This document shows, piece after piece, positions 1 to 64,000 of a DNA stretch of 64,000 bases. Position 1 is the stretch's first letter; the number at the start of each line of letters is the position of its first letter. Under the pieces are notes generated by a model, which had not been told where the DNA came from, ran no database searches, and was given only the letters and a program-made list of their open reading frames with translations. Source of the DNA: Serendipita indica DSM 11827 (lineage: Eukaryota > Basidiomycota > Agaricomycetes > Sebacinales > Serendipitaceae); contig CAJVGD010000014.1 in the NCBI GenBank assembly GCA_910890315.1, positions 620,001-684,000 of the forward strand, in the 5' to 3' direction. The position numbers and the translations under genes are program-made.

Positions 1-888
1 GCCGAGAATCGGAGGTTTTAGACGGAGGGCAAAACTCACATCCTTTACATGCCGTTCTTTGCGTTCACGGAAAGCGCGTTGAGCCGCTCTGTTCTGTTCT
101 TTGCGCTTCTGCAATCTTGATTCATCCTAGAGGTAATAAACGACGTCAGTCCTTCGATTACGAATCTCCAAACGGCGCCTCTCGAGATTAGCCATGATGA
201 CGCCCAAAGTGGATGTTGGCAATCAGGTCCATATGGTCGCATTGGCATTGGGGCACACATCCCCCTGGGCGGGACCACCCGCCACGAGAGACCAAGGGGA
301 GAGGCTGAAAGATACCTACCTGACCGCTGATAGATTTTCTCTTGGTAGCTGATTTTTTGGCTGTTTTTGTGATAGAGTTGCGTTAGCGTCTGAACCCAGG
401 AACGTGTGGCGGGGACGCGAGGTAGGCGGGGTGGAATGAAAACACGTACTAGAAGAGTCTGTATGCTGTACCTTGCGCTGGGGCTCGTCGTCGTCGGATT
501 CTTCGTCGAGATCGTCGAGGACTTTGCGTTTCTGGGCGGGTTCTGCGGTAAATCCATCGCGATTGCCGCTCCTTGTCGCACGCGAGGCCATGGATGAGTT
601 CAAAGTGTTAATTGATGGGTTTTGGAGCGATGCGGGCTGGACGGTGATTGGCGGCGAGGGCGAAGAGTCTGCCGTGTCTGCGTCGTCGAGTGGAGAGACG
701 AGTGGAGCACTGGTGGGCGTAGAATCGAGCGCAGAGGGGAGCGAGTCGAAGAAATGGGTGGATGTGGTAGAGTCCAAGATGCGAGCGGGCTTTGTCGATT
801 GCTGGAGCAGGGCCAGCAGCGCGTCGTCGTCGAGGAGTGAGCCCGACGAGTACGGATAGCCAGTTGGATTGGGCTCGTTGGTGTACAT
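1..888 (-). CDS. YAP1: YAP1/AP-1-like bZIP transcription factor (partial, 3' end beyond left edge)
   Basis: The diagnostic exon lies at 126-40 on the minus strand. It encodes a bZIP basic region containing QNRAAQRAFRERKERHVKD, the signature N-x-x-A-A-Q-x-A-F-R of the fungal Yap/AP-1 family. It is bounded by a ctag acceptor and a GTGAGT donor at 39-34. The first coding exon probably starts at 888 (MYTNEPNPTGYPY) and runs to about 472 (donor GTACAG). It is acidic and Ser/Pro-rich and ends in a Lys/Arg-Asp/Glu stretch as Yap1 proteins do before the bZIP. Between 471 and 127 there is probably one more short basic exon near 310-370 (Lys-rich, frame differing from exon 1), but I could not settle its borders. 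The leucine zipper and the C-terminal cysteine-rich redox domain lie outside the window. Yap1 proteins drive oxidative-stress genes and shuttle through Crm1. Family call is strong; exon structure is uncertain. Confidence 0.85.
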
Positions 889-1246
889 GAATTATGGGAA
901 TATTCACCACAAAAACGCGTTGGCGTGGTCGAGGACGAGCTGTAGTTGTGTGTGACTGGGGAACTTGGCTCATATCGGCAGCGACCCGCAGTGGCCCATT
1001 CAGTTCGGAAGACCGACATGTAGGAGCTGACAAATCAACCAGAATATTCACTATCTTGCCACATCTTTGCTCTACAAATTACAGTAGAATACTCGAGACG
1101 CGTCTTGACTGCTGTCTAGCACTCTCCAGCACCCACAGACTCCTATACTGTCCATCGCGGCAAAGGGTACGCGTCCTGGCGCCGGCTCTAGCGCGCAGCA
1201 CTGCCACAATCATCCGTTGAGGAGAGACACAGGTCACATTAGATGG
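889..1246. other. Intergenic: upstream region of the YAP1-like gene
   Basis: These 358 bases separate the start of the bZIP gene from the stop of the next minus-strand gene. They must hold the bZIP 5' UTR and promoter and the neighbour's 3' UTR. Short open frames here lack a start context or homology. I recognise no specific regulatory site. Confidence 0.5.
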
Positions 1247-3047
1247 TTACCACAAATAGCTGGTCCTACTACTACTACCATATGAACTCTCCGGGCTCAG
1301 GGGAGACGCCATCATTAAAAATGACTCGCCAGCCACGTACACTTCAGACTTGCGCCGCCGCCGCCGCTGCTCTTCCTGTTCGATTGTCTGTGCAATATCC
1401 ACGTCCAGGCAGAGCTTAATCTCCTTTGTGACCAGCACCCTTCCATGCCTCTTTTCCCGACCCACCGGTTCACAGGGGTCCCCTTCCTCTACTTCCTCCG
1501 CTTCCTCCGGCTCGCACGGAATCGGCATAGCGCTCGGCTCTAAATGCCGATCCATAATATCCTCTTCGTCCTGATCCAGCGTCCGCACGTCGACCGTCGG
1601 CGAACGTGCAAACAGGCTGGCTACATCGTCTTGGAATGCGAGCAGCACGTCCGAGTCTTCTTGATCACTGTCGACGAGCACTACACTAGTAGGATCAGTG
1701 CGAGGTAGGTCCATGGTCTCGCTGAGCAAATCGGCTAGCATGGCATCTTGATGGAGGTTGATCACTGGCGATGTCCAACGGTCGTGCAAGTCATCCCAGT
1801 CAACTGGGATATCCAGAGGTGTAATGGACAAGTCACCCATGGGTGTCGGTTCCGGTGCAGTGACAACGACAACCTTGTCTGTCAAGGGCTCCTTCTACAA
1901 TCTATCAGCATCGATCATTTTCACTCGAAAGAATAAAAAAAAAACTCACCGAGGCGGAAACTGCCTTGTCCTGGCGGGTTTGAGGCGGTAGAGGAAAGTC
2001 GAGTGCCAAAAAGCTACTTTCGTCCTCGGAGGACTCACTGCTCGTCGCACTCAGAGGTGCGTTGAATGCGCGAGGCCCACGGAAATGAGGTGGACGAATT
2101 GGAGCGGGAACATTTGTTCGCCTCTTGACTACTTTTGCAGGAACAGCAGTTTGGAGGATACGCGAGAATCGCTTGGTTTCTGACGATGCCGTAGCGGTGA
2201 CGGTAGTGGTGATGGTAGGTCGGGCAAGCCCAAGGTTGAGTGGCTTCGTAGGGGGGATAGTAGACTTCTTCTCGGGCACTGAAGGGAGCTTGCAGGCATC
2301 ATCTTGCATCGGCGATAGAGTGCACGCATACATCGCAATCAATGCCGACGAAGGCGAGAGCTCGACGCCGCTCAAAATGGACAAAGGCGGCGTCGGAGGG
2401 AGTTGCTTCTGAGCATAAGTGCCAGCGCTGGGGACAGGAGGTACAGGTGCTAAAGGAACCGCAGCCTCAAACTGGCAATTGGTTGTCTGCCCCTTTCGAG
2501 CATTGCAAGGCGACCCCCGCGTCGGACTCGGTCCTCGAAGAACAATCGGAGCTTTAGCACCATTCGCCATGGACAAGAGTGCACGTCGGCTATCGAGGCG
2601 TTCGGGATACCGACGCGCCAACCCGCCTGCGCACCCGCCATTCTTCGCCAAGTCTTTCTCCCGCTCGGAAGCGAGAAAGGTGCCGCGGGGGATCTCGTCC
2701 TGGGCGAGAATACGCGCAATCACGTCCTGCGGCGACATGGTTGCGAGACATTGGTTACTGTGGTTTCGTACGTGTTTGAATGGGTTGGAGCTGAACATTT
2801 TGCTCATGGAAACGGATGCGCTCCCGCTGCGTGTGTGACCACTTGGGTTGGCGACGTCAGGAGTGCCAATCGTAATGTCAGAGGTTGCGCTCCCCGTCGA
2901 GGCGCTATGGGCATGTACTGCACGAGGAATGGATTGCATAGGTCCTCTTGGGCGGTAGGATGGCGCTGCCGACTCCGAATTGGTGTTATGGTGGCGTGGA
3001 TAAGAGAATTTGAGAATATTATTGTCAATGGCTGCACTGAGATTCAT
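1247..3047 (-). CDS. Hypothetical Ser/Pro-rich protein
   Basis: Two exons join cleanly: 3047-1950 (366 codons) and 1894-1247 (216 codons including stop), with GTGAGT donor at 1949 and TAG acceptor at 1895, phase 0, giving about 581 residues. The N-terminal half is low-complexity (Ser, Pro, Ala, Gly) with a short ordered stretch around residues 85-130 that includes FKHVRNHSNQCLATMSPQDV. Proline runs (PLAPVPPVP, PPTPPLS) could bind SH3 or WW domains. The C-terminal half is strongly acidic, with an EEAEEVEEGD stretch followed by a basic RRRRRK cluster near the end. I see no enzyme motif, signal peptide or membrane segment. It lies upstream of the YAP1-like gene on the same strand. It could be a regulatory or scaffold protein, but I do not recognise it. 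Confidence 0.7.
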
Positions 3048-4545
3048 GATTAGTCGTAAATTGTAGCGAGTGTGTATTTCGAGCGAGTGAGATCTTGAGT
3101 GATAGATAGATGGGTGCTAAATAGATGGTGGAGAGCGATAACTGAGATGGGGTCGTAAGGTGTGTCGTGAGTTCTGGAGAACTAGCCAGTGATTGATAGT
3201 GTTGTCGTAAATAGTTCGTAAATAGTCGCGGAGACTGCGAGTCGTCAGAGCAGGCAAGCCAATGGACGGGGGATGCGGGAGAGGTGGATGGACCTTTCAC
3301 GGAAGCGGCGGCTGATATACACGGAACAATAGAACCCAGTGCATATAGAGACTTTCAAACACGCTTCGGAACACATCGCGGGTTTGCGCGCTCCAATAGT
3401 AGCGCAATGAACGGCGTCTGTCAAAGCAGAACAACTGTTGCCCATTCAGGCGACCTGAATGGCGGGTCTTGCTGGCGATGCCCACCCCTACACCAGTTCA
3501 GTTTCCACCTTCCATTGTCCCAAAAGGGCACGTCCTTGGTCCGCATTCGGTCCTGTCGACCGGCTGTGAGAACGCTGACGAGGGACGGAAAGAGGAACGG
3601 CACGTCGGAAGTCTCTGTGGGACATGGGAAATCACCTACGTATGTTCCAAGAAGCAGAAAAAGACAATGGTATTGTGACCGACGATCCCCGCTTTGGGCA
3701 TGGGAGTGACCAGAAGTGCAGGAGGCGCGGTAGACACTCAGTGGTTATTGATCACCAAAGAGACGGGTTTACCTCTCGAATGAAGATAATAGACATTCCA
3801 TCCTTGCCCTTCTCAAGCCGAACGTCTCTTGTCGCCAGAGTAGCTGCCCCATTCGTGCGCCAGGGACCACTAACACGTTTTCTCATAGTTTTGACCTGAC
3901 CTGTATCCACGTGCTGGTACCTGAGGTTAGTGGACAACGTGACAAGGATTATCCCGATTGTGGGAGACGCTTCTGCATTTCAACGCTTTGAAGGGAGACC
4001 CAGCAAACGAGAATACTCTTCTACATAGACAGGGGATTGACTGGGCCACGGCTGAACCCAAAAATGACGAGGCTGCGCTAACTCTCGACAAAGGTGAGAC
4101 TATGGGAACAGAAGCCGAGTTAGAACCTCGCTGAAGAGGTCTCGATTCAAGACAAGACGCATTGAAGGGCCATCTTGCCTGGTTCGGTCGGAGACCAGCT
4201 GGGCAGCCAACGCGACCGCCACAAATCGTAGTTTCAAAATATAAACGAAAGTTTGTATAGCAATCGATGATGGCCTAACGAGTGATAGCGGTCGAAGCCT
4301 CGTTGTGGTTGATTGTCAAGTGGCGACGCCTCACTCAGACCCAGCTTAAAGGGGTGCCGACACCATCTCGCGTTATGAACGCTATAGATAACGCAGAAAT
4401 CACACCTCTCGACTTCGAAAATGAAAAGGCGCTTAATCTCCTCCGTCAAGTGGGCGCGGTCATGGATTATTCTGGCTCTACAGCCAGTATCGATTCAAAA
4501 CTCTTGAAATAATATAACGAGACAACTAAAAATCTAAACAATGTC
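3048..4545. other. 1.5-kb stretch with no recognisable gene
   Basis: This is the longest gap in the window. The first 200 bases are probably the 5' UTR and promoter of the minus-strand gene ending at 3047. The open frames within it (up to about 140 codons) have compositions typical of chance frames and show no family motif, no consistent splice pattern and no terminal repeats. I see no transposon ends or RNA gene. Confidence 0.45.
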
Positions 4546-6693
4546 ATGAATAATCGCCGAAGACGGAGCTTGGAAGACCTACCCGTCGAACTTTGGCTCG
4601 CCATCGTCAAAGAGGCAACCATGTCGGCACCATACCACCGATATGGAAAAAAGTTGCTCATTATCCTCACCCAGCTCAGCCAAACGTTGGCAAGCCCCAT
4701 TTTCCGCGCGTCAACGCTTTGGAGCCACATTGCAGTGGACGACGACGTGGAAGACTTGGAGACAATGGTCTCTCTCTTTCTCTCTCTTTCCGGGGACTGC
4801 AGTCTCTCGTTGGAATATAAATATGGCTCATCAAGCATCCAAGCAGTCGCGCCACTTCTCCTTCCGCATGTCAATCGGATACATAGTCTGTTCATGCTTC
4901 GAGGAGCGGGACCCTTCCCTGATGATGATCCGTTTATTCCTGACGTTTACTTTCCGGCTTTACGGCGGCTCGACATCCAAGCTCCTCTGTATTATAATAT
5001 AGGTCCAATCATAATATTGAGGCAAACCATTCCACACATCATCAGTTTCGCATCAAATGTGCTTGTCATGTCTCCGGGTGCACCCTTTCTCATCCACATT
5101 ACCCTTAGTGGCCATCTTCGAGCGACCGGAGACGAACTGACAGACGTACATATCCATGTAGAATCGATTGAGGAACTCAAAGCTCTCACAAGTATTAAGT
5201 CTCTGAAGAGGGCCATCTTGAATTCGAATAGCCTAGACTCGTTCAAAAATCCGGCAATATCGATCACAGGAAGTCTCGCTTTAACTAACCTACCGACTAC
5301 CTCGCCCCTCTGGGAGAGCTTACACTGCACTTGGGCAAGCTGGGATATCTTGGAAAACTTGATAACCCGTTGCGGTGCAAGCCTCATCGATTTAACCATG
5401 AAATTGGAAATGAAACAGATGACAGCATTCATCAGGCGTCTTAAGGATTTACCTTCCCTCATCTCTCTGAGCGTGTCCGTAGACTGGAACAAGTCGGAAC
5501 CCCTCCCTACTCTCGACGGAATATATAAAGCTAAAAAACACCATTTACTGATCTTCTTGCTATCTCTTCATACGTGTGAGATGCCTGGCAGCATTCGGCG
5601 ACACATGTCAGTGGAAGAGCATACCTGTTATGCACCAGAAACTGTACAAGCTTAGGCTCTTTATTTTTTAAACGAACGCCAAATCTGAGGTAACTCCAGT
5701 GGGAATGTTTCGTGGGTCATTATGGGCGTTTACACCAGCTACAACAGCTCCAGGATCTCGATCTCACAATAATGAGTTCTCTGGATCCCATTCCTGACGA
5801 TCATCGCCCACTCAAGCTGGCCAACCTCCTGTTCCTAACCTTGTGCTCAGCTCCAGACCAGTCACACCTTCTCACAGCTCCGAAGCTTCAGAGATTGACA
5901 TATTACTTCTGGGGATTGAGGGAGTTTTACACTCGCCCGATTGACTTCCATGGAGAGCAGTGGCCTGAGCTCTTGCACCTCGATCTCCTTCTATATCATG
6001 AGCTCCGTGTCAATTTCCATGGAAGATTCATGTTATGCAAGCTTACACTTCGCTATCCTGCTGGCGTCGCCAGTATATGTTACCAGATGGCGCTTCACCC
6101 AGGACTATTCCCAGTACTGCAAGAGTTGTACCTGATGAGCCCCCCTGAGTGGGACATATTATGCATCATGCTGGAGAAGCGACTTGTGGCTCGAACCAAG
6201 GGAGTGAAAGGGCTTACAAGACTCTACGTCGGATATGTCGCACCTGATATCCGACATTTCATACAGACTATACTCAACGGACAGATTTCCGAACGAGGAT
6301 CCAACTACGAGTTGTCTTTTTTGCGGATTTCCGAGAGCTTGTGCGATAACACGATGTAAGCATTGAGCCTTTTCAGAACTCTCATGACTAATACATTCAT
6401 GTAGATCTGGCTGTATGGACTGTCATCTCCGATTCCGTCTTTGCATGCGGCCCTTGGTGAATTACCAGTGGGACATATATACATGGGAGGAAGTGCGGCA
6501 GTCACTATACTATCCAGGGACAGCGACTGAGGTACTCGAGACGTGGGAAGAGCGATACCGTCGGATTGGCGTACATTGTGATCCACACAGGTCACCTTCA
6601 TTCTCAAGAGTTGCTTTCTGCCATAAGCAGTTCATATCTCCACAAGGTTCCTCGAACGGATATCTAGAAGGCCTCTTTACGTGGACCCATTAA
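4546..6693 (+). CDS. F-box/leucine-rich-type protein, probably with a frame disruption
   Basis: The start at 4546 opens with MNNRRRRSLEDLPVELWLAI, a short N-terminal F-box core (LPxELWxxI) as in large Agaricomycete F-box families. The following residues form irregular leucine-rich segments. F-box proteins are substrate receptors of SCF ubiquitin ligases; the target is unknown. The first frame stays open to 5655, but from about 5535 the frame shifted by one reads more naturally (TPFTDLLAISSY) and would splice in phase from a GTGTGAG donor at 5574 to an acceptor at 5699, joining the open frame 5700-6360. The switch falls in an A6 run at 5533-5538. A further intron at about 6357-6405 leads to a last exon ending at 6693. 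So this is either a gene with an unrecognised exon border or an early pseudogene. The F-box call is moderate because the domain is short. Confidence 0.6.
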
Positions 6694-7064
6694 CCTCAGA
6701 TTAGAAACCCACTCTATGTTCACCCTTTGTGAATAAAACTTATGTCAATCTAGATTGATAACCGAGGCGCACGAAATGAACCAACAGTCTCTAATGTAAG
6801 GCGACAACTTGCTCCTCCCACACTGTTCTCGTTGAAAGTGTGCGACATCTTGCGAAAAGGTAGGGGAGTTCTTTTCCCGAGACGGTATCGTTTTTGTTAG
6901 TCGCGTTTATGCATATCCCGATTGATCACCCGTCTCATATGCGCACTACGTTCACAAGTATACCAAATGCCTTGTTTTGTCTGTTCAGAGCTGTTGGCCC
7001 AGGTTCGCACCTGTCACTCCTCGGCCGAATCGCAACCGCGATATTTGCCAGAGCCAACTTGACC
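6694..7064. other. Intergenic between F-box gene and aconitase
   Basis: These 371 bases hold the F-box gene 3' UTR and the promoter and 5' UTR of the aconitase gene. An in-frame GTT/TTG-led extension upstream of 7065 exists but has no proper ATG context and is not needed for the targeting peptide. No TATA-like element stands out. Confidence 0.4.
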
Positions 7065-10000
7065 ATGACCATGTCGAGCAAAGCTCGAGGCATCGTACAA
7101 AGATGCCAAAACTCATCACTCGTTATCCAGAAACGTAGTTTAGCCACACCGGCAGCGATTCCACTGACGACGAAGCAAAAGGATTGTACAACAATCACAC
7201 CACCATACGAGTCCTTGCTTGCAAAGCTCGAAACGGTTCGGAAAATACTCAAAAGACCATTAACGCTCGCAGAAAAGATTCTGTATGCACACTTGGACAA
7301 TCCCCAGAAAAGTTTGGGTGGTGGAGGGCCAATACGAGGAGAGGCATATCTCCAACTCAAACCTCAGAGAGTTGCCATGCAAGGTATCTTCTTTCTATTT
7401 CATACTCTCTCCAGGATCTGATATGCCTATAGACGCTTCCGCACAGTCAGTATATCCCTGATATCTAGTTCTAGATTCACCAAGTGACTTTTGATACAGG
7501 ATGGCACTGTGAGTAGATTACCAAATGGCCCTTGGTTTTCTGACCGCATTCAGGCTGCAATTCATGACATGTGGTCTTCCCGCGTCTGCAGTTCCGGCGA
7601 GTATCCATTGTGATCACTTGATCCAAGCTGTCACCGGCGCAGAGGAAGACCTCAAGGTGGCGAATCAGTTCGTGGTCATTTCTTGAATCACTAACGGACG
7701 GGTAGCGCTCTCTGGTGACCAATGCGGAGGTATTCGATTTCCTAGAATCAGCAGCAAAGAAATATGGTATTTCTGATGCCTTTCCCTGTGACCTGTTGAC
7801 TTATATTGATTATAGGCATCGAGTTTTGGGGACCCGGTAGCGGAATTATTCATCAAATCGTCCTCGAGAATTATGCCGCGCCTGGAATGCTCATGCTGGG
7901 CACTGATAGTCATACTCCCAACGCTGGTGGTCTTGGTCTGCTCGCTATCGGTGTCGGAGGCGCAGATGCGGTGGACGCGATGACTGGAACTCCATGGGAG
8001 CTCAAGGCACCAAGAATCACTGGAGTGCATCTCAAGGGAAAGTTCCCCGAACATGGGTGGGCCAGTCCAAAGGATTTGATACTTCATCTCGCCGGCAAAC
8101 TAACAGTCAAGGTATATTCACCTTTACAATCGACAGAGGGATTGATATAGTTTCAGGGAGGTACAGGAAGAATACTAGAGTACTTTGGGGATGGTGTCTA
8201 CAACCAGTCGTGTACTGGACTCGCGACCATTGCGAACATGGGAGCAGAAGTGGGTGCCACCACTTCCACCTTTCCCTATACGCCTTCCATGCGGGCGTAT
8301 CTCCATGCTACAGGCCGCTCACCCGTCGCGGAGGCGGCAGATAAAGCTGGGGCCCAAGGATATCTCAAGGCGGACGAAGGCGCGGAGTACGACGAAGTCA
8401 TTGAGATTGTCAGTGGCGCTCTTTTTTTAGAATGACCGAACTCACGAACTTCAGAACCTGGCTGACCTCGAGCCAACGTTGAACGGACCTTTTACACCAG
8501 ACCTTGCGACCCCTCTCTCCAAGTTTCCGACGCTAATTCAGGAGAAAGGATGGAAGGATGAAGTATCTGCGGCTCTTATTGGTTCATGCACTAATAGCAG
8601 CTACGAGGATATGGTAGATCACGTCTTTGCCTCGAGCTTCCCATTGCTGAACTGAAACTGTAATAGACTCGCGCAGCAGAGTTGGCAAAGCAGGCAAAAG
8701 CGGCAGGATTGAAAGCGCAGATTCCATTTCTCTGTACGCCGGGTTCAGAACAGATCAGGGCGACCATGGAACGCGACGGACTTACGGCCGCACTTGAGGA
8801 CGTTGGAGCGACTGTTCTTGCCAATGCCTGCGGGCCTTGCATCGGCCAGGTACTTTAACTTCTTCACCTATCACCAGTGACTATATCTCTTCTTAGTGGA
8901 AGCGACCGGAATCAAACGATGAAAACTGTGAGTGAAAGAACTAATGACAGTGTAAACCAATTAATTATCTCCAGCCATCTTGACCTCTTTTAATCGGTAT
9001 GTGCCTCCAGCAATCTGCATCATTAATCAAATTGACCTCCCGATTAGTAACTTCAAATCTCGAAATGACGGCAATAAGAACACGATGAACTTCCTCGGCT
9101 CGCCATCAATTGTCACGGCCATGGCCTTTAGTGGGAAGTTGTCATTCAACCCAGTGACGGACACCATTACAACTCCCTCGGGTGGACAATTCAAATTCAA
9201 AGCTCCTGTCGGACTCACTCTTCCTGAGAAAGGCTTCGAATCAGGTATAGACATTCTTTAAAGAATGCCATTACGCAAAATAACCTATAACAGGCAATCC
9301 TGCATTCTATCCTGCACCAAACCCTACTCCCCAGCCGGATACACCAATTGTGATCTCACCTAGCTCTTCTCGACTCGAAGTGCTCCAACCTTTCGAGTCG
9401 CATTTCCCCGGGAACGTTCCGGGAGAGTTGCCACCAATGAAATGTCTGATGCGTGTTCGAGGAAAATGCACGACGGACCATATTTCGGCTGCTGTGAGTA
9501 TCTCCCGTCCTCTCACCTCTTAGCTGACCTGTAGTAGGGACCCTGGCTTAAATATAAAGGTAAAAATCTTGTGCAGTCATTTCCTGCCATCTGAAACCAT
9601 CAAGGTCATCTCACGAACATCAGCGAGAACCTGTTGATAACTGTAGGTGCTGTTTTGTGACTCTGGGGACAAAAAGCTCATATGGCAAAAGGCTGTCAAC
9701 GACGAGAACGGAGAAGTCAATGTTGCGTTTGATCATGATGCCAAGGTGTCCGACGGGCAAGAAGCAAGCAGCAGCATCCCAAAGATTGCACAGCAATTCA
9801 AAGCACGAAGTCAACCTTGGGCACTTGTTGTTGATGAGAATTACGGAGAAGGTGATACCTCTGCTCAAGATTACGGAATAATAGCTTATGCAAACGTTTC
9901 TAGGTTCTGCGCGTGAACACGCGGCTCTTCAGCCTCGGTTCTATGGTGCGACCACCAGCCAAGCATCTACGATGACTAAATTATAACTAGGCTGCGCTTT

Positions 10001-10347
10001 GATTGTCGCTCGCTCTTTCGCTCGGATCCATGAGACCAATCTCAAAGTTCGTCCTCGACTACGCTTGCCGACTGTCTCTAATCATTAAACAGAAACAAGG
10101 CGTTCTTCCGCTTTGGTTCGCAGACAAGGCTGACTATAACCTCATTGCGTCCGGTGATGTTGTTGAGACCGTCGGTTTGACAGACCTCCTTTCCGGGAAG
10201 GGCAACCAAGTCAGCCTCAAAGTCACCAAAAGGGATGGACAAGTGCTGAACATCAAGACTACCCATACCATGTCAGAGGATCAACTCAAATGGCTTCAAG
10301 CAGGATCGGCGCTCAACTACATTCGCGCTCTGCGACAGTCTACATAA
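7065..10347 (+). CDS. ACO2: Mitochondrial aconitase, Aco2/AcoB class (putative homocitrate dehydratase)
   Basis: The gene has about a dozen short introns. ATG at 7065 (or 7071, two codons on) begins a basic, Ser-rich presequence fit for mitochondrial import. Aconitase signatures follow in order: [16 protein letters not shown]-like [45 protein letters not shown], the first Fe-S cysteine in [13 protein letters not shown] (about 8584) and the other two in [11 protein letters not shown] (about 8824). The swivel domain follows, with [13 protein letters not shown] and [12 protein letters not shown]. All exon phases I checked are consistent, for example G-AC GCT TCC GCA CA-G. The wording [25 protein letters not shown] and [10 protein letters not shown] matches the second aconitase of fungi (S. 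pombe/Aspergillus Aco2/AcoB), linked to the homocitrate-to-homoaconitate route of lysine synthesis, rather than the TCA-cycle Aco1. It ends 74 bp from the convergent MSH1 stop. Confidence 0.93.
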
Positions 10348-10421
10348 GCACCTCTCGAATGACATCACACTAACTGTCAAATTATTGTATATCTGCAAAT
10401 ATAATACAGAAATAAGTATAT

Positions 10422-13400
10422 TCATTCCCTGACGAGACGCTCGCCCAATGAGCGCAGCTCTGCTGCCCTCGCGAGCCATTGCGTCTTTGTACTACCATGA
10501 AGATGCTCGAGAGCTTTGGAGGCCACCTCTAGGACCGAATTTGGCATACCGCCGAGGCGTGCCACTTTCAGTCCGTGGCTATCTCTATTCACTCCGGGTC
10601 GTAGTCGGTGTGAGTATGTGAAACTACCGTCCTATAGTACATTCAGCCTCTACGGAGCTTGATATAGAACACTGACTTACCGGTCGCTCGTCTACATCTG
10701 TACAGTAGAACGCAATGTTCTCAAAGTGACCTTCGGCCCTGCATGTTTCCTCATTGTACCCTAGCATGTCCACTATCTCATGAAAGTGCGTAGCAAACAA
10801 GCCTCTGCATCTGTTATTGGTATAAAGGTGATGGATCGTTGCGAATGCTATCGCTAGTGCGGTAGAGATGGATGTTCCACGCCCGACCTCATCCATTATG
10901 ACCTGCTGCTATCAGCAATGGCACATATACCATCACAAATGCTCACCAAACTTCGAGACGTTGCCCGGTTAAGAATCTCTGCAGACTCGAGCATCTCGAC
11001 GAGAAAAGTGCTCCTATCACGGAACAAGTCGTCGTTGGCACCAACCCGTGAGAAGACCTTGTCGACGATTCCGATTTGTGCAGAATCCGCCGGAACAAAT
11101 GAGCCAGTTTGTGCGAGAATGGCAATAACTGCTGTCTGTCGAAGGAGTGTCGACTTGCCTGGAACCGGTTAAGGAAGGATCAGAAAGAAGCGTCAGACCA
11201 CACCGGCCATATTTGGGCCCGTAATGACTTGAAGTCGGGCATCCGGATCTAATGAGAGAGTGTTCGGGATAAACATTCGCCGAGCGTTCAAGAGACCGAT
11301 TTCGACTGAAGGATGTCGGCCATTCTTGATATGAAACTCGAGCCTGTGAAGATTTTAGAAAGATGAACAGTGAATTCATAGTCTCGACGTACCCCTCAGT
11401 CACCACCGGCCGGACAAAGTTCCTCTCAACGGCGAGCTCTGCAAAACCTAGGGTGACATCCAGTTCGTCGATGATTCTGGCATTCTTCCGAATATTCTGG
11501 GTCTCTTTGGTTACCTACAACAAGATCGTAAGCCTATAATATCGATGGGAAGGACGCTTACCGCCTCTCGCAGCTCGCTAAATGCGGCTCGCTCCTGTTC
11601 AGTGATACTCTCAGCCGTCTTGATAATACCAGTTCCCAAGTCGAACCATCGCTGGACATTTATCAGTACTTGTTATTTTGTGTCGAGCTAGAGGCATACC
11701 TGGTTGAAAAAGGTCTTGGTACTCCCGCTCTCTGAAAGAGGGCTGAACTCGTCGGAGTTGGCCATAAGCTTTGATGCTTGCCTCTTCTTGACATGGATAT
11801 GAAAGCCAAGTTGTGGAGAGGCTCGAAGGCTCAGCGAATTGGCGACTTTACATGTCAGCTTGGCTTATTTCAAAAGAGTGAGCTTACAATATCGCGCTTG
11901 TAGGTCCAGCTCTAAATTCTCCTTTTCCTTGACAAGCGCATCGAGCTTCTTGTGCAATTTTTCCAGTAGTGGATTGTACCTGAAAAGATGAGCCGCGCAA
12001 AGAGGCCTTGCCTTTGTGTACTCACTCCGGCTTGATTGTCCATTTGTACATGGCGAATGGCGTAGTCTTTGGCGTACTTTCTGCGACTAGCGGGTCGACG
12101 GGGTCCTCGGGAGTAGCTTCTCCTATCTCCGTTTCATCTTCGTTAATCAGAACAGCAGTAAGAATTCTCTGGCTCAGCTCCCTTAGCGATGCCATGCGCG
12201 ACACGAGTGCGTCCACCGTCTCCCAACCAATCAATACATTCTGTTCTTGCATCTCCATCTTGCGCTCGAGCGTCAGCCGTTCACGCAACTCTTCCCATAG
12301 CTTAATTGCCGTCGCTAGGTTCCGTAAGTCGTCAGGTGCTCCACGGCCCGCTAAAAACTTTTGGACGATTCGAGCCGTGTCTTCAATTCGACGCAAGAGT
12401 GCGATCAAGTCGACGCGTAGATGCGGTCGCGCTTCGAAGAAGGATACGACATTTTGGCGAGTGGCAATCTCGGAGACCGATGTGCTCGGTGAACAGAGCC
12501 AGCGGGCTAGTAACCGGGAACCGCTATGTGTGTTTGTGCGATTGATGACGCTGAGGAGCGTCCCAGTTGTCCCTCCTTCTCTCATTGTTTCCATTATCTC
12601 TAGCGAGTCCAACGAGTGCGCATCAATCTGCATGCGTGCGTCGGACCCTTGTTGCAGTGGTTTCGAGAGGCGGGGCATATGTTCCAATAGATTTTTCTGA
12701 AGGAAACTGGTGAGTAGAGATATTGCCGTTGCTTCATCAGAGGCATATCGAGGAAGGATTGGTGCAGGAAGAGAAATGTCATCCGAGTAGGGTATCTCTT
12801 CTTGGGTGATTGAGACCGCATCGTCTCCTGAATTCGCGACGTAGGATAGGAATACCGATGGCTTCTCGGCAAGAACACGGAACACAGCGTGGTCTTTGTG
12901 CGTCTTGAGTTGCTCGTCTAGCACAATCTCCTTTGGCATAATACGAGCAATTTCATCGTGAAGTGTCCCTAGCGTCGCGGTTTGGCTGAAGAAGTCGCCA
13001 GTGGAAACGTCCATCCACGCGAGTCCAATGGGAGTGTTCTCCTCGAGCTGGTTGCTGAGGGGACAACCAATCGAAAGAAGATAGTTATTCTCGTAAGGGT
13101 TGATGAAATTCTCGTCAATGAGTGTTCCAGGAGTGAGGACTCGAGTCACTCTCCGCTCAAACTGGGACAGTGGATTTGGAACCCGGAATTCTTCGCAGAG
13201 GGCGACGCTCTTCTGGTGGCCACGAATGAGAACCTTGAGGTATTTCTCGAGGTGCTGCAAGGGGAATCCGCACATGTGAACCCGTTGGCCGCCCCAAGAT
13301 TTAGACGTAAGCTATCAATCTTGAGTTTACGAGGTACCTTTCCCGTAGAGCACACCTTGATGTTCAGAAGCCTTGAAATCTCTACTGCTTGGTCAAAGTA

Positions 13401-13996
13401 TGACTGAGATTTTGTTAGTCTTACAGAGGGCTATAGCGGTGATACTTACTTCGTAGAATTGGCCCACTCGTGTAAGGAGCAAACAATGAGGAAAGCGTTC
13501 GAGGTTCCTGAATATCTCAAGAGCTAACTCGGTTTTTGGACGTTTAACCTCTGTCGAATTGTCCAGGTCTGTGGATGAACAGCCCAGAAAACACGATACC
13601 TGAGGGTTCGTCCACTGGAGTAGCGTCCTTTTTTGATGCGCGTGATTTCCGTGTCTTCTTCGCTGCACATTGTAAGCTGTAATCGCGAATAACACGTCCA
13701 AGACGCACGCGTGTCGACAGGGGGAATCATAGGCTCAACAGCCGCTACGGATGATAAGAACGCGTGAAATACACAGTCCAGAAGGATCAATCACCCTTTC
13801 TCGCCGACTTTCGACCTGATAGACCTCCATTCCACTCTGGGAGTGGTTTCGCGCGTTCGCCGGAGGGCAGCGTGGCCATTTCTGGGAGATCCATTGGCCT
13901 TTTTCTGACGCGAGTCTTGACTGGGTTTGGGACATGTTCTGTGAGCCTTGTGACAGATGTACAAAACCGGCGGACGGTGGTAGTTCTGGGCAACAT
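10422..13996 (-). CDS. MSH1: MutS homologue, mitochondrial MSH1 type
   Basis: The start at 13996 gives [18 protein letters not shown], a typical mitochondrial presequence. After small N-terminal exons comes the mismatch-recognition motif in TRVGQFYE (about 13460), then a 417-codon exon (13275-12022) covering the connector and clamp/lever parts. The ATPase follows: GPNMAG and KSTLLRQ of the Walker A loop are separated by an intron at about 11150-11200. Then come the signature region ([19 protein letters not shown]), Walker [10 protein letters not shown] (about 10890) and FATHFHE. A final exon ends with [16 protein letters not shown] and stop at 10422. MutS proteins bind mispaired DNA; the leader and C-terminus without a nuclease domain fit fungal Msh1, which maintains mitochondrial DNA. 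It is tail-to-tail with aconitase and head-to-head with the septin (151 bp between start codons). Confidence 0.92.
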
Positions 13997-14147
13997 TTAC
14001 ATTAGATTGCTTGATAACAGTGAGACTAGCCGCATATAATCTAATCCCAATTGTCTTTTGTAGCCCCCGTTCAAAGGGTCACCCGCATGTGGTGAGACTC
14101 ACTTTCAGTTTCAGCCTCGTCCAGCAAATCCTCTTGTCGACAAAATC

Positions 14148-15666
14148 ATGGCCTCTCGCAGAAGAAACGTCAAGAAGGGAGTCCAGTTCACTATTATGGT
14201 CGTTGGTACGTCTTTCTTGTCGTGTTCCGTCGCGTCCGTCGACCTCCAGCTCACACATTTTCACTAGGTGCTTCGGGCACGGGACGAACGACGTTTGTGA
14301 ACACGCTCTGCGAGTCGGAGATTATCCCACACAAGGTCAACGATAACCCAGACACGGCCCATATTGAAGAAGGCATCCGCATCAAGCCCGTCAATGTTGG
14401 TGAGTTCGACACGGAACACGGGCCAGGACGGACACTCACGGTCACGGTCTACAGAGCTCGAAGAAGACGGTGTTCGTATCTCTTTGACGATTGTCGATAC
14501 CCCAGGCTTTGGCGACAATATCGACAACGAATTTACGTGAGTTTCAGCCTTGGGTCCCGACACTCCGACAGTTTGCTCACGGTCCCTGCAGCTTTGGAGA
14601 GATTGCCGGCTACATTGAGCGTCAATACGACGATCTCCTCGCTGAAGAGTCTCGCATCAAGCGTAACCCACGCTTCCGCGACAACCGTGTCCACGCCCTT
14701 CTCTACTTTATCACCCCTACCGGACATGCGTATGTCGCTTTAACACGGATATGGACCATTTTCTGACACATTGCAGTCTCCGCGAGATTGACATCGAGTT
14801 GATGCGCCGTCTTTCCCCCCGCGTTAATGTCATCCCCGTCATTGGCAAGGCAGACTCACTCACTCCTAGTGAAATGAAGAGCTTTAAGAAGCGTGTAAGT
14901 GCCTGATTTAGCGCGATATGCTGGCCATTCGCTAAACACTGCTCGGCAGATCATGGAGGATATTGAGCATTACGATATCCCGATCTACAACTTCCCATAC
15001 GATGTCGAGGAAGATGACGAAGAGACCATTATGGACAACAGCGAGCTCCGTAGCCTCCTTCCGTTTGCCATCATTGGCTCGGAGGAAGAGGTCGAGGTCA
15101 ATGGCGAGCTCATTCGTGCCCGTGTGTATCCATGGGGTCTTGCCGAGGTCGACAATCCAAAGCACTCTGACTTTAGCAGGCTCCGCTCTGCGCTTCTCAA
15201 GTAAGTGTGAAACTCCGCGACGTGACACGCTCGCTGATCGTTTGAACTAGCTCCCACCTGACGGACCTCAAGTCATTGACACACGACCTGTTGTACGAGA
15301 CGTACCGTACCGAAAAGCTGTCGCGGGCCGTGCATACCGAGCAGTACGTACCTAGGTTGTGGGCGCGCGCTTGTAGATCATCATTACTAAACTTGGACAT
15401 AGCGATGCGTCCATTTTGCCCGAGGACCTGGCCACACAGAGCATCCGACTCAAGGAGGAGCAACTCCGTCGCGAAGAGGAAAAGGTACACACCTCCCCTG
15501 GCTTATTTTTACCTCGCCGATCTAACCATGAATACAGTTGCGCGAAATCGAGCTCAAGGTTCAGCGCGAGATCAACGAAAAGAGACAAGAGCTGCTCGCC
15601 AAGGAGGAGTCGCTCCGAAACCTGGAGAGCCGTCTCGCTGCTCAGGGCTCGACTGCCGAGTTCTAA
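14148..15666 (+). CDS. CDC11: Septin, Cdc11 group
   Basis: ATG at 14148 begins MASRRRNVKKGVQFTIMVV, a short basic (phosphoinositide-binding type) N-terminus running straight into the GTPase. Motifs: G1 GASGTGRTT (Arg where most GTPases have Lys, typical of Cdc11), G3 DTPGFGD, and the G4-like GKAD. The septin-unique region is marked by IYNFPYD, RLLPFAIIGSEE-like SLLPFAIIGSEEEVEV, YPWGLAEVDN, then SHLTDLKSLTHDLLYETYRT. The C-terminus is a charged coiled coil (REEEKLREIELKVQREINEK) ending AQGSTAEF. At least seven short introns interrupt it. Septins form hetero-oligomeric filaments at septa and bud or hyphal necks; Cdc11 is a terminal subunit of the rod in yeast. The neighbour MSH1 is transcribed away from a shared 151-bp gap. 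Confidence 0.92.
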
Positions 15667-16168
15667 GCTTTGTTTGGGCAAACACTGCCCACTACTGTTT
15701 ACAGACCCCTTTTTTACATCCTGGGAGGCAGTCGCCGCGACCACTCTCCCGTATTCCCTCGTTGTCTCTCCTTTTGCCTCTCGTTCGAAGCGCCCCTTCT
15801 TTGGTCGGCCCGTCCTTTTGCTTGTTATTAGTCCTGCTTCTTAATACACTCGGTGTTCAGGCTATTTGTATACGGGCGTGTCCTGGCAACCTGATCCCAG
15901 TAACCAACGGAGGGCTTGTCGGCTACCTACAAAAGCAACCCGTCCGTTGACATGAGCTGAGCACTACTCTCACCTTGCCCTCTTCCTCTTTCTTTCTCTT
16001 CAACTGCAAAAAGTCTCGCGTAGTCGAGTTCTCTTTTTTTCACACTCTCTTCAAGACGTATGTAGATGGCCTTGCACGGACAGGATTGGGGACTTATGCT
16101 GTTCTAGGCTTGGACGCCCTCTTTCTTCAACGCAAGCAACACTCTTTTTTCATCGATAAACAGAAACC
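15667..16168. promoter_or_regulatory. Septin 3' UTR and CT-rich promoter of the secreted-protein gene
   Basis: This gap of about 500 bases is pyrimidine-rich, with runs such as ctcttcctctttctttctct near 15980-16000. CT-rich tracts before the start are common in strongly expressed fungal genes; that this one acts so is inference. Open frames here are chance extensions of the septin frames. Confidence 0.4.
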
Positions 16169-17493
16169 ATGAAGTCTCTTACCTTTGCACTCGTCGCCGC
16201 TGCGGTTGCCGTCCACGGCTCACTCGAGGCTCGCCAGAACAACAGGGTAAGGTGGCTTGCAGGCAATATGATGTCCGCTTTACTGATATTGTTTCAAAGA
16301 ATGATATCCAGTCGTCGCTAGGTACGCGCTAAGCGCTTCGGTTCAATAGTCTCACCCCTGGGTTAGTATTGGACCCCTCTGTCCTCTGCACGGCTTGCAC
16401 GGATAACGGCCAGAACCCGCCTGTCGATCAACAGAGTCCATCTCTGACCTCGAACAACAACTTGTACGCCCTCCGTGCTATGACCTGCACTCGGACTGAC
16501 AATGGCTAGCATCGACTTTTGCAAAGGCAAGACGTTGACGAATGGCCAACAACTCGTTCAGGGAAGCTGCAATGGTGTGCCGATTGGAGATATCATCCCT
16601 TCGAGCAATATGCCCGCTGCAAAGATTACGTTCCCCAAGAATGGTGGCACATTCGAGGCCAATAAGCAGTTTACTGCGACGATCAACATCAAGAATATGG
16701 TCACTGGCAACTTTGTCAATGCGCAAACAAACTACTATGGCGCTCCCCAGCAACTGCAGGGCAACAATGTCATTGGACACTCGCATTTGACCGTCCAGAA
16801 GCTCAACTCGATTGACTCGACCGATGTATTGGACCCATCCATCTTCCAGTTCTTCAAGGGAATCAATGCCGCGGCCGTCAACGGTGTACTGACCGTCGAT
16901 GTCACCGATGGTCTCCCACCAGGCGTGTACCGCTTCTGCACCGTATGTTTCGACTTTGGCATCGCTCTTAAGTCTCTCTAATCACATATAGATGAACACT
17001 ACCGCGAACCACACTCCAGTAATGGTGGCCATCGCTCAACACGGATCCTTGGATGACTGTGTGTACGCTACGGCTGTTGTTGGTGGTGAGTTCTATTCTC
17101 TGCTGGGGGCAGGCCGGGCGGTATAAACGGTCTCGCGGTGTGGCCGTCCTCCTCCGGCGCCCTTTGACACTTTGCTGATTTCGTTTGGAAGGCAACAATG
17201 GTGGAAATAACAACAACGGTGGAAACAATAACAATGGTGGGAATAACAACAACGGTGGAAACAACAACAATGGCGGAAATAACAACAACGGTGGGAACAA
17301 TAACAATGGCGGAAATAATAACAACGGTGGAAACAATAACGGTGGAAACTCGAACAAGAGCACTTCGAGCACCAAGGCCGCTTCGAGTGCAGCAGCCAGT
17401 GCCACGTCTTCTGCAGCAAATAACAACAACAATGGTGGTCGTAATCGCTTCCGAGGAGGACGCAACGGTGGCCGGTTTCGTCGCCCGCAATAG
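16169..17493 (+). CDS. Secreted protein with Asn/Gly repeat and Arg/Gly tail
   Basis: ATG at 16169 starts MKSLTFALVAAAVAVHGSLE, a clear signal peptide. Small exons follow, then a main exon (about 16500-16940) with IDFCKGKTLTNGQQLV, GSCNGVPIGDIIPSSNMP, KNMVTGNFVNAQTNYY and NNVIGHSHLTVQKL. This matches a basidiomycete secreted-protein family of unknown function that often has a GNFVNAxTNY core and a VAQHGSLDD segment (here about 17030). Cysteines are few and conserved in spacing. After an intron at about 17083-17192 the last exon is a GGNNNN repeat (7 copies), an Ala/Ser-rich linker and a basic tail rich in RGG-like steps ending GRFRRPQ, stop at 17493. There is no hydrophobic GPI-type tail. Role unknown; a cell-surface or extracellular matrix place is likely. 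Confidence 0.85.
17199..17352 (+). repeat. 18-bp coding minisatellite (GGNNNN)n
   Basis: An imperfect 18-bp unit, roughly ggtggaaacaataacaat, repeats about seven times in frame and then decays. Third-base changes (aac/aat, gga/ggt/ggg) keep the Gly-Gly-Asn4 pattern while the DNA varies, so selection or unit exchange keeps the protein pattern. Copy number is expected to vary among strains. Confidence 0.9.
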
Positions 17494-17794
17494 GCGAGAC
17501 GCGTAGCCCACTTTCTTTCTTTCTCGTCGACCATAGTAGGCGCTAGGCGCTATTTATCGACCTTTAGAGTGTAGTTGCTGGCATTTCCTTCGCCCACCCC
17601 TTTTCGTCGTTCCTTCGCTCATCCACTCATTTTATACACCCCTTTTACCCTTTGAGAGTTGACACCTGTACACTATCCTCGTTTTCGACAATTGCTTTCT
17701 GAGGACACAGGCTAGGACAGTGAACCAACAGCGGCTGTGGCTCAGCTAAGACATACGTGAGTAAACTGGGCAACTTTGTGTCTTGAACCCGACC
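17494..17794. other. Intergenic between secreted-protein gene and acetyl-CoA transporter gene
   Basis: About 300 bases with a CT-rich tract near 17580-17650 and no gene. It carries the 3' UTR of the upstream gene and the promoter of the next. Confidence 0.4.
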
Positions 17795-20060
17795 ATGAGC
17801 TCAGTGGACCCTCCACAGTCCGCAACAAGAAAACGATTCACTAGAGCCAGAGAATCTTCGTCCAACCAATCATCTTCAGCTATGAATGTCAACGGCAAGA
17901 GCTCTCCACAAGCTGGGAATGGACGTGCACACGGACATTCGTCTTCGGTGGAACACCTGGAGCCCCGTTCGCCGCATTCTCGAGCAGAGGATGAGCAATA
18001 TCCCGTAGAATTACACGATGACGGTGTCGAAATGACTTTACTTGGACATGGCGCACGCCGTCCAGAGGTCCTGGAGGAGCAAGAGGAAAAGGACAAGATG
18101 TCCAAACCACTGTCTACAAAAGACAAAAAGGCCATGGTTTTATTGATTATACTTTGTACGTGCGGCTTGTCTTGCGTTTGAGTAATTCTCGCTCATCGGA
18201 CGTGGCGCGTTTAGATCTTATTCAGGGCGTCCCGGTACGTTAAATCTGGTACATCTACGCGTCGATGCAAGATTCCTAATGATTCCGCTATAGCTGGGAC
18301 TTGCGTTGGGCTCAGTACCGTTCTTGTTACGAGAACATCTCACGTATAAGCAACTGTCATGGATCTCCCTTTCATCCTACCCTTATTCACTCAAGCTTCT
18401 ATGGAGTCCTATAGTCGATTCAATGTTCGACTTTAGAGTCGGTCGGCGAAAGTCGTGGATCATCCCAATGCAAATCATCATTGGCACCATGGTACGTCTG
18501 TGGGTTTGTCGTCTATTTTATATGCTGACCACTCCAAGATGTTCTGGATATCAAATAACGCGGCCATGGTCATGGAAAATGTGAGTCGTGGTGGATATTC
18601 ATGTACTACCTTGCTGACATTCTTTACAGCCAGATGGTCATGTCCTGGAACTAACTGTTACGTGGACGTCACTCGTATTCTTTGCAGCGACTCAAGACAT
18701 TGCCGTGGACGGATGGGCGTTGACACTCCTCTCGGACGATGCAAAGGCATATGCCTCAACTGCGCAGACCGTTGGGCTCAACTGTGGCTATTTTGCCTCC
18801 TATACCGTATTCCTGGCTTTCAACAGCGAGTCCTTTGCGTATGTTTCCCGATCTCTTTGCCCATTAGATCCTCATTGCTTTCCAGTGCAAAATATGGCAT
18901 TCCTCGCTTGACCCTATCGGCATATCTCAAGTTTTGGTGTGTCGTGTGCTACAGTGTCACAGTGTGGCTCATCTTTTTCAAAAAGGAGGCAAGTCTTCTC
19001 GCTGTTTGCATGCGGCAACTGATCATTTCTGCAGGAACCAGTATCTCCTGATGACCCAGACATGCGTCTCAAATCCGTCTACAAGAGCATGTGGAAACTA
19101 TGCAAGCTCGAACACTTCCGACGCCTCTTCCTGGTGCATCTCTTCGCCAAAATTACATGGCAAGCACACGACAGCATCACCTCACTCAAGCTAGTCGAAA
19201 AGGGCTTGCCAAAGGAGGATCTCGCCGCAGCCGTTTTGGTCGACTTTCCTTTCCAGCTCATTGCTGGGTGGCTAGCCGGACGCTGGTCTCGAGGGAACAA
19301 GCCGCTCAGGCCATGGTTATACGCTTACTGGGCCCGTGCTGGCTTTGTAATCGTTGCCATGATTATTGTCGCGACCTTCCCAGGCGCTCCCTTAGGATGG
19401 TCATGGTTCATTATGTTTGTCTCCGTCCTCGTATTGAATGGCTTTGCCGGGTAAGGGCCAAACCTCGACGACACGGGTGCCTTTTATTGACTTTTAATCA
19501 TATAGAACCATCCAGTTCGTCGGTGTATCTGCCTTTCACACTCGCATCTCCGACCCCACTATCGGTGGTACCTACATGACTGTGAGCACTTTACTTACCA
19601 GAAACATTGTGCGTGTACCCACATCCTTTAGATGCTCAATACCGCGTCTAATTTGGGCGGAACATGGCCGGGACCCTTTGTATTCCTCTTGGTGGACGCC
19701 TTTACAGACTCGAAATGTCGGACATCCACTGGTTCGGTACTGACCCAAGGTACGTTATCTTCATTTCGAGCACATCAGAAGATTTAATCCGATGTTCTCA
19801 GTCTCCGAATGCGTGAGTGAGGTGGGCAAACACCAATGTAAAAATCTGTCAGGACATTGCGACATTGTTCGCGACGGATATTACACCGTCTCGTGCATCT
19901 GCCTCGTATTGGGTGTCACAGTCTGGCTGTTGTTCGTTCGTCCCACGGCTCTCAAGTTGCAGGGTACGTGCTTGCTATGTATGCCGGCGCTCTCTTGTAA
20001 GCTGACGTGATTTGTGCAGCGCTACCATTCTCCAAATGGAGAATCAATCAACCTCGGTGA
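17795..20060 (+). CDS. Acetyl-CoA transporter (SLC33A1/AT-1 family)
   Basis: ATG at 17795 begins a polar cytosolic N-terminus of about 110 residues, followed by multiple membrane segments. Family landmarks read across introns: LIQGVP/LGLALGSVPFLLRE, SSYPYSLKLLWSPIVDSMF, GRRKSWIIPMQIIIGTM, TQDIAVDGWALTLL, GLNCGYFASYTVFLAF, FAKITWQAHDSITSLKLVEK, IAGWLAGRWSRG, then GTYMTLLNTASNLGGTWP and a closing exon ALPFSKWRINQPR with stop at 20060. SLC33A1 moves cytosolic acetyl-CoA into the ER/Golgi lumen for acetylation of proteins and glycans; the yeast counterpart is poorly known. About ten short introns fit the frame. It is convergent with VAC8, 385 bp apart. Confidence 0.92.
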
Positions 20061-20445
20061 AGGGTTTTCTCTTGCAGCTCGATGGCTGTTTAATCCTTTA
20101 CAGCGATGGCTTGCCCTCGTGAGCCTACCCAACCATTTTTTCCCTTATTTATTGGTGCAAACTCCTCGAATAGGACGCATCCACTATTTCATTCAAGTAA
20201 TTGTACGCAGCTCTCAATCAATGGAGAATGTTACGTAGTAGACGCGACCGCTTGGATACATTTCATATACTTGCGTAAGAAACATAAGGTATGCTGCTGA
20301 ATCCTAAGAAAGGGGACACTGGGTGCCTTCGAGGGAAGGGTGGAAACGGCGGCGAAAGATGGAACGAGGATAAGAAGGATCAAGCACAAAGAAATACTAC
20401 TGCTACCTGGAGATTATTACAACCCTGCTGCCTCCGGGACGAGTA
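20061..20445. other. Convergent 3' intergenic region, SLC33A1-like / VAC8
   Basis: 385 bases lie between two converging stops. Both 3' UTRs must be here. No open frame with sensible composition and no RNA-like structure noted. Confidence 0.4.
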
Positions 20446-22711
20446 TTACACATCATCATCCGATGATGCCAACGCATCTCTAACACTCCTACGGAGCTCT
20501 GCGTCCCGTTCCCCAGGTAGGTGTGTCGCTGTCCGTCTGTTCACAGACGAAGCCGCGCTCTCTGCATGTCTCGACGTGGTCCGTCCATGGCCGCTCATGC
20601 TGCCCACGGGGACCGAGTTTTCCGGCATCTCCGCATCCGAATCAAACTCTCCATTAACGTATTGGATAATCTTTTTGGCGAGAAGTGTAATCTCTTCTTG
20701 GCCGTTTCCGTCACCGTCTTCCGAAACAGAGTCACTCTGCGTCCGGCTATAGGTGTTTGGTGAAGAGGGCTGAGACACCGAAAGCTCTTGTATGCTCGGC
20801 AGAAGAAGATTTGATTCGCGGATTTTACGTGTGAGCTCTGGGTCTGGAGAAGGGTGAGAAGTTGAGAAGCCAACTTTACGAGAAACCTCACCTCGTGATT
20901 CCAGAAGTTGCACTATTGTCCATACCGCGATGTGCTGGAAGGTCAAGTCTGAGCTCGTGAGGAAGCGGTGCAAATAAGCGTGCATGCCGCCTTCGGGCTT
21001 GTCCCAGACGTCGTTGAAAGGCGTATAATCCTCGTCACTAACATGCATATCTGGGCTTATGTTAGCGTCACGGTAGGAAGAAGCGTTGATTAGGATACCT
21101 TTCGAGGTCAGATTGCCCAACGCCGCGGCGCTGTTTCCTTGCACTTCAATGCTGGATGAGTTTGTGAGGGGGATAAGAACATTGCAGATCCCCATCTCTA
21201 GCAGTTGGGGCTTCAAATCCTCTATACGGTGCTTTAGTACGAAGCAAGCCCTTTAACAAGGCTACGTACCACTGAGGGCCAGGACTGCAACGCAGGCAGT
21301 CATTTCGCTTTGTACATTCATGGGAACGTGCATAACCAAATCTTTGATCTTTTGGACGGCGCCAGCCTGAACGATCTGGAGCTTGTTCTTCTCTGACGAC
21401 GCTGCGAGGTTGCGCAATGTCGAGATAGCGTGGCATTGAACCTCTTCGTTTTCTTCAAAGGAAAGCAAGTCGACAAGTGGATTCAAGAAGCCAGCTTCGA
21501 TGATTGGCGACTCGTTTTGAGGGTGAATGGAGACGTTTCGGACGCAGGCAGCGGCGGAAAGGATAAGAGGAAGATAGGTGGAGCATAAGAGACGAAGCAA
21601 GGGTGTCAAACCACCAGCTTTGACAATGTCAATTTGATACTTGTCGTCGCTAGCTAAGTTTCGAAGCGCTAGAGCTGCTTGACATTGAACCTTGAGACTC
21701 GGACTATCCATCAACACAACGAGACTGTGAACCAACTTTGGTTCCGTGGCTGCCAGCTTGCGACGGTTATAGGCATCGACGGCAATGTTGCTCAGGGCAG
21801 TGGTGCAGTAATACTGCACGTCGGTATCTGGGCTAGTGAGAAGATTGACTAGTACTGGGACGGCCCCTGCGCTAACGAGCTGTTGCCTGTTCTCGTCTGA
21901 ATGTGTCATGTTCAAGAGAGCGCCCGTGGCGTTGCGCTGAACCCGCATATCCTTTGACCGAGCAAGCCGTGTAAGTGGAACCAATGCGCCTGACCTCGCA
22001 ATCTTGGTCTTGTTTTCGTCTGTGAACAGGGCGTTAGTGTCTCTGCACCGGCGCGGCCTCAAGGAGCGGCTCATACCATGTGTGGCCAAATTAGTGACAC
22101 ACCCGACCGCATTGCATTGGACTTCAATATTTGGGCTAAGCATCTGCCGAATGAGGGGCTCAAGTCCGCCCAGCTTGACAATCAGGAGCTTGTTTTCAAC
22201 TAGTAACGCCGTTGCTCAGCAAGCAGAAAGAGCGCGGTGCATCCAAAAGACATACCATTGACTGCAAGATTGCCCAGGGCCGCAGAGGCCGCTCGTTGAA
22301 CATCGGTATCATGGCTGCTCAGGAGGAAGAGCAGCGGATCCAGAGTGTCCCTCCCAACCGGTCGAACCTCCTTTTCTGTAATTTCTGCAAATGCCAATGC
22401 TGCACTTCGCTGAAGGTCAATGTTGTCCGAGAACGACAACGTCGTCAGCGCTGAGAGAGGTGACCCGGTGAAGAAATTGGTTGTTGTTCGGTCTGAAAGA
22501 GAACACTTGAATAATATATACACGAATTAGACTGTTTGGCGTACTCTCGAGGTATTGGAGGAGGTCAGCAACCGCTTCGCGCTCATTCTCAAGCAACAGA
22601 GGCTCGTATGCCTGAGACTTGCGCGACTTGACTACACATACGGAAATTTAAATGAATAATCAGTACGCTTTATGTTCATTTGGACGCACGACATGAGCTG
22701 CAAACTCCCAT
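20446..22711 (-). CDS. VAC8: Vacuolar armadillo-repeat protein Vac8
   Basis: The true start is a 22-base exon, 22711-22690. Joined to 22631 by a 58-base intron it reads [20 protein letters not shown], with Gly2 for myristoylation and Cys4 and Cys7 for palmitoylation, as in yeast Vac8 (MGSCCSCLK). Armadillo repeats follow: [97 protein letters not shown]. The Arm part ends near 20940 ([15 protein letters not shown]). The C-terminal extension after that, about 140 residues, is acidic and Ser-rich, ending ALASSDDDV, and is longer than in yeast. Vac8 acts on the vacuole membrane in inheritance, nucleus-vacuole junctions and the Atg1-complex side of autophagy. It diverges from the GH3 gene across 774 bp. 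Confidence 0.95.
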
Positions 22712-23485
22712 TGGTCGCGTTGGTGAGGGTTCAAGGTTGTCTTGCCCTCTTCGTCAACGCCCTCGACGACATTAGCGACACAAGTGATGCTCATAGAACG
22801 ATTTTCATACTCGATTTAGTGTCCTGTCAACATTTCAGGGCCCGAAAAATCTCCCAAAAGACGCGTGTGCCTCTGCGGGCTCTGTCGGGATGAGCGTCTC
22901 GCAAAATAAGCCACTTTTTGTTCCCAAGAGCATTGATATTGTCGCCACCTTGTCCCTTTTGCTTACTGAGTGTCATACATGAGCTGCCGCCAAGGTTTTG
23001 TATCAACGTCAGTGAGAGCGGGCGGTCCATATGGAGTATCGGCAATTATGACACTCAATAGGTCCAGGTCAACAAATCTTCGCTGTTTTGCCATCTAGCG
23101 GAACATTACGGAGGCCTAGGAATTGATCTCTTGACCAGAAGTCACTGACCTTGCTCAAGGTTCCCACAACTCATATAGAACAAGTGCAGTAGGGAGGGCG
23201 GAGACCGCGGGTTCGCACAAGAAGAAGAAGTCCCGGCCACAGAGAAGCACAAATCGAAGCACCACCCTCTCAAAACACGGAAATATCATCTCCTTGAACG
23301 TTTCGCCGAGCTCAGGATCATAATCTGTATGAAAATGCGGTTCTAAACGCTATAAAGCCTTCCACGTCGGCCTCAGCGGAAGAAACAAGACTCCCCCGTC
23401 TTTGTCCACTCTTTCCTGCGATCTTTGCCCAACAGGCAAGATCCTATCCATTCATTACCCCACCCGGTCTTTACTGCTCTGAATC
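22712..23485. promoter_or_regulatory. Divergent intergenic region between VAC8 and GH3 gene
   Basis: 774 bases separate two head-to-head starts. A TATA-like tataaagc lies at 23351, about 135 bp before the GH3 start. The VAC8 side has no obvious TATA. The small open frames at 22827-23045 and elsewhere look like chance. Confidence 0.5.
23351..23358 (+). promoter_or_regulatory. TATA-like element before GH3 gene
   Basis: tataaagc stands about 135 bp upstream of the start codon, leaving room for a 5' UTR of roughly 100 bases that holds CT-rich initiator-like sequence. Carbohydrate-enzyme genes in fungi are often TATA-type and inducible; use of this site is inference. Confidence 0.35.
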
Positions 23486-26400
23486 ATGCGTTTCCTCCTC
23501 ACCGCCACGAGCTTGTATTACATTCTGGCTGCGTCGGCCTCACCGACCCCACTGGTGCATGAGTCGAAGCGAGGCCTTGACTTGAATGGTGTGTAGTCGT
23601 TTGAAATATCATCCAATTTCTGAGAATTTTCATCAGCTGTCAATGCGAACTGGGCTGCGGCCTACAGCAAGGCCAAGGCGGCATTGACCAAATATAACCT
23701 CACAGAGAAAGTGGCACTGACAACGGGAGCTGGATGGCAAGTTGAAGGCTGCGTTGGCAATATTCCCGCCATTCCATCCCAAAATTTCCCTGGTATTTGT
23801 CTCCAGGTGACTACTAGCCGGCCGTGACATCCCCTATGAGTTACTCATAAAACTCTGTACAGGATGCGCCTTCGGGTGTTCGTCTCGCCACCGAGGTCAG
23901 CTCATTCCCTTCTGGCATCAACACAGTGGCCACTTTCAACCGCGACCTTATGTATCAACGTGCCGTCGCCATGGGTGCCGAATTCAAAGGAAAGGGTATC
24001 GGTGAGTATATCGATTCGATGAGTTTGCGCCTCTTATGGGACCTAGGCGTCGCGCTTTCGCCAATGATGAACATCTTCCGAGCCCCGGCTGCTGGACGTG
24101 CATTCGAGGGATCTTCTGAGCCCTATTTGACTGGAGTTGCCTCTGCTCTCACCGTTCAGGGTATCCAAAGCCAAGGTGTTCAGGCCACCGCGAAACATTG
24201 GCTGAATAACGAGCAAGAGCATTTCCGTGACTATTCGTCCTCCAACGTCGACGATCGTACTCAGCACGAGGTCTATGCTTATCCTTTCATCCAATCAATC
24301 GTCGCCGGTGGTGCGTTCTTAATTCTGCCAGATTCACGCAACCTCTCACACTTTTCAAAGCTGCTTCGGTGATGTGCTCCTATAATCGCGTCGACAACAA
24401 GTAAGTAGAGCCTGGCTTCTTTTCCGCACTGTCACTCATGCGTTATAGATACGCCTGCTCAAACCCCGAGCTTCTCAATGGCTTGCTGAAGAGTGACATT
24501 GGTTTCAAGGGCTACGTAATGTCCGATTGGTGGGCCAACCACGCCACATCGGACGCTTTGGCAGGTCTCGATATGACGATGCCCGGTAACAAAGTGTACG
24601 TTCTTCATCTCACTCAAACATGTTTATAATATCAAGAATAGCTACGGAAACGCTCCAGACTCGTATTTCGGCCCAGAATTGATTGCAGCCGTCCAAAACG
24701 GCACTGTACCCCAATCGCGAGTCGACGTACGCAACTTTAAAAGTATAAATTATCTTAAATTCACTATTTATAGGACATGGCACTCAGAATTCTTGCCGGT
24801 TGGTATCTCCTCGGCCAGACAAGGGCTTCCCAGCGCCGAATATCTGGAGCTGGGACTTCAACGACCCAAGGAACAAGCACGTCGATGTACAAGCTGACCA
24901 TAAGAAGATCATTCGACAAATCGGCGCAGCATCGACCGTCTTGTTGAAAAACAAGAAGGCACTCCCCTTCAAGAAGCCGCGCAGCCTCGCTTTGATCGGT
25001 TCGGACGCTGCTGTCAATCCTGCAGGCCCAAATGCGTGCCCAGATCGAGGTTGTAATAATGTAAGTGTATGATTCTGATAATCCACCAATTCGCTGACAG
25101 CTCCCCACAGGGAACCGTGAGCGCACCGCTCGTCATCCAAAAATTGTCCTAAAATTCTATTTAGCTTGCTCAAGGCTGGGGAAGTGGTACAGTAGAGTAT
25201 CCGTACCTCGTGGATCCTCTTTCAGCCATCACCGCTCGCGCAAAACAGGACGGCACCGTCGTTTCGAGCTCCCTGAGCGACACCGACCTCGCCGCGGCCG
25301 CGGCTACTGCAAAGGGTAAAGATGCTGCTATTGTCTTCATCACTGCAGACTCTGGGGAGGGGTACATTACCGTGGAAGGTAACCAGGGTGACAGAAACGA
25401 CCTATTTGCATGGCACGGTGGAGATGATCTCGTCAAAGCAGTAGCTGCCGTGAACCGCAACACCATCGTCGTCGTTCATGCTACCGGTCCCATTTTGATG
25501 GAAGCCTGGATCGAGAATCCCAATGGTACGTTTCTCTCTGCCATTGCCCACCACCCCTCCCTCTGGTGTTAATTTTCATCTTTTCTGACTTTTATTTAGT
25601 CTCTGCTGTCGTATGTGTCCATATTTCTCATTTTCCCGCCTCTGACACAGTGTCAAGCTCTGGGCTGGTGTCCCTGGTCAAGAAGCTGGTGAGTGCCTTT
25701 ATTTTCTGCGACAAATTGTACTGAAAGACATTCAGGCAACGCAATCACCGACGTACTCTATGGCGCAACCAATCCTAGTGGTCGTTTACCGTTCACAATT
25801 GCGAAGCAGCGCTCGGACTATCCTGCGGACATTTTGTACACCTCGACCGAGGAAATTCCCCAGATCAACTATACCGAGGGTCTCCTCATCGACTACCGGT
25901 GGTTCGACGCCAAGAAGATTGCCCCCCGTTTCGAGTTTGGGTACGTATCTTGGGAATATGTCACTGCTTTGACGCTTATACACCCCAAAGATTCGGTCTG
26001 TCGTACACCAAGTTTGACTATTCTGCATTGGCAGTCTGGCCCTACGCATCGAAGGGTGGACCTCGTCTGACGACTGATCCAACGTAAGTCCGTTTCAATT
26101 CAGACAATTTCCTGCGTGTCTAACCCCTCTTTCAAAGTCTGTTTGAGAATATTGCAACTGTTACGTTCATCCTCTGCAACAAGGGTCCCCTTGAAGGAAC
26201 AGAGGTCAGTACCACTAGAGCATTATAGACAGACTCTGATTTTTATACAGATTCCTCAACTGTACCTCGAGTTCCCGAAGAGCGCCAACTCTCCTCCTCA
26301 GCTCCTCAAGGGCTTTGAAGCCGTTTCGCTCAAAAAGGGAGAGACCCGCGTCGTCAAATTTGACCTCACGAGACAAGATTTGTCCATCTGGAATACCAAC

Positions 26401-26496
26401 GCTCAGCGCTGGGTCATTCCAAGTGGCAGCTTTGGTGTCTCTGTTGGAGCAAGCTCGCGCGACAAGCGCCTCAAGGGAACTCTTGTTCTCTGGTAA
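23486..26496 (+). CDS. Secreted beta-glucosidase, glycoside hydrolase family 3 (one apparent frameshift)
   Basis: ATG at 23486 begins MRFLLTATSLYYILAASA, a signal peptide. GH3 N-domain motifs: GWQVEGCVGNIPAIP, APSGVRLATEVSSFPSGINT, ALSPMMNIFRAPAAGRAFEG, ATAKHWLNNEQEHFRD, SVMCSYNRVDN, and GFKGYVMSDWWANH, whose SDW aspartate is the catalytic nucleophile. The C-domain has STVLLKN, IGSDAAVNPAGPNAC, WAGVPGQEAGNAITDVLYG, NPSGRLPFTIAK, then FGLSYTKFDYS and a fibronectin-III-like end (PQLYLEFP, LKGFEAV). Exons before and after join well except near 24816-24820. There WYLLGQ and DKGFPAPN sit in different frames with no intron large enough between them, as if one G were missing. So it is a recent pseudogene or a base-call error. 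Such enzymes hydrolyse cello-oligosaccharides. Confidence 0.9.
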
Positions 26497-26699
26497 ACAA
26501 CCACGACCCAAAAAAGCTCGACCAAGAGGTCGCAAACACTCTTTGTAGTTACCCAACACGCTCATTTTTGCACCACCATATCAAGGAAGCCAAATGGAGT
26601 GGATTCATAATAGAAGAGCTCTGCGGAGCCGTAAGAGGCGTGTGTGTGTGAAGTGGATCATTACGGGGGGTTCCAGTCGTTAGATGAAGGGCAAGGTCA

Positions 26700-27622
<923 letters not shown>

Positions 27623-27795
27623 TATTGGATTCCTGAGTGAGATAATACGACAATTGATGGAAAATCGAGGCAGAGACGCAGACGAGGGCGCACAGACTTG
27701 AGCGGCGAGAGGAATGGCACGGGGTCAAGTGTTGTTGGCGCTCAGCTTCTCCTGGTCCCGACGACAACCTGCGCTCAGCGCTGAGCGGCGCCGAA
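27623..27795. promoter_or_regulatory. 173-bp bidirectional promoter between YPT7 and ATG16
   Basis: Start codons of two genes acting in the same vacuole/autophagy route are 173 bp apart and point outwards. The interval contains gcgctcag, and ctcagcgctgag at about 27772-27784, a GC-rich inverted repeat (dyad) that might be a factor site. Function is inference. Confidence 0.45.
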
Positions 27796-28764
27796 ATGTC
27801 CTGGCAGGAAGTGCTCAGACAGCGATTAGTCGATAGGAATATCAGAGAAGCCTCTCATGGGCCCGTTATTGACCAGTGTACGTCGTTTTGTTAGAACGGC
27901 GTAGCGGAGATGCTGATTAGTTCCCAGACCGGAGATTAGCACAGCATACAAGACTTCTTAATGCCCGAAATCAGACGCTGCTCAGAGCAACAGGCGCAGC
28001 CAGGCCAAATCCCAATAGCTCGACGGTCATGGTTGGCGAAGAGTACGTCTGCATATCACAAAGGATCAGAAACTGACGTTGATATTGTTCAGCAACCCCG
28101 TGCGGACAGCATACATCCAATCTCTCGAATCGCAAGTCTCCGCGCTCCGAGATGAGATGGCCGCGAGCTATAAGACCCAGGGTCAAAACGCACAACGACT
28201 CCTCGCCATGAACGAGACACTCCGAGAGCGAGAGGACGCGGCCCGGATCGATGCGGAAAACTTGCGACTCGCGCGCGAGGAAGTCGCTGTCCTGCGACGC
28301 AAGGTCGAACAACACGCGGAGCAAATGGCTGAGAAGGATAGAGCATTCCAAGTGAGTAATTTGATACCTCTTCCGTCCCCGTTTATACCTCCCGTCAGGA
28401 CTTGACCGACGAGTACAACCTGCTCAACCTAGAATTTGGTCAAGTGGAAGAGCAAAAGGACAATTTGAAAAAGGACAATGCTACGCTCATCCAGCGGTGG
28501 ATCGACAAGCAAAACTCGATCGGAGACGTGCTCAACGAACGCAACGAAATGTGGTATGAGACGATGCAGACGCGACAGCAGTCACAGGATGGAGGAGGAA
28601 ACGGGATGAGGAGTAGACCGTCCCAGGAATCGCTCGCCTCGTCGTTTTCGCATGTGTCGGGAAACGGCAGTCGCCCGTTCCAGCCGCCCGTGGGACGGGA
28701 GCAGTACGATCGGAAGGGCGCAGATCCAGCAAAGGGGGGACTCCTTCTGAGTCCGAATGGCTAA
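27796..28764 (+). CDS. ATG16: Autophagy protein Atg16
   Basis: Four exons fit exactly: 27796-27877, 27928-28042, 28093-28351 and 28399-28764, total 822 bases, 273 residues. The first short exon reads MSWQEVLRQRLVDRNIREAS, the Atg5-binding N-terminal helix of Atg16. The rest is a long coiled coil (IQSLESQVSALRDEMAAS, LRREKV-type heptads) with the Atg16 signature YNLLNLEFGQVEEQKDNLKK and ATLIQRWIDKQN. The tail is Ser/Gly-rich and disordered, ending GGLLLSPNG. Like other fungal Atg16 it lacks WD40 repeats. It dimerises and places Atg12-Atg5 on the phagophore for Atg8 lipidation. The start exon is short and easily missed. Confidence 0.95.
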
Positions 28765-29011
28765 TGGTGGATGAGGCCTAGTTCCCTTTTGTTCGGCTGG
28801 CACGGGGGTTTCTTTCTCAAGAGTATTGATAAACCCTTGAACACGTTTCTTTTCTCCTAGATATGAAGAGACTGCGGTGATAATAAGCGCCTCCTGCGTC
28901 TGCCAGTAGGCTGCGAGGCTATGGTACAGCTTGGCCACATTTTAACCCCATACCCTACACTCGAGCTCTGGCCCAACTCTTGACTCGAACCCAACCGTTT
29001 CTGGTCTCTAG

Positions 29012-30023
29012 ATGTCTACCAAGCACGCAGAGACTGCCTCGTCATTAGCTGAAGAACACCACACCCAGCCCGGTAAAGGTGAGCTACATGCCAGCTCGGT
29101 ACGTTCAACTTGGATCAGAGCAGCAGAGTTGATGAACTTACAACTTGTCAAGGTGTCAACCAGCGGGCCTCCTTTATACAAAGAGCCCGTGCCAGCCTCT
29201 TCTACAGCTGGAATCAGTAGGTGGTTACCCAACTACGTCACCTAGCTGAAATACGTGCAGTATATGGCTTTGGAAGGCCAGTGATTCGTATGATGCCTTT
29301 ACCAATGCCACCGCCAATGGCAGATGTAATCCAACTCGACCCAGGATCGCCGCCTTTCTATATTGTAGCCCATGATTGGAGGCAGCTATGGAAGTTTATA
29401 TACATCCAAGCTGCAGTTCGCATCGAAACTTTGGCCGTTGATGAGGAAGATAAACTCCCAAAGGCGACTCTGCAAACTGTGTTACACTTTCTCGAGGTGA
29501 GTGTCCAAAACCAAAAAAAGCTTGTCGCTCATGAATCAAAGTTGCCTGATGGAAGTCGGCGTGTTGTGCTGTACATGGCCATTCGCAGCAGCAATACTCC
29601 TGATGAAAGTTTTTCGGTGGATACGTCTCTCGTTCCGCCCGACTTTCCGCACCCAGACCTTGGTCGACCGCTGTTACACACCAGGGAGACACAGGTGTAC
29701 ACCGTGCCCACCAGGCCATTCCCAATGATACCACTTCTCTTACCCAACTTTGCACTCTATCTCTCTGCCGCCTTTGACGAGTCTTGTCGCGCTCAAGACT
29801 CGAGAGCTCGCTTGAGGATGCTTGTTACAGGTGAATCTTCGCCAATAATGCCACCTGCACGATCCATGGAATCCGTTGGCTGGTTCCAAGGCTTGAAAGC
29901 CAGCCTACGACTCCGACGCAAGCCTGTGGTTAAAGAAGAGCAAGGATGTATATGTACGTCTACTCCATGCTATCCCTGGTTATCTGCTTACTGATACCTG
30001 CAGTGGTGACTCCATATGCCTAG
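29012..30023 (+). CDS. Unknown protein, short paralogue of the gene at 60.9-64.0 kb
   Basis: ATG at 29012 begins MSTKHAETASSLAEEHHTQP. The core after an intron at about 29218-29270 reads YGFGRPVIRMMPLPMPPPM, then SPPFYIVAHDWRQLWKFI, LQTVLHFLE, and after another intron LPDGSRRVVLYMAIRSS, PPDFPHPDLGRPLL, TQVYTVPTRPFPMIPLLLP and ESCRAQDSRARLRML. The last exon gives ILVTPYA with stop at 30023. The same landmarks occur in the C-terminal half of the 60.9-64.0 kb gene, with introns at the same codons and phases. No catalytic motif, signal peptide or membrane segment. The first intron (about 29070-29150) is not fully resolved. I do not recognise the domain; it is about 200 residues, rich in Pro turns, with a likely beta-sheet core. 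Confidence 0.75.
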
Positions 30024-30289
30024 ACATCTTCTTATCCGTACTGTACGGGATTTGCTGAATAAATTCTGATTTCGCACGCCAGTGACCGCATAACGCGGTC
30101 CGAGCTCTGGGCGTAATGGGTCCTCTATTTTGTGTTCCGAAATTTACGGCAAAAGGACGAGCGGGCCGGAGATTGGCGACCTTGAGAGCTGGTTAAGCGG
30201 CGCTCGTCAAGCTTTGGGGAATCTTGGACCCTACGACATTCTCGACGGCCCACTCTCGTCTGCAACAAACTACAAACCACTTTAGAATC

Positions 30290-32085
30290 ATGTCTGGCAA
30301 TCTGTAAAGCCATCTATCGTGCTTGATCCTGTTGATGTGCTCATTCCGCCACTTTGCTCGTCAGTGCTGATATTGGGCTCATCGGCCTCGCCGTCATGGT
30401 CAGCGTTCATACAGTCGTGCTTTTAGTGTACTAAACTCGAGATTAGGGCCAAAATCTTATCCTGAATATGAACGACAAGGGCTTCACTGTCTGCGCGTTC
30501 AACCGCACAACCTCAAAGGTCGATCACTTCCTTCAAAACGAAGCCAAAGGTGTGTCAAGTTTCTGATTACGAGCGATTTTGATTCACTCGGCCTCCAGGC
30601 ACAAAGGTTATCGGAGCCTACTCCGTCGAGGAGCTCTGTGCCAAACTCAAGAAGCCGCGCAGAATCATCCTGCTCGTCAAAGCGGGCTCTGCAGTCGACG
30701 ATTTCATCAAGGCCCTCATTCCTCACCTCGAACAGGGTGATATCATCATTGACGGTGGCAATTCGCACTTCCCCGACTCGATTCGCCGTGCAAAGGAGCT
30801 CGAGGCAAAGGGTCTCCTCTTTGTCGGTTCTGGCGTCTCTGGTGGTGAAGAAGGTGCTCGATATGGTCCCTCCCTCATGCCCGGTGGCAGCCCCGCCGCT
30901 TGGCCACACATCCAGGAAATCTTCCAAAAGACGGCTGCTCAAGTCAACGGTGAGCCCTGCTGTGATTGGGTGGGTGAGAACGGTTCCGGTCACTACGTCA
31001 AAATGGTCCACAACGGTATCGAATATGGAGACATGCAGCTCATCGCCGAAGCCTATGACATTCTTAAGCGTGGTCTCGGACTGGAAGAATCAGAGATTGC
31101 CGACATCTTTGCTCGATGGAACAAGGGTGTCCTAGATTCGTTCCTGATCGAAATTACTGCCAACATTCTCAAATTCAACGACGATGATGGCCAGCCGATC
31201 GTCACAAAGATTCTCGACCAAGCAGGTCAAAAGGGAACAGGTAAATGGACGGCACAGGCGGCGTTGGATGCGGGTATGCCCGTTACGCTCATCGGCGAGG
31301 CCGTCTTTGCTCGTTGCCTCTCCGCCATCAAGAATGAGCGTACGCGTGCCAGCAAGGTTCTCGCCGGTCCTCAAAAGGAGCCCTTCCGTGGTGACAAGCA
31401 ACAATTCATCGACGATCTCGAGCAGGCTCTGTACGCCTCGAAGATCATCTCGTACACTCAGGGCTTTATCCTCTTCCGTCAGGCCGCCAAGGAGTATGGA
31501 TGGAACTTGAACTATGCCGGTATTGCCCGTATGTGGCGCGGTGGATGCATCATCAAGGTCAGTCCCTCATCCCCTGCCGATCACGACGATCGACAATGCT
31601 GATCATGACACCACAGAGTGTGTTCCTTGGTGACATCACTAATGCCTATACAAAGAACCACGACCTCGAGAGCTTGCTGTTCGATGACTTCTTCTTGAAG
31701 GGTGAGTGCGGACCGCGGCTGGCTGGCAACCCCCGACTGACGGATCGCGCTAGCTATCCACAAGGCTCAGCCCGGATGGAGGCGTGTGTGCGCCCAAGCA
31801 ACACTATGGGGTGTTCCTATCCCCGCATTCTCGTCGGCATTGTCCTTCTTTGACGGTTACAGGAGTGAAGTCGTTCCAGCCAACTTGCTTCAAGCTCAGC
31901 GTGACTACTTTGGCGCGCACACATTCCGTGTTCTGCCTGGAAAGGAGAATGAGCGCCTTGTTGCCAACGAGGATATCCGTACGTCGCTCGTTGGTTACCC
32001 CAAAGATACCTACTAACTCTTTGTGCTAGACATCAACTGGACTGGTCGTGGAGGAACGACTGCTTCGACGTCGTACGTTGTCTAG
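30290..32085 (+). CDS. GND1: 6-phosphogluconate dehydrogenase, decarboxylating
   Basis: The first exon is only 14 bases (30290-30303, MSGNL). The next gives [11 protein letters not shown], then [21 protein letters not shown] completes the NADP-binding fold. Then come [47 protein letters not shown] (substrate-binding serine and glycines), [17 protein letters not shown] with the catalytic Lys and His-Asn, [49 protein letters not shown] and a last exon [14 protein letters not shown] ending in VV. It turns 6-phosphogluconate and NADP+ into ribulose 5-phosphate, CO2 and NADPH in the oxidative pentose phosphate route, in the cytosol. Complete, no defect seen. Confidence 0.97.
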
Positions 32086-32181
32086 AGGGGTCGTTGTTGT
32101 AGTAAACAATGAACAAAGAAACTTGGTCCTCGCCACTTTTGTCCTTTTGAATCAGACAACGTCAACGACTTATTATATACC

Positions 32182-32841
32182 ATGCAAACGACGATCACCT
32201 CTGTAGAAGGCTCCGTGGGGACGGTCCAGACGATCGTGAACACCGTCGTGGACGTCAGGGTCCTGTCGCCCTCCCTTTCTCAGTGGGCTGGAGCCCATTC
32301 TACGAATGATGATAGTAACGACGATAATGAGAGTACTTTCTCCATTAATACAGATACCAGCAACGCTCAGGCCGGGTTCGCCACTGTCCTTGACCAAAGG
32401 ATAGTCTCGCGAGCCACGTTTGACGTGCATGACTGGAGGTGGAACAATGATATCCCTGGAGCTGTTCCAGAGGACGGAGGACCCACTCCTCGCGTCCGGA
32501 CGCTCTCGCTCGTCCAAGGCATCCTCAGGCCCATCCCGCAGTCCGTCCCTGAGACGTTGCCGTCTCTATATGCGCCTAGTTCGGGTGCAAATGGCGAAGA
32601 AGACGAGGACGATAGGACGGAAGCCGATTCTATCTGGGCGCATGCGCTCAACTGCGACAACTTGATTGCCACGACGGCCTCTCAGCAGAATCTGTTCCCT
32701 GGTGTCCCAGATGATGCACCTCTCATTCATAATCCTCCCGAGGCGTTTGAGGATTTCCCAGACTTGGAAATTATCATCGCCAGCCTGCGCGCCTGGGACA
32801 CTGAGGGCGGAGATAATACTCCTGTCAATCAGCAGAATTAA
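32182..32841 (+). CDS. Hypothetical small acidic protein
   Basis: A single uninterrupted frame of 219 codons, unusual here because nearly all neighbours carry introns. It starts 96 bp after the GND1 stop with ATG just behind ttattatatacc. The protein is acidic (EEDEDDRTEAD; EAFEDFPDLEIIIASLRAWD near the end) with no signal peptide or membrane segment. Codon use looks coding rather than random, with few rare codons, but antisense frames of over 100 codons also exist. No family recognised. It may be an orphan or fast-evolving gene. Confidence 0.5.
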   Translation: MQTTITSVEGSVGTVQTIVNTVVDVRVLSPSLSQWAGAHSTNDDSNDDNESTFSINTDTSNAQAGFATVLDQRIVSRATFDVHDWRWNNDIPGAVPEDGGPTPRVRTLSLVQGILRPIPQSVPETLPSLYAPSSGANGEEDEDDRTEADSIWAHALNCDNLIATTASQQNLFPGVPDDAPLIHNPPEAFEDFPDLEIIIASLRAWDTEGGDNTPVNQQN

Positions 32842-33328
32842 TACTTTGGAAATGTCTGGATGAATCTTGAAATGTCGAGGTGAGCTCCCGGACTTTGCAT
32901 CTGGTGTGGGTGGCTGACGCGTTGCGCAGTCGACCATATACATCTGGCATTATCTTATTGCTATACTGCCTTATAGGCGATTATATCATTCTCTTTCTTT
33001 GGTACATCCTATGTGTAGTCTTGTCCCTTCTGGCCTCGAGTTTTTCCCCGTAGGATCTGCTCCTTCGTGCCTGACCACCATATTTTTATCACCTGCTGTA
33101 TCATTTTAGACCCATCTATGGATCCTTACAAACGTCTTTGCGTAATTGGTATTGAACGTTGAGTTTGGCTCTACTCATTTGCCTTCGTATACAAGCTTTA
33201 TGGTCTTATTAAAGTGCTATCGTCTCCGGTTGATTGGCTACCAGACGCAAAAGGTGGTCATATAATTTGGACCTGACCTCCATCGTCAGTATAGAGTCCT
33301 CGACTGGCAGACCGAGTTTGCAGAGGTC
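32842..33328. other. Intergenic before Artemis-like gene
   Basis: 487 bases, AT-richer than the coding flanks, with T-rich runs around 32960-33120. It presumably holds the 3' UTR of the small acidic gene and the promoter of the next. No gene seen. Confidence 0.4.
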
Positions 33329-35787
33329 ATGCCTGTTGGAGCACCAGACCACTGTTTTCTTACCGGCTATCCAATTCGCGTCGATGCCTTTGCCACACCA
33401 AATGACCCGTCGTTTGCTCCTCCGTTGCTGCACCTCTTGACACATACACATACGGACCATCTCGACGGTCTCAATTCGTCTTCTTTTGGTGGGCAGATTA
33501 TTTGCTCTCAAGTTGCAAAGGACATGCTCCTCCGCCATGAACGCGTCGCGGACCGCGTAGAGTTTGACAGGGGCATCTCAAGCAGTCGCAAAAGGCCTTA
33601 TGCTCATCTCAGGGTCGAAGCCATGGTTATGGATGGGAAGAAGATCTCTCGATACACAAAGGATTTGCTTGTGAGTTGATGATGTCGGCGTGTCCCGGTT
33701 TACATTGTATCATTTCTAGAAACCAATTCCACTACAGCAACCAACGGCAGTTGAACTCTCGCACTCTATGAAGGTTCGGATTACCGCCATTGATGCCAAT
33801 CATTGTCCTGGCGCAGTCATGTTTCTCGTCGAAGGCCCAGCAGGAGCCGTCTTGCACACTGGAGACGTCCGAGCAGAACGTGTATTTCTCGAGAGTCTAA
33901 AGGGAAACCCCGCACTACAACGGTATATCCCGCACCCAGCTGCACCGTGGCCCGCCCCACCCACAGCTCCTGTCCAGACACTCGAGGCCATTCATATCGA
34001 CACGGCTCATTTATTCATCACGTCAAATCTTTTAAGCAAAGTAAATGGCATTATTTGGACCACTCATTCGCTGATGGAGACGTAGGAAGACGCAGTCGAA
34101 GGGCTACTCACCTTGATGGCACTCTTCGACCCAGAAACAACGTTCCTGATGAATACTTGGTGTTGGGGTTACGAAGATATTGTATGGTGTCCTGATACCC
34201 GCGTGGATCATCATCTCATAGTATCTAGATCAAAGGCGTCGCCAAAAGGTTTGGCAGTCGGGTGCGTCCCAGCTCTCCGCAGGTGCTTGCTATTCATGTT
34301 CCCCAAGGTACACGTAGATCGTTACAAAGATGAGATATATCGACATAGCCGCGATCCAACCCTCCTACAGTCCATTACCAGAGCCGAAGAGACGCGCTTC
34401 CACGCTTGTGAACCCACCAACCGCTGTGGAACCATTGTTTCAAATGCCGGTAATGTCGTCTATGTGAATCCGGTGGAGATGTCCATAGAACACTGGGAAT
34501 TGTACATGGCAGAGACGATGCAGTCTCTGCTCAACGGTGAAAGGCTTACAAATCTAGTGGGTTCAGGCCATCACTCGTTTTATTACATCTCATCTCGACT
34601 AGCTGGTACCCTTTTCCCGTCATTCGGGTGTTCAAGAGCTTCAAGACCTCGTTGCACTCTTCAAACCCAAAAAAGTGATTCCCAACGACTTAATGTCATG
34701 GTTTTATGGGCTCGAATGGATCTGTTTTCCAGCCATGTTTGGTCCCTATCTCGCTCCCGGAGGAGAAGAACTTGTCCAAGATCAAATTCGCAAAGCTCAG
34801 CTACCGACAGACCGTATACTCGAAGCTCTGGACGCAAAAATGCGTGAAAGTGCGGTGGAATTTGCTATTGGAGATGGTTCGAGGAGTCTGGTGGCATTGT
34901 GGTCGAGCAAGAACCCTATGGGTGGCGAGTCTCTCTTGACGCGTCTCAGACAATATCTTCCAAAATACGTCCAGGAGCATATAGAGGCGAAATGGATGGA
35001 CCTCGGCCGTCCAAAACTGGACATAGGACCCAGTGAATCCGAGTCATCACAGGAGGAGTGTGACGAGGAGGATTCTCAACTTCGAATGTCCTTTTACGGG
35101 CTATCGAAACCCTCAAACCTTGATAAAGAGAGCCCATATGCGCGAGTCTCACCTACAAAGTCGACTGTGGAACAGACACCTCGCCAGAAACCGTACAAGC
35201 TGCCTGATCCCAGCAAAGTCATTTTCATTGATCTTACCGTCTCGCCCCCAATGTCTCCTAAACGGGAGCGAGAGGAGATAACGCTTGTGGAAAAGTCACA
35301 AAAAAGGAAGCGAACTGAGACGGTGATACTTTCTTCCCCTGTTCAGGGGCACCCTCGTGGCACCCTGAGTGCTCAACCGTCGGCGAGTACCTCGAGGCGA
35401 CGCTCGATGGAACGAACGCAAATCGCAGAATCTGGAGCAATCACGATATATAACAAGGTGGACAATGACATTTCGGCGCGGAATTCAAGAGACGTATCGC
35501 ACTCTCAGCTCATGAGCCGCAAAATACCTCTAGAGCAAAGCGAATACATAAAGACGTGGAATAATGCGGCACTACTGGTCCATAGTTCATCAGGAAGCAG
35601 AATATCAGCTCAAGAACTGGAGGACGAGGCTCCTGCAACGGCCACAAAGCCTGGTCGCACAGTCGAACCCTCGATAGAATCTCCACCAGGTGTTGACAGC
35701 GTTCGCGTCAACAACCTCTTCAATGGTGTAAGGGATGGATCCACGGAGTGGATGGGCCTGAGTTGCCTCGGCAGTCAGAGTCAGTGA
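33329..35787 (+). CDS. Artemis/SNM1-type metallo-beta-lactamase DNA nuclease
   Basis: ATG at 33329 (MPVGAPDHCFLTGYPIRVDAF) matches the family start. The metal site THTHTDHLDG (HxHxDH) lies near 33440. After an intron DANHCPGAVMFLVEG and HTGDVRAERVFLES mark the MBL/beta-CASP fold. Then EDAVEGLLTLMALFDPETTF, WCWGYEDI, VHVDRYKDEIYRH, and HSGVQELQDLVALFKPKKVI, the closing beta-CASP motif. Introns at about 33671-33720, 34037-34087, 34180-34222 and 34555-34608 all fit. The C-terminal 250 residues are polar, with KREREEITLVEKSQKRKR as a likely nuclear signal. SNM1/Pso2/Artemis enzymes trim DNA ends in crosslink repair and end joining; order of motifs fits Artemis (DCLRE1C) somewhat better than Pso2 but I cannot exclude the latter. 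Confidence 0.88.
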
Positions 35788-35895
35788 TGTCTCCTTCTTT
35801 TTGATCGTGTATTGCTACTAGAGTGTACTCCTTGGGTTATCCAATAGCGTATCACATTAGCCAGCTCTAGTTCAGACTATCGACCTTTCCATTCC

Positions 35896-36888
35896 CTATT
35901 CTCCTGTCTTGACTTGCGGTGTCTCGGATTGAGGTGCCGTCGTGGGTGTCATTTGCTCGGTCCTGAATCGTTCGGGAAGCCCTGCACTGATTTGTCGCTC
36001 GTATGGATCGTCCAGGGGTTCACAGCCTGGTGACAGAGTTCGATCAACAATGCACTGAAGAAGAGTTACTAACCAACTGCAATATACGCGAGACAGGTGA
36101 TAAATGGATCACAGAACCGTGACGTCCAAAGCCATCGCAGTGGATAATAGTCGAGGATAGCGTTGCACATAATGCCAGAGCGCACAGGGTAACGAAGCGA
36201 AACGAATCCGTACGGATTTTATACCCGCAGCCTCGGTGAGGACAGGCGCTGTACTTTTAAACCCGATGAATTCTATCAGGCCTCTAGGAGATGATCATAC
36301 AATGATGTACCATGAGTCACGCCATTATCTATGTTTCATGGGTGAGCTTGCCGTTACGCGTACGCAATTGTTCTGCAGACGTAATTCCCTGGCTCTCGAG
36401 GCCCTTGTAGCTCACTCGGTCACCCCCGAAGAGCTCTCTGGCTTCAATGTCGTTGATACCTTTTAAGAGGGCTTTGATTGCGTTGTACTTGGTGTCGCCG
36501 ACTTTGTCCGGCGTCGTACCCTCGGGGTCTTGTGGAAGATCGGTGATCATGATCCGCTCACTGGGTGGAATCGCATCGAGGGCTTCTGCGTCAAAGGTAT
36601 AGAGCGATGATCGTTTTTCGAGTTCGGCGCGATTCTTCTCTGTCATGAGGAACACAGTATTCTCGAGATGTTGGGGAACGATAATTTTCAGGTCGCTGGA
36701 TTCGATCTGGTAGAGCTTGTCGATCGAACTTGCACTACTTTCGCAGCAGCAGCAGACTTCACAACCTGAGAATCTTGATCAGTCCTGAGGAGGAACCAAG
36801 AAAAGAAGGGCCTACATTTCAAGCAAGGCTCACAGAGATAGCAAACGGCAACACAGCCAAGGCAAATGACTTCAAAGAGGTCCCCCAT
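35896..36888 (-). CDS. Unknown protein with Cys-rich N-terminus (3' exons uncertain)
   Basis: The start at 36888 gives MGDLFEVICLGCVAVCYLCE, then after an intron CCEVCCCCESSASSIDKLYQ. This is a short hydrophobic segment flanked by a Cys cluster, likely palmitoylated or membrane-anchored. It continues IIVPQHLENTVFLMTEKNRA, IPPSERIMITDLPQDPEGTT and KYNAIKALLKGINDIEAREL. The frame can stop at 36329, but downstream minus-strand sequence looks coding: IEFIGFKSTAPVLTEAAG (about 36280-36227), either IRFASLPCALWHYVQRYP or a shifted frame over 36220-36110, and a final exon ending EPLDDPYERQISAGLPERF and TPQVKTGE with stop at 35896. I could not join these with confidence. Function unknown. Head-to-head with MPH1. 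Confidence 0.5.
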
Positions 36889-37309
36889 CGCTGAAACTGA
36901 GAGTTTGTGGGCAGTCTGTGGACGGTTTGGGGAGTTTTGAAGCAAAATAGGCTCTTTTATGGTGCGAGCCGTATGCAAGGTACACCTGGGATGTCAATCT
37001 TGTCCAATTTAGTTTCCACTGACAGGGCCGGGGGAAGTCCGAGCGCTCGTTCCCAATCTATCTTCATGAGTAGCGATAGGAGGCACCCAAAGAAACGAAT
37101 AATAGAACTGGCTCGCTTTCGCAGCTGGAGTACGGACCATTTGCTCGGAACCGCCATGATCAAGACCTGTGACCAAGAACGTACATTCTTTCCGAGAGTT
37201 CCTGTCTAGTCAATCCTCAAGTTGAAGAAATAGGCCAAAGTCATAGGCGGCAAGTGGCGAGGCAACAGACAAACCCTGGCCACAACTTCTTGCAAAGCCG
37301 TCGGAGACC
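36889..37309. promoter_or_regulatory. Divergent region between Cys-rich gene and MPH1
   Basis: 421 bases between two outward start codons. It should carry both promoters. Open frames of about 65-100 codons here lack homology and overlap each other. Confidence 0.4.
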
Positions 37310-40300
37310 ATGAGCGACTATGACGATTATTTTGACTCCATAGATGAACAGGCACTTGCTGAGCTCGACGTCGTCGAAGCAACACTCAACTCGTGCGAAA
37401 TAGCGCCACGCCCGCCAGTGAAAAGCGCGTCAAACAAACCACGAATATCGCAAGCAAGCATGGATTCAGAATTCGGTGACCTGACGCTCGATTTGGACGA
37501 CATGGACGCGCTTGAGGCTGCCGTGAGCAGGCCCAAAGCAGACTCCACCTCGCGACCTGGACAGTCGTTCAATCGAACGATCAGTGGAGCAAACGATGGT
37601 TGGGGTTTCCATACGGACTCAGGAGGATCGCTTCAAACGGATTTGCATGGCAACATCCTCATTTCTGAGGAGCTCGAGGAGCCAGCAAGGCAGCAACGGC
37701 CTCGTGTGCCTCTGCTCGGACAGAGGCTCCGGAAAACCAAAGTTTGGGATCAGACTGCATTTGCAAAGACAGGGTGGAGGAGTACAAAGCCTCCAAAAGG
37801 AAAAGGAAAGGCGCGAAACGATGATGGGGAAGAAGCAGAGGACGAGATAGATGCATCTGCTCTTCCAAGCGCTGATTTCTCCCGTGAGTATGGTCAACCC
37901 CGCTCAGATACACCTGATCCTTGGCACAGTGCGACCTGTTAGCGTCTATTGGTCTATGTGGAACATCGACTAATGCTGTATAGGCAACATCGATGCATCT
38001 CGAACCTGATAGAATCTCGATGAGAGAGTGGATCTATCCACTTAACAGAGACAAACGAGAATACCAATTCAACATCGTCAAGGCCTCCCTGTTCGATAAC
38101 TGCCTTGTCGCTATTCCAACAGGATTGGGGAAGACATTTATCGCTGGTTGTGTGATGCTTAACTGTGAGTTATGTCTGCACCCTTTACCGGTCTGACGCT
38201 AGTTCAGACTATCGTTGGTTTCCTGAAGGCAAAATTATCTTCGTTGCACCAACGAAGCCACTCGTAGCGCAACAGATCGAAGCCAGTCACGAAGTATGTG
38301 GAATTCCAGGTACAGATGCGATAGAACTTACGGGACAAACCCCACGCGACGTCCGACAAGTCTTGGTCCGTAATATCCGCACAAAGTCCCCCATTTCTTT
38401 CTAATATTTCACAGTGGAAAACAAAACGCGTCTTTTACATGACGCCTCAGACCCTTGTGAACGATTTGGCGAATCAACTCGTGGATCCAAAGCACATCAT
38501 CCTTCTCGTTGTCGACGAAGCGCACAAAGGAACCGGAGACTACGCCTATACGCAGATTGTGCGATTCATGATGGCCACTAATCCTTTCTTTCGGCTTCTC
38601 GCCCTCACAGCGACACCTGGAGGCAAGCCAGAAGCGGTACAAGTCATCGTCGATTCGATGCATATCAGCCACATTGAGATACGCAACGAAGAAAGTATGG
38701 ATGTTCGTCAGTATATGCATCACAAGGTCGGTTCTCGATCCTCACCTTGATCTGCCTCTCATTATGCACAGACTATCCGAGAGCATGTCGTCGTATTCGA
38801 TGGAGAGCTCCTCAAGATTCGAGAGCTGCTGCTGAAGGTCATGGATGTATGACCGGAACATGATTTTCCACCCCCTTCGCTGACCTTTTGGCAGCGGGTG
38901 CTTGGTCCGCTGCGGGCCAAGGGCATCCTATTTTATCACGACCCTGCTATGGTTAGCGCATTCGTTTGTCAAAGCGCCATGGGCAAATTGGACAACCGGA
39001 GCGAAGGGTGGGCCTACAAGCCTTTGAGTGACCTCGGAGCACTGGCACGTGCTTATGGCTATCTCGTAAGTAGAATATCGCAACAATTTTCGGTTCTGAC
39101 CGCATCTTAGATGGAACACAGCGTCGAGATGGCATATAACTCACTTCAAGATTTCGCCAATGGTGTCAAGAAGAGCAAGCCTGGTTCCAAGCAACAGAAC
39201 ACTAAGCCAAGCAAGGTGGCACAAGATCCAAATTTTGTTGCCTGTATCAACGAGATTGAACGTCAGCGCGACTTCAAGAAGGCATTTCCTACTCATCCAA
39301 AGATGGAGAAGCTGCGCACACTGGCCATTCAACATTTTGCAAATGCAGAGATTGTCGAAGAGGACAAAGTTCTACCTGGGGAGCAGCCAGCAAAATCAAG
39401 CACCAAAATGATTGTCTATTGCTCGTTCAGGGAGTGCGTTGACGAGATCACAGCCATGCTGAACGAGCAGCAACCCATGATACGAGCCCACCGGTTCATT
39501 GGTCAAGGAATAGATAAGCGGGGTGCCAAGGGAGTTTCACAAAAGGAACAATTGGCCGTGGGTCCTATAGCTGCTATTTCTCCAGTTCGCTGACGAATAA
39601 GCAGGTCATCAAAGACTTCTCGGCAGGCAAATACAATGTCATTGTGTCGACCTCAATTGGGGAAGAAGGTCTGGACATTGGAGAAGTCGAGTGCATCGTC
39701 TGTTATGACGCTCAGAAGACAGCTATTCGCTCTGTACGTATTTTGGCCATGAGTTACTATCATTCTGACCAGCTTCCAGCTGCAAAGAGCTGGGCGCACA
39801 GGCCGTAAAAAGGCTGGCGTTGTCGAGGTTCTCCTCACAAAAGGACGAGACGACAGGAACTGGGCTACAGCTACCGCCGCATACAAAGAGGTCCAACAAT
39901 CCATTGTACGCGGGACGGACTTGGAGCTGTATGGCGACGTCCCACGGTTGCTGCCTGACAACGTTGAGCCCAAATGCATTGAGATGAGGATGGAGTGCAT
40001 CCCATATGTCCGCGATGAGCCGAAGCGTCGAGGTTCCGGAAACACATCACGAAAATCATCTTCCAAAACGAATGCGACTAAACAACCTGGCTCGCGCAAG
40101 CGTGTGCGCGAAGAGATTCAAGAGGTTGAAGAAGAGCAGGAGGCAGAAGAGGACGACCCAAGCTCTCCAAAGAGAAAAAAGAAGTTTGTGGCGACAGATG
40201 ACGATGACGAAGAGTTACTCCAACCGAAAAGACGTACAAACAAGAAGGCTTTGGCATCGACCAAGCATAAAAACTCTGCACCTCGCTCTTCCGTCCCGAT

Positions 40301-41318
40301 GACCAGCTTTGTATCAGCGAGAATGCTGGCTCAAGAGGACGATGAAGACTCTGATAACGATGCACTGGACAAACTTGTCGCAAAACATACCCAAGGCGAC
40401 AGTATCAAACCCTCCAAACCCTCCAAGGCGCAAAAGAAAGCGATCCCCAAACAAATTCCAACTAAGCCAGCCGCGATGAACTGGCTGCTGGATTCAGACT
40501 CTGATGAAAGTGATCCGCCACCAAAACCACAACCCAGAAATACGGTGGCTGAACAGAATGTACCCATCGACCTGACAGAGACCGAAGAGTCTGATGTCGA
40601 ATTGATCGAGGAGGTGCAGATCTCGCCACCCAAATCCCGTCCAACTGTCTCAAACGTCAACCGTAGACTGGTCGCGAAGGATGTGAATACTTCATCTCCT
40701 GAAGCTTCTTTCCTACTCGAAAAGCCTGCGAAAAGAAGAGTTTTGCCGCCGCCGCCAGCAGACGATTCTCTGGAGCTTTCGTCCCCAGTCATCCGAAGAC
40801 TCAGGAGAAAGGGAGACGAAGGCGACAGGAGGCTCATGCCACCACCCCGTGCTCCTGGCGCAGCTACTGCTGATACAAACTCCAAGGCGCGTGGTTCGGG
40901 CGTAAAGTATTCAGTACTAGACAAAAACGAGTTCCTGGAGATGGAAGCACAACACTCTGGAGACGAAGTCGACGCAGGATCATCCGACTCGGATGGCATT
41001 GCGCATAGCTCTGATATCGAATGGCTAGTAGACACATCGGGAACACAGGCCCCATCTGGATACGAGCAGAGTGTGATTTACAGGCAAAGCCTCCTCACCC
41101 AGGCACCGAACAATGCAGCCCCAGTTTTTGCTTCGCGACCCGTCAAGACGGGTTTCCTGGGTAGAGGCCGCGCTTCTATCGGAGAGCCGAGGAGATACGG
41201 CGCCACGGGGTCATCACCAATGAGAAGCAGTGACATAGATAATTATTCTCTGGGCAGTTTCGTTGTAGAGGACGACGACCAGATACTCGAGGCCTCTAGT
41301 CAAGATGACGATTTATAA
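37310..41318 (+). CDS. MPH1: MPH1/FANCM-type DNA helicase
   Basis: ATG at 37310 opens an acidic N-terminus. Helicase motifs in order: [20 protein letters not shown] (Q-like), [11 protein letters not shown] (I), [12 protein letters not shown] (Ia), [14 protein letters not shown] (II, DEAH), LALTATPGG (III), [13 protein letters not shown] (IV), [14 protein letters not shown] (V) and [20 protein letters not shown] (VI). A helical insert between the lobes ([20 protein letters not shown]) marks the FANCM/Hef family. About nine introns lie in the first 2.6 kb; the last exon (about 39778-41318) is uninterrupted and encodes a 500-residue acidic, Ser-rich tail with basic patches and repeated DDD/E and SDSD runs that could be SUMO-interacting ([16 protein letters not shown]). 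Mph1/FANCM remodels stalled forks and D-loops and limits crossovers. Ends 31 bp from the ASNSD1-like stop. Confidence 0.95.
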
Positions 41319-41349
41319 AGTTTAAGCCGTACAATTGTTCTTTGTATTT

Positions 41350-43552
41350 CTAGGATAGTAATGTAGCGCCATTCGACCGTTTTGTGACATCTCCACCCTC
41401 TAGTCGAGCACTTCTACTGCCAAATTGCATTGCTCTTTTCGCTCTTGAAGCAGCACCATGTAGACCTAACCGCCTCGCGGCCAATCGAAGTAGTAGCTTG
41501 TCTCCTGGCAAGCCCTTTACCGCAAGTTGCTCATTGGCTTCGTCCTGAGGCGTCTGACTTGGAGGGATCACTCGGGGGTCGACTTTGAGGTGGATGGGAA
41601 TGGACGAGAGATATGCTAAAAGATTCATTGACAAGAAGGGGTATCTTGCTTCCTTTCCGTGTGAAGAGATGACCCTATCGTCCCTTCCAAGGTTTCGTAT
41701 ATGAATCCGATCGACGTCTCGTTGTAACTGAAGAAACAATGAGACTAAATTCGCTCCTTGAGCAAAGCCCTACCTCATCGAGTAATGCCTGCCACCCTCC
41801 ATGTTTATACGCATTTCGATGGCGTATGTATCCCCCGAGTAGTTCATCTGCACCGAGTCCACTGAGAATGACCCGTGCCGGTGAAGTGTACGATCTCACG
41901 GAACCGGTAGGAGAGTTCGGCGCCTCCGTGTCTCTGCTCTCGATGCAGCCTATTCCTCGAGAAGCGAAGTACAATGCTAGTGCCAGGGACATGTCCATTA
42001 CTGTTCGGGAAGGCGCCATTAGTCGCTCGATGATTGGCCTGTGACGAAGAGTTTCCTCATAAGGAATGTTGATGGTCACCTTTGGACAAATAAGATACCT
42101 ATTTCGCTGGTGAAATGCACTGACAAAGTTCCATGTTCTCTCCGGGGCAAGACGACGGAATTCTTCGACTTGTTCGAGACCCGTAATCCTGTCTGGCACA
42201 GAATACTTCTGCTCCTCCGAGAGGTGAGGTCGCGTTGACTGCTTATGAGGTTTCTTCTGTGAGGGCTGCGTGTGTCCTTCAGCACGATGCGGATTTTCGA
42301 AAGCAACGTTGAGGAGATCAATCGGTTCGGAGAGTGGTAGATGTCTGGAATGTATGAGTGACTCGTTATGACCAGACTCATACGAACCTGTGCGCAAGAA
42401 ATGCGATGACGGAGCAGTCTATGCCACCCGAGAAGAGCACGGCGACACGAGCATCTGAATTTTTGAGGCTGGAGAGAAATTTAGTCCTATGACTCTATAG
42501 ATGGGTCGCCTTGACCTGTTTAGGCGTGGAATGTCTTGAGTACGAAGCACAATAGACGCGTCTAGATGCTTGATAAACTCTTCTACAGTTTCTCCCCATA
42601 TTGGTGGTAAAGGGTCGACAGGTATTGGGTAATCTGCCGCGGGGAGATCTCGATGTAAAGGCTTTGGAGCAATCTTTTGGGAAATTAGCAGCAACTCGAG
42701 GGATACATCTGACGCACCAATTGTAGATATGCACTCTCTCTAGAAACATTCTGAATGTTCAAGCACTTCAACATTGTAAGCATGCGATATGCAACACACG
42801 GGTACGAACATGATCATCCAAAGAGACTGAAAACAGGGTGTCCGCGGGTAGCTCTTCAAAGTCGTGGCTACCATTAGACATGGAGGCGAGAGTGAGATAC
42901 GGCTTAGCAGGAGTGGGCCTGTGCACTACAAGTGACCGACGACCCAAAGGATCACGGCCAAAGTAGACTGTTCGACTGCTGCCCTACTCATTCTTTAGAT
43001 GTCTCCTGGTTATTTGAAAGTGACTACCTCCAAGTAGACAAAGGCGTACCTGCTCACAGATCAACTTTCACTTCCACGACGAGACCATCGACATACGGGC
43101 CCTCAACTTGTCCGAAAATGCCGGATATAGACTCGTTAGAGCTGCTCAGGCGTTCAAAAATCTTGACTCCATCATTGTCTGTAGAGATAAGATCCAATCC
43201 TTCGAAGATCTGTAAAAGGGGCTCAAAATCAGGAGTGTTTGCATGTAGATGAATATTCACCCACTTCTCCATTCCAGCAAAGAACGTTTCCACTAGAATG
43301 ATGAGGCTGAACCGCAATATGATCTCCCCGGAGATGCAGAACAGAGCTAAAGACGCTCAATGAAACTGATCCGATGGAGAGATGAAGGTCTTGTTGTGAA
43401 TCTGGGCCTATATAGCGCATTCAATAAATCAGAGAGTGGAAAGCAAAGCCTAGTTGTGCACCTCGCTGCGCATTGAGCTTGACAAGTTCGGTCCACTCTT
43501 CTTCATCAAAGCTTTGATCGGTTTGGCCTATTCTAAAAACGATTCCACACAT
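41350..43552 (-). CDS. ASNSD1-like asparagine-synthetase-domain protein
   Basis: The start at 43552 reads MCGIVFRIGQTDQSFDEEEW, with Cys2 as the class II glutamine-amidotransferase nucleophile. GPDSQQDLHLSIGSVSLSVF, LRGDHIAVQPHH and VLCWNGEVF complete the N-domain. The synthetase half has VAVLFSGGIDCSVIAFLAHR (PP-loop SGGxD, here Ile-Asp, about 42415), NIPYEET, SGLGADELLGGYIRHRNAY and DRVISSHGKEARYPFLS, and ends RSNGATLLS at 41350. About eight introns. Proteins of this type (ASNSD1 in animals, similar in fungi) are related to asparagine synthetase but their reaction is not established. Head-to-head with the PXA gene (50 bp) and tail-to-tail with MPH1 (31 bp). Confidence 0.92.
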
Positions 43553-43602
43553 TGCCGCAGAGTGGTAAGGCTCAAGGGCCGTGTCGGGATTTGAACCTGG
43601 CC
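43553..43602. promoter_or_regulatory. 50-bp gap between divergent ASNSD1-like and PXA-protein start codons
   Basis: Only 50 bases lie between the two outward ATGs, so the 5' UTRs probably overlap antisense or each promoter sits inside the other gene's first exon. A later in-frame ATG for the PXA gene is not obvious in the conserved N-terminus, which supports the short gap. Confidence 0.5.
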
Positions 43603-45307
43603 ATGTCGTCGCGGCGCAGTGTTGGCAGCCAAATCGTGTTCAACAACCCGAGAGCAATATCGGTACGCTCTGGAGGCTCAAAGACGAGCAACTCGACCAT
43701 CAATGTCACATTAGCACGGCGCCTGCTCTTCCCATACCTGCCACTGACGACCCCACTCCCCCCGCTCGTGGGTACATATGGAACACCCGAAGAAAACGAG
43801 AAAAGGAGGAACGACCCGGCTTTCAAGGCCCTCAACAACGAACTTTACGACTTCCTAGCTCTCGTGGTTCGCGGGTTCGTGCTGCCATGGTGGTCAAAGA
43901 TTACACCAAGAGACAAGGAATTTCCACAGGAAATCACAAGAATTGCCGCAAGTTTGATAAAGCAGGTGGAGTCACGGGCAATGGCCGCAGACATTCCTGC
44001 ATTGTTGGCGAATGCCATTCCTTTGCTGGTGGCACAACACTACCAGGACTTTCGTCTCGCACAAGCAAAGCTACCGACATCCTATGCCACTGGCCTACAG
44101 GGGCACTCTGACTCGCTCCCGCACCTTTTCCACTCATTCCAACCACACATGGCCGTCACAGCAGAAGGCACAGTGGATCCTAATTATCTCCGTCAAGTTG
44201 TGGAACACATTATGAAGGCCTGTCTACCGCCAGAGGACTGGGAGGCTGAAGCGGAGCGTGCTATAATTCGTGAGATTGTGCTCAAGATACTGCTGGAGAG
44301 CGCATTTCCACGCCTGAGCCAGCCATGGTTTATTCAAAAGACGATGCTCGAGCTGCTTGGTCCGCCCAAGGAGACAGTGCCAGTGAGTTTCATTCCTCAC
44401 TCGACGCTTACGCGTTGACATTCTTGCAGCCACCTCCTGTAACCAGAAGTGGGAGTGCATTTCATACCTTTGTCATCTTATTTCTTTCAGCGGTGCAAGT
44501 CGTCTCAGGATTTGCCATTGCCGCCATAGCAGGTCTGCAAGCTACCCTGCATACCGTCACGGAGGTGAATGCCTCTACGTTTCGTCAAAAAACAACATCG
44601 CAAACTGGCGAAGACATGGCATTTCCAACATTGGAAATGCTTGCAGAGATTTTGAACATGAGGGAACGAGCTGCAGCGGCCGCCATCCTTTACCTGTTGC
44701 AACTCATTCTCGGAGCTCTTGCCCCATTTGTCAATCGGTATGTGCGCAGGGTCTGTCACGAATAGGGAGTGATTGATTCGCTCTCATAGGCTGGTACCTT
44801 ACTTATTCTACACGCACACGCATCCCAGTATGTTTACGAAAATTCTCGCGCAGTCGAAGAAGGTGCTGTTCCCCGACGGATATCCAGGACCACCTCCAGT
44901 GGAGCCCACCATCGAAGAGCAAGTCCTCATACGCGAACAATTGGAAAAGCGACTATTTGATTGTGTTTTTCGTGCGTTTCTGCATAACCCGCTTCCGACG
45001 CCTGACGTTTCATCTAGCGGTTGCGGCCAAGCTTTTGTTCGGCACAAAGCTGTCCATTCAGGGCCGGACGATTCGAGGAATTTTGGATCCCTTGGGCTCC
45101 AAACAGTGCAATGTGCATCTTCTCATCTTTCTCCTAGACGCCATTGTCGTTAGCCTCTTCCCAGAACTGGCCTTGTCGCCCACCTCGAAGCGAGAACCGA
45201 GTGATGGTGCAACCGACGCGGACCTTGACGCAATGATTTATTCGCCTTACGACAAATCTGACCCACTTGATGGTCGCTCCAACTCGCCTGGTCAAGGCAC
45301 TCCGTAA
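43603..45307 (+). CDS. PXA-domain membrane-trafficking protein
   Basis: ATG at 43603 begins MSSRRSVGSQIVFNN. The PXA (PX-associated) domain spans about residues 45-265 with LPPLVGTYGTPEENEKRR, NNELYDFLALVVRGFVLPWW, PALLANAIPLLVAQHYQDF and REIVLKILLESAFPRLSQPW. After an intron at about 44383-44430 comes a hydrophobic stretch (FVILFLSAVQVVSGFAIAAI), then MRERAAAAAILYLLQLILGA, FAKILAQ-like MFTKILAQSKKVLFPDGYPG, and the end GTKLSIQGRTIRGILDPLGS and LLIFLLDAIVVSLFPELALS. The stop is at 45307. Unlike sorting nexins I see no PX or RGS domain. Fungal PXA-only proteins (S. pombe Pxa1-like) are little studied; PXA domains bind membranes in endosome and ER traffic. One intron inside 44955-45015 is inferred from LAVAAKLLFG. 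Confidence 0.85.
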
Positions 45308-46010
45308 TTCACTTGCCATGCCGACAAACCGGAAAAGGGCACGAGGGCGCACTTGCTAGTGGCTTACCGTATACGGGAAACTTGACCTTGATTCGCACGC
45401 ACGGCAAGCGGCAAATGCTCGCGACACGAGGCAATGGGTTCCGACCTCGGAGGGCTCAAGGGACGGGCAGAGGTGCTGCGATCCCATCGGCTTGGGGAGT
45501 ACACCTCGCTTGGATGCAAGGACGTCAGCGTTTCATATTAATGGGGGGTTGAATCTGTTGGTTTTAGGAGACCGGGTGTGAAATACAGTGAAACCTAGGG
45601 CGGGCTAAAGGGGAAACGCAAGGGTTACCATTGTAACTAAAGCGTGGCTTGAACTAGTTCTTGTTCTAAACCCAAACGGAAGGCTGTTGTCGGCTACACA
45701 CCCGACGCCCCCGTAATGGGAGTAAGAACCGAATGAGACTTTGGACCTGACCTCTGCCGTCTCACAACTCGTTCTCCAGCTCTCCCCCGCGACTGCAAAG
45801 CACATTCCTTACTCAAATTCCACTCGTTTTATAATTATCGCCATTGGCTACACCTCCGCTAGAAAGGACACGCGCGCCCACCCTTCGTCGTCCGAATTAT
45901 TCGATATCCTATACCGCGAAGACTTGAAAATCAAAGAAAACTGTATCTTCTTGTCCAACCTGGCTTGCTGATTGCATTCCTGGCTTTGTGCGCCTCTACC
46001 TAGCAAGAAA
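45308..46010. other. Intergenic, 0.7 kb, no recognised gene
   Basis: Contains GC-rich sequence around 45400-45500 and a CT-rich end before the next start. Open frames under 80 codons only. A direct search by eye for tRNA T-loop patterns found nothing convincing. Confidence 0.4.
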
Positions 46011-48049
46011 ATGCCACTTGTGCATGCGCGCAACCACGGGACCAAACGTCGACAAGGCTCTCCTCAAGCCCTAGATAAACGACATGTATCCTTCCCTCGT
46101 GACTCGCCCAGCGACGACGCACTCGCCTCTCGGACTATGCTCCCAGGCGTCACCCCTGCCGCTGTCGGACATGACCAACTCGGTGAGTAGCATTTCCCTT
46201 TTTTTCTTGTCTGTGAGAGTTTTCTGGCTGTGAGGCTCCATGGGGTGCGAGTCGGTCGCAGACCATCTGAGCACACAGTCGCGGTGAGAACGCGGATGGA
46301 GTCGGCCCCTTCACTGCCCATCAGTGTTCATCAGCGTGTGCTTATTGGAGGGCTCGGCTTTTCGTAAACCGTATGACTCCCTTGCTGACCATTTGTTTAG
46401 CACTCGGCGCGGGAGTCGTAATCGTTTTGTTGCTCGCCTATATCTCGCGACGTCAGCTACGGAACCTCACGTCTCGCATTGCACGTGGGACGGCGACACT
46501 TTACCATATTACTACATCCACTCGCGAGACGAATTATTCCCGCCTCCCGTTGCATGAGCACGAAGAGGAACGCATAGAAAGTCCAACTAGTTCCATATCC
46601 AGTGTACAAATCAGCCGGCTGGACGATCCCGCACCACCTTATTCCCCGAATACACCCTTCAATCCACCAACGCGGACAGTTTCGTTGAACGAGGACACCT
46701 CGCTCTCAAGAAGTTATGTGAGACTACAAGCTCAAACACCGTCCGCTCCCTCTGTTCTCGCTGCCCGTTTGAATTCAACCCCCTCAATGCCATCAAACGT
46801 CGGAGCCCCGGAAAGCCATCCGAGCGGATGGGTTTCTCATCGCGGCTCACGCCCCCCGCCCATCAATACTGCCCCGTCATGCTCGCAAACTGTCGCACAA
46901 CCCGCCCAGCACTCTTCAGGATACCTCTTGCAAACTGAGTCGCCCTGCGCTACCCCTCCGCCGCAATACTCGAGTACGAACAATACGCCCGTGTCCTCGT
47001 CGAGCGGAAGCGGGACGCCGAGTATCAATCCGAGCGAGTTTAACCAGGGTGTGATTCCTGAATACAGCATCACGATTCACTCTAGCCCTCGCTCGTTTCA
47101 GTACATGTACGATGTGAGTGGACGGCCAATCGCAGTCCATGTTCCCGATATCGTACTCAGCCCGGTACCATGGCTGCCTCGGGCAGATACTGGTTCAAGT
47201 GACCGCAACAGGAAATGCAAGTATTACATTGGTGACGGCGCGCCTCCTGGCTACCTCGAAGTGCCCAGTCGAAAGAGGAGCAGTAGCCGAAGGAGACAGG
47301 AGAAGAAGGAAAAGCCACTTCCTGTGATACCACCAGCGGAGATTAAGCTTCGGTCAGAGGACGAGAATATCCATCGTCGAAATGCAAAACCTCGGCCCCA
47401 GTTCACCTCATCGTCGTCCCAGGAGGGTTCCTCGACGCGAAACATGACTGAACAGGGCACGACTCCAATGACCCGTTGCAGCTCGTTGCCCACGCGTCGC
47501 AAGCCTGTCATGGTGGACGAAGCGCCGCCGCCACTGCAGCGTACTCGGTCAGCCCCGAGTATGCCACCGCCCATGCCGGTCTTACCGCTCGACTTGGAAG
47601 CAGTGTATCCATCGGGAGGAAGCCGTCAAGCCGAACCCGAGCCATCTCCAGTTGAATTTGCATATGGGGACAAGAAACACCCCGTTGCGAGCAGCGAAGA
47701 AGACGAGGACATGCCATTGGCACAGAGTCTCCTGCTGGCGATGCGAAAGAAGACGGAAGAGCTGAAGCGTGTGGAAGAAGTCAAGACGAAGCAAGTGTCC
47801 AATGTGATCAAGATGCAGATCTTTGGACGATTGAGTGCATTGGCGTCACGAGCTCGCAAGGCTATCGAGCACGAGCTAGAGAGTGACGATGATGATGACG
47901 GTGAACAGGAAGAGAAAGAAGAGGAGAACCGATGGGAGGTTGCAGCGCTGCGGGAGAAGGAGGCGCATGAGCGAACGATGCACTCGCGGTTTGTGACCCG
48001 GGAACGAGAGGTTTCCGAGGCCTTTGTGATCGGAGATGAAGATGAGTAG
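46011..48049 (+). CDS. Single-pass membrane protein with proline-rich cytosolic tail
   Basis: Two exons fit exactly: 46011-46182 and 46401-48049, 1821 bases, 606 residues (donor GTGAGT at 46183, acceptor tttag at 46400, phase 1). Residues 1-57 are hydrophilic and basic (MPLVHARNHGTKRRQGSPQA). A single membrane helix ALGAGVVIVLLLAYISRRQ follows, with basic residues just after it, so the long C-terminus is probably cytosolic. That tail is Ser/Pro-rich with PPPY-like steps (DDPAPPYSPN, TPPPQYSS) that could recruit WW-domain ubiquitin ligases of the Rsp5 type, then a charged coiled-coil-like end with DDDDDGEQEEKEEE. Fungal arrestin-like adaptors share PY motifs but I see no arrestin fold. Function unknown. 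The first intron of 218 bases is long for this window. Confidence 0.75.
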
Positions 48050-48493
48050 AGGGTAGAAATGCAATCTCATTCATTTTTTTTGTTTTTCATGGTGGATGGC
48101 CGTGCGCGTCTAAGTTGGCTGGTCGACACCGGGCCCGGAATAAGGAGTGTAGAATGAGCAGATTATTGTGTGAGCATAATGCCCAGCACGGGGATTGTGT
48201 AATCCCTATGCAAAGCCGGAAGTCTCTAGGGCACGGCCAACCTTTGACCCAACGTCGACGACCGAGTTGGCCGACTGGCAGCTATAACGACGCCTAAAAG
48301 CGACCGCCACTTGACATTTCCTCTCCACTTGTCGTTCTGATCCTCCAGCGCGTCTGGATATACCGCCTGCTCTCCGTCAGTCCCTCGTCAGTCTTGTCCT
48401 CGCCACCTCTAGCGCTCACGCAGGTCTCGTAGAGCTCTCTGGGTCTGTAAAGCTACTCGTCGATTCCCTACGCGACGACCGCCATCTTGTACG
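48050..48493. other. Intergenic before Zn2Cys6 gene
   Basis: 444 bases. It contains the 3' UTR of the membrane-protein gene and the promoter/5' UTR of the regulator, with CT-rich sequence near 48320-48420. No gene seen. Confidence 0.4.
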
Positions 48494-51400
48494 ATGCCCC
48501 GCGCTGCAAACGCGTCCACCGGTGCGCTCAGACGGAACCAGGTGAGCACAGCGCACCCCTAATGTTATCTACGCGTCCGATTCTGATGCTATTCGACCCC
48601 GCAAGGCCTGTCGCCAATGTCGAAAACGAAAACTCGTGCGTGTGACATTGACAAACCAAAACATTACTGACGACCTCGAATCGCCCAGAAATGCGACGCC
48701 CAGCGTCCTCACTGTGGCACTTGTCAGAAACAATGGGCGGCACAGATATCCGTACCGCCCCCAGTCGGATTTGCGTAGGCCCCTTGTGTTTGCCAGACGG
48801 CCATGGACGATGCTCACGACCCGGTTTACAGTCACCCGAAGGAGCCCGCGTGCACGTACGACCCAATCGAGGGCCTAGTCCTCGCTCCAGACACTGTCGA
48901 AGACCCAAGCGAGCGCGTCCGAGTACTAGAAGCCCAAATAGGTACCGAGATCGACAAGACACCTTGGCATATCGTATTGAAACACCTCTTTCAGCGCAGC
49001 TTCAGTCGAAATTAAACCTCGCACAAGTCGAGGCAGTTTCCAATTCGGCGAGCTCCAGCCATCACAGGACGGGCTCTTCGCCTCCAGAATCTATTCCTTC
49101 TCGTTCATTCATGTCCAGCAGTCCCCCTGGTCACTCGCTGCCTCCGACCGGAACGGGCTTGCCCTCGAATAGTCTGTATACCCACCCGCCGTACGACAAC
49201 CGACAGCCACCGTATGCAAGTGCTGGAACCACGCGTCCTGTACCGGGCCCAACATTACCGCCCTTGAATCATTTCCCTGCGTCAGGAGACGGACGCACCA
49301 GACCGGGTGTATGTGATCATTAAGGGGTTCCCGTCGATGTTGTATTGAACATTTTTCTGTTTTTAGTCTCAAGGCGACGCATATTACACTGGTCTAGAGT
49401 CGGACGTGCGCAGCACGCCTTTTAATAGCGAAACACATCATTCATCGGACCGCGTCCACCATCCTCGGACGTTATCTCATCCTTACCATCGGGATCAGCC
49501 TCACATCTCTCATCTTGTCAGAGGCGACCGAGGAGATGGCTACGGCAACGTACGCATCTCGTCTGGCAGCTCTGATGGGTTTGGGTCAGCGGTAGAGGCA
49601 GGTGTACCGAGGGTGTCCAGACTAGCGAGACAGGTGCGTCGCAAATTGGTGGCTTGACAGCTGAACAAACTGTTTGTTAGTCTGACACTCGAGTTCGCGG
49701 ATATTCGTTGAATAATGACCCGTCTGCGCCACTATACGATCTCATGTTTTCTGGATGGAGCAAAGATTTACCCCCTAGACACGAATTAGCAAACTAGTAC
49801 GTTTGGTTAGTCTGACCCTCTCGGTTGCTGACCTCCCGCGAAGCATCGACATCTACTTCCGCTGCGACCCTTGCAGCTCCCGCATGCTTCATCGTCCAAC
49901 GCTTCTTAATAATCTTAATTATCCTCCAACGCACCCAGATTTCCCCCATCCAGCTTTGCTTCATGCCATCTGCGCCACTGCGTCTCGCTATACATTCCGC
50001 GGACGTCTCGATTCTGCTCTCAATGCAGCTGATGCACAACAATCTACCGTGCCTCAGCGAGATCGCTTCGCAGAGTTTCACGCGAACAAGACGCGTGCCT
50101 ATGTTAACGCCACCATGTCCAATGGCCAAAACATTTTCGACGTCTTCCAGGCGTGCGTTATCCTTTCTTGGTGGTTCTACTCTGAAGGCCGATGGGTCGA
50201 GGTGAGGTCCACTAACGGAGCATTCCGACTTTGGAAATTGACAGTCTGTCTCTCATTTAGGTTTGGATCCAGGCTGGATTTCAAACGCGGGCGATTGTTC
50301 CGCTCGGTTTGAACTATCTCGGTTTAATCAAGCGAGGTCCAGACGGTGCACCCGTCAAAAATCCATATCTTGCAGCTCCAAAGAATGCACATGAGACGGA
50401 GACGAGGCGCAGGGCGTGGTGGATGGCCATTCTCTTTGACCGGATCGTCAGTCTTGGCGGATGGCTGCATAGTGTGGATGAGCGAGACATTGGCACTGAG
50501 CTTCCGCTCCCATATGCTCGCTACGATGCCGCAGTACGTTATACTCGGTTTTACGCCCGCCATGTCTAACGCCATTCTCCAGTTTGAATTTCCCTCAAAC
50601 CCTCAAACGTTGCATTCAGAAAATGTGTTTACCCGACATCCAATCGAATACACCGACTCGCATATACTCTTCCTCAAGAGCATCCTTCTCTTTGGCCGTA
50701 TCACGGATTACACGGTTCGGATGGGTATCCGCGCTCCACTCCTGGCTCATGCACATGGAGACGTTGCTTCTCCACTCTATCATACCGTTTCACCAGGAAA
50801 AAATACTGGAAACACCCCTGGCGCAACTCCAAGCGGTCCATCCAATTTGTCTGCAGGCGGCGCTGGAACAAATGCGCGTTCGCCCTCACCTGGAGGACAT
50901 GCGCGTGCCAATTCTGCTGCCGCGAATGGTACTACCGATCCACGGAATGCACCTGGATTCCAAACGCTCGACAAACTTGTTGCAGTCGAATTTTTGAATT
51001 CGTTCCCGGCGCAGTATAGGTCGTGCTTGGGTGCGCTCGATGCGTCGGCGAGTGGAATTGGAATGGGGCTTGATGGGTATACGATGCCTCCTGCTGGTGG
51101 GCTTGATACGGATCTATACGTGGCTCATCTCGTTCCGCATGCGTGAGTATACTTTGGAAGGCTGGATTGTAACTGATGACTGGATAGCGCAACTATTACG
51201 TTACATAATCCGTGGGTCAACTACGCCGAGCCTGCCACTTGTCCATCAGTTGCAAGGTGCATGGAAGCGGCCCGTGCGATCCTCGACAAGTACTACCTAC
51301 TCCAATCGACATCATTTGACATTACACTCCTTCACCCCTTTGTCACCGTACGTTTTTCCAATTAGAGTGATGGGAAAAGCTGACATGTGAAAAGATCTGC

Positions 51401-52011
51401 TGGTATTTGGCCTGTGTCGTCCAGATTCACCTGTGCAAGCGTTTGATCGAGATGGGAGATGTGGTCAACGAGGCAACCTGCTGGGGCGAAATTAACATGC
51501 TTCGGTATGCTGTGACATAATCGGTAGACTCGTGCTTACCAATGTTATCAGAAACGCTCTGATTACCTATGGCAAGTACTGTCCGATAGGGACTCGACAA
51601 GAGAAGATGCTACATCCTATCATGCAAGAGATTATCAGTATGACGACTCAAGAGCAGCCCCTTCAAGTTGGACTACCCTTATACCCGTTCTCCATCGACT
51701 CGGCCTTCCAGCTGGCCGAAAAGCGAGCTGCGGCAGAAGCAAACGTCGCAGTCGGCATCATACGCGGTACTGGTGCACCGAAAGGACATCTTAGCGGGAT
51801 CGAGACGCTTCTGAGTGCGTCTTCGGGTGCGGCTATGATCGAGGAAGAGGTGGATGTGCGGGATGCCATTGCGCCTATTCCTGACGTGTCGATTGTGGGT
51901 GAAGATGGGGACACGACCATGACGGATCACGTCCCACCGCTTCCCGTAGGAGGCATCACCGTACCTAGAGTTCAGAGCATTGGGGGAAGCTGGATGACGG
52001 AGGGAAACTAA
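48494..52011 (+). CDS. Zn(II)2Cys6 transcription factor with fungal-specific regulator domain
   Basis: ATG at 48494 begins MPRAANASTGALRRNQ. Small exons give ACRQCRKRKL and KCDAQRPHCGTCQKQWAAQ; an intron at about 48761-48828 then brings in HPKEPACTYDPIEGLVLAPD, which supplies the sixth zinc cysteine. So the binuclear cluster is spread over four exons. A coiled linker (ERVRVLEAQI) follows, then about 300 Ser/Pro/His-rich residues. The regulator (Fungal_trans) domain runs from DLPRSIDIYFRCDPCSSRML at 49840 to about 51500, with LHAICATASRYTF, ETRRRAWWMAILFDR and DERDIGTELPLPYARYD. A Ser/Ala-rich insert (GTNARSPSPGGHARANSAAA) interrupts it. The end is acidic, stop at 52011. About ten introns. Such factors activate catabolic or secondary-metabolite genes; no target cluster is visible nearby. 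Confidence 0.9.
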
Positions 52012-52090
52012 AATGTCGAACTACTTTCTTGGGCTGCAAGTAGATATGTATTTCTCTGATTTGTATCGAACAGAAACCTATCCCGCCTCC

Positions 52091-52450
52091 TCATTTGATC
52101 TCAATTTCGTGAACGTAGCGTGTCTCCCTTTGGTTCTCTGTTTCCTCATATGCGACAAAGCCACACTTTTCGTAGACGCGCCGGGCTAGGACATTGTCTT
52201 TAACGACGTTGAGAAAGACTTTCTTGAACGGTTTCGCATCTCCGCCATAACTCTTTGCCCATTCGAGCGCCCGTGCGACGAATGCACGAGCGATGCCTTG
52301 GCACATCCCAACAATAAACGCGTCGTGGTGAGATCCAAACGACCGGAGACACGTGATCATTCCCTTGTATGCAGCGAATCGATCCTCGTGTGGCGTTGCG
52401 ATAATGAATTCTTCTGGACTCGTTCATTTTACCGTCTCCTGTATCGCCAT
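52091..52450 (-). pseudogene. Decayed tandem copy of GNAT acetyltransferase
   Basis: Minus-strand sequence matches residues from about 75 to the C-terminus of the intact gene at 52789-53391. It reads DRFAAYKGMITCLRSFGSHH, AFIVGM, then QGIARAFVARALEWAKSYGG and YEKCGFVAYEETE. The acetyl-CoA-binding stretch WVLPAARS of the intact copy is missing here (about seven codons deleted), and in the upstream part the homologous frame meets a TGA just before TSPEEF. The N-terminal third has no counterpart. It is therefore most likely a truncated, inactive duplicate, although the 89-codon 3' frame is still open. The homology fades at about 52450. Confidence 0.75.
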
Positions 52451-52788
52451 CGTACCTTCCTCCAAGCACAATGGGTCTGTGTTTGTCTGTAGCCAGGGTG
52501 CGTAGACCCAGAGGCTTTTATCATGGATCAGTTTGCCCTCGATTTATAGCGGCCTATCGTATGAATGACCTTGATACTGTAATTGCTGACAGATTGGCCC
52601 CAGACCTCCTCTATCATGCAGCACGTTACCCTCAGCCAGCCATGCCCGCCACCGGAAACTCTTTATTCACCTATAAATATTCACAGGAAAATGAAGCGTC
52701 AGTTCAGGGCACGATAAGAGGGCTTGGAAATAGATTGAAAGATTGGTAGAGGGTTTGGACGCAAGAACGCTTTGTATCCTGGCTCACC
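52451..52788. other. Spacer between GNAT pseudogene and intact copy
   Basis: 338 bases without homology to the GNAT genes and without a gene. It may hold what is left of the duplicate's upstream region. Confidence 0.4.
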
Positions 52789-53391
52789 TTATCGAATTTT
52801 GTAAACATAGCGTACCTCTTTTGCGTCCTCTGGACTCTCTCCTTGTACGACAAAACCACATCTTTCATAGGCACGCCTCGCCGGAACATTATTCTTTACA
52901 ACGTCGAGAAGAACCCTTTTGAATGGAATGTTATCTCCGTCATGACTTTTTGCCCACTCGAGTGCATGATTGACAAGCGTGCGACCAATACCTTGGCTGC
53001 GCGCTGCAGGTAGTACCCAAAAACCGACTACGAACGCGTCCTCGTAGGGAGATTCAAACGATCGAATGCATGTAATCATCCCTTTATACGCAGCGAATCG
53101 GTCGTCGTGTGTCGTTGGGAGGGCGAATTCATCTGGGGTCTTCCATTCCAGCGTCTCTCCTACTGCCTTCGTTTCGCCATCCAAGTTTATATCGGGTGGA
53201 GGAGAGTCGTATGCGATAAATGTTGCTGCTTCCGCGTTTTGCAGTCGGACCGTCCATGTATCAAGCGTAAAGGCAAGTTCGCGAGTGAATGTGCTGCTGA
53301 ATTCGTGTGGGGAGTCTACGAGTGCGCGAAGTCGGATGAGACGATAGAGAACAGCGTCTTGTGGCGTTAGACGGCGGAAGACGACCGTCAT
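52789..53391 (-). CDS. GNAT-family N-acetyltransferase
   Basis: An intronless 200-residue frame starting MTVVFRRLTPQDAVLYRLIR, typical of small GNAT enzymes that begin with a strand and helix binding the acceptor. The core has EFSSTFTRELAFTLDTW, FAAYKGMITCIRSFESPYED, then VVGFWVLPAARSQGIGRTLV, the V-x-P-x-x-R-x-x-G-I-G loop that binds the acetyl-CoA pyrophosphate (motif A), and LLDVVKNNVPARRAYERCGF (motif B). The end is VRYVYKIR. Acceptor unknown; relatives acetylate small amines or antibiotics, or protein N-termini. A decayed copy lies just downstream on the same strand. Its promoter is shared with or next to that of SUP35, 363 bp away. Confidence 0.9.
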   Translation of the reverse strand: MTVVFRRLTPQDAVLYRLIRLRALVDSPHEFSSTFTRELAFTLDTWTVRLQNAEAATFIAYDSPPPDINLDGETKAVGETLEWKTPDEFALPTTHDDRFAAYKGMITCIRSFESPYEDAFVVGFWVLPAARSQGIGRTLVNHALEWAKSHDGDNIPFKRVLLDVVKNNVPARRAYERCGFVVQGESPEDAKEVRYVYKIR

Positions 53392-53754
53392 GACAAGGTT
53401 AGAAGTGTTGAGGCGCCGAGGTGACTCTTAGATGTGACTGGAATGGGAGAACGCTGTCAAGCGATGTTGAAGCACTGCTAGACAGTTTATTACTGCCTAA
53501 AACGTATTATACAGTCAGCTCAGATCCGCAATAGGCCCAGTAGTCCCCAAGTTTCTGGGCCCACGATGACTTTACGGCGGGCTATAGGCAACCGGAACCG
53601 TAAAATGGTAGAATTTGGTACTGATGACTGTGGGTGAATATTATTCAGGAAACCTTTGTTCTCGGATTTAAATCCGGCAGTTCGACGTTGGCGGTCAGGA
53701 GCAAAAGTGGCGAAAACCACACAAACCTCAGCTTGGACCGCACCGTCACCAACG
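53392..53754. promoter_or_regulatory. Divergent region between GNAT gene and SUP35
   Basis: 363 bases between outward starts, carrying both promoters. No TATA-like element stands out on the SUP35 side. The in-frame extension of the SUP35 frame up to 53656 starts from a weak codon and is not needed. Confidence 0.4.
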
Positions 53755-56048
53755 ATGTCACGATTAAACGCTGGAGCCTTTGAATTTGTCCCGGGGCAGT
53801 CCTTTAGACCGCCGCAACAAGGTCAAGGACAGCAAGGTCCACCAGGCAGTCAGCAGCCGCCCGTGCAGCCCGGATATGGCTTTCAGAACAATTTCCAGGG
53901 CAATTTTCAGCCACCCCAGGGTGCATATGGACAGCAACAACAACAGTATGGACAAGGGTATTATCAACAGCCCGGTCAAGGCTACCCAAACCAATACGGC
54001 AATGCTTATCCTTATTACCAGCAATACAACCAGCAGCAACCATACAGACCTCCCCAACACCTTCAACAAGATTTTCAACCACCGGCGCAGCAGTATCAAT
54101 CTCAGCCACCCACCGTTTCCAACCCCACTCCTGCTCAAGAACCACCTCGCCAAAGTGCACCAGCCCCAGCCCCGACTGGTGTAACAGTTTCTCTGAATAT
54201 CGGGGGCTCAAAACCAGCTGCAGCGGCCACACCAAAGGAGAACAAAGCCGACGCACCGTCGAGCGGTCATGCCTCTGGGACGAGCACACCCACTAAACCA
54301 CCCCCCAAATCACAGACATCTGTTCCAAAAGCCGGTGCAGCACCTGCTGCAAAGGAAAAGAAGGAAAAGGACTTTAATTTCTCCATGGACAGAGCGAAGA
54401 ATGACGCCGATGCCATTGTCAAGGAGCAGACTGCCATCGCGACCGAAGAAACCCTAAAAGAATTATATGGTGCCGAAGAGGAAGACGTGGTGGATACGAA
54501 TGGTGCGTAATCAATTTCTTCTGCACCAAGAATGAATCTCATCTTTGCAAATTTCAGAAAAAGTCAACCTCAATGTCGTGTTTACGGGGCACGTAGATGC
54601 CGGAAAGAGTACGCTCGGTGGGCAAATTCTCGTCCTTACCGGCAACGTCGACAAGCGAACGCTCGAGAAGAATATGAAGGATGCCAAGGATGCCGGTCGA
54701 GAGACTTGGTATCTCTCGTGGGCCCTCGACTCGACTCCTCAGGAGCGAGACAAGGGAAAGACGGTAGAAGTCGGCAGAGCCTATTTCGAGACCGACAAGA
54801 AGCGGTATACCATTCTCGATGCGCCTGGTCACAACACCTTTGTTCCCAGTATGATCAGTGGTGCCGCACAAGCCGATATTTCGGTCCTTGTCATTTCCGC
54901 ACGAAAGGGCGAATTCGAGACTGGATTCGAAAAGGGTGGCCAGACTCGAGAACACATCACGCTTGTTCGTACAGCTGGTGTGAACAAAATTGTCGTCGTC
55001 ATCAACAAGATGGACGATCCCACAGTCGAATGGGACAAGGCACGGTTCGACGAGATCAAGGACAAGCTTAGTCCATTTGCGCGCGCAACCGGCTACAACC
55101 CAAAGACAGACCTCGTCTTCATTCCTGTGTCCGCCTATACTGGTGTCAACGTCAAAGACCGTGCGGACAAGCAGACCCTCCCTTGGTACAAGTAAGTTTC
55201 TTTATCCTTTCTCGTGGCATGTCTTATAATCGTACACAGTGGCCCATCTCTCCTCGAATATCTAGACAATCTGCCACCCCCCGATCGGAAGCTCAAGGGC
55301 CCGGTCATGATTCCTGTCTCCGAAAAGTACAAGGACATGGGTACCGTCATCGTTGGAAAGATTGAGTCCGGTCGAGTACGCAAAGGGTCCTCATTGCTCA
55401 TGATGCCCAACCGTGTGACGGTTGAAGTCGCAGGTATCTTCAATGAGATGGAGGAAGAGATTGCGAGTGCATTTGCTGGCGACAATGTGCGCATCCGACT
55501 ACGAGGCGTCGACGATGAGGATATTTCACCCGGATTTGTTTTGACTAGCCCCAATAAACCAGTCCATACGGTTCGACAATTCATTGCCCAACTCGCCATT
55601 CTAGAGCACAAGAGCATTATCTGTGCTGGTTATTCCGCTGTGATGCACGTGCATACTCTGTCGGAAGAAGTCAACCTTCTTGTACGTTTGATATGAGCTC
55701 TCGTTTCGTCATTGACACTCTGATAGGAGCTCCTTCACTACCTCGACAAAAAGACGGGCAAGCGATCGAAGAAGCCACCTCAATTTGCCAAAAAGGGTGA
55801 GTAAATTGCTCAGATATTTTCATATTCTCACATCTGGTAGGAATGCAAATCATTGCAAAGGTAGAGACTACTGCGCCGATATGTCTCGAAACATACAAAG
55901 ACTACCCACAACTTGGTCGCTTTACCCTTCGAGATGAAGGCAAAACGATTGCAATGGGCAAGGTGAGCCATCCATCGTCCAACTTGGGCAAGTGCTCAAA
56001 GATATTCAGGTTCTCAAGCTCATCGAGGCGTCAGACGCCACCGATTAA
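53755..56048 (+). CDS. SUP35: Translation termination factor eRF3 (Sup35) with prion-like N-domain
   Basis: ATG at 53755 begins MSRLNAGAFEFVPGQSFRP. The N-domain to about residue 130 is rich in Gln, Tyr, Gly, Pro and Asn (GYYQQPGQGYPNQYGNAYPY), like the yeast Sup35 prion-forming region. The middle domain is Pro/Ala/Lys/Glu-rich (EKKEKDFNFSMDRAKND). The GTPase follows an intron at about 54507-54557: GHVDAGKST (G1), DAPGHNTFVPS (G3), NKMDDPTVEW (G4). The elongation-factor beta-barrels read KDMGTVIVGKIESGRVRKGS, CAGYSAVMHVHT and GMQIIAKVETTAPICLE. A last tiny exon VLKLIEASDATD ends at 56048. With eRF1 it releases finished proteins at stop codons. About six introns. The GTPase call is certain; prion behaviour is inference. 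Confidence 0.96.
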
Positions 56049-56164
56049 GAGGCTTAGTAGAGATATATGTGATCTATAGCTTTTTTCAACCACTTGCTTG
56101 TACCCCCACCTTACTGATAGCGCTCGCCACACTTTGAACTCTACCGCGCCGCTTGATTTATGCG

Positions 56165-59100
56165 ATGACCTCAGGATCGCCAGAGGCGTTTCTTAAACGT
56201 CTCAAGTCGACCAACAGTATTCCTTTAGCGCTATCCGCGTGGAAAGACAAGGATTTCTACCTCCCGTCCAAAGGGCAACACATTGCTGCATGGGCACTCG
56301 ACCATCTCCTGAAAACACCTGTGGCCGTGCATAATGTACTCATTTGGAGACTATTGGATGATATTATCCTTGGGACTACGGGCTCATACTCTCAATGGCT
56401 CTCCTCCGTTTTGTACAAAACGCCGACGGTGCCCATCCTCGCCTCCCTCCTTCGCCCTGCTCCAGATGAAAAGCCCAGAAAAGATGCAAAAGAGCTCGCA
56501 GAAGTATCTCGTCGAGTGATGGAGGTTATCCTCCCCATGGCATTTCCTAGAACGCGGTTCGAGACAGTCTTAGATTGCCTATGGGCCGCTTTTGCGTCTG
56601 TATCACACCCAAGGGCGCCGAAAGAGATGAGTTATCACCAGATGGTCGCATTAAGAGGCTTCCAAGCCGCGTTTGCGAATGCAACAAACAAGGGGAAGGT
56701 ATGACATTGGAGTACTCCTGAGATTGAATATTGAATGTTTGCAGGTATATTCAAACTTTATCCAGAACCACTTTGTATCGTGGCTTCAGGCTCTGCATAC
56801 GTCGCAGAGCGACGTGGAGCTGGAAAAGGAGCTATGGCAGTCAGGACGCGACATCTTGACGAGTTTGGACGCGCTCAAATCCCTTCACAATCCGGAAACT
56901 AAGCCTCAAGAGAACTACTTTGAGCATCTAAAGGCTGCTGCGACATCAACGCCCATTGTACTGCAAGTCGCTCCTCGAATCTTTCGTGACCAAGCTGCCG
57001 CCACGAAGGTGCATCGGATCCAATTAGCCAATATGAAACTGGATACTTCAACATCCCGTCTCTTTTCATCGTATGTCGCGGTCTACGTCGACTGTGCGGA
57101 AGACCAGCAGCCTCAGGCTCTGCTCGATCATATGCGAGTGATTGAAGCTACTCCAGACATTTCTATCCGGGACCAAGAATGGAAGGCAATACTGATGCGC
57201 ATCCGCGATGTTGTCTTTACTCGACTTGTGTGTGAGTGTAAACGTTGGCGGCTCGCTCCGCTGCTGACGTTCATTAGCGCAATTGGATAGTTCAAATAAG
57301 GCGAAATACCTGGAAATTCTCGCTATTATTGGCCGCATAGACTATAACCTCCTCCTTCCGCATATTATTCTGCTTCTGCGGCTAATGGCTTCGGTAAAGC
57401 CTCTCACATTGCCCTTCAGTATCTGATGTGCTCTAGTATCACGGGCCTACACAGCCATGTACGGACCTTTTCCAGGTCTTGATTGATTATCACTCTAGAA
57501 CACGAACGTTGGACCAGCTCTGTCAGGCGATACTGGAAGCGGCTATTTCTATGCAGGAGGCTTCACTCAATATGGAGACTCGCGATACGGAGGGCCAAGG
57601 CGTCGATATTCTGAACGGACCTTTATACGGCATCCAAGGCGGAAAAGCCCTTTGCAAAGCAGTCAATCTCACATTGACCCCAGGACAGGTGCCAACATTC
57701 ACAGACTACTGCGTCTCAAAGATGTGCGAGTCGTTAAGCTCCCTAAAGACCATATTGGACGCCAAAATACCCGATGATCATACCGTTCGGAGTGCAGCAC
57801 TGACGGCAACCTACATCTGCCGAGCATCATCCTTCATTCTACCCCACCTGCCTAGTTCCAATCTTTCGTGGACCCGCTTGGATATGGACATAATTGGACG
57901 AAGACTGCAGGACGAGTTTATACTTTCAGGACTTCAAATTTGCTTGCAATCCGGAAGCAGCGCTACCTGGGGGTGTCAAATTCTTGGAGCATCGATATTG
58001 CACTTGGTCTCCTTGTTGAACCAAATGGATTCGTGGCCGACCTTACAAATTCCATACGCACGCGTCATTCCATACATGGAAGGTTCCATAGTCTTCTCTA
58101 ATGCAGGAGTCATTCCAGATCTTCAGCTTGAAGCAGTGCGTATGAGGTTTGTAAAGATATTGCCAACTGAACTTATCGACGATTAGGCACGTATCTTATG
58201 TCGAGCAAGCTCTTTGGAGATTGCTCAAAGTGCGTTTCAACACATCCTTGACAATATGGACTGCGCCTCTAATGCAAGCTGGAATGGAAGGACCGCTGGA
58301 ATGTCTTCTGAGAGCCTTTCTTGCGCATACTGGCATCTGTTATCTATACAAGAACTCCAGAACCTCGCGTATGTACTCTCAATTTATCCGTACGGCTCTC
58401 CTGATAGCGCGTCAGAGTACATGCAACAGACCAACAACTTAAGCAATTCTCAAATCTTCTCTTCCTCTGCTATGACCCATCGATTACATCATCTCAGTGC
58501 TCAGCAATTACGCCAGCTTCCTGCATTCACAGACTACTCAAGTCGGCACAATTTTGGGAGTGTTCTAGGATCCACGGTCAGTGCTCAAAACTTGCACAAT
58601 TTACGCTCACAAAGCATAGAACAACTCTTTTCCATCGTTTTGCCAAAAACTGCTCAGGTCAATATCCAAAAACCCAGTACTATCAACCTCTCATCGGACA
58701 GTTTATTGTCCATCTCGCGCTCATTTGGAATTCTCCTCGGGTTTCCCTTTGAAGTTATCAAACCACACATAAATATTCTCGCTCAGAGAGCAATTCTGGC
58801 TGATATCGCAATCTCCAACCTCGAACCCTCGTCGATCCGGACACTCACATATATGAGGACGATATTGCGGACCTTTGTTTCGCGTCGAATGCGAGATCAT
58901 CAAACCGCTTTTCGTGAATTTGTGCGCCTCATCTTGAGAAGTCGGCCAGGCGTGCTGACTCCCCGCAGATGTCGACTTGGGCCGTGGTCGATTCATTGTA
59001 TCTTTCATGCCAGATTACCTCCATTCAAGATGAAGCGTTCAGTCAGAGCACGACTCAGCTGCTCGATTTGGCATACAGGTATGTACTCGTTTTTGGTTGT

Positions 59101-60830
59101 AGGACACCCGCTTACACATCACAGGTCACTCTTGAATGCTAAAAGGGCACCCAGAGACGATATAACGAGAACTGGAAAGATGATCAGCCTACAATCAAGG
59201 TCTATTGATGCCCTCTCTTCTCTTCATATGGAATGCCTAGCCATCATCCTGTTTGCAGTCGGGGATTATCTCAAAAACTCTGAGTAGGCATGTCTGTCTT
59301 CGACTACACGTGTTTAACCTTCGTTAGACTGGACGAATCAGTGGTGCGCGAGGCCCGCACGATGGCTTCGCCTATTGCAAGCCGCCTCCGGACCAACTTA
59401 CCCAGATATTCTTCTGGCGTAAAGGCCCTCAGATCGTGTTTATATGTCCAACGAATGACTAACGATTGGTGTACGCACGTCCAGAGAGCGATTGAAAATA
59501 CTCACGGTTCCTAGCCCAGAGCGAACAAGGACATTTACCACTCTACCAGAATCTCTATAATGCTATTTTTAAATCCAAGCTGGAATCCTTGGATGCAGAA
59601 GAAACATTTGCTCAGTTTCTATGGGCGGTGGTAGATTCTCTCGAGGGGGTTTCACAATTCTCAGAATATCACGAGGTGTTCCTTGCTGGATACTCTCTGG
59701 CGGCTCAAAGTATGTCTATGAGTCACCGACGGAATCATTCTCAATACCTCGCAGAAGCGGACAATTGGTCGCCCATTGACCAACCTCTGCACAAACTCTC
59801 TCGTAGCCTGACTCCAGATACATACGAGAAGTTCATTGAACTCGTCCAGAACTCCTTTATTACAGCCCTTAAACCTGCACAACCCACACTATTGCATGCC
59901 CTGATGGTGACTTTCAGAGCAGCTCCAGAAGGTTTGTCTCTCCTCTTGGATAAACGGTATTCCTTAGAGTGACCAGGTACCTATCGTATTCTGCGAGCCA
60001 CCGCTTCTCGCAGCATTCAGCATGTCAGCAGCATCAAGATATTCCAATGGGACGAAACTTCCATGAGACTCAACCAGGAGTTGCTATCATACATACTGTA
60101 TATTTGTCTGGAAAAGGTATGTAGAATGAACGCTTCTGGGCGCTAGGTCTGATGCTAGTAGCCAATTCTCCTTGGTCACGCGTCGATTGGCTCGCTCCTA
60201 GCGATCATATCCAGCCTGGTACACGGCTCCGAGTACAAATGTCTGAAGACCAGCATTGAAACATTTGACAAAATTGTATCAATCATGTCAGCCCTCATTC
60301 GGAACCGTCGTGATCTCCTGCTATCCGCTCTTCCTCATCTCGCCATCGTTCTCGCACACACTATGAAACAATTTGCGTCGGTCCAACCCAATCTTGGTCA
60401 AAGGCAACGCCAGGCGGTTTCGAACAAGCTCGCACCGTGGGTGACCCTTGATCAGCCATTGGGTCCCACAGAGGCCGCCGCCTTTTCCCGCTTGCTGGTC
60501 AGCCTCAAGACCAAAACGGTCACCCGAACAAAGTTTCAAGTTCCAACAGGACTTAATGATACCAATCCGGAGTCACAATCTCTGGCGAAACCTTTTGGAA
60601 AGCATGCGTCGTCTGTTCTTTTGGCGTATCTCGACCTAGTCACAGATCAGTTATGTGTCATTAGTCGATCGGTTCGCGCAGAACTTGCTCCTGGCCTTTA
60701 CGTGCTATGCGAGCTGACCGGCGAAAGGGGCCGAGATGCACTCATGGCTGGTCTTGACCAGGAGAAAAGCGTGATGTTGAAAAGTCTCTGGAGTGCATAT
60801 GAGAAGCAGAAGTACATCGGGCAAGGATGA
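56165..60830 (+). CDS. URB2: Urb2/Npa2-like ribosome-biogenesis protein
   Basis: ATG at 56165 begins MTSGSPEAFLKRLKSTNSIP. The gene is about 4.7 kb with nine or so short introns (for example near 56700, 57235, 58150, 58180, 59285) and encodes a helical, HEAT-like protein of roughly 1,450 residues. The main support is the C-terminal part: SALPHLAIVLAHTMKQF, AFSRLLVSLKT, ASSVLLAYLDLVTD, and ELAPGLYVLCELTGERGRDA with SVMLKSLWSAYEKQKY. This matches the Urb2/Npa2 C-terminal domain pattern (ELxPGLYxL...LKxLYxxY...). Urb2 is a nucleolar factor of early 60S pre-ribosomes with Urb1. Start codon 116 bp behind the SUP35 stop, so the two lie in tandem. The assignment is moderate in the poorly conserved middle. 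Confidence 0.8.
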
Positions 60831-60933
60831 TTCCGGTGGATTCATGTAGCAACGAATATCCCTGTACAAAATACGCTTACATTCATAAGATAACCGAATC
60901 AGCCAAAATCTACGTGCAAGAGAAAAAATAAAA

Positions 60934-63900
60934 TCAAGCGTAGTCTCCAAGACTAAATGGCGTAACTATACCGTTTGATTAGCGAGGTAGAGGAGGGGAG
61001 GAGAAGATACCAACCGAGATCGTATGTGTCATTGTTGACGCTCTTTCCAGCATTACTCGAGGATTTAGGCCTGAAGATTCTAGTGATGAACCCTTTTCTA
61101 TGACCGCCGGACGATGAGTCCACCATCCTGATCGGACCTCCCGGCAGTTCGTGGTCTTGGTGCACTGATCCATGCGAAGATGAGGCGCTTCCCATTGCTG
61201 ATCCGAATGGATTCCTTATGAGTGAAGTCGGTGTAGCCACCACGCTGGCCTGGACCAGTTTTTGTAGCCTGGCTCTGGAATCATTCGAGCGGGCGGATTC
61301 CGCAAGAGCAGCGTTGAGATATGGTGCCAAATGGGGTAAAGAGAGAGGCAAGACGGGTAATGGCTTTGTAGGAATTGAATAAATTTGTGTCTCTGGCAGA
61401 TTCTCCAATGGTCGACCAGGTTCAGGGGCCGGGAAAAGCCAAGGTACGACGGACGTATCCGTTATCGGGTAGTCTTCTGGAGGAGGGCTAATGCTCTGAA
61501 CTGCCATGTACAGAATAATCCGCCAGTCTCCGGTAGGCATCTGTAATGGTTGAGTATGTTGAAACAGCACGCTCCTATGAGAGACACACCTTTACAAAGT
61601 GGAGCACCAGTCGCAAATTTGGAGGGCCACGCTTCTCCCTCGCCAGTGCGGCGGGCGAAGGTTCGATACGAGTTGCGCTCTGTCCAGCAATAAACTTCAC
61701 TAGATTCTTCCAGGTGTGTGCTACGATGTAGAACGGTGGTGCTGGTTCCGGATTTAGAGTAATCACGTCTTCAATAGGAGTAGGCGCGGGCAGTGGCTGC
61801 TGCCGAATGACAGGTCTACCGAACCCATGCACTAAAGCCAGGTTAGTCAATCAATATTGTGTACAATAGAGCTTACATATTCCTGCGAGCGGGTCGGACG
61901 GGATTTGGATCCCGGGTGGATGAACGACCGGGGGGATATGCATAGGTGCAGATAATGGAACGGCGCTTGTAGAAGGACCTGCGCCCGGCGACGAGTCATG
62001 CTCGCCGATTGGACGTTCCATGGCGGTCGAAGTGCTGGGTCGGCTACCACTCGGAGAGGAAGTAAAGTGTCCTGAGCCAGATGGCGAATGTGAAGGTCCG
62101 GGCGGTGCTACTACGTGATGCTTGTTGGGAGCATATGATGTCCTGTTAGGATTACCGCCACCGACAGAATTCGATTGGCGTACGAGCTTGTTCGGGGTAC
62201 GCTGTGGACGACTTTGAGCGGGGTTTGGATGGACTGGGGGGTGGGCTATAGGAGGCTCTTCGTTCTGTGAAGGGAAGAAGTGATTGCGGTAGGGTTGACT
62301 TGGTCCAGCGTTTTGATTGCTGAGCTGAGGTGGCATCATTGCGTGGAAGGGAGGATGCTCTGGTTGTCCCATCATGGGATGATGAATTGGACTTTGGTTC
62401 ATAAGGTGGCTCATCGGTTGGTTCATCTGTCCTGGCACGTTTACGTGCATAGGCGGTCGTTGAACATGTTCGGGTGGTGGCGGATGGACCAGCGGGGGCG
62501 AGATAGCATGGACTGTGTTTGCGTGAGGACGCATTGGCGGTGGATGCGCTGCATGAACTGGTGCATGCACCGATTGTTGAGCGTGAATTGGTGGGTTGAG
62601 GTGATGTGGCGGCGGTGTTTGAGAGCTGATGGGATTTACAGCAACCGCTTGCGGGTCGTCATAAAGGGGAAGATCTCCGTTTACTCGTTGAGGCGTTTGA
62701 TGTGCACTGGTCGGTGGATTTGCATTGCCTGTAGTATTTGCAGATTCCTCTTGCATCTGGCGCGCCATGGCCGCGTCCTTTTCCTCGCGAATGCGCCGCG
62801 CCTCTTCTCGTTCAGCCTTTTCTTTCGCTTCCATAGCAGCGATCGCTGCTTTCGTTTCTTCCTCCAGTCGTTTTTCGCGCTCTTCCGCCGCTATTCTTTC
62901 CCTCTCTGCTTGCAACGACATTTCCGCAGCCAATCGTGCGTCCTCGAGTTCGCGCTGTAGACGTTTGTTCTGTTCGATTTCCTCTGCAAGCCACCTCGCG
63001 CGCTCTTCCTCAATCCTTTTACGTTCTTCTTCCTCCCATTTTGCTCGTCGGGCTCTTTCCTCTTCTGCCCAGCGCTCTCGGAGCTCGCGTTCCCGTCGTT
63101 CAGCCTCCTCCCGCGCCTGTGCTTCTATTCTCTCGCGTTCGATCCTTTCAGCTTCGAGGCGCCGATTCTCCTCCTCGCGCTTTTGTCGTTCAATTTCGAC
63201 TTGCTGACGTTCAAGCTCTTCTCGTTGCATTCTGAGTCGTTCTTTTTCCAACCGGATTTCTTCGAACATTTTCCTCTCTTCCTCTTGGCGCATATATCCC
63301 TGTCGCTGGAGATCGAAGGCTGTGGTAGGATGCGGATACATCGTGCCGTTGAGGTTCATTTGAGAGAGCGGCCGTTGGAGTGCATGTTCCACGTATAACC
63401 CTTGATTTGGATTCTGACCAAGGGTAGCTGGCGGGGTCACCGCCTGCCCCACTCGAGGCGGCAAAGGAGGAGGTGGTGGCGGCACAGGAAAGGGGCTAGA
63501 TTCGCCTGTGACAAGTCCTTGAGCAGATAATGGTCTCTGAAAGGCGTCTGGGTGGGGTGGTCTTGCTGGCACGGGGGGCTTGGGCGAGCCATCGGAATGA
63601 TGGTTCAGCAACGGAGGCGGTGGATGGAAAACTGGGGGCGCGTTTGAAGGAATAGGAGGCAATCTATGGTAGTAATCTGACACAAATTCAGCAAGAGCTC
63701 CGGCATGACGGGGTCGGTGACATACTTGATGATTCTCCCTGTACAGGTGGATTTGGCTGGCGCATGCCTTGTGAAGCCTTTCTGTTACCTGCAAGGACCC
63801 TGATTCAAGACTCGATCGTAGCTAGTTGCTGGCCCTTGGCAAGAGGGCGGGTCCAAGATAAAAGCACAGCGCTAACCACATCGAGAACAACAATCTCAAA

Positions 63901-63963
63901 AGTCCATCCGATTCTTGTTCGAGAGTTCAATCTACAATGACTAAACGATTTATTTCTGTCCAT
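60934..63963 (-). CDS. Proline-rich coiled-coil protein, long paralogue of the 29-kb gene
   Basis: The main exon, from about 63788 to 61878, encodes a Pro-rich region (PPPPPPLPPRVG), a highly charged helix of over 170 residues rich in Glu/Arg/Ala (EEERKMFEEIRLEKERLRMQ), then a Pro/His/Gln-rich region (HPPPMRPHANTVHAISPPLV). After introns it gives the shared domain HGFGRPVIRQQPLPAPTP, PPFYIVAHTWKNLVKFI, LHFVK, MPTGDWRIILYMAVQS, TQIYSIPTKPLPVLPLSLPH, and a tail exon VTPFSLGDYA, stop at 60934. A candidate first exon 63963-63877 (MDRNKSFSHCRLNSRTRIGW) joins in phase 0 to 63788, but its start is weakly supported. The long single alpha-helix or coiled coil could be a rigid spacer. Cellular role unknown. 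Convergent with URB2, 104 bp apart. Confidence 0.8.
62750..63290 (-). repeat. Charged coiled-coil/single-alpha-helix coding tract
   Basis: About 180 codons rich in Glu, Arg, Lys and Ala, with E-R-x-E-x-x-R steps (REEAERRERELRERWAEEER). The DNA here is low-complexity, so it is prone to length change. On the other strand it yields long Ser/Arg-rich frames that are chance. Confidence 0.8.
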
Positions 63964-64000
63964 TAGTCCTGGTATGCTGGCGGCGGCGCTCCTCCTTGGT

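Follow-up and report, generated by a model that had tools for sequence, protein, structure and literature searches.

Two predicted protein-coding genes on opposite strands of the 64-kb stretch of DNA analysed here (the window) share one domain. The short gene lies on the plus strand at 29012-30023, an interval that runs exactly from the start codon to the stop codon of the rebuilt model. Its five exons, predicted from sequence (29012-29098, 29153-29216, 29261-29496, 29542-29953 and 30004-30023), encode 272 aa and are separated by introns at 29099-29152, 29217-29260, 29497-29541 and 29954-30003. The long gene (60934..63765), whose strand the initial annotation did not give, reads on the minus strand from 63765 to 60934, and its likewise predicted model of five exons (63765-63726, 63676-61877, 61831-61590, 61540-61015 and 60965-60934) encodes 879 aa, with introns at 63725-63677, 61876-61832, 61589-61541 and 61014-60966. 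Intron lengths range from 44 to 54 nt, and all 8 introns of the two genes have GT-AG borders. An in-frame stop lies ahead of the long-gene start codon, provided that no 5′ exon is spliced on.

Splicing of the short gene could vary without loss of the frame. The first intron, 29099-29152, is optional in that the frame stays open when it is left unspliced; an alternative form, 29079-29152, was dropped because it breaks the frame that 29099-29152 preserves. The third intron, 29497-29541, is 45 nt long, open and in frame, and its retention in the mRNA would add 15 residues to an otherwise unbroken protein.

The short gene is almost domain-only. In the long protein the order is a Pro-rich N-terminus, a charged stretch of ~189 residues, a Pro/His-rich linker and then the shared domain, which is ~183 residues in length. 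As delimited by BLASTP of each copy to the other, the domain occupies residues 42-224 of the short protein (29189..29826, plus strand) and residues 605-790 of the long one (61253..61904, minus strand), with introns inside both spans. In a single BLASTP comparison, the spliced short product matched the C-terminal 287 residues of the long protein at 163 bits and E = 2e-53, with 97 of 186 columns identical (52%) and 132 of 186 positive. Aligned locally, the two spliced proteins scored 500; in 200 shuffles of the long protein, taken from residue 601, scores averaged 39.7 and did not exceed 60. The initial annotation had drawn attention to the blocks GFGRPVIR, PPFYIVAH, LHF(L/V), (V/I)(V/I)LYMA, PTKP or PTRP, and DSRARL; all 6 are found in both genes in identical order, and the two regions align well past them. 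The closing VTP in the final short exon is likewise found in both. The tails that follow the domain could not be aligned above chance, as 220 of 1000 shuffles matched the whole-tail score and 875 of 1000 matched it once the last residues were left off. No third copy was detected in the window by tblastn with both proteins, the next best match having E = 3.5. Judged by their sequences, the short and long genes are a genuine old paralogue pair sharing one domain.

Intron positions bear on how the pair arose. Introns had been described as falling at the same codons and phases in both genes, and this holds in full at two positions. The intron before GFGRPVIR is in phase 1 at an identical aligned codon, following A-G-I, and the intron after LHF is in phase 0, again at an identical aligned codon (LHFLE^ in the short gene, LHFVK^ in the long gene). 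For the last intron the phase agrees (phase 1 in both) but the codon is one off relative to VTP, since in the short gene the intron interrupts the L codon of LVTP, and in the long gene the codon of V itself. The VTP match is weak by itself; because the phase is common to both genes and the last exon is tiny, it is plausibly a relic of common descent. The introns common to both genes suggest copying at the DNA level, in support of the gene duplication proposed earlier, and speak against a retrocopy origin for the part of the gene that carries them.

The domain had been put forward as possibly belonging to an undescribed fungal family, and neither copy reached a Pfam-A cut-off. The short protein matched 0 families up to E = 10, and for the C-terminal 287 residues of the long protein the sole match was Gag_p19, at E = 0.16 and 12.9 bits (cut-off 22). 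The 647-residue open frame at 63821-61881, which covers the long protein's N-terminal region, had no Pfam-A match. There was also no domain match in NCBIfam (E up to 10) or in PHROGs and PADLOC (E up to 1). Sequence searches of the PDB gave best values of E = 0.29 for the short domain and 1.1 for the long domain, neither of them significant, and a profile built from the two domain sequences found no PDB match up to E = 10. Scans of GTDB genomes returned 37 and 20 pattern matches, one of which was confirmed: a stretch in Parahaliea maris (48% identity, with an E of 5e-5 that is relative to the candidate stretches only). It was rejected because it spans only 31 residues and its frame lies antisense to two longer bacterial open frames. 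Successive scans of viral contigs gave 56, 48 and 23 pattern matches, none of which was confirmed as a relative. With the long domain as query, plasmids yielded two Azospirillum pieces (E = 1 and 4) that were judged to be chance, and phages yielded nothing up to E = 1. No credible relative thus emerged from the prokaryote, viral, plasmid and phage collections. "Undescribed" thus means absent from Pfam-A and the libraries searched, in which the eukaryote sequences covered are PDB chains only.

A literature search by domain peptide motifs, the letters YDLVTPF included, returned no paper, and none of the matches listed for functionally uncharacterised fungal and mushroom families names the domain. 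Some predicted proteins from mushroom-forming fungi may carry a similar, YDLVTPF-like ending, which serves as a lead only. Fungal genomes contain many conserved families of unknown function, and at present the domain adds one more to them, from a single stretch of one genome. If it proves widespread in fungi, it would represent a missing family entry together with a ready long/short pair. By description it can be likened to the taxon-restricted families of unknown function in mushroom-forming fungi, a recognised kind that includes Snowball (PMC10949477), in that it lacks a Pfam match and comes from an apparently fungal genome.

The domain might belong, as a diverged member, to a family or fold already known and escape profiles made from two sequences; this is a substantial possibility, if somewhat short of probable. 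A two-sequence profile has little power, and AlphaFold lacked a usable alignment to work with; set against this are the silence of Pfam-A on the short protein, the sub-cut-off Gag_p19 match as the only one for the long domain, and PDB sequence matches that go no lower than E = 0.29. The AlphaFold models were built from an alignment of three rows representing two genes and reached mean pLDDT values of 33.5 and 41.7, which gave no usable fold. Both are below useful confidence, and the secondary structure that they have in common is therefore a hint only: strands at FYIVA and RRVVLYM with a short one at QVY, and helices that begin at WRQLW, span LQTVLHFLE and cover the last part. A hairpin present in both models was set aside because its first strand is coded by the in-frame intron 29497-29541.

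The direction of change between the two forms was considered next to the homology at the domain's N-terminal edge. The domain-only form could be ancestral, with the long gene produced by fusion to a Pro-rich, charged-helix protein, an order of events that we regard as possible but doubtful. A domain-only gene does exist, and a junction could fall near intron 61832-61876. Against a fusion, homology extends upstream of the common phase-1 intron (VPASSTAGI / IPSDPLAGI). Residues 1-50 of the short protein, a segment that takes in the domain's A-G-I, align with long residues 563-613 at a score matched by 13 of 1000 shuffles, and short residues 1-47 align with the long linker (residues 343-610) at a score matched by 44 of 1000. 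The comparison of the short-gene N-terminus with the long linker thus leans towards N-terminal loss, and does so weakly because the sequence compared is of low complexity.

Codon comparisons suggest that the pair is old and has been kept as protein. Over 183 aligned codons of the short and long copies, 38.8%, 26.8% and 64.5% of first, second and third positions differ, respectively. The same codon is used at 38 of the 97 identical residues, compared with 31.5 expected under independent choice, and at fourfold sites of identical residues (n=57) 65% differ, compared with 74% expected at saturation. On a longer alignment the Nei-Gojobori dN was 0.46 and dS was not computable. Silent sites are near-randomised while second codon positions are conserved, which indicates that the protein sequence has been held. 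These divergence figures sum both branches, and for that reason do not prove constraint on each copy individually.

Could the short gene be a partial copy of the long one that is decaying or no longer functions, its frame kept by chance? It does lack a counterpart to the first two thirds of the long protein, and its tail does not align with that of the long copy. Its five exons, on the other hand, are all open over 272 codons, its introns have GT-AG borders, and silent sites are near saturation, whereas a neutral copy of that age should show stops and frameshifts. The third-position excess is not assignable to the short branch alone, and with that reservation we consider decay improbable. It is hardly credible that the long model joins two genes, one Pro-rich with a charged helix and the other a second short-type domain gene, since, even though the join rests on sequence-predicted splicing, the open frame of the 1800-nt exon 63676-61877 continues into residues whose homologues in the short gene precede its intron, and intron 61876-61832 has the elements GTAAGC, CTAAC and TTTAG.

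The N-terminal part of the long copy had been described as Pro-rich and coiled-coil. The first of these terms is borne out by residues 1-136 (63309..63765, minus strand, one intron within), which are 26% Pro. The second is not, as the region that follows has the charge pattern of a single helix. It is a Glu/Arg-rich stretch without Pro or Gly (residues 141-329; 62730..63296, minus strand), predicted to form a single α-helix. E, K and R make up 60% of residues 142-300 and 68% of residues 142-240, with Arg at 19% and Lys at 5% over residues 137-342. In residues 137-325 there are 59 pairs of opposite charge at spacing i,i+4, where shuffles average 32.5 (sd 4.2) and 0 of 2000 reached 59; like-charge pairs at the same spacing number 6, compared with 32.2 in shuffles. 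Opposite charges at i,i+3 number 41, compared with 32.6 in shuffles. The single-helix assignment was made through E+K+R content and these charge-pair counts rather than a published SAH score.

The coiled-coil question was judged from heptad and periodicity counts rather than with a dedicated predictor. A coarse hydrophobic scan of 12 period values had its maximum power at 3.4 and not at 3.5. In a finer scan, power at 3.5 was below average, and between 108 and 419 of 500 shuffles had peaks as high as the highest in the range 3.2-4.0 (at 3.42 or 3.74, depending on the residue set). The best of the 7 registers of a classical heptad placed ILVMF at 22% of a/d positions, compared with 14% overall. 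The best 28-residue window had 62.5% ILVMF at heptad a/d, a value equalled by 62 of 200 shuffles. A short coiled coil inside the charged stretch is compatible with these counts; the ~189-residue stretch as a whole looks more like a single α-helix than a coiled coil.

Stable single α-helices are described in PMC5812594 as rigid links joining domains, with E+K+R contents of up to 80%, and PMC5347031 describes SAH helices as rich in Arg, Glu and Lys and stabilised by salt bridges. The long protein resembles SAH (ER/K) linker proteins, which include some myosins and drebrin, in having a Glu/Arg-rich segment with opposite charges at i,i+4 placed between other regions, and in a hydrophobic period that does not rise above shuffles. 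It differs from them in that the libraries searched yielded no relative of its C-terminal domain, in that Arg exceeds Lys, and in that the single-helix state here is read from the charge pattern alone. A search of PDB sequences with the charged stretch found no match up to E = 0.001.

Short motifs were counted in the proline-rich parts. Residues 1-136 of the long protein carry PPVPAR, PPPPPP and PPLPPR. Two PxxPx[RK] motifs are present, compared with a shuffle expectation of 0.44, and among the six motif types counted neither SH3 class I nor PPxY occurs in this segment. The short protein has one PPxY (PPLY) in its first 50 residues, where shuffling predicts 0.01. A few proline motifs within a stretch that is 26% Pro are weak evidence for real partners. 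Pro-rich adaptors and scaffolds are known to recruit SH3, WW or profilin partners. The long protein is like this class in that its N-terminus bears a poly-Pro run as well as PxxPx[RK] motifs, and unlike it in that its motifs are few and its N-terminal part has no Pfam match.

From this layout we propose, as a best guess held at low confidence, a tethering protein with a domain-only paralogue; the binding role, the partners and the competition are all conjecture. The shared domain would be a folded binding module, and in the long protein it would form the anchoring end of a tether. An α-helix rises 0.15 nm per residue, so that the charged stretch, if it is a single helix throughout, would make a rod of ~28 nm (189 residues x 0.15 nm). 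At the far end, the N-terminal PPVPAR and PPPPPPLPPR could recruit partners of the SH3, WW or profilin type. The short protein, having neither the rod nor the long Pro-rich end, might occupy the same docking site with different recruitment, and so act as a competitor or as a separately used subunit. Its PPLY motif makes a partner of its own possible, which speaks against a pure competitor. PMC4183817 is cited on the supporting side of the tether reading. The more elaborate version, in which a new fungal fold comes in two forms, a ~28-nm rod tether and a competing domain-only paralogue, as a built-in on/off pair, we consider very improbable. The gene anatomy is firm; the function of the domain is a guess.

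The surroundings of the two genes were compared by matching all open frames of 90 codons or more in the window (242 in number) against one another. This recovered the short/long pair and a tandem acetyltransferase pair; no other gene links the two loci, and context consequently gives no functional hint. Short introns and gene content suggest that the window is fungal. Upstream of the short gene lies an ATG16 homologue on the plus strand, with its stop codon at 28762-28764, and downstream lies 6-phosphogluconate dehydrogenase. The long gene is convergent with an Urb2/Npa2 homologue on the opposite strand. Within 26552-28761, a Ras-family GTPase gene on the minus strand adjoins the ATG16 homologue, the two pointing apart. 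None of these neighbours has a visible connection with the domain.

Elsewhere in the window, 52094-53427 on the minus strand holds tandem GNAT acetyltransferase-like open frames with 57% identity over 115 residues and 54% over 130, according to the direction of comparison, which by this similarity are a local duplication. Two plus-strand open frames at 39753-41315 (521 aa) and 46271-48046 (592 aa) have no Pfam match up to E 0.001. They flank a PXA-domain open frame at 43537-44415, and the frame at 46271-48046 may be part of the PXA gene.
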